Position numbers and translations under genes: made by a program
Assembly (NCBI RefSeq): GCF_002487355.1
Contig: NZ_NTMG01000053.1
Span: 1-41,245 of the forward strand
Origin: Candidatus Methanoperedens sp. BLZ2
Lineage (GTDB): Archaea; Halobacteriota; Methanosarcinia; Methanosarcinales; Methanoperedenaceae
Direction of reading: 5' to 3'
DNA: 41,245 bases
Part shown: one piece after another, positions 1 through 41,245 of the stretch
Layout: each line of letters opens with the position of its first letter
How positions within the stretch are numbered: the stretch's first letter is position 1
Notes under the pieces: generated by a model
The model's database searches: none
What the model saw: the letters and a program-made list of their open reading frames with translations, nothing else
Told to the model about the DNA's origin: nothing

Positions 1-17
1 AGCCAAACGTAAAACGT

Positions 18-90
18 AAGTTCCCCTCACGGGTTGCGAGGACTCGTAGGAAGCTCCAGCCCGAAAGGGTGGGGTAGTTCACTCCTCCCT
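18..90 (-). mobile_element. Possible IS200/IS605-type right-end/omegaRNA-like remnant
   Basis: On the minus strand positions 80-49 read GAACTACCCCACCC, then a TTTCGGG turn, then GCTGGAGCTTCC. This resembles the conserved 'GAACTACCC...GGGCTTC' hairpin found at the 3' end of many tnpB genes. A second short hairpin (CCTC/GAGG arms, plus-strand 25-41) lies beside it. No tnpB coding sequence is adjacent on that strand, so at most this is an isolated end. The region could equally be the edge of an unrelated structured RNA cut by the window. Confidence 0.25.
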
Positions 91-98
91 GAAGATAA

Positions 99-107
99 TT
101 ATAAATA
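99..107 (+). promoter_or_regulatory. TATA box for the hypothetical gene starting at 130
   Basis: TTATAAATA is centred about 27 nt before the ATG at 130. This is the spacing expected when an archaeal transcript starts at or next to the start codon, giving a leaderless mRNA. No Shine-Dalgarno sequence is visible before that ATG. Confidence 0.5.
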
Positions 108-129
108 TCCTTCTTACCAGCTTGTTGTC

Positions 130-627
130 ATGAACGATTACTGGGGTGTTCCCGAAAAGGAATACGAAATCTCTCTCATGCAATTCGCAAAAAAACAATT
201 ATCAGATGCAGGTTATAGTATACTCAGCGAAAAGGTGGAAGTTTGCAGCGGCGCAGGGGCTCTTACCCTGACTGCAATAATAAAAACAGACCATGGAGTC
301 GTTGGATTATACATTCATGATGGTCCAAGGCAGCGAAAAAAAAGAGGCACTCCCATTATCCGGGTGCTCAGGTTATTACCGGAAATGAAAAAAGTTGAAG
401 ACCTGCGAAAATTCGTAATAACACACCAGGATGATTTTCATATGATTCTCGCGCCTGAGAATACGGATTTAAGAGATAAAGCGGAAAAAGAGCTTCTTCA
501 AATCTACTCTGATTTATATGATTCGATAATCAGGGATCTTTACGAAACCGATATAAGCAGTGCAGCAGATGTATTGAGAGTGAGGCTTCGAAAAGAAAAT
601 CAAGGACCCTGCGCTTCATGCGAATGA
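130..627 (+). CDS. Hypothetical archaeal protein with C-terminal CxxC
   Basis: I do not recognise this 165-aa protein. The frame is open from position 34, but the upstream part overlaps a structured sequence and a TATA box, so the ATG at 130 (MNDYWGVPEK) is preferred as a leaderless start. It is soluble, mixed alpha/beta and charged, with no membrane segment. A central GALTLTAIIKTDHGVVGLYIHDG stretch looks like paired beta strands, a helical second half follows, and the last residues are CASCE, a possible metal or redox CxxC. It converges on the minus-strand gene ending at 633. The function is unknown. Confidence 0.6.
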   Translation: MNDYWGVPEKEYEISLMQFAKKQLSDAGYSILSEKVEVCSGAGALTLTAIIKTDHGVVGLYIHDGPRQRKKRGTPIIRVLRLLPEMKKVEDLRKFVITHQDDFHMILAPENTDLRDKAEKELLQIYSDLYDSIIRDLYETDISSAADVLRVRLRKENQGPCASCE

Positions 628-632
628 AATAG

Positions 633-1460
633 TTAATAAATATCGAGTACGATATTGATTTTGTCACCCTTATTTAACGGTTTATCACCATATTTTTCCG
701 GGATCAACTTTATTCCGGGTTCATTGATAGATAGAGATAAAGAAAAGGCAATCCCGGAACATCTTACCGATCTATTTTCTTTTGTAATTTCAAGAAGAGA
801 AAAATGCGGGCGGAAAAATCCTCCTGGTTTGACTACACCAAAAAAATGGTCTTCCCCATTTGAACTGATATAGCCATCAATAAACCCCCCATCAATTGCG
901 AATCCCCGGACTATCCCGCAGGTATGGGATGGGGCTAAAAGGAGAGAATAATTCTCATTTACCTCTTCAACAACACACTCAAATTCAACTTTTTTTCCAT
1001 CAGGAAGGTTTCTCCATTCAATATTTGGCAAAAGTTCATGATCATTCGATGCGCGCAGATAATTACGGGGATCCCTGACCTCGACATGCATAACAGGGTC
1101 ATTCCAGAAAATAAAATATCCGTTCTTGATAAATGTCCCTATGCGTTCTCCAATTGATATTTCCTCGCCGATTGAAATGTCAGGTTCTATATGGATTATT
1201 TTAACCACATATTTTCCCTTTTGTATCGCTATAAGATATTCCTTTGAATCCCTGCCTTTAAATGGGGTAGGCGTATCAAAGCTCCGGATATCGATTACCT
1301 TCCCGTCAACCGGGGAAAGAGCCCCGTCCCCGAAACATCCATAATAAATATCAACCGCACTGTTTGTCTTATGGGCTGCGTAAGGGCTTTTCATGAAGGA
1401 AAATCTTGAATTATCGGGTGCATAAATGTCTACATCATCGTGCCCTGCAATTTTTTCCAT
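633..1460 (-). CDS. M23/LytM-like fold protein, degenerate, paired with a radical SAM gene
   Basis: The 275-aa protein has the layout of a LytM/M23 beta-domain. An H-xxxxxx-D stretch (AAHKTNSAVDI, about residues 29-39) is followed by SPVDGKV, a KIIHIEPDISIGEEISIGERIG hairpin region and VMHVEVRDP. In active M23 enzymes the last motif is HxHxE; here the first histidine is replaced by V/M, so metal binding is doubtful. Archaea of this type lack murein, which also argues against peptidoglycan hydrolysis. The C-terminal half is beta-rich and unassigned. Its ATG directly abuts the stop of the upstream radical SAM gene, so the two are surely co-transcribed and probably translationally coupled. No signal peptide is seen, so a cytoplasmic location is expected. 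Confidence 0.6.
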   Translation of the reverse strand: MEKIAGHDDVDIYAPDNSRFSFMKSPYAAHKTNSAVDIYYGCFGDGALSPVDGKVIDIRSFDTPTPFKGRDSKEYLIAIQKGKYVVKIIHIEPDISIGEEISIGERIGTFIKNGYFIFWNDPVMHVEVRDPRNYLRASNDHELLPNIEWRNLPDGKKVEFECVVEEVNENYSLLLAPSHTCGIVRGFAIDGGFIDGYISSNGEDHFFGVVKPGGFFRPHFSLLEITKENRSVRCSGIAFSLSLSINEPGIKLIPEKYGDKPLNKGDKINIVLDIY

Positions 1461-2393
1461 TTAAACTCCATAAGAACAGCACATTTTAGGTATCTCAATG
1501 ATGTTCAAACCGATATCCTGTCCTGTCCTGTAGGCACTTCTTGATGGCACAGCCATCCTGTCAATCCCGCCCAGGACCGCATACTTATCAAGCATTGAAC
1601 GGTATCGGCCGCCGGGGCGCACGCAGCTCAATGACAGGGGCACATCAAACATTTCCCGCGCTTTTGTTATTACCCTGACCACATCCTCAATTCCAGGAGG
1701 CTGTGCACCTTGCGATGCTGTCCCTTTTGTGGGTATGAATACAACTATCACAACCACATCAGGATTAAATTTCCTGGCGATCTCAAGTGCTCTTATTTCC
1801 CCTTTTAATTCACCGTTATGCAGCCCCACAATGATATGCGGTGCAATCCTCGTCCCGAAATACGATAGGTGCGATAATGTACTTTCATAATCCTGTACCG
1901 TTGCGGAAAGGCCGAGGATATCATGTATGGTCTCATCATCCCCGATAACATCAACAAGCGCCATGTCAAGATATTTTGAAAGCAGTTCCGCCTGTCCCAT
2001 GTTAACGATCCCGGTGTGGGCGCTGATCTTAAGATGTGTATCCTTTTTTATTTGTGCGATTTCATCAGCCTGCAAGTATGTGGGAACGCTTCCATCAGGC
2101 AAACTTCCGCCGCTTAATAACATTCCATTATTGCCAGCCAGGCGGTGTGCGCACGATCGCAGTTTGCCGTTTGAGCCATCAAGCATATGTGCAAGATAAT
2201 GTGAATCACAATGCTTGCATTTCAAAGAGCAGTGAGTGCCTGTCAATGATATCGGAGTAAAAGGCTCCCTGAAAAAAAGGAGATTGTTGCCGAATAATTC
2301 CATCCTTCGGGTGAAGGATTCATGCATAGCATTTTTTGTTGCGTTGTCGGTGTTGAGGGAATCGATCTGGGCGCAATATTTGTCAAAATGCAT
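1461..2393 (-). CDS. Radical SAM protein, biotin-synthase-related
   Basis: This 310-aa protein carries the radical SAM CxxxCxxC cluster motif (CSLKCKHC, about residues 57-64) that binds the [4Fe-4S] cluster cleaving S-adenosylmethionine. Later segments fit a TIM barrel: GGSLPDG, HTGIVN, DVIGDDETIHDILG, and VFIPTKGT resembling the biotin synthase P-x-x-GT turn. The C-terminus ends with a CC pair (KMCCSYGV). It looks like a biotin-synthase-related archaeal family; the substrate cannot be deduced. A TATA-like CTTTATATC on the minus strand (about 2411-2421) lies roughly 23 nt before the ATG, so the mRNA may be leaderless. It is the first gene of a two-gene operon with the M23-like protein. Confidence 0.75.
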   Translation of the reverse strand: MHFDKYCAQIDSLNTDNATKNAMHESFTRRMELFGNNLLFFREPFTPISLTGTHCSLKCKHCDSHYLAHMLDGSNGKLRSCAHRLAGNNGMLLSGGSLPDGSVPTYLQADEIAQIKKDTHLKISAHTGIVNMGQAELLSKYLDMALVDVIGDDETIHDILGLSATVQDYESTLSHLSYFGTRIAPHIIVGLHNGELKGEIRALEIARKFNPDVVVIVVFIPTKGTASQGAQPPGIEDVVRVITKAREMFDVPLSLSCVRPGGRYRSMLDKYAVLGGIDRMAVPSRSAYRTGQDIGLNIIEIPKMCCSYGV

Positions 2394-2501
2394 ATGTTGC
2401 TTATTGGATTTGCGATATAAAGAGATTATCTCATTTCAGGATTCAAGCGTCAGCATAAAAGCAGCCTTTTACAAATAATTCTTAACAAAAAATAAATATT
2501 A

Positions 2502-2522
2502 AAAATGAGAAAAACTCATTTT
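2502..2522 (-). terminator. Hairpin plus T-run at the end of the TM-helix gene
   Basis: Inverted 8-bp arms AAAATGAG/CTCATTTT (2502-2509 and 2515-2522) enclose the stop codon of the minus-strand gene. On that strand they are followed by T-rich sequence. This is a plausible terminator. Confidence 0.4.
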
Positions 2523-3445
2523 TTCTCCTTTGCATATGCTACTATAGCATCTTTTACCCCATACTTGAATGCCACGACTATGGCGACACCCCACGCAATA
2601 GGTCCGAGGAATATATAGAAAATGTTGGTTTTGATTAACATGGTGTCAAATGCTAATACTATCAATACCAGGAACAAAAATCCCCTCATCAAAGGAACGA
2701 ACATTTCCGAGCCTTCGACATTCATTCCTTTCATTGTTGCCTGCATATAATCCATAATAATGTCGATGGCTAAAAATCCGATTATCAATATCAGGACTCC
2801 TGTGAACAGATTAGGAATATAATTTAATACATTTACCAGGAATTCAGTAAGGAATCTAAAACGCAATATCTCTACTGCAGCCAGTATAAATATCAGATAG
2901 CCGAACAATTTTACTATGCCAGAAAGGATACCTGAGACTGAAGTGCCGCTTGCTTTCAGGGGTTCTCCCATAGAGCTCTTCATAATCTTATCATCTACAC
3001 CCATAGCAACAAGTGTTTTGCGGATAACATCTGCGAGAAAATCAACAATTATCAGGCCAATAATCAGTACTATCAAAGCCGTTATTATAAGAGGTATATA
3101 TGAAATAACCTGGGTGACAAAATCTGTTATAATCTGTATTTTTAGTATATCCAGGATAATAGCAGCAAAAATTATATAAATAAATAGCTTGATTGTTGAT
3201 TCGAAGAATCCTACAGTGCTCATTCCTGCTTTTCTTATTATTCCTCCTAAAGATGTTTTATCAATAAGATTGTCAAGTCCTATCTTGTCTAAGATCTTAG
3301 CCCCGATTTTTCCAATAAACGTTCCCAAAATCCATCCAACAATTATTAGAACAATTACTGCTACCAGTGTTGGTATAAAGGCAATAAATTGATCAGCCAG
3401 TTTGTATAAACTATCTAGTATTTTAGAATCTACCATATAATTCAC
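2516..3445 (-). CDS. Membrane protein with three TM-helix repeats, MscS-related
   Basis: A 309-aa integral membrane protein. The same module occurs three times: an I/YIP-led start, a long hydrophobic helix with an IIG core, then an amphipathic segment. The copies start near residues 19 (FIAFIPTLVAVIVLIIVG), 114 (SYIPLIITALIVLIIG) and 209 (NYIPNLFTGVLILIIG). This is the conserved TM-helix repeat of small mechanosensitive-channel-related proteins. No MscS beta-domain follows. A role in osmotic or ion flux is inferred from the family. The ending is charged (YAKEKK), as expected for a cytoplasmic tail. It stands alone between convergent or spaced neighbours on the minus strand. Confidence 0.75.
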   Translation of the reverse strand: MNYMVDSKILDSLYKLADQFIAFIPTLVAVIVLIIVGWILGTFIGKIGAKILDKIGLDNLIDKTSLGGIIRKAGMSTVGFFESTIKLFIYIIFAAIILDILKIQIITDFVTQVISYIPLIITALIVLIIGLIIVDFLADVIRKTLVAMGVDDKIMKSSMGEPLKASGTSVSGILSGIVKLFGYLIFILAAVEILRFRFLTEFLVNVLNYIPNLFTGVLILIIGFLAIDIIMDYMQATMKGMNVEGSEMFVPLMRGFLFLVLIVLAFDTMLIKTNIFYIFLGPIAWGVAIVVAFKYGVKDAIVAYAKEKK

Positions 3446-3569
3446 CCCAATAATACCATTGGGGTCAATACTATTAAAAGTTTTTGTTTAGCCATTAACC
3501 GCGAGTGCGCTGAGCTGGAAAATCCAGTAGTATGACTGTTAGGTTAAGTGTATTTGCTGACAATTCGCC

Positions 3570-3914
3570 CTAATACTCCTCCAGCGGCATCTCTTTCCAC
3601 TCCCGCTCCACCGCCATTGAATTCTTCCTGATTTCAAGTATCAAGGATTCATCTCTGACCCTGGAACCATTTTTGTCTATCCATTTATCAAGTTCCCCGC
3701 TTTTTAACATGGCGCGCAATGCGAACTTGATGCTTCCGCCCTCATTCTTGTCCGTAATATTTGCTGCTCCATGTATCAATTTCACATGCCTGAACCCATG
3801 TTCATAAGCCTCTTTGATCTTTTCGCGGGCTGCCATGAGTGCAGTCCCTGTTGAATAATTATGCAGGTCAACCTCAATACATTTCTGGAAGATATCTACT
3901 TCGAACCATGCCAT
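3570..3914 (-). CDS. Smr (small MutS-related) domain protein
   Basis: This 114-aa protein matches a stand-alone Smr domain. Near the N-terminus EVDLHNYS gives the conserved DLH motif, followed by a helix (TALMAAREKIKEAYEHG) and then HVKLIHGAANI, the strand and 'IHG' motif of the domain. The typical HGxG glycine loop reads HGAA here, and GSIKFALRAML supplies the next helix. Smr domains have nicking endonuclease or RNA-cleaving activity in MutS2 and related proteins. Whether this one is active is unknown. The C-terminal tail (MAVEREWKEMPLEEY) is acidic. It is a single gene with no obvious partner. Confidence 0.7.
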   Translation of the reverse strand: MAWFEVDIFQKCIEVDLHNYSTGTALMAAREKIKEAYEHGFRHVKLIHGAANITDKNEGGSIKFALRAMLKSGELDKWIDKNGSRVRDESLILEIRKNSMAVEREWKEMPLEEY

Positions 3915-3988
3915 ATGGGGGATAAGATTATACGAGATTTTATTTATAATTTTGCAAAACTTTTAATTATTTTCTGGATTAATTCAAA

Positions 3989-4058
3989 AACCACAGAGAG
4001 CCCAGAGGACACAGAGAAAAAACAACCTCTCTCTGTGAACTCTGTGTCCTCAGTGGTT
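3989..4058. repeat. CACAGAG-family palindromic intergenic repeat
   Basis: The left arm AACCACAGAG...GGACACAGAG is mirrored by CTCTGTGAACTCTGTGTCCT...GTGGTT. The same family appears at 20418-20470. It lies between the Smr gene and the ABC permease gene and could fold into a long hairpin in RNA. Confidence 0.7.
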
Positions 4059-4107
4059 GATTTTCTTGGGAATGAGTTATTTAAATTGAAAGTTTGATTT
4101 AATGACT

Positions 4108-6018
4108 TTAATCCATAACTTCCTCCCTTAACAAAATATACGCCATTCCCAGTCCGGCAATGCCATATAAAAGAAGCGGCAGGAGATACTCAGAGAGCGC
4201 ACTAAACCCTTCCTGGTATATCAATACTGAATCAAGAGCCTTTATACCCATAGTGATCGGAAGGGCGTTCCCGACCTTTACCATCAATGCCGGCATGGTT
4301 TCAAAAGGGAAAAAAACACCGCACAGGAACAACATGGGGATACTCAGTACAAGGGATGATAACATGGCTGTGTTTTCCGATTCTGCAAATGTTGCTACAG
4401 CCATACCGATACCTATGAAAGCTGCTGAATATACAAGGATCACAAGGAACAACAGTCCAAGCTGGCCTGGTGGGACCAGGGCCCCATAGGATATGTATGC
4501 GACAGCGACCAGGATGACCCCCTGGAACATGGCTATCAGAACAAGGGTCAGGGTCTTTGCAAAAATGAACTTCTCAAGGGATAAAGGCGTCAAAAGTGTT
4601 CTCAAAAGGGTCTTTTTGGTTCTCTCCTGCACAATTGTAATCGAGGAGAGCAGGAATGAAATAAACATCAGGACGATAGATACGATCGCAGGTATCAGGA
4701 AGTCAAGATAAGACATATTTTTAAAAACGAATTCACTTTCAAGTTTTATGGGCGCAGCAATAGCGGCAGGTGACTTTGTTCTTACATCGCCCAGGATACT
4801 TTTTGTCCGATTGATTTCAGATACCAGGTTTGAAGTGCTATTTTCCATTTCTGTAGAGAGTTTGTTCATCTGAAATGAAACATCAGATGACTGATTCTTG
4901 ATCTGATCCAGGATCACGATTGCATTCTGGATGTTTGAGATATTTCCCTGGATATTTGAAATCTCAAATATGTAATTGCCGATCAAAACCTGCATACTCT
5001 GCAACCTGATGTCGGCGTATATCAGTTTTTCATGCAAATCAGAGGCTTTTTGGGCAACATTTGCAAGGTCATTATGAAGTGATCTTATACGGTCGGTATT
5101 TTCAAGTAAAAGCGCCCTTGTATCCTGTATTTGCCTGATGGTGCCTGTAATGGAAATGCATTGTGGTATTGAAACAATTGCACATGTTGAATTATATATT
5201 TCCTGGAGATCGGTCTGGGTCGCCAATAATGCGGCATTCGTAGAATCGATATTATCGATCATAAGCTTCAGGTCATCTCTTAAGCTCGCCGAGTCATTAT
5301 AGATCGAACTTACATTCTTATCAAGTTCTAAAATGTCATTACGCGTTGTATTTATATCCACAGATGTCAGGAACAGGTCAACTTCCATCTGGTCAAGCGT
5401 GGTTTTCATCATATTAATGGATTTATTCATCCTGGTTACATTGATCTCATCCAGTCTGGCAAGCACATTCTGTGTATCATTATTCAGTCTGCTGATATTT
5501 CCGTTTATAGAAAAGACACCTTCTCTTAATGGGCCAAGTTCTGATTCCATCTCTCCCAGTTTTTCCCAGAGATTGCTGATAAAACCAAAGGTGAGTTCGT
5601 AGGATATTTTTTCAGTGATACCAAGGAAAACCGTAGATATTACAGGCGCTATCTGGATACGGGAATTATCAATATACAATTTCATAGACTGCGTCTGGTT
5701 TTCGGGAATATATATTCCGGCGCTGTATTTTCCCTTCATGACCCCTTCTTCGATAACAGACGGGTCATTAGTGTTTTCTTTAACGATTATGAACATTTTG
5801 CTGCTGTTCAATTCTTCGATTATGTCATTCCCGGGTGTTGACCCGCCTCCAACGCCAAGTTTTACACCTTTCAAACCTTCATTAGAGGCTCCGAAAAAAA
5901 CCGAACCTATCAATATCATAATAAGAATAGGAGCAAGAAATATCAAAAGTAAAGTCTTCCTGTGGCGGACATATACTAAAAAATCTTTCTTTATGACTGG
6001 AACAATGCTCAATGCCAC
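4108..6018 (-). CDS. ABC-2 type exporter permease with large extracytoplasmic domain
   Basis: The 636-aa protein has one N-terminal membrane helix (TLLLIFLAPILIMILIGSVFFG, about residues 23-44). A roughly 390-residue extracytoplasmic region follows, rich in N-x-S/T sites and heptad-like coiled coil (INGNISRLNNDTQNVLARL and similar). About five helices form the C-terminal ABC-2 membrane domain (from YLDFLIPAIVSIVLMFISFLL onward). The layout resembles YhgE/Pip or ABC-2 permeases that export drugs or surface components. Its start overlaps the end of the ATPase gene by 10 bp, so the two are translationally coupled. The substrate is not evident. Confidence 0.8.
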   Translation of the reverse strand: MALSIVPVIKKDFLVYVRHRKTLLLIFLAPILIMILIGSVFFGASNEGLKGVKLGVGGGSTPGNDIIEELNSSKMFIIVKENTNDPSVIEEGVMKGKYSAGIYIPENQTQSMKLYIDNSRIQIAPVISTVFLGITEKISYELTFGFISNLWEKLGEMESELGPLREGVFSINGNISRLNNDTQNVLARLDEINVTRMNKSINMMKTTLDQMEVDLFLTSVDINTTRNDILELDKNVSSIYNDSASLRDDLKLMIDNIDSTNAALLATQTDLQEIYNSTCAIVSIPQCISITGTIRQIQDTRALLLENTDRIRSLHNDLANVAQKASDLHEKLIYADIRLQSMQVLIGNYIFEISNIQGNISNIQNAIVILDQIKNQSSDVSFQMNKLSTEMENSTSNLVSEINRTKSILGDVRTKSPAAIAAPIKLESEFVFKNMSYLDFLIPAIVSIVLMFISFLLSSITIVQERTKKTLLRTLLTPLSLEKFIFAKTLTLVLIAMFQGVILVAVAYISYGALVPPGQLGLLFLVILVYSAAFIGIGMAVATFAESENTAMLSSLVLSIPMLFLCGVFFPFETMPALMVKVGNALPITMGIKALDSVLIYQEGFSALSEYLLPLLLYGIAGLGMAYILLREEVMD

Positions 6019-6941
6019 TCTTCTCCTGATGCATGAATAAATACGTCTTCAAGGCTGGGCGTGCTTGATTCAATATTCTTGATCGTTTCTCCTTCTGAAT
6101 AAAAAATCTCAAAAATTGCCTGAAGCGGCTGCTCATCCGTAAAAGTTATTTTAAGCCCTTTTTCATTTACGCTACATGAAGAAATATTTTTGATGGAGCC
6201 CAGGTTATTTTGTATAGCCGCATAGTTCCCTGGTGAGCTTGTTATTAAAATAACCTTTTCACCTACCTTTTTTTTCAAATCATCCTGTTTTCCTTCGATA
6301 ACTATTTTTCCCCTGTTCATTATCAGTATCCGGTCACATAATAAGTCCGCTTCTTCCATATAATGTGTAGTAAGAAGAATCGTCGTTCCTTCCCTGTTAA
6401 CAACCCTGATGGTTTCCCAGAGGGCTTTTCTTGATACAGGGTCAAGCCCCACACTTGGTTCATCAAGGATCAATACCTCTGGTTTATGAACGAGCGCGCA
6501 TGCGATATTTAGCCTTGTCTTCATTCCTCCCGACAGGTTATTGGCCCTTACATTGCTTTTTTCATCCAGTTTTAGCAATGTAAGTATTTTATGGCTCCTT
6601 TTCTTGATATCAATAACAGGTATCCGATATAATGAACCGAAGAACATGAGATTTTCACTTACAGTAAGCTCATCGTAGAAACTGTTCTCCTGGGGGACAA
6701 CTCCGATAATTGAAAGTATGTCTTTCTTGTCAGATACAACATCAAGACCGGATATAAATGCATGACCTGATGATGGTCTTGATTGGCAAGAAAGGATTTT
6801 GATCAATGTTGACTTTCCGGCGCCGTTTGGTCCGAGAAGACCGAATATGATCCCTTTTTCAATAGCCAGGGTTACATTATCCAGTACTTTGAAATTACCA
6901 TAGCTTTTTGTTATAGAGCGAAGTTCTATTACAGGTTCCAT
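6009..6941 (-). CDS. ABC transporter ATP-binding protein, ABC-2 exporter partner
   Basis: A 310-aa ATPase with all motifs intact: Walker A GPNGAGKST (about residues 38-46), Q-loop VVPQENSFYDELTVSENL, signature LSGGM (about 137-141), Walker B VLILDEPSVGLDP, and H-loop LLTTHYMEEAD. A C-terminal accessory domain (about 215-310) ends with TPSLEDVFI, typical of ABC-2 exporter ATPases (DrrA/CcmA type). It powers the downstream permease, whose start it overlaps. It is the first gene of this minus-strand pair. AT-rich sequence upstream (6942-7000) would carry the promoter. Confidence 0.9.
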   Translation of the reverse strand: MEPVIELRSITKSYGNFKVLDNVTLAIEKGIIFGLLGPNGAGKSTLIKILSCQSRPSSGHAFISGLDVVSDKKDILSIIGVVPQENSFYDELTVSENLMFFGSLYRIPVIDIKKRSHKILTLLKLDEKSNVRANNLSGGMKTRLNIACALVHKPEVLILDEPSVGLDPVSRKALWETIRVVNREGTTILLTTHYMEEADLLCDRILIMNRGKIVIEGKQDDLKKKVGEKVILITSSPGNYAAIQNNLGSIKNISSCSVNEKGLKITFTDEQPLQAIFEIFYSEGETIKNIESSTPSLEDVFIHASGEEWH

Positions 6942-7222
6942 GTTCGTATTATATTTTTATTCTATTCCATAATTTATTATATACTATTCAGAGCTTTTTT
7001 TAACTTATATGAAACTATAAACACTTATATTATCTTAATGATTAATATGCAATATCGATATTCGGGTTTGATCAAAAACCAGGAAAGGAGACAATCAACT
7101 TCCCATGATGATTATAGTAATAATACTTACCCCCTTTATTTCCACTGGACAAATTCGCTTTCAAAGTTAATTATTCAATAATTATTTATGTGATACTAAA
7201 GTATCAAATGCAGTGTGTAAAA

Positions 7223-8650
7223 ATGGAAAAGAACACTATAATTTTATTTAACCCGATGCCTGTTGAACATCCCGTTGCGATCCAGAATAAAATGACAACG
7301 TCCCTGCAGGTCCCGCTTGTTAATGTTCCTCTATCGCTTCTTGCTCTTGGGAGAATGATCGGGGATGAATATGACGTCAAAATAATCAATGCAGTAGTAG
7401 ATAATGATTATAAAAGAAATATCATCGATGCCAGCAAAAACGCCCTGTGCCTGGCGGTCAGCAGCATGACCTGCTACCAGATCAGTGATGGTATTGATGT
7501 ATGCAAAGCTGTCAAGGAACTTTATCCGGAGCTTCCGGTCATCTGGGGAGGATATCACCCGTCAACAGAGCCAGTGCAAACCCTTAATAATCCTTATATC
7601 GACATTGTTATCAGGGGACAGGGAGAGATACCTTTTAAGGAAGCAGTGGGAAAAATTAAGAAAAAAGAATCCCTTAACGGGATTCGGAGTATTTCCTATA
7701 AGGAAGGTGGGAGAATAATTGAAAATCCAGGACAGGAATTCAAAGCCCTTGATTCTTTCCCTCCAATACAATATGATATGATAGATATAGAGCGACACGT
7801 CAAAGGATATAAATTCGCAGATCGATGCATTGATTATTATTCAAGTATGGGCTGTGCGGCAGGATGCGATTTCTGCTCAGAGCCCCTGTTTTGCGGCAGG
7901 CGCTGGTCAGGGCTTTGCGCAGAAACAGTGGTTTCGGAACTTGAGTATCTTGCAAAAACCTACAATATTGATACATTCATGATCCGGGACAGTGATTTTT
8001 TCATCAATGTGAAACGGGTGAAGGAGATTTGCAGGCTCCTGATCGGGAAAAACCCGGGGCTTCGTCTCACGAGCGTCAATGGCAGGATGGAGCAGCTGTC
8101 GCGAATGGATGATGAGGTTTGGGGACTTTTGCGAAAAGCTGGAATTCATGAGATATTCATAGGCTTTGAAAGCGGGCTCCAGGAGGCGCTTGATGCTATG
8201 AATAAGGGAGCAAATACAGGCCAGATAAAAATGTGCATTGATAAATGCATAGAACATGATATCGATATTCGCGGCTCATTCATGGTGGGAATTCCGGGAA
8301 TGGATGCAAAAGAAGAAGTGACAAGGACATTTGAGGAAATCAATAAGATCATTTCTGCTTACGGGAAAATGGGGAAACTTAAACACATGGATATTTTGTT
8401 ATCGTTTTTTACGCCATACCCGCATACTAAGCTATACGAAGCCTCTGTTAAGAACGGATTAAAGCCCCTGAACACTCTTGAAGATTGGGGCGACTTTGAC
8501 CAGTTTGATTTTAAGGCGCCGTGGTTTTCACAGGAGTATTTTGATATTACCAGGGATTTCAGGGCAGGGATGCCAATGAACTCGGGATGTGGTTTTGAGA
8601 AATGGTGCAGGTTTTATGAGGGAATTGTAAAGAGGCTGGAACGAATTTGA
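7223..8650 (+). CDS. Cobalamin-binding-domain radical SAM protein (BchE/P-methylase class)
   Basis: The N-terminal part is Rossmann-like and of the B12-binding type: LLALGRMIGDEYDVKIINA, then IWGGYHPSTEP and DIVIRGQGE. It lacks the DxHxxG histidine motif, so any cobalamin would be bound His-off, as in many class B radical SAM enzymes. The radical SAM motif CAAGCDFC follows (about residues 212-219), then MIRDSDFFIN, IFIGFESG and GSFMVGIPGM barrel motifs. A methyl transfer or ring-forming reaction is possible; the substrate is unknown. The frame is open back to an ATG at 7190, but a TATA-like AATAATTATTTATG at 7177-7190 would put transcription start near 7210. The ATG at 7223 (MEKNTIILFNPMP) is therefore preferred. 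It is a single gene. Confidence 0.8.
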   Translation: MEKNTIILFNPMPVEHPVAIQNKMTTSLQVPLVNVPLSLLALGRMIGDEYDVKIINAVVDNDYKRNIIDASKNALCLAVSSMTCYQISDGIDVCKAVKELYPELPVIWGGYHPSTEPVQTLNNPYIDIVIRGQGEIPFKEAVGKIKKKESLNGIRSISYKEGGRIIENPGQEFKALDSFPPIQYDMIDIERHVKGYKFADRCIDYYSSMGCAAGCDFCSEPLFCGRRWSGLCAETVVSELEYLAKTYNIDTFMIRDSDFFINVKRVKEICRLLIGKNPGLRLTSVNGRMEQLSRMDDEVWGLLRKAGIHEIFIGFESGLQEALDAMNKGANTGQIKMCIDKCIEHDIDIRGSFMVGIPGMDAKEEVTRTFEEINKIISAYGKMGKLKHMDILLSFFTPYPHTKLYEASVKNGLKPLNTLEDWGDFDQFDFKAPWFSQEYFDITRDFRAGMPMNSGCGFEKWCRFYEGIVKRLERI

Positions 8651-8747
8651 GATAAAAGAATTAGTGGATATCATAAAGAAGCCAGGCATATATAGCGCAG
8701 AAGATCTGGCTCAAGATAATATGTATGCAGGAAAAATGTTATATTAT

Positions 8748-8779
8748 ACTAATTCAAATTAGTACTAATTATGATTAGT
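8748..8779. promoter_or_regulatory. Two abutting 16-bp palindromes over the start of the ATPase gene
   Basis: ACTAATTCAAATTAGT (8748-8763) is a perfect inverted repeat around CA. It is followed without a gap by ACTAATTATGATTAGT (8764-8779), whose 6-bp arms flank TATG. The second copy contains the ATG at 8771, and the TATA-like ATGTTATATTATAC lies just upstream (about 8737-8749). The arrangement looks like a tandem operator where a bound repressor would block initiation. Confidence 0.5.
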
Positions 8780-10135
8780 AAATTTATCGACCGCCACCAA
8801 GAGATGTCTTTACTAGAAGAAGAATGGAATAAACCGGGTGGAAGGCTGATAATACTATATGGAAGAAGGAGAATAGGCAAGACAAGGCTGCTGACAGAAT
8901 TCATATCAGGAAAGAAAGGGATATTTTACATTGCAGAAGATACCTCTCCCCATATACAGATAAATGGACTAAAGGAAAAAATCGCAGAATTCACTGGCGA
9001 CAGCCTGCTTAAAACCCTGGAAATAAAGGATTGGGACCAGCTTTTTGGCTATCTTGCAAAGAATTCTCCGCAAGAGCGCTTCTACCTGCTGATAGATGAA
9101 TTTTCATATCTTGTGAAAAGTGACAAAAGGATTCTCAGTGTGATGCAAAAGTACTGGGATACCTCTTTTGCAGCCTCGAACATCTGTCTCTTGCTTTCAG
9201 GTTCAATGCTGGGACTTATGAGCGAAATGGTGCTATCCTATGCGTCACCTCTTTATGGCAGGCGGAGCAGGGATATACTTTTAGATGGACTTTTTCTCAA
9301 AAATGCTAAAGAGTTTCTCAACATGCCTTTCCCGGAAGCGCTTGAATTGTACATGTCAATAGGGGGGGTGCCTGAGTATCTGATCAAAGCCTCAGAATAC
9401 AAAAGCTTCAAAGATTTTATTGAAAAAGAGTTTTTCAGCAAGCACGGTTATTTCTACAGAGAACCGTATTTTATAATCTCTCAGGAATTTAAAGAGCTTA
9501 AGACCTATTTTTCCATTCTCAATGCTATAGCTTACGGCAACACGAGGCCTACGGAAATAGCCAACTTCACAGGCATTGGCGCCAGGGAAATATATCCGTA
9601 TCTTGAGAACCTTCTCCGCCTGGGATTTATAGAAAGACAGGTTTCTGTAATCGGAAATCCCAAAAAAGGATTGTACCTGATAAAGGATCATGTTTTCGAC
9701 TTCTGGTTCAATTTCGTATTCAAATATAGAGAAGAAATTGAACGAGGCGTTTTTAGTGTTGAAAATGAATCATTGACGAGTTTCTTTGGGAAAAAATTCG
9801 AAGCATTTGTTTTGAAGGAGTTTATTTTCAACCTGCTACCATCTTCTCAAAAAATAGGAAAGTGGTGGCACAAAGAGGAGGAAATTGATATAGTTGCATT
9901 GAATGAAGATAGTAAAGAAATTGTTTTCTTTGAGTGCAAATGGAGTATATTAAGAAAGAAAGAGACTGAGAAGATTTTCTTTGAATTAAAGCGCAAAGCA
10001 TCACTGGTGAAGTGGCAAAATCCAGACCGCAAAGAGCGTTATGGTGTTATTGCCAAAACTATTGAAGGGAAAGAAACTTTCAGAGAAAAAGGATACTTTG
10101 CTTTTGACCTTGAAGATTTCCAGTCGAACTTATAA
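8771..10135 (+). CDS. Archaeal ATPase with C-terminal DUF234 nuclease-like domain
   Basis: A 454-aa protein of the archaeal ATPase_2/DUF234 class. The N-terminus has a DRHQEMSLLEEEW start, Walker A GRRRIGKTRL (about residues 31-40), Walker B-like FYLLIDEFSYL and sensor LLLSGSMLG. A winged-helix segment lies around 250-300 (TEIANFTGIGAREIYPYLENLLRLGFI). The C-terminal domain ends with EEEIDIVALNEDSKEIVFFECKWS, a D...ExK arrangement of the PD-(D/E)xK fold. The family is widespread in archaea as mobile or defence-like stand-alone ATPases; its role is uncertain. The TATA position suggests a leaderless mRNA, and tandem palindromes cover the start. Confidence 0.8.
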   Translation: MISKFIDRHQEMSLLEEEWNKPGGRLIILYGRRRIGKTRLLTEFISGKKGIFYIAEDTSPHIQINGLKEKIAEFTGDSLLKTLEIKDWDQLFGYLAKNSPQERFYLLIDEFSYLVKSDKRILSVMQKYWDTSFAASNICLLLSGSMLGLMSEMVLSYASPLYGRRSRDILLDGLFLKNAKEFLNMPFPEALELYMSIGGVPEYLIKASEYKSFKDFIEKEFFSKHGYFYREPYFIISQEFKELKTYFSILNAIAYGNTRPTEIANFTGIGAREIYPYLENLLRLGFIERQVSVIGNPKKGLYLIKDHVFDFWFNFVFKYREEIERGVFSVENESLTSFFGKKFEAFVLKEFIFNLLPSSQKIGKWWHKEEEIDIVALNEDSKEIVFFECKWSILRKKETEKIFFELKRKASLVKWQNPDRKERYGVIAKTIEGKETFREKGYFAFDLEDFQSNL

Positions 10136-10370
10136 AAGTTCTCATTGACATGAGCATGGCAAGGTCGAGGGCATCTATGAAATGATCGGCTTCACATAAT
10201 AGATGTACCCAGCATCGCTGAAGTTTGTCAATCCAACTATAAGCTGCCATCGGCAATATTGGCTCCTTTATGTCCTTCACCGAGAATTTCTTCAAGTAAT
10301 TTTGTACCTCTGGACTTTCGAATAACGACAAGAGTTTCATTAGTATCTGTCCGGAATATCCAAAGCCCAT
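10133..10370 (-). pseudogene. Transposase fragment (IS66/ISNCY-like), relic
   Basis: The minus-strand reading contains AAYSWIDKLQRCWVHLLCEADHF, close to the 'IQRCWAHLLRE' block of DDE transposases common in Methanosarcinales. Only about 80 codons are open and no N-terminal domain or DDE triad can be assembled. It ends where the DUF234 gene ends and lies just 3' of tRNA-Trp. I read it as a decayed insertion sequence. Confidence 0.45.
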
Positions 10371-10391
10371 ACTAATTATTTTATTATAATG

Positions 10392-10607
10392 TGGGGCTGG
10401 TGAGATTTGAACTCACGATCGACGGGTCTCTCCGAAAATGCCAGGTTTTTGGCAATTTAATCTTTGAGCAGCACGTTCAGTGCTCCAACGGTTCCTCATT
10501 GTTTACCGCGTCCGGTTCACTCGGTAGACCCGTTGCTCATCATCACTTCCGGATTTCTCCGGTTTTCCGCTGGAGCCCGTCGCCATGCCGGACTAGGCCA
10601 CAGCCCC
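10392..10607 (-). tRNA. tRNA-Trp (CCA), intron-containing
   Basis: Exons fold into a full cloverleaf: acceptor GGGGCTG/CAGCCCC, D arm GCC...GGC, anticodon stem ACGGG/CCCGT with loop CTCCAGA, T arm GTGAG/CTCAC with loop TTCAAAT, discriminator A. The anticodon CCA is at 10571-10573. CCA at the 3' end is not encoded. A 142-nt intron (10428-10569) sits between positions 37 and 38, the canonical archaeal tRNA-Trp site. A bulge-helix-bulge is visible: the central 4-bp helix CTCC/GGAG is flanked by 3-nt bulges, with an inner GGAAA/TTTTC helix. A TATA-like TTTAATAAC lies about 34 nt upstream on the minus strand (10635-10646). Confidence 0.95.
10428..10569 (-). ncRNA. Intron-encoded box C/D guide RNA for tRNA-Trp 2'-O-methylation
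   Basis: Within the tRNA-Trp intron I see box C GTGATGA (10540-10546), a D'-like CCGA (10521-10524), a C'-like TGAGGA (10493-10498) and box D CTGA (10477-10480). The guide before D' pairs with AGACCCGT across the 3' splice site; the fifth nucleotide from D' faces C39. The guide before D pairs with GCUCCA; the fifth nucleotide faces C34. These are the two positions modified by the known intron-encoded guide of haloarchaeal tRNA-Trp (Cm34 and Um39). Target assignment is by the box+5 rule on the sequence; activity is inferred. Confidence 0.85.
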
Positions 10608-10634
10608 TTGTGGGTCGCTAATAATTCCTCCGAT

Positions 10635-10665
10635 TGTTATTAAAGGTATCTAATCGTATACCTTA
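10635..10665. promoter_or_regulatory. tRNA-Trp promoter region with AAGGTAT inverted repeat
   Basis: On the minus strand TTTAATAAC serves as a TATA box about 34 nt upstream of the mature tRNA 5' end. Just upstream is the inverted repeat AAGGTAT/ATACCTT (10644-10650 and 10659-10665), which could be an operator or chance. Confidence 0.35.
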
Positions 10666-10722
10666 ATACTTACACACCGCTCTTACTAATTATTTAAAAG
10701 CCAGGAAATGATTGGATGAACC

Positions 10723-11056
10723 ATGCAACAACAAATAAATAATAAAAAATTTCGCCATGACAGGCATACTGTGTCACTGCTGACGGATCATATGGTTTTC
10801 ACTCAGAAATATGGGGGAAAGATATTGACTGGCGATGTCACGATGATCACAGAAGGCATCCTTTGCAAGACACGCAAAAGAACTGGATATTGAGATTATT
10901 GAGATAGCGGTCAATCCTGACCACGTCCACATTTTCTTTAAATACCCTCCAAAGTATTCCCTGAGTTTTATTGCAAAGAGATTGAAAGGAAGAACAAGTC
11001 GGATACTCAGGAAAGAATTTCCTCATCTTAAGGAATGGTGTGGTGAACATATGTAG
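10723..11056 (+). pseudogene. IS200/IS605 TnpA (Y1 transposase), frameshifted relic
   Basis: From the ATG at 10723 the translation begins MQQQINNKKFRHDRHTVSLL, then VFTQKYGGKILTG, and is interrupted. In another frame from about 10858 it continues RHAKELDIEIIEIAVNPDHVHIFF, KYPPKYSLSFIAKRLKGRTSRILRKEF and PHLKEWCGEHM, ending at 11056. DHVHIF is the HUH histidine pair of Y1 transposases. The catalytic tyrosine region is missing after the early stop, so the gene is inactive. No tnpB copy follows. Confidence 0.8.
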
Positions 11057-11447
11057 TATTGAAACACAGGATGTACATCATGCAAAAAACGCCACCTACA
11101 GGCCTCGTACTTAAGTCCGGGGTTTGTGACTGAAGACGATAGGAGTCATGTGCATCCTTTGAATAGCTTGAACCAGAATAACAGTCGCGGCGCTAAAATT
11201 GGGGCACAAGAGTTCAAAGACAACAGAGATCTATACGCATGTAAGTAACAGGGATATAGGGAAGATAAAAAGTCCGCTGGATAGCTTACAGATAAAAGGA
11301 GGAGAGGATGATGATTGAAGATGTTCGACCAGAAGGATGTATATGCCATTAATTCCTAATATTTCGGAGGGAATTATAACGGCAACATCCATGTCACCGT
11401 AAAAGTATATTGTATAAAATAATAAACTATAGCACCATGAAGTTCTT
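11057..11447. other. Intergenic stretch without a convincing gene
   Basis: The sequence is probably the tail of the dead insertion element plus flanking DNA. The only translational signal is a strong AGGAGGAGAGG immediately before an ATG at 11308. It opens just 14 codons (MMIEDVRPEGCICH), too short to call. TATA-like TATATTGTATAAAAT near 11405-11420 may serve the methyltransferase. Confidence 0.4.
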
Positions 11448-11460
11448 GGAGGAACACAAA

Positions 11461-12234
11461 ATGAGCGATGAAGAGCATAATATTCACGATTTTGATATTG
11501 CATTAATTTGCGAATATTTTTCCAGTATGGATCGTCAAGGGCCAGGAAGCCAGGAAGCAACAATAAAAGCATTGAGCTTTATTGATAATATACACGAAAA
11601 ATCAAACATTGTTGATCTTGGTTGTGGTACTGGAGGTCAAACTATAGTTTTGGCTCAAAACACTCCAGGGAATATTACAGGCATTGATTTATTCCCTGGT
11701 TTTATCGACAAACTAAATGACAATGCACAAAAATTGAATCTTCAAAGCAGAGTTAAAGGCGTTATTGGTTCAATGGATAAACTTGATTTTCAATCAAATG
11801 AATTAGACCTTATTTGGAGTGAAGGAGCAATATATAATATTGGTTTTGAAAAAGGCATGAATTATTGGAATGAGTTTTTGAAAAAAGGCGGCTATGTTGC
11901 TGTTACTGAAGCATCATGGTTTACAGAAGAACGGCCAAAAGAAATATTTGATTTTTGGAATGAAGCGTATCCTGAAATAGACACCATTCCAAATAAAATT
12001 GCTCAAATGCAAAAAGCAGGCTATGTTGTTATGGCATCATTCATATTGCCTGAAATTTGCTGGATTGACAATTTTTTTGTTCCGGAAATAACAGCACAAA
12101 AAATATTTTTGGATAAATACAAAGGTAATAAATCTGCCGAAGAGTTCGTAAAATACGAAAAGCATGGAGCTGAACTTTATAATAAGTATAAAGAATATTA
12201 TGGGTATGTATTTTATATTGGAAAGAAAATATAG
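11461..12234 (+). CDS. SAM-dependent class I methyltransferase, cassette-like acquisition
   Basis: A 257-aa protein with the class I SAM-binding fold: [12 protein letters not shown] (motif I, about residues 49-60), GIDLFPG (motif II), [12 protein letters not shown] (motif IV) and [11 protein letters not shown] (post-motif). The start is the ATG at 11461, preceded at 8 nt by a clean GGAGG (11448-11452). The frame is open further upstream but has no comparable signal. The C-terminal half (about 150-257) is an accessory region with aromatic and lysine residues. Substrate unknown. It is AT-rich and followed at once by a long attC-like palindrome, a layout typical of bacterial integron cassettes. 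It lies amid transposase relics, so it was probably acquired by transfer. Confidence 0.8.
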
Positions 12235-12243
12235 AAGCTCCGC

Positions 12244-12257
12244 CAGCATCCGTGCTG
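12244..12257 (+). terminator. Small hairpin after the methyltransferase gene
   Basis: CAGCA and TGCTG arms enclose TCCG ten bases after the stop codon. It is GC-stable and could end the transcript, though no T-run follows. It may instead be part of the adjacent palindromic recombination-site structure. Confidence 0.3.
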
Positions 12258-12281
12258 ACGGCTAACGTAGCGGAATTAACG

Positions 12282-12449
12282 GCATATAACAGCGGCTACC
12301 CGGTTTCGCTCCCGATGGTCGTTTCACCCGAAATTGTCAGCCCTATTCAGCTGCGGCGGATGATGATAGATTTTGGAAGATTAAAATTATCATCACCGCC
12401 TTGCTTCATAGCCAGGCTGACAACTTCGGGTAGCTGCGAAACGTTATGC
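12282..12449. repeat. Long imperfect palindrome resembling an integron attC site
   Basis: The left end GCATATAACAGCGGCTACCC is mirrored by GGGTAGCTGCGAAACGTTATGC at the right end (core GTTATGC at 12443-12449). Nested inside are CCCGAAATTGTCAG/CTGACAACTTCGGG (12328-12341 and about 12416-12430) and GGCGGATGATGATA/TATCATCACCGCC (from about 12354 and 12389). Unpaired bases on one arm and near-complementary 7-bp ends are features of attC sites, which fold as single strands for IntI recombination. The 168-bp length is long but fits large attC elements. No integrase gene is present in the window. Confidence 0.5.
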
Positions 12450-12908
12450 TCACTTCATAAAGAGTTCATAGTTATATGAACTCAGAATCAAAACTCGCTG
12501 ATTTTCACAAGCATATGGAATTTTATATCCAACACGTTATTAGGGATTGTAAATACTGAAAGTTGCCACTCTCACTATTTTCGTGCCCATTTTTGCCGAT
12601 AAAAGCCTAAAAAACAAAAATCGATAAGAAGCCTCATGCACCCGCGTCAGGATGCCCCGTTTTTCGAAAAAGGGGTCGCTGACTGCATCCACACTCGTTC
12701 TCATGCTTTCTCAAAGACGATGGAAGCCGGAAAACCTTATTAAAGCTAAAATCTGGTTCAAAAATTTGTAATGTGTGTAATGAATGACTTCATAGAAAAG
12801 TACATTAGCGAATCAATTTATTAAACTATATGGTCAGTAAGAATATGATTATTTTAATTCAAATATATTGTTAGTAATTATTAATGTTTTTAAATAAAGA
12901 GGTATAGA
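12450..12908. other. Stretch without a convincing gene, possible truncated second cassette
   Basis: An ATG at 12476 opens 27 codons (MNSESKLADFHKHMEF...) right after the attC-like core, as a second cassette gene would. It stops at 12557-12559, soon after a GTTATTAG. A near-palindrome CCCCGTTTTTCG/AAAAAGGGG lies around 12656-12676. Otherwise I see no coding sequence, tRNA or clear repeat. TATA-like TTTTTAAATAAAG just before 12900 belongs to the antitoxin gene. Confidence 0.35.
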
Positions 12909-13109
12909 ATGAACATGTTAGAAACAAAAGCAGATGTGTTTTGGATGGCTTTCAAGAGTTTGCGAAAAAAAGAAAGACAATCTGTTATCGAAAGATTGCT
13001 ATCGGATACAGAATTTATGGAAGACCTGAAAGATATAGCTACAATCGAAATGCGTTGTGAAGAACCTTCAAGGCCCTTAGAAGATTATCTTGCTGAAAGA
13101 GAGAAATAA
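12909..13109 (+). CDS. RelB-like antitoxin
   Basis: A 66-aa acidic protein. The pattern is helix (FWMAFKSLRKKERQSVIERLL), DTEFMEDLKDIATIE, then the C-terminal PSRPLEDYLAEREK tail. It matches small archaeal and bacterial antitoxins encoded just before RelE-type toxins. GAGGT sits 6 nt before the ATG. The next frame, beginning 4 nt after its stop, is a broken RelE toxin, so the antitoxin survives without an active partner here. It would normally bind the toxin through its C-terminal tail and autorepress the operon. Confidence 0.7.
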   Translation: MNMLETKADVFWMAFKSLRKKERQSVIERLLSDTEFMEDLKDIATIEMRCEEPSRPLEDYLAEREK

Positions 13110-13112
13110 TTA

Positions 13113-13258
13113 ATGCCTTATGCTGTATATTTAAAGAGATCAGCAGAGAAGGATATAGAATCAGAGTGGGTGATTATCGTATCCTTTATGTAATTGATGA
13201 CAAAGATAATAAAATAGAGATAATTTCAGTTGCTCTTCGTAAAGAAGTTTATCGTTAA
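13113..13258 (+). pseudogene. RelE-family toxin with internal deletion
   Basis: It starts MPYAVYLKRSAEKDIE, a normal RelE N-terminus, then jumps. In the +2 frame the typical C-terminus follows directly: GYRIRVGDYRILYVIDDKDNKIEIISVALRKEVYR. About 35 central codons are missing and the two halves are out of frame, so no toxin can be made. It lies immediately downstream of the antitoxin gene. Confidence 0.8.
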
Positions 13259-13327
13259 CTATAGTAGCAATAAAAAATTGTTTTTTATCAATGAAAAATT
13301 ATATTTAAAGTTATGCAATCCAAAAAA

Positions 13328-14113
13328 ATGGACTCACAGATAAACAAAGATGAATGCAGATTAAATGCTTTGTCTGGAGCAGGTTTTAAAATTGATATTA
13401 CAGGAATTAACATTGCGGCTTCTCGTGGACTGGTCTGGTTAAAAGAACAACAACCTGAAGCGATCAAAGACATATCACGCTCTGTCCAGGCATTAACAGT
13501 ATGGAATGAATCCGCATCCACCCAGATTGAAAAATTGTTATCCCTGAAAAAAGACGGATACTGGAAAACACAAACTCCTCTTACTGATACGGCAAGAGCA
13601 TGTATTGCGCTTTGCGGATCCGGGAAGGTACAACCTGAAACGGTCAGATGGATACGGGAACAGCAGCGCGACGATAACTGGAATAACAGTGAAATTGACA
13701 CAGCTTATGCTCTCATGGCCCTTGGAGAGTGCCGCATAAAAAATGAAAACGGATGCAATTGGCTCGTCAGCAATTATGGGAAGAAATGGGAACATCCCGG
13801 AACAACTTCTCTTATAATCACTGCGCTTTCTATCCAGAATAAGGAAAAATACCGCGGTTTTTTAAGCAATCGTGCAAGCTGGCTGCTTTCAAAAAAAGAA
13901 GATGGGGGCTGGACTTATATCGCAACAAGCAACCTTGTAATCCAGGCTTTGATCCTTGCAGGGACAAAGGAAGAGGACATTACCCCGTCCATCAAATGGC
14001 TTCTTGGAAAACAGCAGGAAAACGGAAGCTGGAAAGACATAATCTCAACTACCCTGTCATTGATCACATTAAAAATGTACCTGGATAAACTTAATAGCAT
14101 TTCAAAGAAATGA
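13328..14113 (+). CDS. Terpene-cyclase/prenyltransferase-like alpha-toroid protein
   Basis: A 261-aa all-helical repeat protein. The repeats carry QW-like motifs: LKKDGYWKTQTPLTDTARA, REQQRDDNWNNSEIDTAYAL, SKKEDGGWTYIATSNLVIQAL and GKQQENGSWKDIISTTLSL. Each fits the alpha/alpha-toroid turn Q/K-x-x-DGxW found in squalene-hopene cyclase and prenyltransferase beta-subunit relatives. The DxDD catalytic motif of class II cyclases is not visible, so activity is uncertain. The TATA-like TTATATTTAA near 13299-13308 lies about 25 nt before the ATG at 13328, favouring a leaderless start there over the ATG at 13313. The isocitrate dehydrogenase gene follows 19 nt downstream, so co-transcription is likely. 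Confidence 0.65.
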   Translation: MDSQINKDECRLNALSGAGFKIDITGINIAASRGLVWLKEQQPEAIKDISRSVQALTVWNESASTQIEKLLSLKKDGYWKTQTPLTDTARACIALCGSGKVQPETVRWIREQQRDDNWNNSEIDTAYALMALGECRIKNENGCNWLVSNYGKKWEHPGTTSLIITALSIQNKEKYRGFLSNRASWLLSKKEDGGWTYIATSNLVIQALILAGTKEEDITPSIKWLLGKQQENGSWKDIISTTLSLITLKMYLDKLNSISKK

Positions 14114-14132
14114 AGGGGCAGGAAAGATAGTC

Positions 14133-15149
14133 ATGAGTAAAAAAGCAGCAGTCATAAAAGGCGACGGCGTAGGACCTGAACTTGTAAACAGTATGCTCAG
14201 GGTGGCAAAAGCTGTCGGTACCGAGGTCGAGTTCATAATGTGCGAGGGCGGAGAGCAATGGTGGAAAGAAAACGGGGGAGATTCCCTCATCCCCCAGGAA
14301 ACATGGGACATCCTTGGTGAAACTGATGCTGGTTTTAAGGGCCCCACGACCACACCGGGCGGCGCAGGTTCACCAAGGAGCGTAGCCGTATCGATCCGCC
14401 AGAAGTTCAACCTCTATGCAAACGTCCGCCCGATCAAATCCTTTCCCAATACCCAGAAACCTCTTGGTGATGTGGATTTTGTCTGTGTAAGAGAAGGCAC
14501 TGAAGGCCTGTATATCGGAAAAGAAGTCCAGTTAACGGATGATGTTTTTATCGCCATTCGAAAGATCACCCGGCCTGCATGTCGAAATGTCGCAAAGTAT
14601 GCATTCGAGGAAGCCGTAAGGAGAGGCTGGACGAGTGTGGTGGCAATCCATAAGAGCAATATCCTGAAACAGACTTGCGGCACGTTTCTTGAGGAAACAG
14701 AAAAAGTCTCAAAGAATTATCCGGGAATCGAGCTCGAAGAATATCATATAGATAACATAGCCCAGCAGCTCATCAAGAACCCGCAGATATTCAACCAGAA
14801 AGTCCTGCTTTCAACCAACCTATTCATGGATATCCTGAGCGAGGAGTGTTCTGCTCTTGTAGGAAGCATCGGGCTCATTTATTCGGCAAATATCGGTGAC
14901 AACTATGCGATGTTTGAGCCTGCTCACGGCTCTGCGCCAAAATATGCAGGACTTGACAAGGTAAATCCTGTGGCTACAGTGCTTGCTGGAGCGTGGCTTC
15001 TTGATTATCTGGGCGAGAAAAAGAATTCCGAAGCTATTTTTGAGGCAACGGAAAAAGTGATCTCCGAAGGCAAATACCTGACTTATGACCTGGGAGGGAG
15101 CGCAAAGTCAAGCAAGATGGTTGATGAGATAATCAAGAAAATAAAGTGA
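14133..15149 (+). CDS. icd: Isocitrate dehydrogenase, NADP-type motifs
   Basis: A 338-aa member of the beta-decarboxylating dehydrogenase family. It would oxidise isocitrate to 2-oxoglutarate, supplying glutamate in methanogen-type metabolism. GDGVGPE opens the fold. Substrate residues align with E. coli IDH as Ser83 (S113), Arg89 (R119) and Arg99 (R129), followed by VREGTEGLYIG. GDNYAMFEPAHGSAPKYAGLDKVNP carries the Lys-Tyr and Val typical of NADP use, rather than the Asp of NAD enzymes. The residue equivalent to E. coli Asn115 is Ala85, unlike most characterised IDHs, so substrate choice should be tested. Homoisocitrate or isopropylmalate dehydrogenase is less likely. AGGAAAG precedes the ATG. 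Confidence 0.8.
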   Translation: MSKKAAVIKGDGVGPELVNSMLRVAKAVGTEVEFIMCEGGEQWWKENGGDSLIPQETWDILGETDAGFKGPTTTPGGAGSPRSVAVSIRQKFNLYANVRPIKSFPNTQKPLGDVDFVCVREGTEGLYIGKEVQLTDDVFIAIRKITRPACRNVAKYAFEEAVRRGWTSVVAIHKSNILKQTCGTFLEETEKVSKNYPGIELEEYHIDNIAQQLIKNPQIFNQKVLLSTNLFMDILSEECSALVGSIGLIYSANIGDNYAMFEPAHGSAPKYAGLDKVNPVATVLAGAWLLDYLGEKKNSEAIFEATEKVISEGKYLTYDLGGSAKSSKMVDEIIKKIK

Positions 15150-15159
15150 AAAGGAAAAT

Positions 15160-15321
15160 TTATTTTTTTAGTCTTATTCGCAACCCATTGTCACCGCCAC
15201 ATGTAAATTGCTCGATCTCAACTTCATTCCCATCTTTGAGATCCAGATTTTCACATATTGCGGTCGGTATGGCAATTACCAGGTTCTTACCCGACTCTCG
15301 AAGTTTTACTACTTCACCCAT
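15160..15321 (-). CDS. AbrB/SpoVT-type small DNA-binding protein
   Basis: A 53-aa protein. It starts MGEVVKLRESGKNLVIAIP, then AICENLDLKDGNEVEIE, and ends GGDNGLRIRLKK. The pattern matches the swapped-hairpin AbrB/MazE fold ('...G.s..VtIPk.i...LgLk.Gd.v.i...'). A GGTGA Shine-Dalgarno lies about 6 nt before the ATG. It sits 33 nt downstream of the SPASM radical SAM gene on the same strand, so the two are likely co-transcribed. It may be a stand-alone regulator or an antitoxin; no toxin gene is next to it. Its stop codon lies 10 nt from the convergent icd gene. Confidence 0.75.
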   Translation of the reverse strand: MGEVVKLRESGKNLVIAIPTAICENLDLKDGNEVEIEQFTCGGDNGLRIRLKK

Positions 15322-15354
15322 ATTATCACCTTTTTTATTTCTGATATTCTAACT

Positions 15355-16518
15355 TTAACCTGAATCATGCGATTGGATGCGCTTCATCATCAATGGCATT
15401 ATTCCATGCTTTGCGGTCTTTTTTGGTTCTCCCGGAAGACCGAACATCGGCATATCAGGGGAGCCAAAAAACTCATTCTCCCATCTGTCCTTTATTTCCT
15501 TGAATATCCTCTTATAAGCAATACAGTGCGGGTCAACGCCCTTTATTTGGCCATTATAAGGCGCCATGGCATTGTACGGACATCCGCCCCTGCAGAATTT
15601 GATGTTGCTGCATTCTTTGCAATTCCGGTTAACATAATCCTTGAACTGGAACATTTTCTTCCAGGCATCGGACTTTGCAAGGTCTTCCTTTCCGGGATGG
15701 TCTAAAACATTTCCCATGACGTATTCAGGCATGCCTATGAAACGATAGCATGGATATATGCTCCCGTCAGGACCTACCGCAAAGGTATCTCCCATGCAAT
15801 CAACAAAGGTACAAACAGTGCCTCGGCTGGTAAACATGCATTTACAGAGGTGGTCAATATTCATGATCTCGATCTTGCCCATGTTTTCCAGGTATTTATC
15901 AAGGAGATAAACCAGCAATTCCCCATACTCTTCCGGGGAAAGTGCAAATTTTTCCGGGGTTTCATCACGAATTGAAGGAAGCGCGGGATGTAATTTCAGG
16001 GTTATGCCATTCTCAAGGAAAAAATTAAAGATCTCCTCTTTCTGTTTTACGGAATGGGATGTGAAGGTGCAAATAAAGCTAACCTTAAGACCATTTTCCC
16101 TTGCGATTTGAAAGCCTTTCATGGTCTTATCGAAGTATCCTTTTCCCCTCTGGAGGTCAGTAAGTTCCTTTGGGCCATCAAGACTGGAACCGATTGGAAT
16201 ATTATACTCTGCAAGGACTTGAGCCATCTCAGGGGTCATTAACCAGAGATTGGACTGAAGTGCAAAAGCGGGTTTAATGTGACTGAGGTTTTTAGCCAGT
16301 AATGGAAGCGCTTCACGGTAGAAATCAACACCTGCCATGAGAGGCTCACCGCCGTGGAAAGTAAAAGTAACCTGGTCGGACCGGAAATCCTTGAGCCACT
16401 CAACTACTTCTTTGATGGTTTCAATACTCATTATCGGGGAGCCTTTATCAGAACTCCAGCAATAACTGCAATTAGCGGGACAGCTTAATGTTGGTATCAG
16501 CATTACGTGAAAAGCCAT
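15355..16518 (-). CDS. SPASM-domain radical SAM enzyme, anSME/peptide-modifying type
   Basis: The 387-aa protein has the radical SAM motif CPANCSYC (about residues 13-20), TFHGGEP, LQSNLWLM and SSLDGPKEL barrel motifs. A C-terminal SPASM domain follows with clustered cysteines: VCTFVDCMG, GSIYPCYRF, NCKECSNIKFCRGGCPYNA and DPHCIAY. This layout is shared by anaerobic sulfatase-maturating enzymes and archaeal peptide-modifying radical SAM proteins, with two auxiliary Fe-S clusters. No sulfatase or clear Cys-rich precursor peptide is in the window. The only adjacent small gene is the AbrB-like protein downstream. The substrate is therefore unknown. Confidence 0.8.
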   Translation of the reverse strand: MAFHVMLIPTLSCPANCSYCWSSDKGSPIMSIETIKEVVEWLKDFRSDQVTFTFHGGEPLMAGVDFYREALPLLAKNLSHIKPAFALQSNLWLMTPEMAQVLAEYNIPIGSSLDGPKELTDLQRGKGYFDKTMKGFQIARENGLKVSFICTFTSHSVKQKEEIFNFFLENGITLKLHPALPSIRDETPEKFALSPEEYGELLVYLLDKYLENMGKIEIMNIDHLCKCMFTSRGTVCTFVDCMGDTFAVGPDGSIYPCYRFIGMPEYVMGNVLDHPGKEDLAKSDAWKKMFQFKDYVNRNCKECSNIKFCRGGCPYNAMAPYNGQIKGVDPHCIAYKRIFKEIKDRWENEFFGSPDMPMFGLPGEPKKTAKHGIMPLMMKRIQSHDSG

Positions 16519-16732
16519 ATGACATCTTGATTTAGCGATTCTTTAAAGTATTAATAGTTTTGCTGCAATTTTCTGTATGATCCATATACAAACTGAACAG
16601 TATGTTACTCTATGGTAAGCTTCATAAATAGAAGGAATGAACTCAATTTGCTTGAAGATATTTACAATTCAGACTCAGTAAAATTTGAGGTATAGTACCT
16701 TTGTTTATTATTTTGAGCTTTTAAATCAATAA

Positions 16733-16806
16733 CGGGCTGGGAGGGATTTGAACCCACGGCCGTCGGATTAAGAGTCCGACGCTCTGCCTGTCTAAGCTAC
16801 CAGCCC
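16733..16806 (-). tRNA. tRNA-Lys (CTT)
   Basis: The sequence folds as a cloverleaf: acceptor GGGCTGG/CCAGCCC, D arm AGCTTAGACAGGCAGAGC, anticodon arm CGGACTCTTAATCCG with anticodon CTT, T arm GTGGG/CCCTC with loop TTCAAAT (one U-U mismatch), discriminator G. No intron, and 3' CCA is not encoded. The TATA box at 16832-16842, read on the minus strand, is about 32 nt upstream. Confidence 0.95.
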
Positions 16807-16831
16807 AAGACTTCCCTCTAATAATGCTAAG

Positions 16832-16842
16832 TTAATATATAC
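16832..16842. promoter_or_regulatory. Shared TATA box between tRNA-Lys and the JAMM gene
   Basis: TTAATATATAC is nearly symmetrical. It lies 27 nt before the JAMM ATG on the plus strand and about 32 nt before the tRNA-Lys 5' end on the minus strand. No other TATA-like sequence exists in the 58-bp gap, so one site may drive both genes. Confidence 0.55.
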
Positions 16843-16864
16843 ATTTCGCACCAATAAGGTTATC

Positions 16865-17260
16865 ATGAAAATCGCGCGGGAAACTTTACAATTCATACTT
16901 GAAGTATGCAAATCATCAGCACCGCATGAATTTGCAGGAATGCTTTCTGCCAGCGGGGATGTCATTACTGAGGTCATAGTAGTCCCTGGCACAGAGTCAA
17001 GTGATGAGAGCGCAGTAATGCAGTTATTCATGCTTCCGAATATACATACGATCGGGTCGGTGCACAGCCATCCTTCCGGGAATATGACCCCCTCTGGTGT
17101 TGATCTTGAGCTCTTTGATAAGAAGGGAGTTGTTCATATTATTGCAGGCGCGCCATTTGATCTTAAAAGCTGGAGATGCTATGATAAAGATGGGATCCCT
17201 GTCAAACTTGAAGTGGTTGATTATGAATTCAAAGATGAAAATGACATATTATTTGAGTAA
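16865..17260 (+). CDS. JAMM/MPN+ metalloprotease, desampylase-like
   Basis: A 131-aa stand-alone JAMM domain. The zinc site is complete: Glu22 (PHEFAGML), His67 and His69 (GSVHSHPSG), Ser77 and Asp80 (TPSGVD), giving the HxHP-x9-D spacing of the family. Archaeal homologues such as haloarchaeal JAMM1 remove ubiquitin-like SAMP proteins from targets. That role is inferred from family and from position directly upstream of the proteasome alpha subunit gene on the same strand. No SAMP gene is seen here. The TATA box at 16832-16842 suggests a leaderless mRNA, and no Shine-Dalgarno is seen. Confidence 0.85.
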   Translation: MKIARETLQFILEVCKSSAPHEFAGMLSASGDVITEVIVVPGTESSDESAVMQLFMLPNIHTIGSVHSHPSGNMTPSGVDLELFDKKGVVHIIAGAPFDLKSWRCYDKDGIPVKLEVVDYEFKDENDILFE

Positions 17261-17326
17261 AAACCAATATAGTATAGAAATAGATATATACTCTGCAACC
17301 TTGAAACATAAAAACCAGGAGACAAT

Positions 17327-18076
17327 ATGATGCAGTCACCACAAACAGGATATGATAGTGCAATAACCGTATTCAGCCCTGATGGGAGGCTGTTCCAGGT
17401 AGAATATGCACGTGAAGCTGTGAAAAGAGGAACAACAGCAGTCGGAATTAAAGCAAAAAACGGCGCAGTCTTATTAGTAGACAAGCGTGCCACCACAAGA
17501 CTTGTGGAGATGGAATCCATTGAAAAAATTTTCCAGATAGATGATCACATAGGTGTGGCAACATCGGGATTGGTAGCTGACGCGCGCGCTCTTGTAGATT
17601 TCGCCCGCGCACAGGCCCAGATCAACAAGACAACTTATGATGAGCCCATCGGGATCGAGACCCTGTCCAAAGAGATATGCGATTTCAAGCAGTCCTACAC
17701 ACAGACAGGCGGAGTAAGACCTTTCGGGACATCTCTTCTTATCGCCGGGATCGAGGGACATAGAACGCGCATTTTTGAAACCGACCCCAGCGGAGCTTTG
17801 CTTGAGTACAAAGCAACCGGAATTGGCTCAGGAAGATCTGAAATAATGGAGTTCCTGGAGAAAAAATATACTGAAGATATTGATCTTGATAAAGCTATCG
17901 TTCTTGGGCTTGAAGCCCTCAGGACAGTAACAGAAGGCAGCCTGAATGAATTGAACATCGAAGTCGGAGTGATCGAACTTTCAACGCGAAAATTCAGGAA
18001 GCTGACTGTTTCCGAAGTGAAAAAATTTATATCAGAAGTCCCCAAAGAAACCGGTGAGAAGGGAAAGAAAAAATAA
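17327..18076 (+). CDS. psmA: Proteasome subunit alpha
   Basis: The 249-aa protein begins with the diagnostic alpha-subunit signature YDSAITVFSPDGRLFQVEYAREAVKRG (about residues 8-34). GTTAVGIK, VLLVDKR, DHIGVATSGLVADAR and RPFGTSLLIAG follow. It lacks the catalytic N-terminal threonine. Alpha subunits form the outer rings of the 20S core and dock PAN, encoded at 26.2 kb. AGGAG lies 5 nt before the ATG; a second ATG follows at once. A TATA-like ATATATAC is at about 17284-17291. The C-terminus is Lys-rich (KETGEKGKKK). The RPA gene begins 1 nt after its stop. Confidence 0.97.
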   Translation: MMQSPQTGYDSAITVFSPDGRLFQVEYAREAVKRGTTAVGIKAKNGAVLLVDKRATTRLVEMESIEKIFQIDDHIGVATSGLVADARALVDFARAQAQINKTTYDEPIGIETLSKEICDFKQSYTQTGGVRPFGTSLLIAGIEGHRTRIFETDPSGALLEYKATGIGSGRSEIMEFLEKKYTEDIDLDKAIVLGLEALRTVTEGSLNELNIEVGVIELSTRKFRKLTVSEVKKFISEVPKETGEKGKKK

Positions 18077-18077
18077 T

Positions 18078-19202
18078 ATGGTGAATTTCGAAGAGATTGA
18101 AGAGATTTTTAAAAGACTTCAAGGGAAACTTACACCTGACGAATTCAGGTCAAGGGTTGAGACGAAATTTACGGAAATGAATGGTCTTTGCGATTCGAGG
18201 ACCGCAGCGATGCTTGTTGCAAGCGAACTGGGGTTGAATGAGAACGTTAAGATCAGGGACATGACCGCTGATAAAGGCAATGTTGTTTTTATCGCAAAGG
18301 TGACTTCTGTTGGGGATATCAAGGAGTTTTCGCGCGATAATGATACCATGGGCCGCGTGGTAAACCTTAACCTTGCGGATGAAACTGGCTCTATCAGGGC
18401 AGCTTTATGGGATGATGCTGCCGACCTCGTGAAAATTGGGGATATAAAGATTGGGCAGGCCATTAAAGTAAAAGGATTCATTAAACAGGGGCAGCGAGGG
18501 CTTGAAGTGAACGTGGGAAGGGGCGGGAATGTTGAACATGTTGAAATCGAAGTTCCTGTGAAAGTAAAAGCCCATAAGATCAGCGAGATCAAAGCAGGAA
18601 TGAATGACCTGAATATTCTTGGCAAGGTGCTTGACATAGGAAAAGTGCGCACATTTGCACGCAAGGATGGAAAGACAGGTAAGGTCGCAAATATTACCAT
18701 AGGTGATGAAACAGGAAAAATCCGGGTTACTTTATGGGATGCAAAAGCTGAATCTCCCGGTGTAAATGCAGGGGATATCGTGGAAGTAATGAATGCATAC
18801 GCCCGGGAAAATACATTCAGCAACTCCACAGAACTGTCGCTTGGTTCTGGCGGAGGAATTGCCAAAAGCAGCGCGGTAGTTACCTATAAAGAACCTCTCA
18901 CCCCAATATCCGATATCGGTATTAACTCAGCTTACAGCGTGGCCGGGCATGTCTCAGGAATTGATGATTTAAGGGAATTCGATAGGCCTGACGGCACAAA
19001 AAGCAAGGTGTCAAACATTTATATCTCAGATAATACCGGGCGTATAAAAGTGGCGCTGTGGGGCGAACATGCAGACCTTGTCAATGAACTTGAAATCGGA
19101 AGCGAAATACGCATTGTGGATGCATATGCTAAATCGGGAAGGAATGAGGAAGTGGAACTTAGCGCAGGCGCCAGGACGAGCATACAGGTTATTCGAAAGT
19201 AA
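18078..19202 (+). CDS. rpa: Replication protein A, three-OB-fold ssDNA-binding protein
   Basis: A 374-aa protein with three consecutive OB folds at about residues 60-160, 170-265 and 275-370. Each carries the same pattern: V/I-x-x-I/V...FxRxD/G-G-x-x-V-x-N-x-x-I/L-x-D-E/N-T-G-x-I-R/K-x-x-LW. The N-terminal 50 residues are helical. Many archaeal RPAs have a zinc finger, but none is visible here. It protects single-stranded DNA in replication and repair. The ATG at 18078 is preferred: GAGAAGGGAAAG in the end of psmA serves as ribosome binding site. A GTG at 18054 would overlap psmA. Close linkage to radA supports a recombination role. Confidence 0.88.
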   Translation: MVNFEEIEEIFKRLQGKLTPDEFRSRVETKFTEMNGLCDSRTAAMLVASELGLNENVKIRDMTADKGNVVFIAKVTSVGDIKEFSRDNDTMGRVVNLNLADETGSIRAALWDDAADLVKIGDIKIGQAIKVKGFIKQGQRGLEVNVGRGGNVEHVEIEVPVKVKAHKISEIKAGMNDLNILGKVLDIGKVRTFARKDGKTGKVANITIGDETGKIRVTLWDAKAESPGVNAGDIVEVMNAYARENTFSNSTELSLGSGGGIAKSSAVVTYKEPLTPISDIGINSAYSVAGHVSGIDDLREFDRPDGTKSKVSNIYISDNTGRIKVALWGEHADLVNELEIGSEIRIVDAYAKSGRNEEVELSAGARTSIQVIRK

Positions 19203-19319
19203 GCCCTATGATGGGATTCTCCAGTGGAAACCATGGGGTTTCATTATCATAGCAAATTTCAACTTATGATAATACCTCTAAAGGTAGGATAAATATTACT
19301 TTCACTCCGCTCTCATAAG

Positions 19320-19330
19320 GTTTATTTATA
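19320..19330 (+). promoter_or_regulatory. TATA box for radA
   Basis: TTTATTTATAG, after the T- and C-rich end of the rpa-radA gap, predicts transcription start near 19350. That gives a leader of about 45 nt to the ATG at 19397. radA therefore probably has its own promoter as well as any read-through from rpa. Confidence 0.4.
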
Positions 19331-19396
19331 GACACACCAAGATAATGGATAATTGTGCACCAGATAACAAACAAAACGTGCACTGGAGAGAACAAC

Positions 19397-20374
19397 ATGG
19401 CAGAAAGAAAAACTTTGGAAGATTTGCCGGGTGTAGGTCCGGCAACAGCAGAGAAATTGAAAGAAGCAGGTTTTGGCTCAATTGAGGCCATAGCCGTATC
19501 ATCCTCATCCGAACTTGCAAGTATAGCTGAGATCGGGGAATCGACCGCACAGAAGATCATTAATGCGGCACGTCAGGCCGCAGATGTCGGGGGATTTGAA
19601 ACAGGCGATCTTGTGCTTGAGCGCAGGAAACTCGTGGGAAAGTTAAGCTTTGGCACCAAAGCCTTTGATGACCTCATGGGCGGCGGGGTTGAGTCCCAGG
19701 CAATTACAGAGTTCTACGGCGAATTCGGTTCGGGAAAGACACAGGTTGGCCACCAGATGGCTGTAAATGTGCAGCTCCCAAAGGAAGAAGGAGGACTTGA
19801 AGGATCAGTGATAATAATTGATACTGAGAATACTTTCAGGCCAGAAAGGATCACCCAGATGGTAATGGGATTATCTGCAAAACATGGGAAAGAATACGAT
19901 CCTGAGGAGTTCCTGAAAAACATCCATGTTGCAAAGGCCTATAATTCAAACCACCAGATATTACTTGTGGATACGGCAAGTGATCTTGCTTTAAAGCTGA
20001 GGGATAATGGCATGCCGGTGCGCCTGCTGATCGTTGATTCATTAACAGCTCATTTCAGGGCTGAATATGTGGGACGCGGAACCTTAGCAGACAGGCAGCA
20101 GAAACTCAATAAGCACATGCACGACCTGATGAAGTTCGCAAGTCTTTATAATGCAGCCATTATCGTTACTAACCAGGTGATGTCAAAACCTGATGCATTC
20201 TTCGGCGATCCCACAAAACCCATAGGCGGGCATATCGTGGGACATACCGCAACATTCAGGCTGTACCTGCGGAAATCCAAAGGCGAGAAGAGGATAGCAA
20301 GACTTGTGGACTCTCCGAATCTTCCTGAGGGCGAGGCGATATTCTCGGTCACTACGGAAGGGCTTAAGGATTAA
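19397..20374 (+). CDS. radA: DNA repair and recombination protein RadA
   Basis: The 325-aa archaeal RecA/Rad51 homologue has an N-terminal helix-hairpin-helix domain ([19 protein letters not shown] and [13 protein letters not shown]), a linker ([11 protein letters not shown]), and the ATPase core. The core has Walker [10 protein letters not shown] (about residues 108-116), ENTFRPERI, Walker [16 protein letters not shown], and the L2 region NQVMSKPD...PIGGHIVGH. No intein is present. It forms filaments on ssDNA and catalyses strand exchange. The start is set at the ATG at 19397, with GGAGAGAAC just upstream; an in-frame ATG at 19355 lacks a signal. A palindromic repeat with a T-run follows the stop. 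Confidence 0.97.
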
Positions 20375-20417
20375 GCAGATAATATATTTGGAAGTCATCT
20401 GAAGAGAAAGGATAATC

Positions 20418-20470
20418 AACCACAGAGGACACGGAGATCACAGAGTTAATTCTCTGTGAACTCTGTGGTT
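20418..20470. repeat. CACAGAG-family palindromic repeat, terminator-like
   Basis: AACCACAGAG...CACAGAG pairs with CTCTGTG...CTCTGTGGTT. TTTTTT follows directly on the plus strand, so the repeat may end the radA transcript. It is the second copy of the family seen at 3989-4058. Confidence 0.75.
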
Positions 20471-20499
20471 TTTTAAATCAGAAGAAAAAACGATCTATA

Positions 20500-20580
20500 G
20501 AACACGGATTGCACGGATGACACGGATACCACGGATTTGATTATCTGTGTAAATCCGTCCGATCCGTGTCATCCGTGTTC
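20500..20580. repeat. ACACGGAT-family palindromic repeat
   Basis: GAACACGGAT, GCACGGATGA and CACGGAT on the left are mirrored by AAATCCGT, GATCCGTG and ATCCGTGTTC on the right, around a TTATCTGTGT centre. It is a different family from the CACAGAG repeat, only 30 bp away. Both families are known as dispersed intergenic palindromes in several prokaryotes. Confidence 0.75.
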
Positions 20581-20610
20581 GATTAAAACTCAATCTGGGA
20601 AAGCATAATA

Positions 20611-21288
20611 ATGGTATTCAAAGCTGTCGTGGTGGATGTTGATGGAACGATCACATATAGCGACAGGAGTATCGATTGTAAAGCCGTCGCAGCATTACGA
20701 AGCCTTCACGTTCCTGTAGTTATTGCTACAGGGAACGTGCTCTGCGTTGTCCGGGCAGTCGCAAAACTCCTGGGAACAAGCGGCATCGTGATGGCTGAGA
20801 ATGGCGGAGTCGTTGAATGCGGGAAAGTAGAATCGGACACATCCCACATAAAAGAGTGCAGGGAGGCTTTAGAGATATTGAAGCAGCACTTCTCCCACCT
20901 TGAGATGCTTGACCTTGAGAACAGGATCACCGAGATCGGTCTCAGGCGCAATTTCGATGCGAAAGAGGCAAGAAAATTCCTAGGTGAAGATGCGCCTGTG
21001 GATATTGTGGATACTGGATTCGCAATACATATCAAGAGCAAGAAGATCAATAAAGGCACAGGGCTAAGGAGGATCGCTGAGATGATGGGTCTTGATGCGC
21101 GGGATTTTGTTGCGATTGGGGACTCTCCTAATGATATCGAGATGCTTGAGGCGGCTGGTTTTGGAGTGGCTGTGGGGAATGCGCATCCTGATCTGAAGAG
21201 AGTTGCAAAGATGGTGACGAAGGGAGAGCATGGGACGGGGGTGGAGGAGGCGGTGAGGGATATGAAGAGGAGAGGGGAGATAAGATAG
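20611..21288 (+). CDS. Phosphoglycolate phosphatase, archaeal HAD type
   Basis: The 225-aa HAD hydrolase has motif I DVDGT (Asp9 and Asp11), motif II in VVIATGN, a C2-type cap (about residues 85-155), motif III Lys in KINKGTGLRRIAEMMGL, and motif IV IGDSPNDIEML. The last residues resemble the archaeal TA0175/PGPase family: FGVAVGNAHPDLKRVAKMVT and HGTGVEEAV. It would hydrolyse 2-phosphoglycolate, or a similar sugar phosphate such as sucrose phosphate in related enzymes. It is cytoplasmic and magnesium-dependent. Its ATG lies 30 nt after the ACACGGAT repeat, with GGGAAAG weakly placed upstream. Confidence 0.85.
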   Translation: MVFKAVVVDVDGTITYSDRSIDCKAVAALRSLHVPVVIATGNVLCVVRAVAKLLGTSGIVMAENGGVVECGKVESDTSHIKECREALEILKQHFSHLEMLDLENRITEIGLRRNFDAKEARKFLGEDAPVDIVDTGFAIHIKSKKINKGTGLRRIAEMMGLDARDFVAIGDSPNDIEMLEAAGFGVAVGNAHPDLKRVAKMVTKGEHGTGVEEAVRDMKRRGEIR

Positions 21289-21330
21289 ATATAGGAGGAA
21301 TAAGAAATTATTGGCCAGAAGGTAATAAGC

Positions 21331-21519
21331 GTGAATGGTGTAAAACAACAAGTCATCCGTATGATAGAGGCTCTTCCTGAAGAGATTACTGTCGATGATA
21401 TTATGGCAGAACTGTATTTCAAGCAGCAGGTTGATACAGGTTTGAAGGAGCTTGATGAAGGTAAGGGAATACCTCATGAAGAGGTTGAAAAGCGGATGGC
21501 CAAATGGCTCAAAAGATAA
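21331..21519 (+). CDS. Orphan antitoxin-like small protein
   Basis: A 62-aa protein starting at GTG with AAGGT about 8 nt upstream. A helical N-terminus is followed by VDDIMAELYFKQQVDTGLKEL and GKGIPHEEVEKRMAKWLKR. The 'GxGIPHEEV..R...WL' ending is characteristic of antitoxins paired with RelE/ParE toxins. No intact toxin frame follows; the next 200 bp are AT-rich with only weak remnants. It could be an orphan antitoxin or the survivor of a decayed pair. Confidence 0.65.
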   Translation: MNGVKQQVIRMIEALPEEITVDDIMAELYFKQQVDTGLKELDEGKGIPHEEVEKRMAKWLKR

Positions 21520-21720
21520 GATGGTCCGATGCATCATAAAAATAAATTTATTATTCCCCGGGGTAATATATTGGTTTATTTATTATTATTATAAAAGGAA
21601 TCCTTTTTATACTGAATGGTCATATTATCAATGTTATACAGATTAAAGCCGTTTGGATACCTTACATTATGAATGAACATATAAGTATAATATCTTACGG
21701 TGACATAAGGAGAAAACAAA

Positions 21721-21813
21721 ATGGGCACAGAGAGATTAGCGCATTACGCACGAATTGGATATATAATACCTACAATAGCATTGATAGGTTTAATTATTAG
21801 CATTATCCGATAA
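21721..21813 (+). CDS. 30-aa single-pass membrane peptide
   Basis: The ATG at 21721 is preceded at 8 nt by AAGGAG, one of the best ribosome binding sites in this AT-rich patch. The peptide MGTERLAHYARIGYIIPTIA plus LIGLIISIIR has a short polar start and one hydrophobic helix. A TATA-like AGTATAATATC lies about 40 nt upstream. It precedes a 158-aa membrane protein by 38 nt. The function is unknown; its size fits a small membrane regulator or a toxin-like peptide. Confidence 0.45.
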   Translation: MGTERLAHYARIGYIIPTIALIGLIISIIR

Positions 21814-21851
21814 TCTGTAATTATTATTTTTATTATCTCATTTTTACTTTT

Positions 21852-22328
21852 ATGATGACTTTACTCGTATTTTTAGTCATACTCTTTGGCTTATTTGGTA
21901 TGATTGCCACACAATATATAAGTCAATACAGAACGGCATATCAAATATGGACTAGAGAAAAGGTCTTCAATGGAAAAATAAAAGATTCAACTGAAAAACT
22001 TGATTTGTGTAGCAAAATAGAATCTTATTCTAGAGAGCTTTGCGAGATTAATGATTTATTGGGTATTGTCTTATTTATGTTATTTTCAACTTTGACAATA
22101 ATCATTTTTACAACCTATTTTATTTTCCAATTTATGGATTTTAATTTACAAACAATGTTTACAAATCATAGTACAGAGGATAAAATAACCCTTATCAAAA
22201 TATTAGCATCACTGGTTCTAACAATTATGATTTTGATTGCAATTCCTCTAATTTTTTCATATCTAAAAATAAATATGGGAAACCATCGCAATCAAGTTCA
22301 ATTGATAAAATGTTATTCGATGTATTGA
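21852..22328 (+). CDS. Hypothetical membrane protein, possibly frameshifted at the 3' end
   Basis: A 158-aa protein with three hydrophobic helices, at about residues 3-20 (LLVFLVILFGLFGMIATQ), 68-92 and 114-135. A charged region lies between the first two (WTREKVFNGKIKDSTEKLDLCSKIES). It is AT-rich compared with its neighbours and not recognised. After its stop, the +1 frame stays open for another 37 codons ([20 protein letters not shown]...KDFKDTP), ending near 22427. A one-base shift near 22305-22315 would join them into a roughly 195-aa protein with a charged cytoplasmic tail. This could be a real mutation or a sequence error. Confidence 0.55.
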   Translation: MMTLLVFLVILFGLFGMIATQYISQYRTAYQIWTREKVFNGKIKDSTEKLDLCSKIESYSRELCEINDLLGIVLFMLFSTLTIIIFTTYFIFQFMDFNLQTMFTNHSTEDKITLIKILASLVLTIMILIAIPLIFSYLKINMGNHRNQVQLIKCYSMY

Positions 22329-22439
22329 TGAAAATATTAAAAATAAAAAAATAACTGATTATACTGAAGATGAAAAAGAACTCGTAAAAAATTTGACGAA
22401 AACAAAGGATTTCAAAGATACACCTTGACCAACGTAATT

Positions 22440-22447
22440 TTTATATA
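22440..22447 (+). promoter_or_regulatory. TATA box for the thermosome gene
   Basis: TTTATATA predicts transcription start near 22470, leaving a leader of nearly 90 nt. The leader ends with AGGAGG at 22542-22547, 10 nt before the ATG. A long structured leader is unusual beside the leaderless genes here. Confidence 0.55.
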
Positions 22448-22557
22448 GAACCTCAAACATTGTTTTGCAAAAATCATATCCCGATCTTAAAATAATTATA
22501 TAATTCATCGGGAGATCTGAATAAGACATAATAACACTATCAGGAGGATAATTATCT

Positions 22558-24222
22558 ATGGCAGCACAACTTGGCGGACAGCCGATTTTCATTTTAAGGG
22601 AAGGTACTGAGAGAACACGCGGAAAAGAAGCCCGCAATAATAATATCATGGCGGCAAAAGCGGTAGCAGATGCAGTAAGGACAACGCTTGGCCCGAAGGG
22701 GATGGACAAGATGCTTGTAAGCGGAAGCGGAGATGTCATAATCACAAATGACGGAGTTACCATTCTCAGGGAGATGGAAATAGAGCATCCTGCAGCAAAA
22801 ATGATTGTTGAGGTGGCAAAAACCCAGGATGACGAAGTCGGGGACGGCACTACGACAGCCGCAGTTCTTACAGGGGAATTGCTCATGAGCGCCGGGGCAT
22901 TGATCGAACAGGACGTCCATCCCACAATTATTGCTTCAGGCTACAGGGCTGCAGCCGATAAGGCAATTGAGGTATTAAATGACATCACTCATACGATCTC
23001 CGAAAATGATGAGGACGCTCTCCTTAATATCGCAAGAACAGCGATGACCGGAAAAGGAGCAGAAGGGGCAAAAGAAAAGCTTGCAGAAATAGTCGTTACA
23101 GCGATCAAATCCATCGTGGATGAAGAGGACGGGAAGAAAGTAGTTGACATTGATAATATCAAGATAGAGAAAAAAGTCGGTCAAAGCATGGATGACTGCG
23201 AGCTTATCAAAGGCATTGTCCTTGATAAGAACAAAGCAAGTAACAATATGCCAAACAGGATCGTTGATGCAAGGATAGCACTCATTACAAGACCCATTGA
23301 ATTCAGCAAAATGGAACTTGAAGCTGAGATCAGTATTTCAACACCTGGTGAACTAACACAATACCTGGACCAGGAAGAGCAGATCGTTCATGACATAGTC
23401 AACAGGATAGCAGCAACAGGAGCAAATGTTGTCCTCTGCCAGCTCGGAATCGAGGAGCTGGCTCAGTATTTCCTGGCAAAAGCAAACATCCTTGCAGTTG
23501 AACATATAGAGAAAAAAGACATTGATAAAGTCGCAAGGGCAATTGGTGCAAATCTTATAACAAGCCTTGATGATTTCGAAGCATCAGATATCGGCCAGGC
23601 CGGGCTTGTAGAGCTGAAAGGGCATGGCGAAGATAAGATGCTTTACATCACGGAATGCGTGAATCCAAAAGCTGTGTCGATCCTGATCCGGGGGGGCACA
23701 GAACATGTAGTGGAAAGTACCGAGCGCGCACTTGAGGACGCACTGAGAGCAGTCGGTGTTGCGATCGAAGATGAAAAACTGGTCGCAGGTGCAGGTTCAC
23801 CTGAAATTGAACTTGCTTTGAGGTTAAAAGATTACGGCTCAACACTAAAAGGAAGAGAACAGCTTGCAGTCATGAAGTTTGCCGAGGCTCTTGAAGTGAT
23901 CCCGAAAACACTTGCCGAAAATGCAGGTCTTGACCCGATTGATAAACTTGTGGAGCTTAGAAGCCAGCATGAGCAAGGAAATAAGGATTTCGGGCTTAAT
24001 GTATTTACAGGGAATACGGAAGATATGTGGAAGAACGGGATTATCGAGCCTCTGCGTGTAAAGACACAGGCTATAAACTCAGCAACTGAAACCGCAATAA
24101 TGATCCTGAGGATTGACGACGTCCTTGCTGCATCAGGCGGCGGGGAAGCAGGCCAGCAGGGCATGGCTGGTATGGGCGGTATGGGTGGAATGGGCGGAAT
24201 GCCTCCCGGTATGATGATGTAA
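22558..24222 (+). CDS. Thermosome subunit (group II chaperonin)
   Basis: The 554-aa protein has [27 protein letters not shown], then ITNDGVTIL and [14 protein letters not shown], the ATP-binding and catalytic Asp motifs, and a Gly/Met-rich tail with repeated GGM units. It has the three-domain chaperonin layout: equatorial halves at about residues 1-145 and 400-530, intermediate, and apical with helical lid at about 215-365. It folds proteins in an 8- or 9-membered double ring. A strong AGGAGG precedes the ATG. It stands alone as a transcription unit. The archaeon probably has other subunits elsewhere, but none are in this window. Confidence 0.96.
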
Positions 24223-24281
24223 GGGGAATACTTTCACACTGCTATCTTCACATATTTATAGCAAAAAAACAACTCGTATAA

Positions 24282-24316
24282 AGGATTGAAGCGATAGGTG
24301 TTTCGTTATCAATCCT
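24282..24316 (+). terminator. Inverted repeat after the thermosome gene
   Basis: AGGATTGA and TCAATCCT arms enclose about 19 nt that pair only partly (GCGATA/GTTATC). CCCCTATTTTTGATTG follows, giving a T-rich end. It is a plausible terminator for the thermosome transcript. The rest of 24317-24456 holds no gene I can see. Confidence 0.4.
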
Positions 24317-24456
24317 CATCCCCTATTTTTGATTGGAATAGATTTAACCCTGGCATAAATGATAGCCAGTGCTTCTTTTATTCTATCAAATAACACTCCA
24401 GCAAGAAATGCAAAGATATAAGTAATGATTAAACATCGTTAATAATCCTGATCAAT

Positions 24457-25614
24457 ATGACCGATTATTCCAAAAACAACTTAATGAAATTCATCAATCA
24501 TAAACCCGGGGACATAGAGATATGTGATGTCACTTTGCGGGATGGCGAACAGACGCCCGGCGTAGCTTTTTCGACACAGGAAAAAATCTCGATCGCCGAG
24601 AAACTTGATAGTATTGGAGTTGATGTTATTGAGGCCGGATTCCCGGTAGTATCGGCAGCTGAAGAAGCAACCGTCCGTGAAATCGCACACCTTGGGCTTG
24701 ATGCAAAGGTATGCTGTCTTGCACGCTCGGTTGCAAAAGATGTTGACACTGCTCTTAAATGCGATGTGGATTTCATAAGCATCTTTATAGCAACATCCGA
24801 TCTGCATCTAAAATACAAATACCATAAAACGTTTGAAGAGGCTACATCCTGCGCCCTTGATGTGCTGGATTATGCCAAAGATCACGGCCTTATCGTTCGT
24901 TTTGCAGCTGAAGACGCAACCCGTACTGATATCGGGGTACTGAAGTCCATTTTCAAGTCAGCGGAAGATCACGGCGCGGATTATGTCAGTATCGCCGACA
25001 CTGTGGGAATATTGAATCCAAGTACTGCGTTCTACCTTGTCAGTGAGATAAAGAAAACAATAAAAACCAAGTTGTGTATCCATTGCCATAACGACCTGGG
25101 AATGGCTGTTGCGAACACGCTGAGCGGTGCCGAGGCAGGAGCTTTTCAGCTTCATACCACGGTCAACGGGATCGGCGAACGCTGCGGCAATGCTGCTCTT
25201 GAAGAACTGCTTGTGAGCCTGCGTGTTCAATACGGTATTGAGAAATATGATGTAAGCAAATTGATGGAGCTTTCAAAGCTCGTGGAACAATATACCGAAA
25301 TACCGATCCCAAAAACAAAAGCGATCGTGGGAGCAAATGCATTTGCCCATGAATCAGGGATACACGTTGCTGCTGTTCTTGAGGAACCCATGACCTATGA
25401 ACTGTTCGCTCCTGAAATGGTAGGCGCCAAACGGGAAATAATTATAGGAAAACACACAGGTTCAAAGGCCTTAAAGGGTGTAGTGCAAAAAATGGGATAT
25501 GATCTCACGCATGAGCAGATGTCCACACTTCTTGATAAGGTCAAGAAATGCAGCGAGGCCAAGAAAAAGGTATCGTGCGGCAGGCTTTCAGAGTTTATAA
25601 AGGAACTTGAGTAA
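24457..25614 (+). CDS. aksA: Homocitrate synthase, AksA type
   Basis: A 385-aa member of the isopropylmalate/homocitrate synthase family. DVTLRDGEQTPGVAF starts the TIM barrel, IHCHNDLGMAVANTL gives the metal-binding HxH, and VNGIGERCGNAALEELL is the conserved signature. It lacks the C-terminal LeuA regulatory domain found in isopropylmalate and citramalate synthases (total length too short). With AHESGIH, this points to AksA, which condenses acetyl-CoA with 2-oxoglutarate and longer 2-oxo acids toward the 7-mercaptoheptanoyl arm of coenzyme B. A nitrogenase-type homocitrate role remains possible. It is a single gene, ending close to the convergent MBF1 gene. Confidence 0.78.
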   Translation: MTDYSKNNLMKFINHKPGDIEICDVTLRDGEQTPGVAFSTQEKISIAEKLDSIGVDVIEAGFPVVSAAEEATVREIAHLGLDAKVCCLARSVAKDVDTALKCDVDFISIFIATSDLHLKYKYHKTFEEATSCALDVLDYAKDHGLIVRFAAEDATRTDIGVLKSIFKSAEDHGADYVSIADTVGILNPSTAFYLVSEIKKTIKTKLCIHCHNDLGMAVANTLSGAEAGAFQLHTTVNGIGERCGNAALEELLVSLRVQYGIEKYDVSKLMELSKLVEQYTEIPIPKTKAIVGANAFAHESGIHVAAVLEEPMTYELFAPEMVGAKREIIIGKHTGSKALKGVVQKMGYDLTHEQMSTLLDKVKKCSEAKKKVSCGRLSEFIKELE

Positions 25615-25664
25615 ACTGATTCGAAAATCAACGATTTACTAAAAAAATCTTCGAAGAATGAAGA

Positions 25665-26150
25665 TTATTTCCCTTTCTTCCTGATAATCGCCACATCCCC
25701 AAGAGTGGTTCCCCTGATGAACCCGCTGCCCCTCTGGTCCTTCGAAGATACCCTTTCGGTAAGTTTGATATTTAATGTGGTTTCAAGCTTTTTCCGGACT
25801 GTATCCTCGGGTATAAGCTCTTCACGTTCGATCTTTCTTATCAGGGTAGCTTTTTCCATCATCTTTGATGCAAGGTCTTCGATGGTCAATCCCTGGGATT
25901 CCCTTGCTTTCTTGATGACCTGCGCATAATCCGGCAGGATCTCGTCTTCGAGTTTATCAAAAGCATCCCTTTTCGGCCTGTGTGTCACTATTACCCTTTC
26001 TGTCGGAGCCATTTTTCTTGACACCGGTGTCCACTTATCCTGCGGTTTTCCATATTGTGCGCATTTGCTGCATACATCCAGTACAGTCCCTTCGACTGTC
26101 ACACGAATAGGGTTTCCCTTTATATTAGTACCACAAATTTCACATTCCAT
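25665..26150 (-). CDS. Multiprotein bridging factor 1 (MBF1) homologue
   Basis: A 161-aa archaeal MBF1. An N-terminal zinc ribbon ([10 protein letters not shown] and [10 protein letters not shown]) is joined by a basic linker ([21 protein letters not shown]) to a cro/C1-type helix-turn-helix. The latter reads [37 protein letters not shown], about residues 75-130. MBF1 associates with ribosomes or the transcription machinery in archaea. The ATG at 26150 (MECEIC) is preferred over a GTG one codon upstream. It is divergent from pan, with only 52 bp between starts. Confidence 0.9.
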
Positions 26151-26169
26151 CACATCATCTCGACGAAAA

Positions 26170-26197
26170 CTCTATATACCGTCCACGCTTAAATATC
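26170..26197. promoter_or_regulatory. Divergent promoter region between MBF1 and pan
   Basis: CTCTATATACC (about 26170-26180) lies 28 nt before the pan ATG, giving a leaderless pan mRNA. Read on the minus strand the same box is 25 nt before the MBF1 ATG. A second minus-strand candidate, GATATTTAAG (26188-26197), would give MBF1 a short leader. The promoters therefore overlap or share one TATA. Confidence 0.5.
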
Positions 26198-26202
26198 ATT
26201 CG

Positions 26203-27444
26203 ATGTCAGAATCTCAGGATAATACCCAGGAAAGCCCGGTCTCGATGGGGAACAATGATTTTTCACGCTATCTGATGGACAGGATAAAAATGCTTGAGGA
26301 AAGGAACACTCTCCTCAAGGAACAGGCCAATAAGGTAGAAATGGAAAAGCGTTTTACCGAAAGCCAGGTGCTTAACTACGAAAGAGAAATACGGCAGCTG
26401 AAAAGTGAGCTTGAACGAATAAAAACCCCTCCACTTGTTGTTGGTACGGTTGTGGATGTTCTTGATGGCGGGAAAGTGATAATCAGGAGCAGCACAGGCC
26501 CGCAGTTCGTTGTCGGATCAACCCAGTTAATCAACAACTCAGAACTTGTGCCTGGAACTTCGGTTTCTTTAAACTACCAGAGCCTTGCTGTTGTCGGTAT
26601 TCTTCCGTCATCAAGAGACCCGTTCGTACATGGTATGGAGGTCATAGAATCTCCTAACGTTTCATATTCGGATATCGGGGGCCTTGAGGAACCGATCCGT
26701 GAACTTCGTGAGACTGTTGAACTGCCGCTTACAAAACCAGAGGTATTCGAACGTATCGGGATTGAACCTCCCAAAGGCATATTGCTATACGGCGCCCCTG
26801 GAACAGGAAAATCCCTGCTTGCAAAAGCCGTTGCAAACCAGACAAAAGCAACATTTATCCGGATAGTGGGTTCGGAACTTGTACAAAAATATATTGGTGA
26901 AGGAGCGCGGCTTGTAAGGGACCTTTTCAAAATGGCAAAAGAAAAATCACCCAGCATTATATTTATAGACGAGCTTGATTCCATAGGAGCAAAAAGGATT
27001 GATTCGGCTACATCCGGGGATCGTGAAGTCCAGCGCACATTGATGCAGCTGCTTTCGGAAATGGATGGTTTTAACCCAAGGGGAAATGTCAGGATCATCG
27101 CTGCAACCAACAGGCCTGATATTCTTGATCTCGCTCTTCTACGCCCCGGAAGATTTGACCGTTTCATCTCTATCCCGATGCCAAATAAGGATGCCCGAAA
27201 AATGATCCTTAAAATTCATTCCAGGAAAATGAAGCTATCAGAAGATGTTGATTTTGATGAACTATCCTCACTTACTGATGGTGCGAATGGTTCCGATCTG
27301 AAGGCGATCGCAATGGAAGCAGGAATGTTCGCAGTGAGGGAGGAGCGTTTTGGTGTTGGAATGGAAGACTTCCAAAAAGCCATCAGGAAATTATTGATCG
27401 CCCCCTCAAAACTGAATCTACATTCAGAAGGCATGTTTGCCTGA
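26203..27444 (+). CDS. pan: Proteasome-activating nucleotidase (PAN)
   Basis: A 413-aa AAA ATPase. The N-terminal coiled coil (about residues 15-75, [20 protein letters not shown]) leads to an OB domain ([18 protein letters not shown]). The AAA core follows with Walker A GAPGTGKS (near residue 197), pore-loop KYIGEGAR, Walker B IIFIDELD (near 252), and arginine-finger region [17 protein letters not shown]. The C-terminus is GMFA: a hydrophobic-Phe-X ending in place of the usual hydrophobic-Tyr-X that opens the 20S gate. It unfolds substrates for the proteasome. The frame is open upstream, but only the ATG at 26203 fits the leaderless promoter at about 26175. Confidence 0.95.
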
Positions 27445-27459
27445 AATAAGAAGATAATT

Positions 27460-27783
27460 ATGGAATATATTTTAAATATTTTGGACTTCCTGGCAAGAAT
27501 AATTTTAGTCAGCATAATGTTCGTGATCTTTTTTAAGCTCAGGAAGATGGATAAAGAGATATTGAAATCATTTATATATTTGCGATTTTATAAAATAAGG
27601 GACGCTATGAATATTGTGATGATCTCATCTCCATTTTTTTTAGCTTCCTCGGTTCTTGAATATCCGGGATTTATCCAGAGGTATGGTGAAAGTCAGATTC
27701 ATTTTATTCAAGATATTTCACTCATTTTGTTCCAAACCGCAGTAATCTATTTCTTAGTAATTGTTTATAGGGCAATGAATTAG
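27460..27783 (+). CDS. Hypothetical three-helix membrane protein next to a roadblock protein
   Basis: A 107-aa protein with hydrophobic helices at about residues 9-26 (DFLARIILVSIMFVIFFK), 50-66 and 83-102 (DISLILFQTAVIYFLVIVY). Short charged loops contain KLRKMDKEILK. I do not recognise the family. It starts 15 nt after the pan stop and is followed 11 nt later by a roadblock/LC7 gene. A pan-membrane-roadblock transcription unit is therefore plausible. It may anchor or partner the roadblock protein; that is inference from proximity only. Confidence 0.6.
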   Translation: MEYILNILDFLARIILVSIMFVIFFKLRKMDKEILKSFIYLRFYKIRDAMNIVMISSPFFLASSVLEYPGFIQRYGESQIHFIQDISLILFQTAVIYFLVIVYRAMN

Positions 27784-27794
27784 TTGAGGAATCA

Positions 27795-28163
27795 ATGGAA
27801 ACGATCGCGAATATGCTTGAAAAGATCCTTGATGACTTGCAGTCAGTCGGGGGCGTCGAACTTTGCGCAATTGTTTCAAAACAAGGGTTGCTTATGGTTT
27901 CCAGGGAAGCAAGTCCGGGACTTGATAGTGAAGCATTCGCTGCCTTAACTGCTACATTATATATGTCGGCTGAATCTACCACAATACGATTGAGTAAACA
28001 GAAACCCAAATCCATAATTGTTGAAACAAATAATAAGCAGCTAATAACATATGCAGCCGGCCCCGATGCTTTAATAGTTGTTCTTGTGGGGAACGAAGGT
28101 TATATCGGCCTTATCTTGAGTGAGATAAAAAAAGCCGCAGAAAAAGCTATTAATGTCATATAA
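27795..28163 (+). CDS. Roadblock/LC7 domain protein
   Basis: A 122-aa single-domain protein. A helical start (MLEKILDDLQSVGGVELCAIVSKQG) is followed by LLMVSREA, FAALTATLYMSAESTTIRLSKQKPKSIIVETNNKQLITYAAG, PDALIVVLV and YIGLILSEIKKAAEKA. That order (helix, strand pair, long helix, three strands, helix) is the roadblock/MglB fold. Such proteins regulate small Ras-like GTPases; no GTPase gene is adjacent. It is likely cytoplasmic and dimeric, perhaps with the upstream membrane protein as partner. Confidence 0.8.
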   Translation: METIANMLEKILDDLQSVGGVELCAIVSKQGLLMVSREASPGLDSEAFAALTATLYMSAESTTIRLSKQKPKSIIVETNNKQLITYAAGPDALIVVLVGNEGYIGLILSEIKKAAEKAINVI

Positions 28164-28237
28164 AAACCTCGAAAACTTGAAGATTGAGTCTAATAATTCT
28201 GCTTGCAGCCGGATGCATCACAAAGGAGGATAACAAT

Positions 28238-28702
28238 ATGGAGAAGATTTCGATTTCAGCAGATGGATTTAAAGAGGAGGGCACTATACCTGACGAATTT
28301 ACGTGTAATGGCAAGGACATTTCACCTTCACTTTCCTGGGAAGGGATACCCGCGGGGACAAAGAGCATTTCATTGATAATGGATGACCCGGATGCTTCGG
28401 AAGGAACATTCGTGCACTGGGTGCTATATAACATACCTGCCGGGATTTTGAAGCTGCCAAAAGGCATCCCCCATAATAAGACGCTTGCCGATGGAAGCAT
28501 GCAGGGTATGAATGATTTCGGACAAACCGGATACGGAGGTCCCTGTCCTCCCCCTGGAAAACCGCACAGGTATTATTTTAAGGTGTATGCGCTGGATATA
28601 AACCCTGTGCTGCCGCCGGGCGCTTCAAAGAATCAGCTTGAGAGCGCCATGAAAGGCCACATACTGGCAAAAGGTGAACTGATGGGTAAATATCAGAGGT
28701 AA
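28238..28702 (+). CDS. PEBP family protein (YbhB/YbcL, Raf-kinase-inhibitor-like)
   Basis: A 154-aa protein with the PEBP ligand-site signatures: ISPSLSWEGIPAGTKSISLIMDDPDA, FVHWVLYNIP, and GPCPPPGKPHRYYFKVYALD. It fits the short prokaryotic subfamily, whose biological ligand is unsettled. GGAGG at 28225-28229 marks the ATG at 28238 (MEKISISADGF). In frame upstream, a TTG-started LIILLAAGCITKEDNN would be a lipobox (LAAGC) of an exported lipoprotein. It has only about 10 residues before the Cys and a stop two codons further up, so it looks like a truncated signal. Confidence 0.85.
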   Translation: MEKISISADGFKEEGTIPDEFTCNGKDISPSLSWEGIPAGTKSISLIMDDPDASEGTFVHWVLYNIPAGILKLPKGIPHNKTLADGSMQGMNDFGQTGYGGPCPPPGKPHRYYFKVYALDINPVLPPGASKNQLESAMKGHILAKGELMGKYQR

Positions 28703-28766
28703 TTGACAGGAAAATATATCACCTATAGCAGTAAATTAAAAGGTAAGGGTTAAAAAAGGTGAGATC

Positions 28767-29261
28767 ATGACCACACAGGATAATTTAAATGAAGCTTTTG
28801 CTGGAGAATCACAGGCGAACAGGAAATACCTTGCTTTTGCTGATAAAGCCGAGCAGGAAGGCTATAAGCAGGTAGCGAAACTATTTCGCGCAGCTGCTGA
28901 CGCTGAGACCGTACATGCCAAGAACCATTTACGGGTGATGGGGGGCGTGGGAAAAACAATGGATAATCTCAAGAGTGCAATATCCGGGGAAACAGCGGAA
29001 TTCAAGGATATGTACCCGAAATTCATCGAGCAGGCAAAAAATGAAAATGCATCGGATGCCGTGATACTCAGTTTTGATGTAGCAAACCAGGTGGAGAAGA
29101 TCCATGCAGGTCTTTACCAGAAGGCTCTTGATAATCTTGGCAAGAACAAGGAAACTGGGTATCATGTCTGCCAGATATGCGGAAATACGGTAGAAGGAGA
29201 AGCGCCTGATAAATGCCCTATATGTAATGCACCAAAATCGATGTTCAAAAAGGTAGATTGA
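28767..29261 (+). CDS. rbr: Rubrerythrin
   Basis: A 164-aa protein. The N-terminal four-helix di-iron domain contains FAGESQANRKYLAFADKAEQEG and DAETVHAKNH, with a second Glu pair around GETAEFKDMYPKF and HAGLYQKA. The C-terminal rubredoxin-like domain (HVCQICGNTV and DKCPICNAPKSMF) supplies four cysteines for one iron. It reduces hydrogen peroxide in anaerobes. It is first in a compact cluster with a flavodoxin (9-nt gap) and a QueG-like Fe-S protein (3-nt gap), which may supply electrons. A GGTGAGATC precedes the ATG. Confidence 0.92.
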   Translation: MTTQDNLNEAFAGESQANRKYLAFADKAEQEGYKQVAKLFRAAADAETVHAKNHLRVMGGVGKTMDNLKSAISGETAEFKDMYPKFIEQAKNENASDAVILSFDVANQVEKIHAGLYQKALDNLGKNKETGYHVCQICGNTVEGEAPDKCPICNAPKSMFKKVD

Positions 29262-29270
29262 GGCGATGAT

Positions 29271-29705
29271 ATGGCAAAAAAACTTGCGATAATATATGGC
29301 ACAGGCTTTGGCAACACTGGCCTGATGGCAAAAGCCATCGAAGAAGGGGCAAGGGACTCAGGTCTTGATGTCTTGATCAAGAAGGTGGATGAAGCAACCC
29401 CGGCTGATGTTGAAAATGCAGATGCAATAGCAATAGGCTTAGCAACCTACAAGGGCGCAGGAATGCCATCGGTTATTAAATATGTGGAAAGCCTGGCAAA
29501 AGTTCCACTTAAGAACAAAGTCGGAACAGCCTTCGGATCATACGGGTGGAGTGGAGAAGGACCCATTTTCATAACGAAAGTGCTTTCCAGCTATGGGATG
29601 AGTGTAATTGAGCCGCCCCTCCGGATAAAACGGATCCCTGAAGAAGAAGGCCTTGAGGAGTGCAGGACGCTTGGAAGATTGCTTGCTGAAAAGCTCAAGA
29701 AATAA
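29271..29705 (+). CDS. Flavodoxin-domain protein, FprA C-terminus-like
   Basis: A 144-aa single flavodoxin domain. The FMN phosphate loop is IIYGTGFGNTG (about residues 7-17), with AIAIGLATYKGAGMP and AFGSYGWSGEG (about 95-105) as the isoalloxazine loops. The last is typical of the flavodoxin half of F420H2 or rubredoxin oxidase-type flavodiiron proteins. No beta-lactamase-like half is present. It is probably an electron carrier for the upstream rubrerythrin; its end is 3 nt from the next gene. Confidence 0.85.
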   Translation: MAKKLAIIYGTGFGNTGLMAKAIEEGARDSGLDVLIKKVDEATPADVENADAIAIGLATYKGAGMPSVIKYVESLAKVPLKNKVGTAFGSYGWSGEGPIFITKVLSSYGMSVIEPPLRIKRIPEEEGLEECRTLGRLLAEKLKK

Positions 29706-29708
29706 GCC

Positions 29709-30521
29709 GTGAAAAAAGAACTTCTTAAGAAATGTAGGGCCCTGGGAATACCTCTTGTGGGTTTTGCGCCCGTTAACAGATGGAAAAAGGTGCCAGATGA
29801 GCTTCCCAATGTTTTATCGCCATGGATACCTGAAGAATTCTGGCCGCAGTCCATTTATCCTGAAGCTAAAACTGTAATAGTGATCGGGCTGCCCGTGTCA
29901 TTACCCATAATTGAGACTGCGCCTTCTATCTATTATCAGGAACTTTATAAAACAGTAAATTCAATGCTTGATTCTAAAGCATATGAAATCGCGAATTTCC
30001 TGAATGAAAAAGGATTCAGTTCCATATATCTTCCAAGGGATGGTTATGGTGATATAAAAATTTTGATAGATAAACCGTTCGCATTTTTTTCTCATAAACA
30101 TGCCGCATACCTTGCAGGATTGGGTTCTTTCGGGCATAATAATGTACTGCTTACTCCCGAATATGGACCAAGGGTCAGGTTCACTTCGATTTTCACATCA
30201 GCAAAAATAAAATCCGATCCCATAAAGATCAAGGATATATGCACCCACTGCCTCATGTGTGTGAATAATTGCCCTGCTGGCGCAATCCCGGCAAGAGGCG
30301 ATTTCCCGCCACCTGTTGATAAAAGAGCGTGTGCAATACGCAGCGCCGAACTGAGGGACGAATTCAGGTCGCCGTGTGGGATTTGTATTAAAGTTTGCCC
30401 TGTGGGAAAGGACAGGGAATTGTTTGGGAGGAAGAATATGGCCATATATTCCAAAAATAAAAAATTCGAAAAATATCATCGTGCCTGGGAGCATGTAAGG
30501 AGATACGGAAGTAAAGGATAA
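29709..30521 (+). CDS. QueG-like 4Fe-4S oxidoreductase (epoxyqueuosine reductase-related)
   Basis: A 270-aa protein starting at GTG immediately after the flavodoxin stop. The N-terminal half resembles the QueG/reductive-dehalogenase-like corrinoid fold: AKTVIVIGLPV and AAYLAGLGSFGHNNVLLTPEYGPRVRFTSIFT. Two ferredoxin motifs follow, CTHCLMCVNNCPAGAI (about residues 178-193) and CGICIKVCPVGKD. Archaea of this group make archaeosine rather than queuosine, so the tRNA substrate of true QueG may not apply. Linkage to rubrerythrin and flavodoxin suggests a redox role in oxidative stress; this is inference. The C-terminus is basic. Confidence 0.75.
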   Translation: MKKELLKKCRALGIPLVGFAPVNRWKKVPDELPNVLSPWIPEEFWPQSIYPEAKTVIVIGLPVSLPIIETAPSIYYQELYKTVNSMLDSKAYEIANFLNEKGFSSIYLPRDGYGDIKILIDKPFAFFSHKHAAYLAGLGSFGHNNVLLTPEYGPRVRFTSIFTSAKIKSDPIKIKDICTHCLMCVNNCPAGAIPARGDFPPPVDKRACAIRSAELRDEFRSPCGICIKVCPVGKDRELFGRKNMAIYSKNKKFEKYHRAWEHVRRYGSKG

Positions 30522-30617
30522 TAATTTTAAAATAGATTTTGAAAATTTTAAATATCATTAAAACCTTTAAGTTGTATAAAGGGTAACATGCAATTGCAAT
30601 TTAACAGGATATCAACA

Positions 30618-31676
30618 ATGAAATCATATTCAATATTTTTAATTTTGATAGTTTTTTCTATGGTCAATCCAGCATCCGCTCGCGTTGAATTAACCGACTT
30701 TTTTTCGGATTTTACAACAAGCGATGTTACTATCAATTCTGATGTGGATTTCAATGGAAAAGTAGTTTTTGAACTTTTGTATTCAGGTGAGATCGTCGAA
30801 TCTCATGAAGTTCCGGTTAATGCCAGGGCAGGAGAACCTTTGACCAAAGTCATAATATGGCAGGAAAAACCCCAGCATGATTTTTATACCGCCACCGTAG
30901 CCTTATATGAAGGGGACAGGCTCGTTTCCAACAATTCATACCATATCGCTTACGGAAGTGCCACTATACCCTCTTTCCAGGTTGTGGATTTCTCGCCATC
31001 AGACAGCGGAGTACTGTTATTACTTCGTTCTTTTAATCCCACAGTGGCCGATATTAAAATTGAACTATTAGATAATAATGACATTGTTTACTCTAAAACC
31101 AGAGAGGACATATCGATTACAACCAGCACTGATCTGCAAATACTGTGGCCTTTTCTGCTCACTGATAACAAGAAATATACTGTCCGGGCAAAAATATTCA
31201 GCCACAGGCTGTATGCGTCTCCTCTTGTCAATACATATATAGCCGGATTCACAGCCACAGACGATGTTGAGATACTGCCTGCGGATGTACAGGTGGATGA
31301 ATACGGCGCAAGCGTTACTATCCAGGGAAAATCACAGGTCCCTTTCGATGGATCCATTGTTGTTTCTGCAAAGAACAGGGCAACAGGAGAAACGCATGTA
31401 TACAGGCAGCAGTTTGAAGATATCCTTACTTCAGGAAAAGAATCAACTGCTGGCATTGTATGGAAAGGAATCGCACCAGGGAATTATGATGTGATCCTCG
31501 AAGCGGTGAACCATAAAAATATCACGATAGACAAATATGAAACCGCACTCAGGATACCGGAATATCCAACTGCGAATATAACCTCGCCCGCAAACAGCAC
31601 ACCCGGATTCGAAGGGATCGTTTTCCTGATTGCCCTGGTGGTAGTGATATCAATATCCCGGAAATTGAAAGTTTAA
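30618..31676 (+). CDS. Secreted surface protein with PGF-CTERM anchor, in ABC operon
   Basis: The protein starts MKSYSIFLILIVFSMVNPASA, a clear signal peptide with an A-x-A site. Three to four beta-sandwich-like segments follow (VVFELLYSGEIVESHEVPVNARAGEPL and similar). The C-terminus has an N/T-rich linker, PGFEG, a hydrophobic helix (IVFLIALVVVISI) and SRKLKV, the PGF-CTERM tripartite signal processed by archaeosortase A. The mature protein is expected to be lipid-anchored outside. The ATG at 30618 has AGGAT upstream; an in-frame ATG at 30588 would add 10 residues. It is the first gene of an operon with two permeases and an ATPase, so it may be the exporter's accessory or substrate-binding partner. 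Confidence 0.78.
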   Translation: MKSYSIFLILIVFSMVNPASARVELTDFFSDFTTSDVTINSDVDFNGKVVFELLYSGEIVESHEVPVNARAGEPLTKVIIWQEKPQHDFYTATVALYEGDRLVSNNSYHIAYGSATIPSFQVVDFSPSDSGVLLLLRSFNPTVADIKIELLDNNDIVYSKTREDISITTSTDLQILWPFLLTDNKKYTVRAKIFSHRLYASPLVNTYIAGFTATDDVEILPADVQVDEYGASVTIQGKSQVPFDGSIVVSAKNRATGETHVYRQQFEDILTSGKESTAGIVWKGIAPGNYDVILEAVNHKNITIDKYETALRIPEYPTANITSPANSTPGFEGIVFLIALVVVISISRKLKV

Positions 31677-31686
31677 AAGGTGTTTA

Positions 31687-32841
31687 ATGTTTGATCTCAT
31701 CCTTAAGAATATCACACAGCGAAAACTCAGGGCAGGGCTAACAGTTTTCGGTATTGCGCTCGGGATACTTGCAGTTATCGTTATGGGCGGGATGTCTGAG
31801 CATTTCAACATGACTTTTGATAAATCCATAAGTCTGACAGCAGATAAGATCCGTGTATTCCCGGAAATAGGATTCGGGGGCGGGGATCTTAACAATTCAA
31901 AAGCAAGGGAAGTAAAAAGGGTAACTGGTGTGGCTGATGCCTACGGGATTTTGCAGGCTGCACTTGATCCTGAAAGCCTGGGTTTTTTTGGCGGTGATGT
32001 AGTGATAGGAGTGCAGCCTGAAAAACAACTCTCCTTATTAAAAGACACAAAAGTCACAGATGGCAGGTTCCTGGCCGTGGGTGATGGTTACAGGGCAGTA
32101 CTTGGGAGCAGTGTTGCGCGCGAGTTTAACCTGAAAGCGGGAGACGGACTCCAGATAAAGAGCAAGCGCGTACAGCGCGCCTCATCAATAACCCATACGA
32201 GGAATTTTACAGTTGTTGGAATAATGGAATACACAGGTTCTTTCTTTGATAACGGCGTTATAATCCCGCTTGACGTAGCACAAAAATTCTATGATCGCGG
32301 GGATACAGTGTCTTTTATTCTCGCGGTCCCTGACCCGGATACGGATGCAGAAGATCTTTCTAAAAGGATAGAACTGAATGTTGAAAAAATAAAAACCTTT
32401 TCCCCGGAGCAACTTCGTAAACAGATCGAGCAGTCACTTGTGATTTTCACTCTTATCACCATAAGCGCTGCCGTACTTGCAGCAATTATCGGTGGCTTAA
32501 GTGTTGTGAACACAATGCTGATGTCGGTTTCAGAAAGAACAAAAGAATTCGGGCTCATGAAAGCTATGGGAGCCGAGACAAAGGATATTCTTTTTATGAC
32601 AATGGGGGAAGCAGCCTTAATGGGAATACTTGGCGGGATATGCGGAATAATCGGAGGCGGAGCCCTCGTATATTATTTGAATGATTATCTTGCATCCCGC
32701 GGCACTGTTCTTTTTTCGGTCACTCCGAGACTACTTGCTATCGCGATTGTTTTCTCAACTCTTCTTGGGGTATTATCAGGGCTATACCCGGCCTACAGGG
32801 CAGCAAAGATGAGCCCGATGGAGGCGCTGCGGTATGAATGA
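31687..32841 (+). CDS. MacB/FtsX-type ABC permease 1
   Basis: The 384-aa permease has an N-terminal helix (LTVFGIALGILAVIVMGGMSEHF, about residues 18-40) and a large periplasmic-type MacB domain (about 41-255). Three C-terminal helices follow (TLITISAAVLAAIIGGLSVVN; LMGILGGICGIIGGGALVYYL; LLAIAIVFSTLLGVLSGLYPAYRA), with the SERTKEFGLMKAMGA loop that contacts the ATPase. It ends with the classic AAKMSPMEALRYE. It starts 10 nt after the surface protein stop, and its last 8 bp overlap the second permease. Mechanotransmission or export is inferred. Confidence 0.88.
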   Translation: MFDLILKNITQRKLRAGLTVFGIALGILAVIVMGGMSEHFNMTFDKSISLTADKIRVFPEIGFGGGDLNNSKAREVKRVTGVADAYGILQAALDPESLGFFGGDVVIGVQPEKQLSLLKDTKVTDGRFLAVGDGYRAVLGSSVAREFNLKAGDGLQIKSKRVQRASSITHTRNFTVVGIMEYTGSFFDNGVIIPLDVAQKFYDRGDTVSFILAVPDPDTDAEDLSKRIELNVEKIKTFSPEQLRKQIEQSLVIFTLITISAAVLAAIIGGLSVVNTMLMSVSERTKEFGLMKAMGAETKDILFMTMGEAALMGILGGICGIIGGGALVYYLNDYLASRGTVLFSVTPRLLAIAIVFSTLLGVLSGLYPAYRAAKMSPMEALRYE

Positions 32842-33982
32842 TCTCATAATTCGAAATATCACCCAGAGAAAATTCAGGACAGGTTTAACAGTATTTGGCA
32901 TAGCGCTCGGGATATTTGCTGTCATGGTCATGGGCGGGATGTCGGAATATTTTAACCGCCATTCAGAAAACACATTGAACCTTGTGGATAAAATCCAGGT
33001 TGTTCCTGAAACAGGATATCTGGGAGGAAGCATAGATGAATCCACTGTAAGAAAAGTCAACCGGGTTCCAGGTGTCTCTGATGCGTATGGTTTGTTGTGG
33101 ATGCCTTATGATGTTGAGGGGATTGGGTTAATTGGAGATTACGTCGTGGGAATCCCTATCGATAAGCAAGAAACAACATTGAAAGATACAAAATTAAAAA
33201 GTGGAAGACTCCTCCTTCCGAGCGACACTTACAGGGCCGTACTGGGCAGTAATGTTGAACGGGAATTCAAAATAAAAGTAGGGGATGAGCTTACCATAAA
33301 ATCAAAAAGATTCAGAGGCACTTCTTCCATAACCCATGAAAGAAATTTTACTGTTGTGGGAATACTGGAATATACAAGCTCGGATTATGACAATGTTATC
33401 GCGATTCCACTTGAAACAGCACAAAAATTTTATGAGCTTGAAAATACGGTTTCTTATATCTGGGTCGTGCCTGAACCTTCGGCTGATGGGGAAGATCTTG
33501 CAAAAAGGATAGAGTTAAGCGTTGAAAAAATTACGGCCTTATCGCCTCAAAAACTCAGGGAACAGGTAGAAAAAACACTTGTTATTATCAATCTGATAAC
33601 TCTAAGTTCGGCAATCCTTGCAGCTATCATTGGAGGTTTAAGTGTAATGAACACCATGTTGATGTCAGTTTCGGAAAGGACAAAAGATTTCGGTCTCATG
33701 AAAGCAATGGGTGCAGAGATTTGGGATATTCTTTATCTTACCATGGGAGAATCTGCGCTTATGGGTGTTCTCGGAGGAATTTTCGGAATTATCGGAGGTG
33801 GGATATTCATTTATTACATGAATGAATATCTGTCTTCCATGGGAATGGTGCTTTTTGCTATCACACCAAGGCTTATTATAATATCACTGCTTTTTGCAAC
33901 TCTTCTCGGGACTCTTTCCGGCAGTATTCCAGCGTATCGTGCAATGAAAATGAATCCCATGGAGGCCATGAAGTATGGATGA
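32834..33982 (+). CDS. MacB/FtsX-type ABC permease 2
   Basis: A 382-aa paralogue of the preceding permease, visibly duplicated: NITQRKFRTGLTVFGIALGIFAVMVMGGMSEYF, SERTKDFGLMKAMGAEIWDI and AMKMNPMEAMKYG match block for block. Helix layout is the same, with a periplasmic-type domain between the first helix and the last three. It overlaps permease 1 by 8 bp and the ATPase gene by 8 bp, so stoichiometric coupled translation is likely. The two probably form a heterodimeric membrane part. Confidence 0.88.
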   Translation: MNDLIIRNITQRKFRTGLTVFGIALGIFAVMVMGGMSEYFNRHSENTLNLVDKIQVVPETGYLGGSIDESTVRKVNRVPGVSDAYGLLWMPYDVEGIGLIGDYVVGIPIDKQETTLKDTKLKSGRLLLPSDTYRAVLGSNVEREFKIKVGDELTIKSKRFRGTSSITHERNFTVVGILEYTSSDYDNVIAIPLETAQKFYELENTVSYIWVVPEPSADGEDLAKRIELSVEKITALSPQKLREQVEKTLVIINLITLSSAILAAIIGGLSVMNTMLMSVSERTKDFGLMKAMGAEIWDILYLTMGESALMGVLGGIFGIIGGGIFIYYMNEYLSSMGMVLFAITPRLIIISLLFATLLGTLSGSIPAYRAMKMNPMEAMKYG

Positions 33983-34685
33983 ACCTATCCTGAGTGTCAG
34001 GAACCTTTCAAAAACCTATATGCAGGGAAAAATCCCGGTGCATGCCCTCAGTGATGTCAGTTTTGACGTTCAAAAAGGCGAGTTCCTGAGCATTATAGGG
34101 CCTTCGGGAAGCGGTAAATCCACGTTCCTTTCAATGATAGGTCTTCTTGACAGACCAACAAAAGGCAGCGTGTTTATTGACGGGGTTGAGGTTACAAAAG
34201 CAACAGATAGCGAAGCACCGAAAATCCGCCGTGAAAAGATCGGTTTTGTGTTCCAGCATTTTAATCTCATACCCACGCTTTCAGCTTTTGAAAACGTTGA
34301 TATTGCGATGCGGTTTGCAAGGGTACCGAAAAGCAAGCGAAAAGAAAGAGCGGCGGAGCTTCTCACCCGGATGGGGCTTCGTGACCGGATGAACCATAAG
34401 CCTTCTGAATTATCAGGCGGAGAGCAGCAGCGCGTTGCCATTGCCAGGGCTATGGCGAACAATCCTGCGATAATCCTTGCTGATGAGCCTACCGGGGAAG
34501 TGGATACAAAGACGCGGGATATGATCGTGGAACTCCTTCGCGGATTAAGTGAAAAAGGGCAGACTATACTTATCGTAACCCATGATACGTCAGTATCGGC
34601 GAGGACCAGGAGGATAATAAAAATGCTGGATGGAAAGATCGAAAGTGATACGATAAACGCCGTTGGTGAGATTAAAACCGCCTAA
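33975..34685 (+). CDS. ABC transporter ATP-binding protein, MacB/LolD type
   Basis: The 236-aa ATPase has Walker A GPSGSGKST (about residues 40-48), Q-loop FVFQHFNLIPTLSAFENV, signature LSGGEQQRVAIARA, Walker B IILADEPTGEVD and H-loop LIVTHD. It matches the LolD/MacB/YknY group that partners FtsX-type permeases. It is the last gene of the operon after the two permeases. GEVD replaces the more usual GALD or GNLD in the D-loop. Confidence 0.92.
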   Translation: MDEPILSVRNLSKTYMQGKIPVHALSDVSFDVQKGEFLSIIGPSGSGKSTFLSMIGLLDRPTKGSVFIDGVEVTKATDSEAPKIRREKIGFVFQHFNLIPTLSAFENVDIAMRFARVPKSKRKERAAELLTRMGLRDRMNHKPSELSGGEQQRVAIARAMANNPAIILADEPTGEVDTKTRDMIVELLRGLSEKGQTILIVTHDTSVSARTRRIIKMLDGKIESDTINAVGEIKTA

Positions 34686-34829
34686 AATATTCAGTTTGGT
34701 TGATATTTGAGAATCCGAAATTCAGGTTAATTTTACAAGATATACGATCGAAGCATAGTTATGTATGTATTCCAAACAATTTACTATCAGTAAAACAATT
34801 CAAACTGTCTTTGCGGTGAATAAAATTAA

Positions 34830-36173
34830 ATGCCTGACCTCGTAATCAAAAATGCCAGAATTTTCATAAACGATGCTATCCAGCCAGTTGAAATAGCTGT
34901 GGATAACGGGAAAATCTCAAAGATCGGGAAAATCGTTGGACAGCAGGAATATGATGAGATCATCGACGCCAGAGGCGCGCTCATATTACCAGGCGCGATT
35001 GATGTCCACGTTCATTTCCGTGACCCTGGAATGACAAAGAAAGAGAACTGGTATACAGGTTCATGCGCAGCGGCAGCCGGGGGCGTTACGATGGTCATCG
35101 ACCATCCCAACACGATCCCACCTACAATAGACCGCTCATCATTCAAGGAAAAATTAAAAGAATCCAGAAAATCAATAATCGATTATGGTATCAATGCAGG
35201 AGTAACTGCAAATCTCACAAATTTTAAGAACCTCTGGGAACTTGGGGCAACTGCGTTCGGTGAGATATTCATGGCAGAATCCACAGGGTCGCTGAACGTT
35301 AATGAGAGGACATTGAAAGAGGCGCTTCCTGCAATTGGGAACCTGGGTGCAGTTGCCTGTATTCATGCTGAGGACGAAGAGACAAGAAAGAAATTCGTCA
35401 ATTTGCTTAAAGGGAATCCTGCACCAGAATCGTATTCCAAGTCCCGTCCCAATTTATCTGAAAAAATCGCTGTGGAAAAAGCGATCAATCTTGCAGTTGA
35501 TACAACAAAGCTGCATTTCTGCCACATCAGCGCACTTGAAAGCCTCGACGTCATAAGAAGAGCGAAAGCAGATAATAAAAACATTACCTGCGAAGTAACA
35601 CCTCACCATCTTTTTCTATCCACAAGGGATTACAGGCGGCTTGGCACACTTGGAAAAATGAATCCACCGCTTCGGGATTTCTCATCCCAGCAGAGCATGT
35701 GGGAAGGTTTGCGGGACGAGACTGTAGATATAATAGCATCAGACCATGCTCCGCATCTTGAATCAGAAAAAATGACTGATATATGGTCTGCTCCTGCCGG
35801 GGTTCCCGGTGTTGAAACAATGATGCCTTTAATGCTTATGGCAATAAAACGAAATCTTCTCACACTGAAACGGGTAATTGAGGTAACAAGCCAGAATCCT
35901 GCAAGAATATTTGGCCTGAAAAAAGGCGTACTTGCGCCCGGATATGATGCTGATATGATAATTGTGGGTGAAGAAAAAGAGATCCGTAAAGAAAAACTTC
36001 ACAGCAAAGCAGGATGGACACCTTTTAACGGAATGAAAGGTTTGTTTCCCAAAATGACCATCTCACACGGCGAAGTAGTTTTTGAGGACGGTGAGATAAT
36101 TGCCAGGAGAGGTTGTGGCAGGTTCATTCCAGGGCAGGGATTGAAGACAGGAAGTGGAGATGAGTCTGAGTAA
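34830..36173 (+). CDS. pyrC: Dihydroorotase
   Basis: A 447-aa amidohydrolase. GAIDVHVHFRDPGMTKKENW (about residues 54-73) carries the HxH metal pair and the Arg of class I dihydroorotases. PNTIPPTI and FGEIFMAESTG follow, then CHISALESLDVIRRAK, CEVTPHHLFLS, LGKMNPPLR and IIASDHAPHLESEK, the last with the metal Asp. ARIFGLKKGVLAPGYDADMIIV closes the barrel. It cyclises carbamoyl aspartate to dihydroorotate in pyrimidine synthesis. A GGTGA 12 nt upstream is a weak ribosome site. The 144-bp gap before it shows no other gene. Confidence 0.92.
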   Translation: MPDLVIKNARIFINDAIQPVEIAVDNGKISKIGKIVGQQEYDEIIDARGALILPGAIDVHVHFRDPGMTKKENWYTGSCAAAAGGVTMVIDHPNTIPPTIDRSSFKEKLKESRKSIIDYGINAGVTANLTNFKNLWELGATAFGEIFMAESTGSLNVNERTLKEALPAIGNLGAVACIHAEDEETRKKFVNLLKGNPAPESYSKSRPNLSEKIAVEKAINLAVDTTKLHFCHISALESLDVIRRAKADNKNITCEVTPHHLFLSTRDYRRLGTLGKMNPPLRDFSSQQSMWEGLRDETVDIIASDHAPHLESEKMTDIWSAPAGVPGVETMMPLMLMAIKRNLLTLKRVIEVTSQNPARIFGLKKGVLAPGYDADMIIVGEEKEIRKEKLHSKAGWTPFNGMKGLFPKMTISHGEVVFEDGEIIARRGCGRFIPGQGLKTGSGDESE

Positions 36174-36250
36174 AAAGGGTAATATACAGTGAACCCTAAT
36201 ATTAAAAGGAATAAATTGCGATGCGAAACAACTTTTCAGGAGGGGTTTAA

Positions 36251-37012
36251 AGGTATAAGACGATAGCTCTTGTTACGGATGATTTTCCGGTATATCATTC
36301 CATCATCGAGGAAGGCCGATCCCGTAAATTGAATATCCTTGTTCTGAATCCCGAAGAACGCATACCTCCGCACGTTGGTGTTGTCATTACTACAGAGAGG
36401 GAATCTGAGTTTATTGATTTTGATCATGAAATGATCGTTATCGCTGACAACAGGCCACAGGCAACCCTTGATAAAGCGCTTTCCATGCTATTCGGAGAGG
36501 ATTTTGAACATTTGATTATAGGAATAGACCCTGGAAAATATCCGGGTGTTGCCATACTTGGAAATAACAGGACAATTTCTGTTCATCATGTCTCTGCGGG
36601 TGATGTATGCCCGCTTATAAAACGAATAATGCAGGAATTTGAAAATAAAAAAATCATTGTCAGGATAGGTCATGGTGCAAGACTTATCCGTTCACAGTTG
36701 ATAAACGGGATACTTGACCTTGGAATACAGGTAGAAATGGTGGATGAAACCGGAACAACACCGCATCTTGGAAAAGGAGTTCATGGACGGGTGATATCTG
36801 ATATTATTGCGGCAATTAATATTGCATTGATCCCGGGAAAAATAGTGGGAAAACAATTCATTGAGCCTTCGAGTGGGGAAGTAAGGGTAATTCAGGAATC
36901 AAGCCGGGAATACAGCAACGGTCGTTCGACTATTCCGCGGCTCCTTGCAAGAGCTGTCGCAAAAGGGGAATTAACCCTTGATGAAGCTGTGGAAAGACAC
37001 AAGAACGATTAA
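36251..37012 (+). CDS. RuvC/RNase H-fold archaeal protein lacking a standard start codon
   Basis: The conserved-looking reading begins RYKTIALVTDDFPVYHSIIEEG and runs through NILVLNPEERIPPHVGVVITTE. IIGIDPGKYPGVAILGN, a RuvC-like DPG strand, comes next, then IIVRIGHGARLIRSQLINGILDLGIQVEMVDETGT and HGRVISDIIAAINIALIPG. No ATG or GTG exists at the natural N-terminus. The first accepted start is TTG at 36329, which would remove the first strand. AGGAGGGG at 36238-36245 lies just before codon AGG at 36251. In the same frame an ATG at 36221 opens nine codons ending in TAA at 36248. Mutation of an original ATG, non-standard initiation, or sequence error are all possible. Function unknown. Confidence 0.65.
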   Translation, partial: RYKTIALVTDDFPVYHSIIEEGRSRKLNILVLNPEERIPPHVGVVITTERESEFIDFDHEMIVIADNRPQATLDKALSMLFGEDFEHLIIGIDPGKYPGVAILGNNRTISVHHVSAGDVCPLIKRIMQEFENKKIIVRIGHGARLIRSQLINGILDLGIQVEMVDETGTTPHLGKGVHGRVISDIIAAINIALIPGKIVGKQFIEPSSGEVRVIQESSREYSNGRSTIPRLLARAVAKGELTLDEAVERHKND

Positions 37013-38106
37013 CGTTTTGATATCCTGTTTCTTGTTGTCCTTGCTGAAATCCATGCACCTGTAACCGCAATTAATACTGCCAATGTTACGCTTCCGAGAA
37101 CAAACTGGCGGCCGTTATTGATTATAGGATATGTGTCCATTGCTTCCCGTATAACAAGTATGTATGTGCTTCCAGCCCATAAGATAATACCGGCTGCAAA
37201 CACGAAGAACGGATGTGACCAGTGCCTTCCGATCTTTTCTTTATCCAGGTGCAGGTCAAAAATTATGCCAATATTAATAATTACACCTGCAATTGCATAC
37301 CACCATATGGAGGCATTGATGTAACCCATAAGCAGAACAAGATATCCCACAAGTATCGGTTCGTTATAATAATCCCAGAGTGCAATACCACCCTGCACGG
37401 TACCAATGAGTGACAGTATTATGGCTGCCAGGTACATAACAAAAGTAATTTTTCCTCCATATAAGGATTTCATCATAGTCCCTTTGAAACTATCCACGGT
37501 ATCATCAAAACCTGTCCCACGAAATAACATATAAAGGCCAATGCTTGCAGTTATTGCCATTACCGCAACCTCAGGGCGATCAAAGTATAATGAGATCGAA
37601 TAGATCAGGAAAACAAGACCGATAGGAACGAAAAAAGTATGTGATATTTTTGGGTCGTTGAATGCTTTTTTAATTATATAATATGTGCTTTCCAGATTCT
37701 CATGCTGTTTTACGATTATTCTATGAACTGCATCAACTTTTATTCTGGATTGTATGATCGGCAATACGGATTCATCTTCTGCTCCATCAGAAACAAGTAT
37801 CACTTTAAGTGGTTTTAGCTCAAGGAGAATTCTGTCAAGCTGTTCAGCGATTTTCCTGTCAGCCAGTATTCCGACTTTTTTATCCCCGGCTATTGAAACG
37901 ATCTCTACACTCTCTTTCTGGGCAATGAGTTTATCATAAACATTAATGCCGCCAAAAATTGTGTTGATATCCGAATCTTCCGGGTCGCTGGAAGCAAGTC
38001 TGACCGCAGCATCGATGTTTGCAGCGCGCCCGATTACCGGGCTTTCCACTTTTCCTTTTTCCCCAAGGTCGTTGTCCCTGTCAATACATATGATAAGCGT
38101 ATGCAT
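37009..38106 (-). CDS. DUF373 family membrane protein
   Basis: A 365-aa protein of the archaeal DUF373 family. The N-terminal cytoplasmic domain (about residues 1-150) has LIICIDRDNDLGEKGKVESPVIGR, then EDSDINTIFGGINVYDKL and VSIAGDK and VILVSDGAEDESVLP. About six to seven membrane helices follow, starting at HTFFVPIGLVFLIYSISLYF. The Arg/Lys-rich end (RTTRNRISKR) is cytoplasmic. The molecular function is not known. Its stop overlaps the end of the convergent RuvC-fold gene by 4 bp. Confidence 0.8.
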   Translation of the reverse strand: MHTLIICIDRDNDLGEKGKVESPVIGRAANIDAAVRLASSDPEDSDINTIFGGINVYDKLIAQKESVEIVSIAGDKKVGILADRKIAEQLDRILLELKPLKVILVSDGAEDESVLPIIQSRIKVDAVHRIIVKQHENLESTYYIIKKAFNDPKISHTFFVPIGLVFLIYSISLYFDRPEVAVMAITASIGLYMLFRGTGFDDTVDSFKGTMMKSLYGGKITFVMYLAAIILSLIGTVQGGIALWDYYNEPILVGYLVLLMGYINASIWWYAIAGVIINIGIIFDLHLDKEKIGRHWSHPFFVFAAGIILWAGSTYILVIREAMDTYPIINNGRQFVLGSVTLAVLIAVTGAWISARTTRNRISKR

Positions 38107-38205
38107 TGCACTCTGTTATCTTCATGTTTATATAAATAACATTCGTATCAATTTTATAAAATGTCAATAACTTTATATTAAAAATCCTTTATATCAAAAA
38201 ATCTT

Positions 38206-38670
38206 TTATTTAGGGAAAAGAGTCCATATATCAATGATTTTTATTGACACATATAATATCCCGATACATTTTATTGTTTTTGCGATTGATATCACAACCA
38301 TGAACCTTTTAGTTTCATAATTTTCAATTCCTGCAACCATTGGAGCAAGGTCGCCAACAATCGGGATCCATGGGGAGACAATTAGCAGGAATGCACCGTA
38401 TTTGCGGAAATATAATTGCATCATCAGTTCCTTTTTCCGGTCATGGAACGGTATGATCTTTCGAATTTTATATTTTCCTAATAAATATCCAATGTATGCT
38501 CCTGCGATTGATCCTGCTATCAAAATTAATAATACTAACTCAGGTTTTTTTCCAACATCCAGTAATCCGAAAACCACGGGTTCTGTTGGTATTGGTATTA
38601 TGGATGAAATCAGGGCTATAAGAAGAAGTCCGGCCATCCCATAGGATATGAAAATTTCAAATAATACCAT
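38206..38670 (-). CDS. VTT/DedA-like small membrane protein
   Basis: The 154-aa protein has hydrophobic helices with SIIPIPTEPVVFGLL (re-entrant-loop-like, about residues 22-36) and GSIAGAYIGYLLGKYKIRKI. FRKYGAFLLIVSPWIPIVGDLAPMVAG (about 88-114) carries the 'F..yG...l...R/P..P...' pattern of VTT proteins. It probably belongs to the YqaA/DedA group implicated in lipid flipping or membrane homeostasis. It lies 9 nt downstream of topA on the same strand, so it is likely co-transcribed. Confidence 0.75.
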   Translation of the reverse strand: MVLFEIFISYGMAGLLLIALISSIIPIPTEPVVFGLLDVGKKPELVLLILIAGSIAGAYIGYLLGKYKIRKIIPFHDRKKELMMQLYFRKYGAFLLIVSPWIPIVGDLAPMVAGIENYETKRFMVVISIAKTIKCIGILYVSIKIIDIWTLFPK

Positions 38671-38679
38671 TTTTATTGC

Positions 38680-40770
38680 TTATTTTGAAGAATTACGTTT
38701 AGTTTTATTGGACTTAACTTCCTTTACTTCAATTTTTGGCTCTTTTATCAATCCATTCTTCTTTTCTTCTTCAATCTTCTTCTGCCACTCATTAAAATTA
38801 CAGTGCGGGCATCCGATTTCCCAGGGGCGCTTTCCTTTGTTCACTATTTTAATATGGAAGAGACCATGATCACTGCATTGCTTTTCAGTGACTACGATCT
38901 GTCCGATTTTAGGCAGCGGAAGAGTGAAATCACAATTTGGATATCCCGAACATCCTATAAACCTTGAACCTTTTTTGGATTTTCGGATGATAAGGTCAGA
39001 AGAACATTTCTGGCATGTTCCGATAACCCTGTCTTCATATAATCCGTTCCTGAGGGCTTCACTTATCAGATCCTTGTTTTTGGTCATATCCTTGAATACT
39101 TCACCCAGCATATCCCTTGATTCCCTGACCACGAAGTCTTCGGTAATCTTGCCTTCGGAAATCTCATCCATGTCTTTTTCAAGTTTGCTTGTCATGTCGG
39201 GTTTAGTGATAGTGCTTGCATATTTTTCAAGCGCCTCAACAACTGCAAAGGCTGTTTTTGTTGGCTGGATGGGATTTCCGTGAACATACGCCCTGGAATA
39301 AAGTTTGGATATTATTTCATGGCGCGTGGATTTTGTTCCCAGGCCCAGGTCTTCCATTATCTTGATAAGATGCCCCTGCCCGTATCTTGAAGGGGGTTGT
39401 GTCTCTTTTCCAACAAGATTTACTTCTTTTACTGTAAGGGATTGGCCTTCTGCTAACTTTGGCAGTATCCTGTCTTCCGGCAGATTATACGAATAATACC
39501 ATCTCCAGCCAGGTTCCATCAGTCTTGCCCCGTTCGCCCCAAAATCCTCACCGCTGATATCAACTGTTACAGCCATTGTTTCCCAGAGTGTCTCGCCTGC
39601 AAATGTTGCGAAGAACCGCCGAACTACAAGCTCATATAATTTCCATTCATCATCTTTAAGCTGGCTTCTCTTTACGGGTGTCGCGGGATGTATAGGTGGG
39701 TGATCGGTAGTTTCTTTCTTGCCTCTTGTGGGCTGGAGTTTTCCAGATAATAGCTTCTGTGCATATTCTTTGAATTCCGTGTTCAGGAAAGATTCAATGA
39801 TCCCTTTCATGTCAAGTGTTTCGGGATAAACGGTATTATCAGTACGCGGATACGAGATGTAACCATTCACGTAAAGGAATTCTGCTATCCTCATGGCATT
39901 TGAAGGGGAAATCCCGATAGCACTTGCCGCTCTTAGGAATTCGGTGGTATTGAACGGCATGGGAGGTTTTTCGCTTCGTTTTCCAAGTATAATACTTTTT
40001 ACTGTTCCGGTTTTTCCAAGTTTTGCCCTGGTCGCTTCAGCTTCTGCCTGATCAAGGAATCGTCCTTTCTTGTGCTGTGCTTCAAATTCCCCGCCATTTA
40101 TAAGTGTAGCATATAGTTCCCAGTAAGGAACGGAGATAAATGTTTCGCGTTCCTTTTCACGGTTGACAATGATTGCAAGAGTAGGTGACTGCACCCTTCC
40201 AACTGACAGGAATTTATCCCCGAGCCTTCCTGAGCTCAATGAAACGAATCGAGTGAGAACCGCACCCCAAATGAGGTCTATGACCTGCCGTGACTCGCCT
40301 GCAGCAGCAAGATTAAAATCGATTTTAACAGGATTAGAAAAAGCTTTCTTGATTTCTGCCGGGGTTATAGTGCTGTAATGGACGCGGTCTGCGGAAATAT
40401 CCGGATTTACTTTTTTCACCACATTCAATGCTTCTACACCTATCAATTCACCTTCACGGTCATAGTCAGTGGCGATTGTCAGGTGTTGGGCGGTTTTTCC
40501 CAGTTTTCGAATAGCAGTTACAATGTTTGCATGGGTTGGGTTTGTAAGAACTTCTGCATGTATCAGGTTCTGTAGATCTGTTTTCTGCCAGTTATTGTAT
40601 TCCTTCGGAAAATCCACTTCTACGATGTGCCCGGATAAGCCAATTACGGCGGTTTCGTTGAATTTATATGTATCAACACCATTTACTCTTTCTTTATCTG
40701 GCTTTTTATCGGATAGTATTGCTGCGATCCTTTTGGCAGTGTCATGCTTTTCTGTTATTATTAAATGCAT
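38680..40770 (-). CDS. topA: DNA topoisomerase I (type IA)
   Basis: A 696-aa protein. TOPRIM residues include ITEKHDTAKRIA and IATDYDREGE (about residues 99-108). The catalytic tyrosine is in GYISYPRTDNTVYP, at about Tyr307. SVGRVQSPTLAI and YGQGHLIKIMEDLGLGTKSTRHEII are the conserved domain motifs. Zinc-ribbon pairs follow near the C-terminus: CQKCSSDL with CSGYPNC, and CSDHG with CPHC. A Lys/Glu-rich tail ends it. It relaxes negative supercoils by single-strand passage. It is first in a transcription unit with the VTT protein. The 120-bp upstream gap is AT-rich, then the tandem array begins. Confidence 0.95.
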   Translation of the reverse strand: MHLIITEKHDTAKRIAAILSDKKPDKERVNGVDTYKFNETAVIGLSGHIVEVDFPKEYNNWQKTDLQNLIHAEVLTNPTHANIVTAIRKLGKTAQHLTIATDYDREGELIGVEALNVVKKVNPDISADRVHYSTITPAEIKKAFSNPVKIDFNLAAAGESRQVIDLIWGAVLTRFVSLSSGRLGDKFLSVGRVQSPTLAIIVNREKERETFISVPYWELYATLINGGEFEAQHKKGRFLDQAEAEATRAKLGKTGTVKSIILGKRSEKPPMPFNTTEFLRAASAIGISPSNAMRIAEFLYVNGYISYPRTDNTVYPETLDMKGIIESFLNTEFKEYAQKLLSGKLQPTRGKKETTDHPPIHPATPVKRSQLKDDEWKLYELVVRRFFATFAGETLWETMAVTVDISGEDFGANGARLMEPGWRWYYSYNLPEDRILPKLAEGQSLTVKEVNLVGKETQPPSRYGQGHLIKIMEDLGLGTKSTRHEIISKLYSRAYVHGNPIQPTKTAFAVVEALEKYASTITKPDMTSKLEKDMDEISEGKITEDFVVRESRDMLGEVFKDMTKNKDLISEALRNGLYEDRVIGTCQKCSSDLIIRKSKKGSRFIGCSGYPNCDFTLPLPKIGQIVVTEKQCSDHGLFHIKIVNKGKRPWEIGCPHCNFNEWQKKIEEEKKNGLIKEPKIEVKEVKSNKTKRNSSK

Positions 40771-40890
40771 CGTGTACCCTCAGAGGTGTCTGGATAAGAA
40801 TGTAACTTGTTTAAATAGGTTTGGTTATAACTGAATATATTTATTTATATATAAGTTATTCTGGGCTTAATATGTTGTAATTCCATTTGC

Positions 40891-41245
40891 CAGGGGAGAT
40901 TTTATATAGGGCATGTAACATACAAGACGCTTCCCGCGTGTGAAATCACGGGTATGTTGTATTGTAAAGACAAAATATATGTTTGGCCGTAATATGCCCT
41001 GTACATGTTCAAAAAAACTGTGCAAGGGAAACTGTTATATACGGTGCAAAACATACAAGACGCTTCCTGCTTGTGAAAACAGGAATGTGTGTTGTAGGAA
41101 AAACAAATATGTTCTCCGATAAACGCCGGAACCGTGTAGAAAAATAATGCGCGAGGGAAAGTGTTATATACGGAAAAAAACATATTATACACTTCCCGCG
41201 TGTGAAAACAGAAAACACAAAGGAAATGTTGCGTTTTGAAAAATA
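40891..41245 (+). repeat. Tandem array of ~130-bp units with promoter and stem-loop
   Basis: Units begin at about 40891, 41023 and 41152; the third is cut by the window edge. Each opens with a purine block (GGGAGA/GGGAAA) and TATATA followed by GG. A conserved ACATA...CGCTTCC segment, CCCG or CCTG, GTGTGAAA-like loop sequence, and CGGG or CAGG follow. The stem pair changes together between unit 1 (CCCG/CGGG) and unit 2 (CCTG/CAGG); in unit 3 it is broken. The TATA box lies about 28 nt before the stem, the usual distance to a transcription start. Open frames over the array are short and differ between units, so coding is unlikely. It may be an array of small RNA genes. Confidence 0.65.

Follow-up and report, generated by a model that had tools for sequence, protein, structure and literature searches.

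Tandem promoter units with candidate leader hairpins at a Candidatus Methanoperedens contig end: very probably the promoter region of an rRNA operon

Three promoter-bearing units at the end of a contig

Why does a contig of Candidatus Methanoperedens end in a row of degenerate repeats, each with an apparent promoter of its own, and what would these promoters serve? The window analyzed here (41,245 nucleotides) comprises all of contig C74, from a 3.7-Mb genome, and it ends inside the third repeat unit. Its last 355 bases contain three degenerate copies of one unit, as seen in the sequence and with a covariance model of the unit (R1). This single model matches all three copies, which confirms the original prediction of three degenerate promoter-plus-stem units upstream of topA (Table 1).

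Each unit consists of a purine-rich BRE-like block, a TATA box and, 25–30 nt downstream, a short stem. The TATA-to-TATA spacing is ~134 bp between units 1 and 2 and ~129 bp between units 2 and 3, and the window has two occurrences of GGGAAANTGTTATATACGG, with 0.02 expected. A promoter in each unit had been anticipated, and a BRE-like block and TATA box are indeed present in all three; transcript starts near 40930, 41062 and 41190 are plausible from the promoter spacing. Tandem Repeats Finder, run on the window, did not report the array, since its copies are too diverged. A coding repeat was rejected: the Pfam search returned no match, in line with the predicted absence of a coding frame across the units, and the lengths of unit indels are not multiples of three.

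Table 1. Coordinates of the array, its flank and upstream elements. Positions without a locus name refer to the window; R1, which gave the E-values, was built in part from the window's own three units.
Feature	Coordinates	Strand	Basis or remark
topA, flank outside the array, divergent neighbor of the rRNA operon copy	38680..40770	-	ORF; 94% identical in L024, which continues into the array and 16S rRNA
Unit 1	40890..40984	+	R1 match, 72.3 bits, E 8.5e-10; sequence
Unit 1, parts	BRE-like block 40890-40900; TATA 40901-40908; predicted start ~40928-40930; stem CCCG/CGGG 40933-40936/40949-40952	+	Sequence
Unit 2	41023..41116	+	R1 match, 82.9 bits, E 1.6e-11; fold z -1.97
Unit 2, parts	BRE-like block 41023-41034; TATA 41035-41041; predicted start ~41061-41063; stem UUCCUG/CAGGAA 41064-41069/41080-41085	+	
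Imperfect dyad ACCGTGTAG..ATGCGCGAG, immediately before the BRE of unit 3	41132..41155	+	Weak form of the relatives' dyad
Unit 3, promoter-proximal, 3' end cut by contig end	41152..41245	+	R1 match, 67.3 bits, E 5.6e-9
Unit 3, parts	BRE-like block 41152-41163; TATA 41164-41170; predicted start ~41190-41192; UUCC/GGAA 41193-41196/41222-41225, inner GUGU/ACAC	+	
P0 promoter, examples	L018:1374-1470; L015:1379-1475; L002:1365-1461; others		

The units lead into 16S rRNA in relatives

In METP1, the closest public relative, a single contig (L024) carries topA and, in the orientation seen in the window, two units, a ~300-nt leader, a complete 16S gene, a tRNA and 23S, and locus L020 has the same order on one contig. 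The relative G003 holds both copies of the array, one linked to topA (L020) and one to a NAC-like gene (L004), with 16S after each; unit 3 of the window aligns with L004:541-638 (minus strand), which runs into 16S rRNA 385 nt further on. At every locus with enough downstream sequence, the array immediately precedes 16S rRNA and shares its strand, with the 16S start 339–415 nt past the last unit, and the remaining loci reach a contig end 90–275 nt after it. The array had been expected to continue past the window, but the contig ends where the window does, and relatives have the leader and 16S rRNA at that point, not further units. The 16S gene was found neither in the window's contig nor in its own genome bin, so this array is tied to 16S by orthology only.

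The covariance model matched 22 of the 31 genomes of the genus; the nine unmatched ones may lack rRNA contigs or have diverged promoters. Among 150 genomes of the order, matches were confined to the genus, the only exception being a weak match within its family, which also directly precedes 16S. The number of units per locus differs between species, from one to three, and the topA-linked copy of G003 resembles the promoter of unit 1 joined to the body of unit 2; we read this as a sign that recombination adds and removes units.

Since the units were seen nowhere but ahead of 16S rRNA, we interpret the array as an rRNA operon promoter region. We are highly confident that it is a tandem promoter region, with three promoters in series, and that it belongs to an rRNA operon present in at least two copies in this Candidatus Methanoperedens species; its reading as promoters is all but certain. 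The earlier view that the array is not a satellite was right. Replication-origin boxes, considered from the repeated TTCC..GTGTGAAAAC, were rejected once 16S was seen downstream.

Two rRNA copies and two contig ends

A genome-wide search for units, suggested in the original prediction, was run with the covariance model; it returned five units at two loci in the whole genome, both at contig ends. The other array copy is on contig C80, which stops at the identical base, carries units 2–3 at 98% identity and has the array downstream of a NAC-like gene (named by eye), not topA. Multi-copy rRNA genes, present in two or more operons, commonly break or collapse in assembly, which accounts both for two contigs ending at the array and for a bin without 16S.

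Two near-identical copies, both at contig ends, might also be expected of a dispersed repeat, or of part of a mobile element that was copied to two sites. The two rRNA operons account for these copies, however, the genome holds no others, and both copies in G003 lead to 16S; the rRNA linkage refutes this explanation, which we consider practically negligible. A mobile element was rejected for want of further copies in the genome, and an inverted repeat linking C74 and C80 was rejected as well, both copies in G003 running into 16S.

Between the two rRNA copies, units 2–3 (window 40890-41245 against L002:1501-1740) are 98% identical, and the sequence further upstream is unrelated. This pattern suggests gene conversion that stops at a sharp boundary near 41006. 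Near the second rRNA copy, L003:15905-17070 on contig C80 contains two overlapping minus-strand ORFs, which by eye look like a frame-broken IS21-type transposase.

Probable hairpins at the predicted transcript starts

Two stems at the predicted 5' end recur across 39 distinct units, with 85.5% of cells paired: one is UUCCU/AGGAA, which encloses an inner GUG/CAC, and the other is GUUGUGUU/AAUACAAC. The structure is based on manual pairing, covariance-model alignment and single-sequence folds; RNAalifold on a MAFFT alignment of the units gave no useful consensus fold. In alignment A2 of the 39 units, which was fitted to the structure model, 33 both-side changes fall in the stems, compared with 12.1 ± 3.0 in shuffles and 3–16 in slid versions, and the MAFFT-only alignment A1 shows a weaker excess (10 against 5.2; 5/500). 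Single-sequence folding, which uses no alignment, gave z-scores below -2.8 in 14 of 20 units, and in most relatives the hairpins fold better than shuffled sequence. On average the two strands have equal fold z-scores (-2.7), so the strandedness of the hairpin rests mainly on the promoter-proximal units, in most of which the plus strand folds better. Conserved, covarying secondary structure of this kind, looked for as a mark of a small RNA family, is also expected of a leader element, and it is to be read with the A1 signal and the strand z-scores in mind. In genome G022, hairpin 1 (L014:1414-1534, minus strand) has an extra stem, CCUCGUAU/AUACGAGG, inserted in the loop, with the outer stem retained.

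Selection on RNA structure had been proposed from the first two units of the window, and the change from CCCG/CGGG to CCTG/CAGG is present there. By itself it is insufficient to support RNA structure, and unit 3 lacks that stem: UUCC/GGAA and GUGU/ACAC are its only pairings, and they enclose a larger loop. The fold z-scores of units 1, 2 and 3 (+0.3, -2.0 and +0.3) are among the weakest, with units 1 and 3 folding no better than shuffles; the window alone therefore does not prove structure, and it is the relatives that carry the signal. Selection on structure is probable across relatives, given the 39-unit covariation, and RNA structure in the units is likely, not proven.

Upstream dyad and P0 promoter

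The imperfect dyad before unit 3 is near-perfect in many relatives, where it reads CTCGTGTAT-n6-8-ATACACGAG and abuts the BRE (L103, L104, L014, L105, L106). Its arms change together, with G-U pairs tolerated (CTCGTGTAT/GTATGCGAG, CCCGTATAT/GTGTGCGGG), and it is missing from four first units, each without a recognised upstream promoter. Many rRNA copies have an extra promoter, P0, ~130 bp upstream of the first unit, matching the array spacing; it is followed by GGGGAAGC (conserved GTAGTNGGGGAAGC) and a different, variable potential hairpin. The P0 element had no Rfam match, and RNAalifold on its MAFFT alignment gave no useful consensus fold. P0 would agree with a picture in which a hairpin opens every rRNA transcript and further ones come after it.

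Archaeal activator sites abut the BRE, as this dyad does, and the stem and dyad could be DNA operators bound by an activator or nucleoid protein, and not RNA structure, a reading that leaves the promoter array intact and competes with its RNA part only. Fold z-scores that are on average equal for both strands agree with it. On the other hand, dyad pairing is kept through sequence change, G-U pairs included, the dyad is missing where no upstream promoter was recognised, and hairpins 1 and 2 covary downstream of the predicted start; operator sites are thus possible but rather unlikely.

The same features bear on the original prediction of serial small RNA genes, in which each unit would yield its own short structured RNA ending before the next promoter. 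Each unit has a promoter, the hairpins covary, and the further dyad at the unit end in many relatives could cap a short RNA. Yet that dyad has no U-run after it, the units stand only immediately upstream of 16S rRNA, one to three of them depending on the species, and only the 16S leader lies downstream of the last one. The independence from a downstream gene and the diverse loci that would characterize a small RNA family were not seen, the units being restricted to rRNA operons, and no Rfam family matches the unit at gathering score. We regard serial small RNA genes as highly improbable and replace them with tandem rRNA promoters and an initially transcribed leader.

A model for the array and comparison with known systems

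Under the tandem rRNA promoter reading, the BRE and TATA box of each unit would recruit TBP/TFB and then RNA polymerase, and a pre-rRNA transcript would begin ~25–28 nt downstream of each promoter. Every transcript would cross whichever units remain and then the leader before entering 16S-tRNA-23S. The 16S gene would begin ~385 nt past the unit 3 start, at about position 41537, which the contig does not reach. Promoters in series could provide high and adjustable rRNA output. We infer that one or two small hairpins open each primary transcript and work in cis while the leader is being made; most likely they would protect the 5' end, load an elongation or processing factor, or do both. The hairpin is probably a cis-acting part of the pre-rRNA leader, with its role there likewise inferred. 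The promoter units, their position before 16S in relatives, their conservation across the genus and the covariation are supported by the sequences; promoter starts and promoter activity are predicted.

A puzzling repeat thereby becomes an annotated rRNA promoter region, and the ending of two contigs there is explained. It also offers a leader hairpin open to testing, in a lineage whose rRNA promoters are not described in the literature we found. The original prediction knew of no described family with this layout, but tandem rRNA promoters are established in archaea, and a counterpart exists in the multiple tandem promoters of haloarchaeal rRNA operons (PMC4983044). According to that paper, the Halobacterium rRNA operon has five tandem promoters, and rRNA transcription in Haloferax volcanii starts at three sites, which lie 185, 293 and 444 nt ahead of 16S. 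As there, several archaeal promoters ~100–150 nt apart precede a 16S-23S operon, in both operon copies in Haloferax; the lineage and sequences differ, and the starts here are predicted. The genus-specific hairpin at each predicted transcript start, of which the text consulted gives no description for haloarchaeal promoters, is the only new detail in an arrangement otherwise of known kind.

Bacterial rrn operons, according to the abstract of PMC10250234, combine tandem promoters with a boxB-boxA-boxC leader that serves antitermination. It is doubtful, if conceivable, that two to three covarying hairpins at +1 of each rRNA promoter form a Methanoperedenaceae-specific archaeal counterpart of such bacterial antitermination/leader sites, or are released as short RNAs reporting promoter activity. 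The array resembles the bacterial arrangement in joining strong rRNA promoters to a small leader hairpin near the pre-rRNA start, and differs from it in repeating the hairpin in every promoter unit and in its archaeal transcription machinery.
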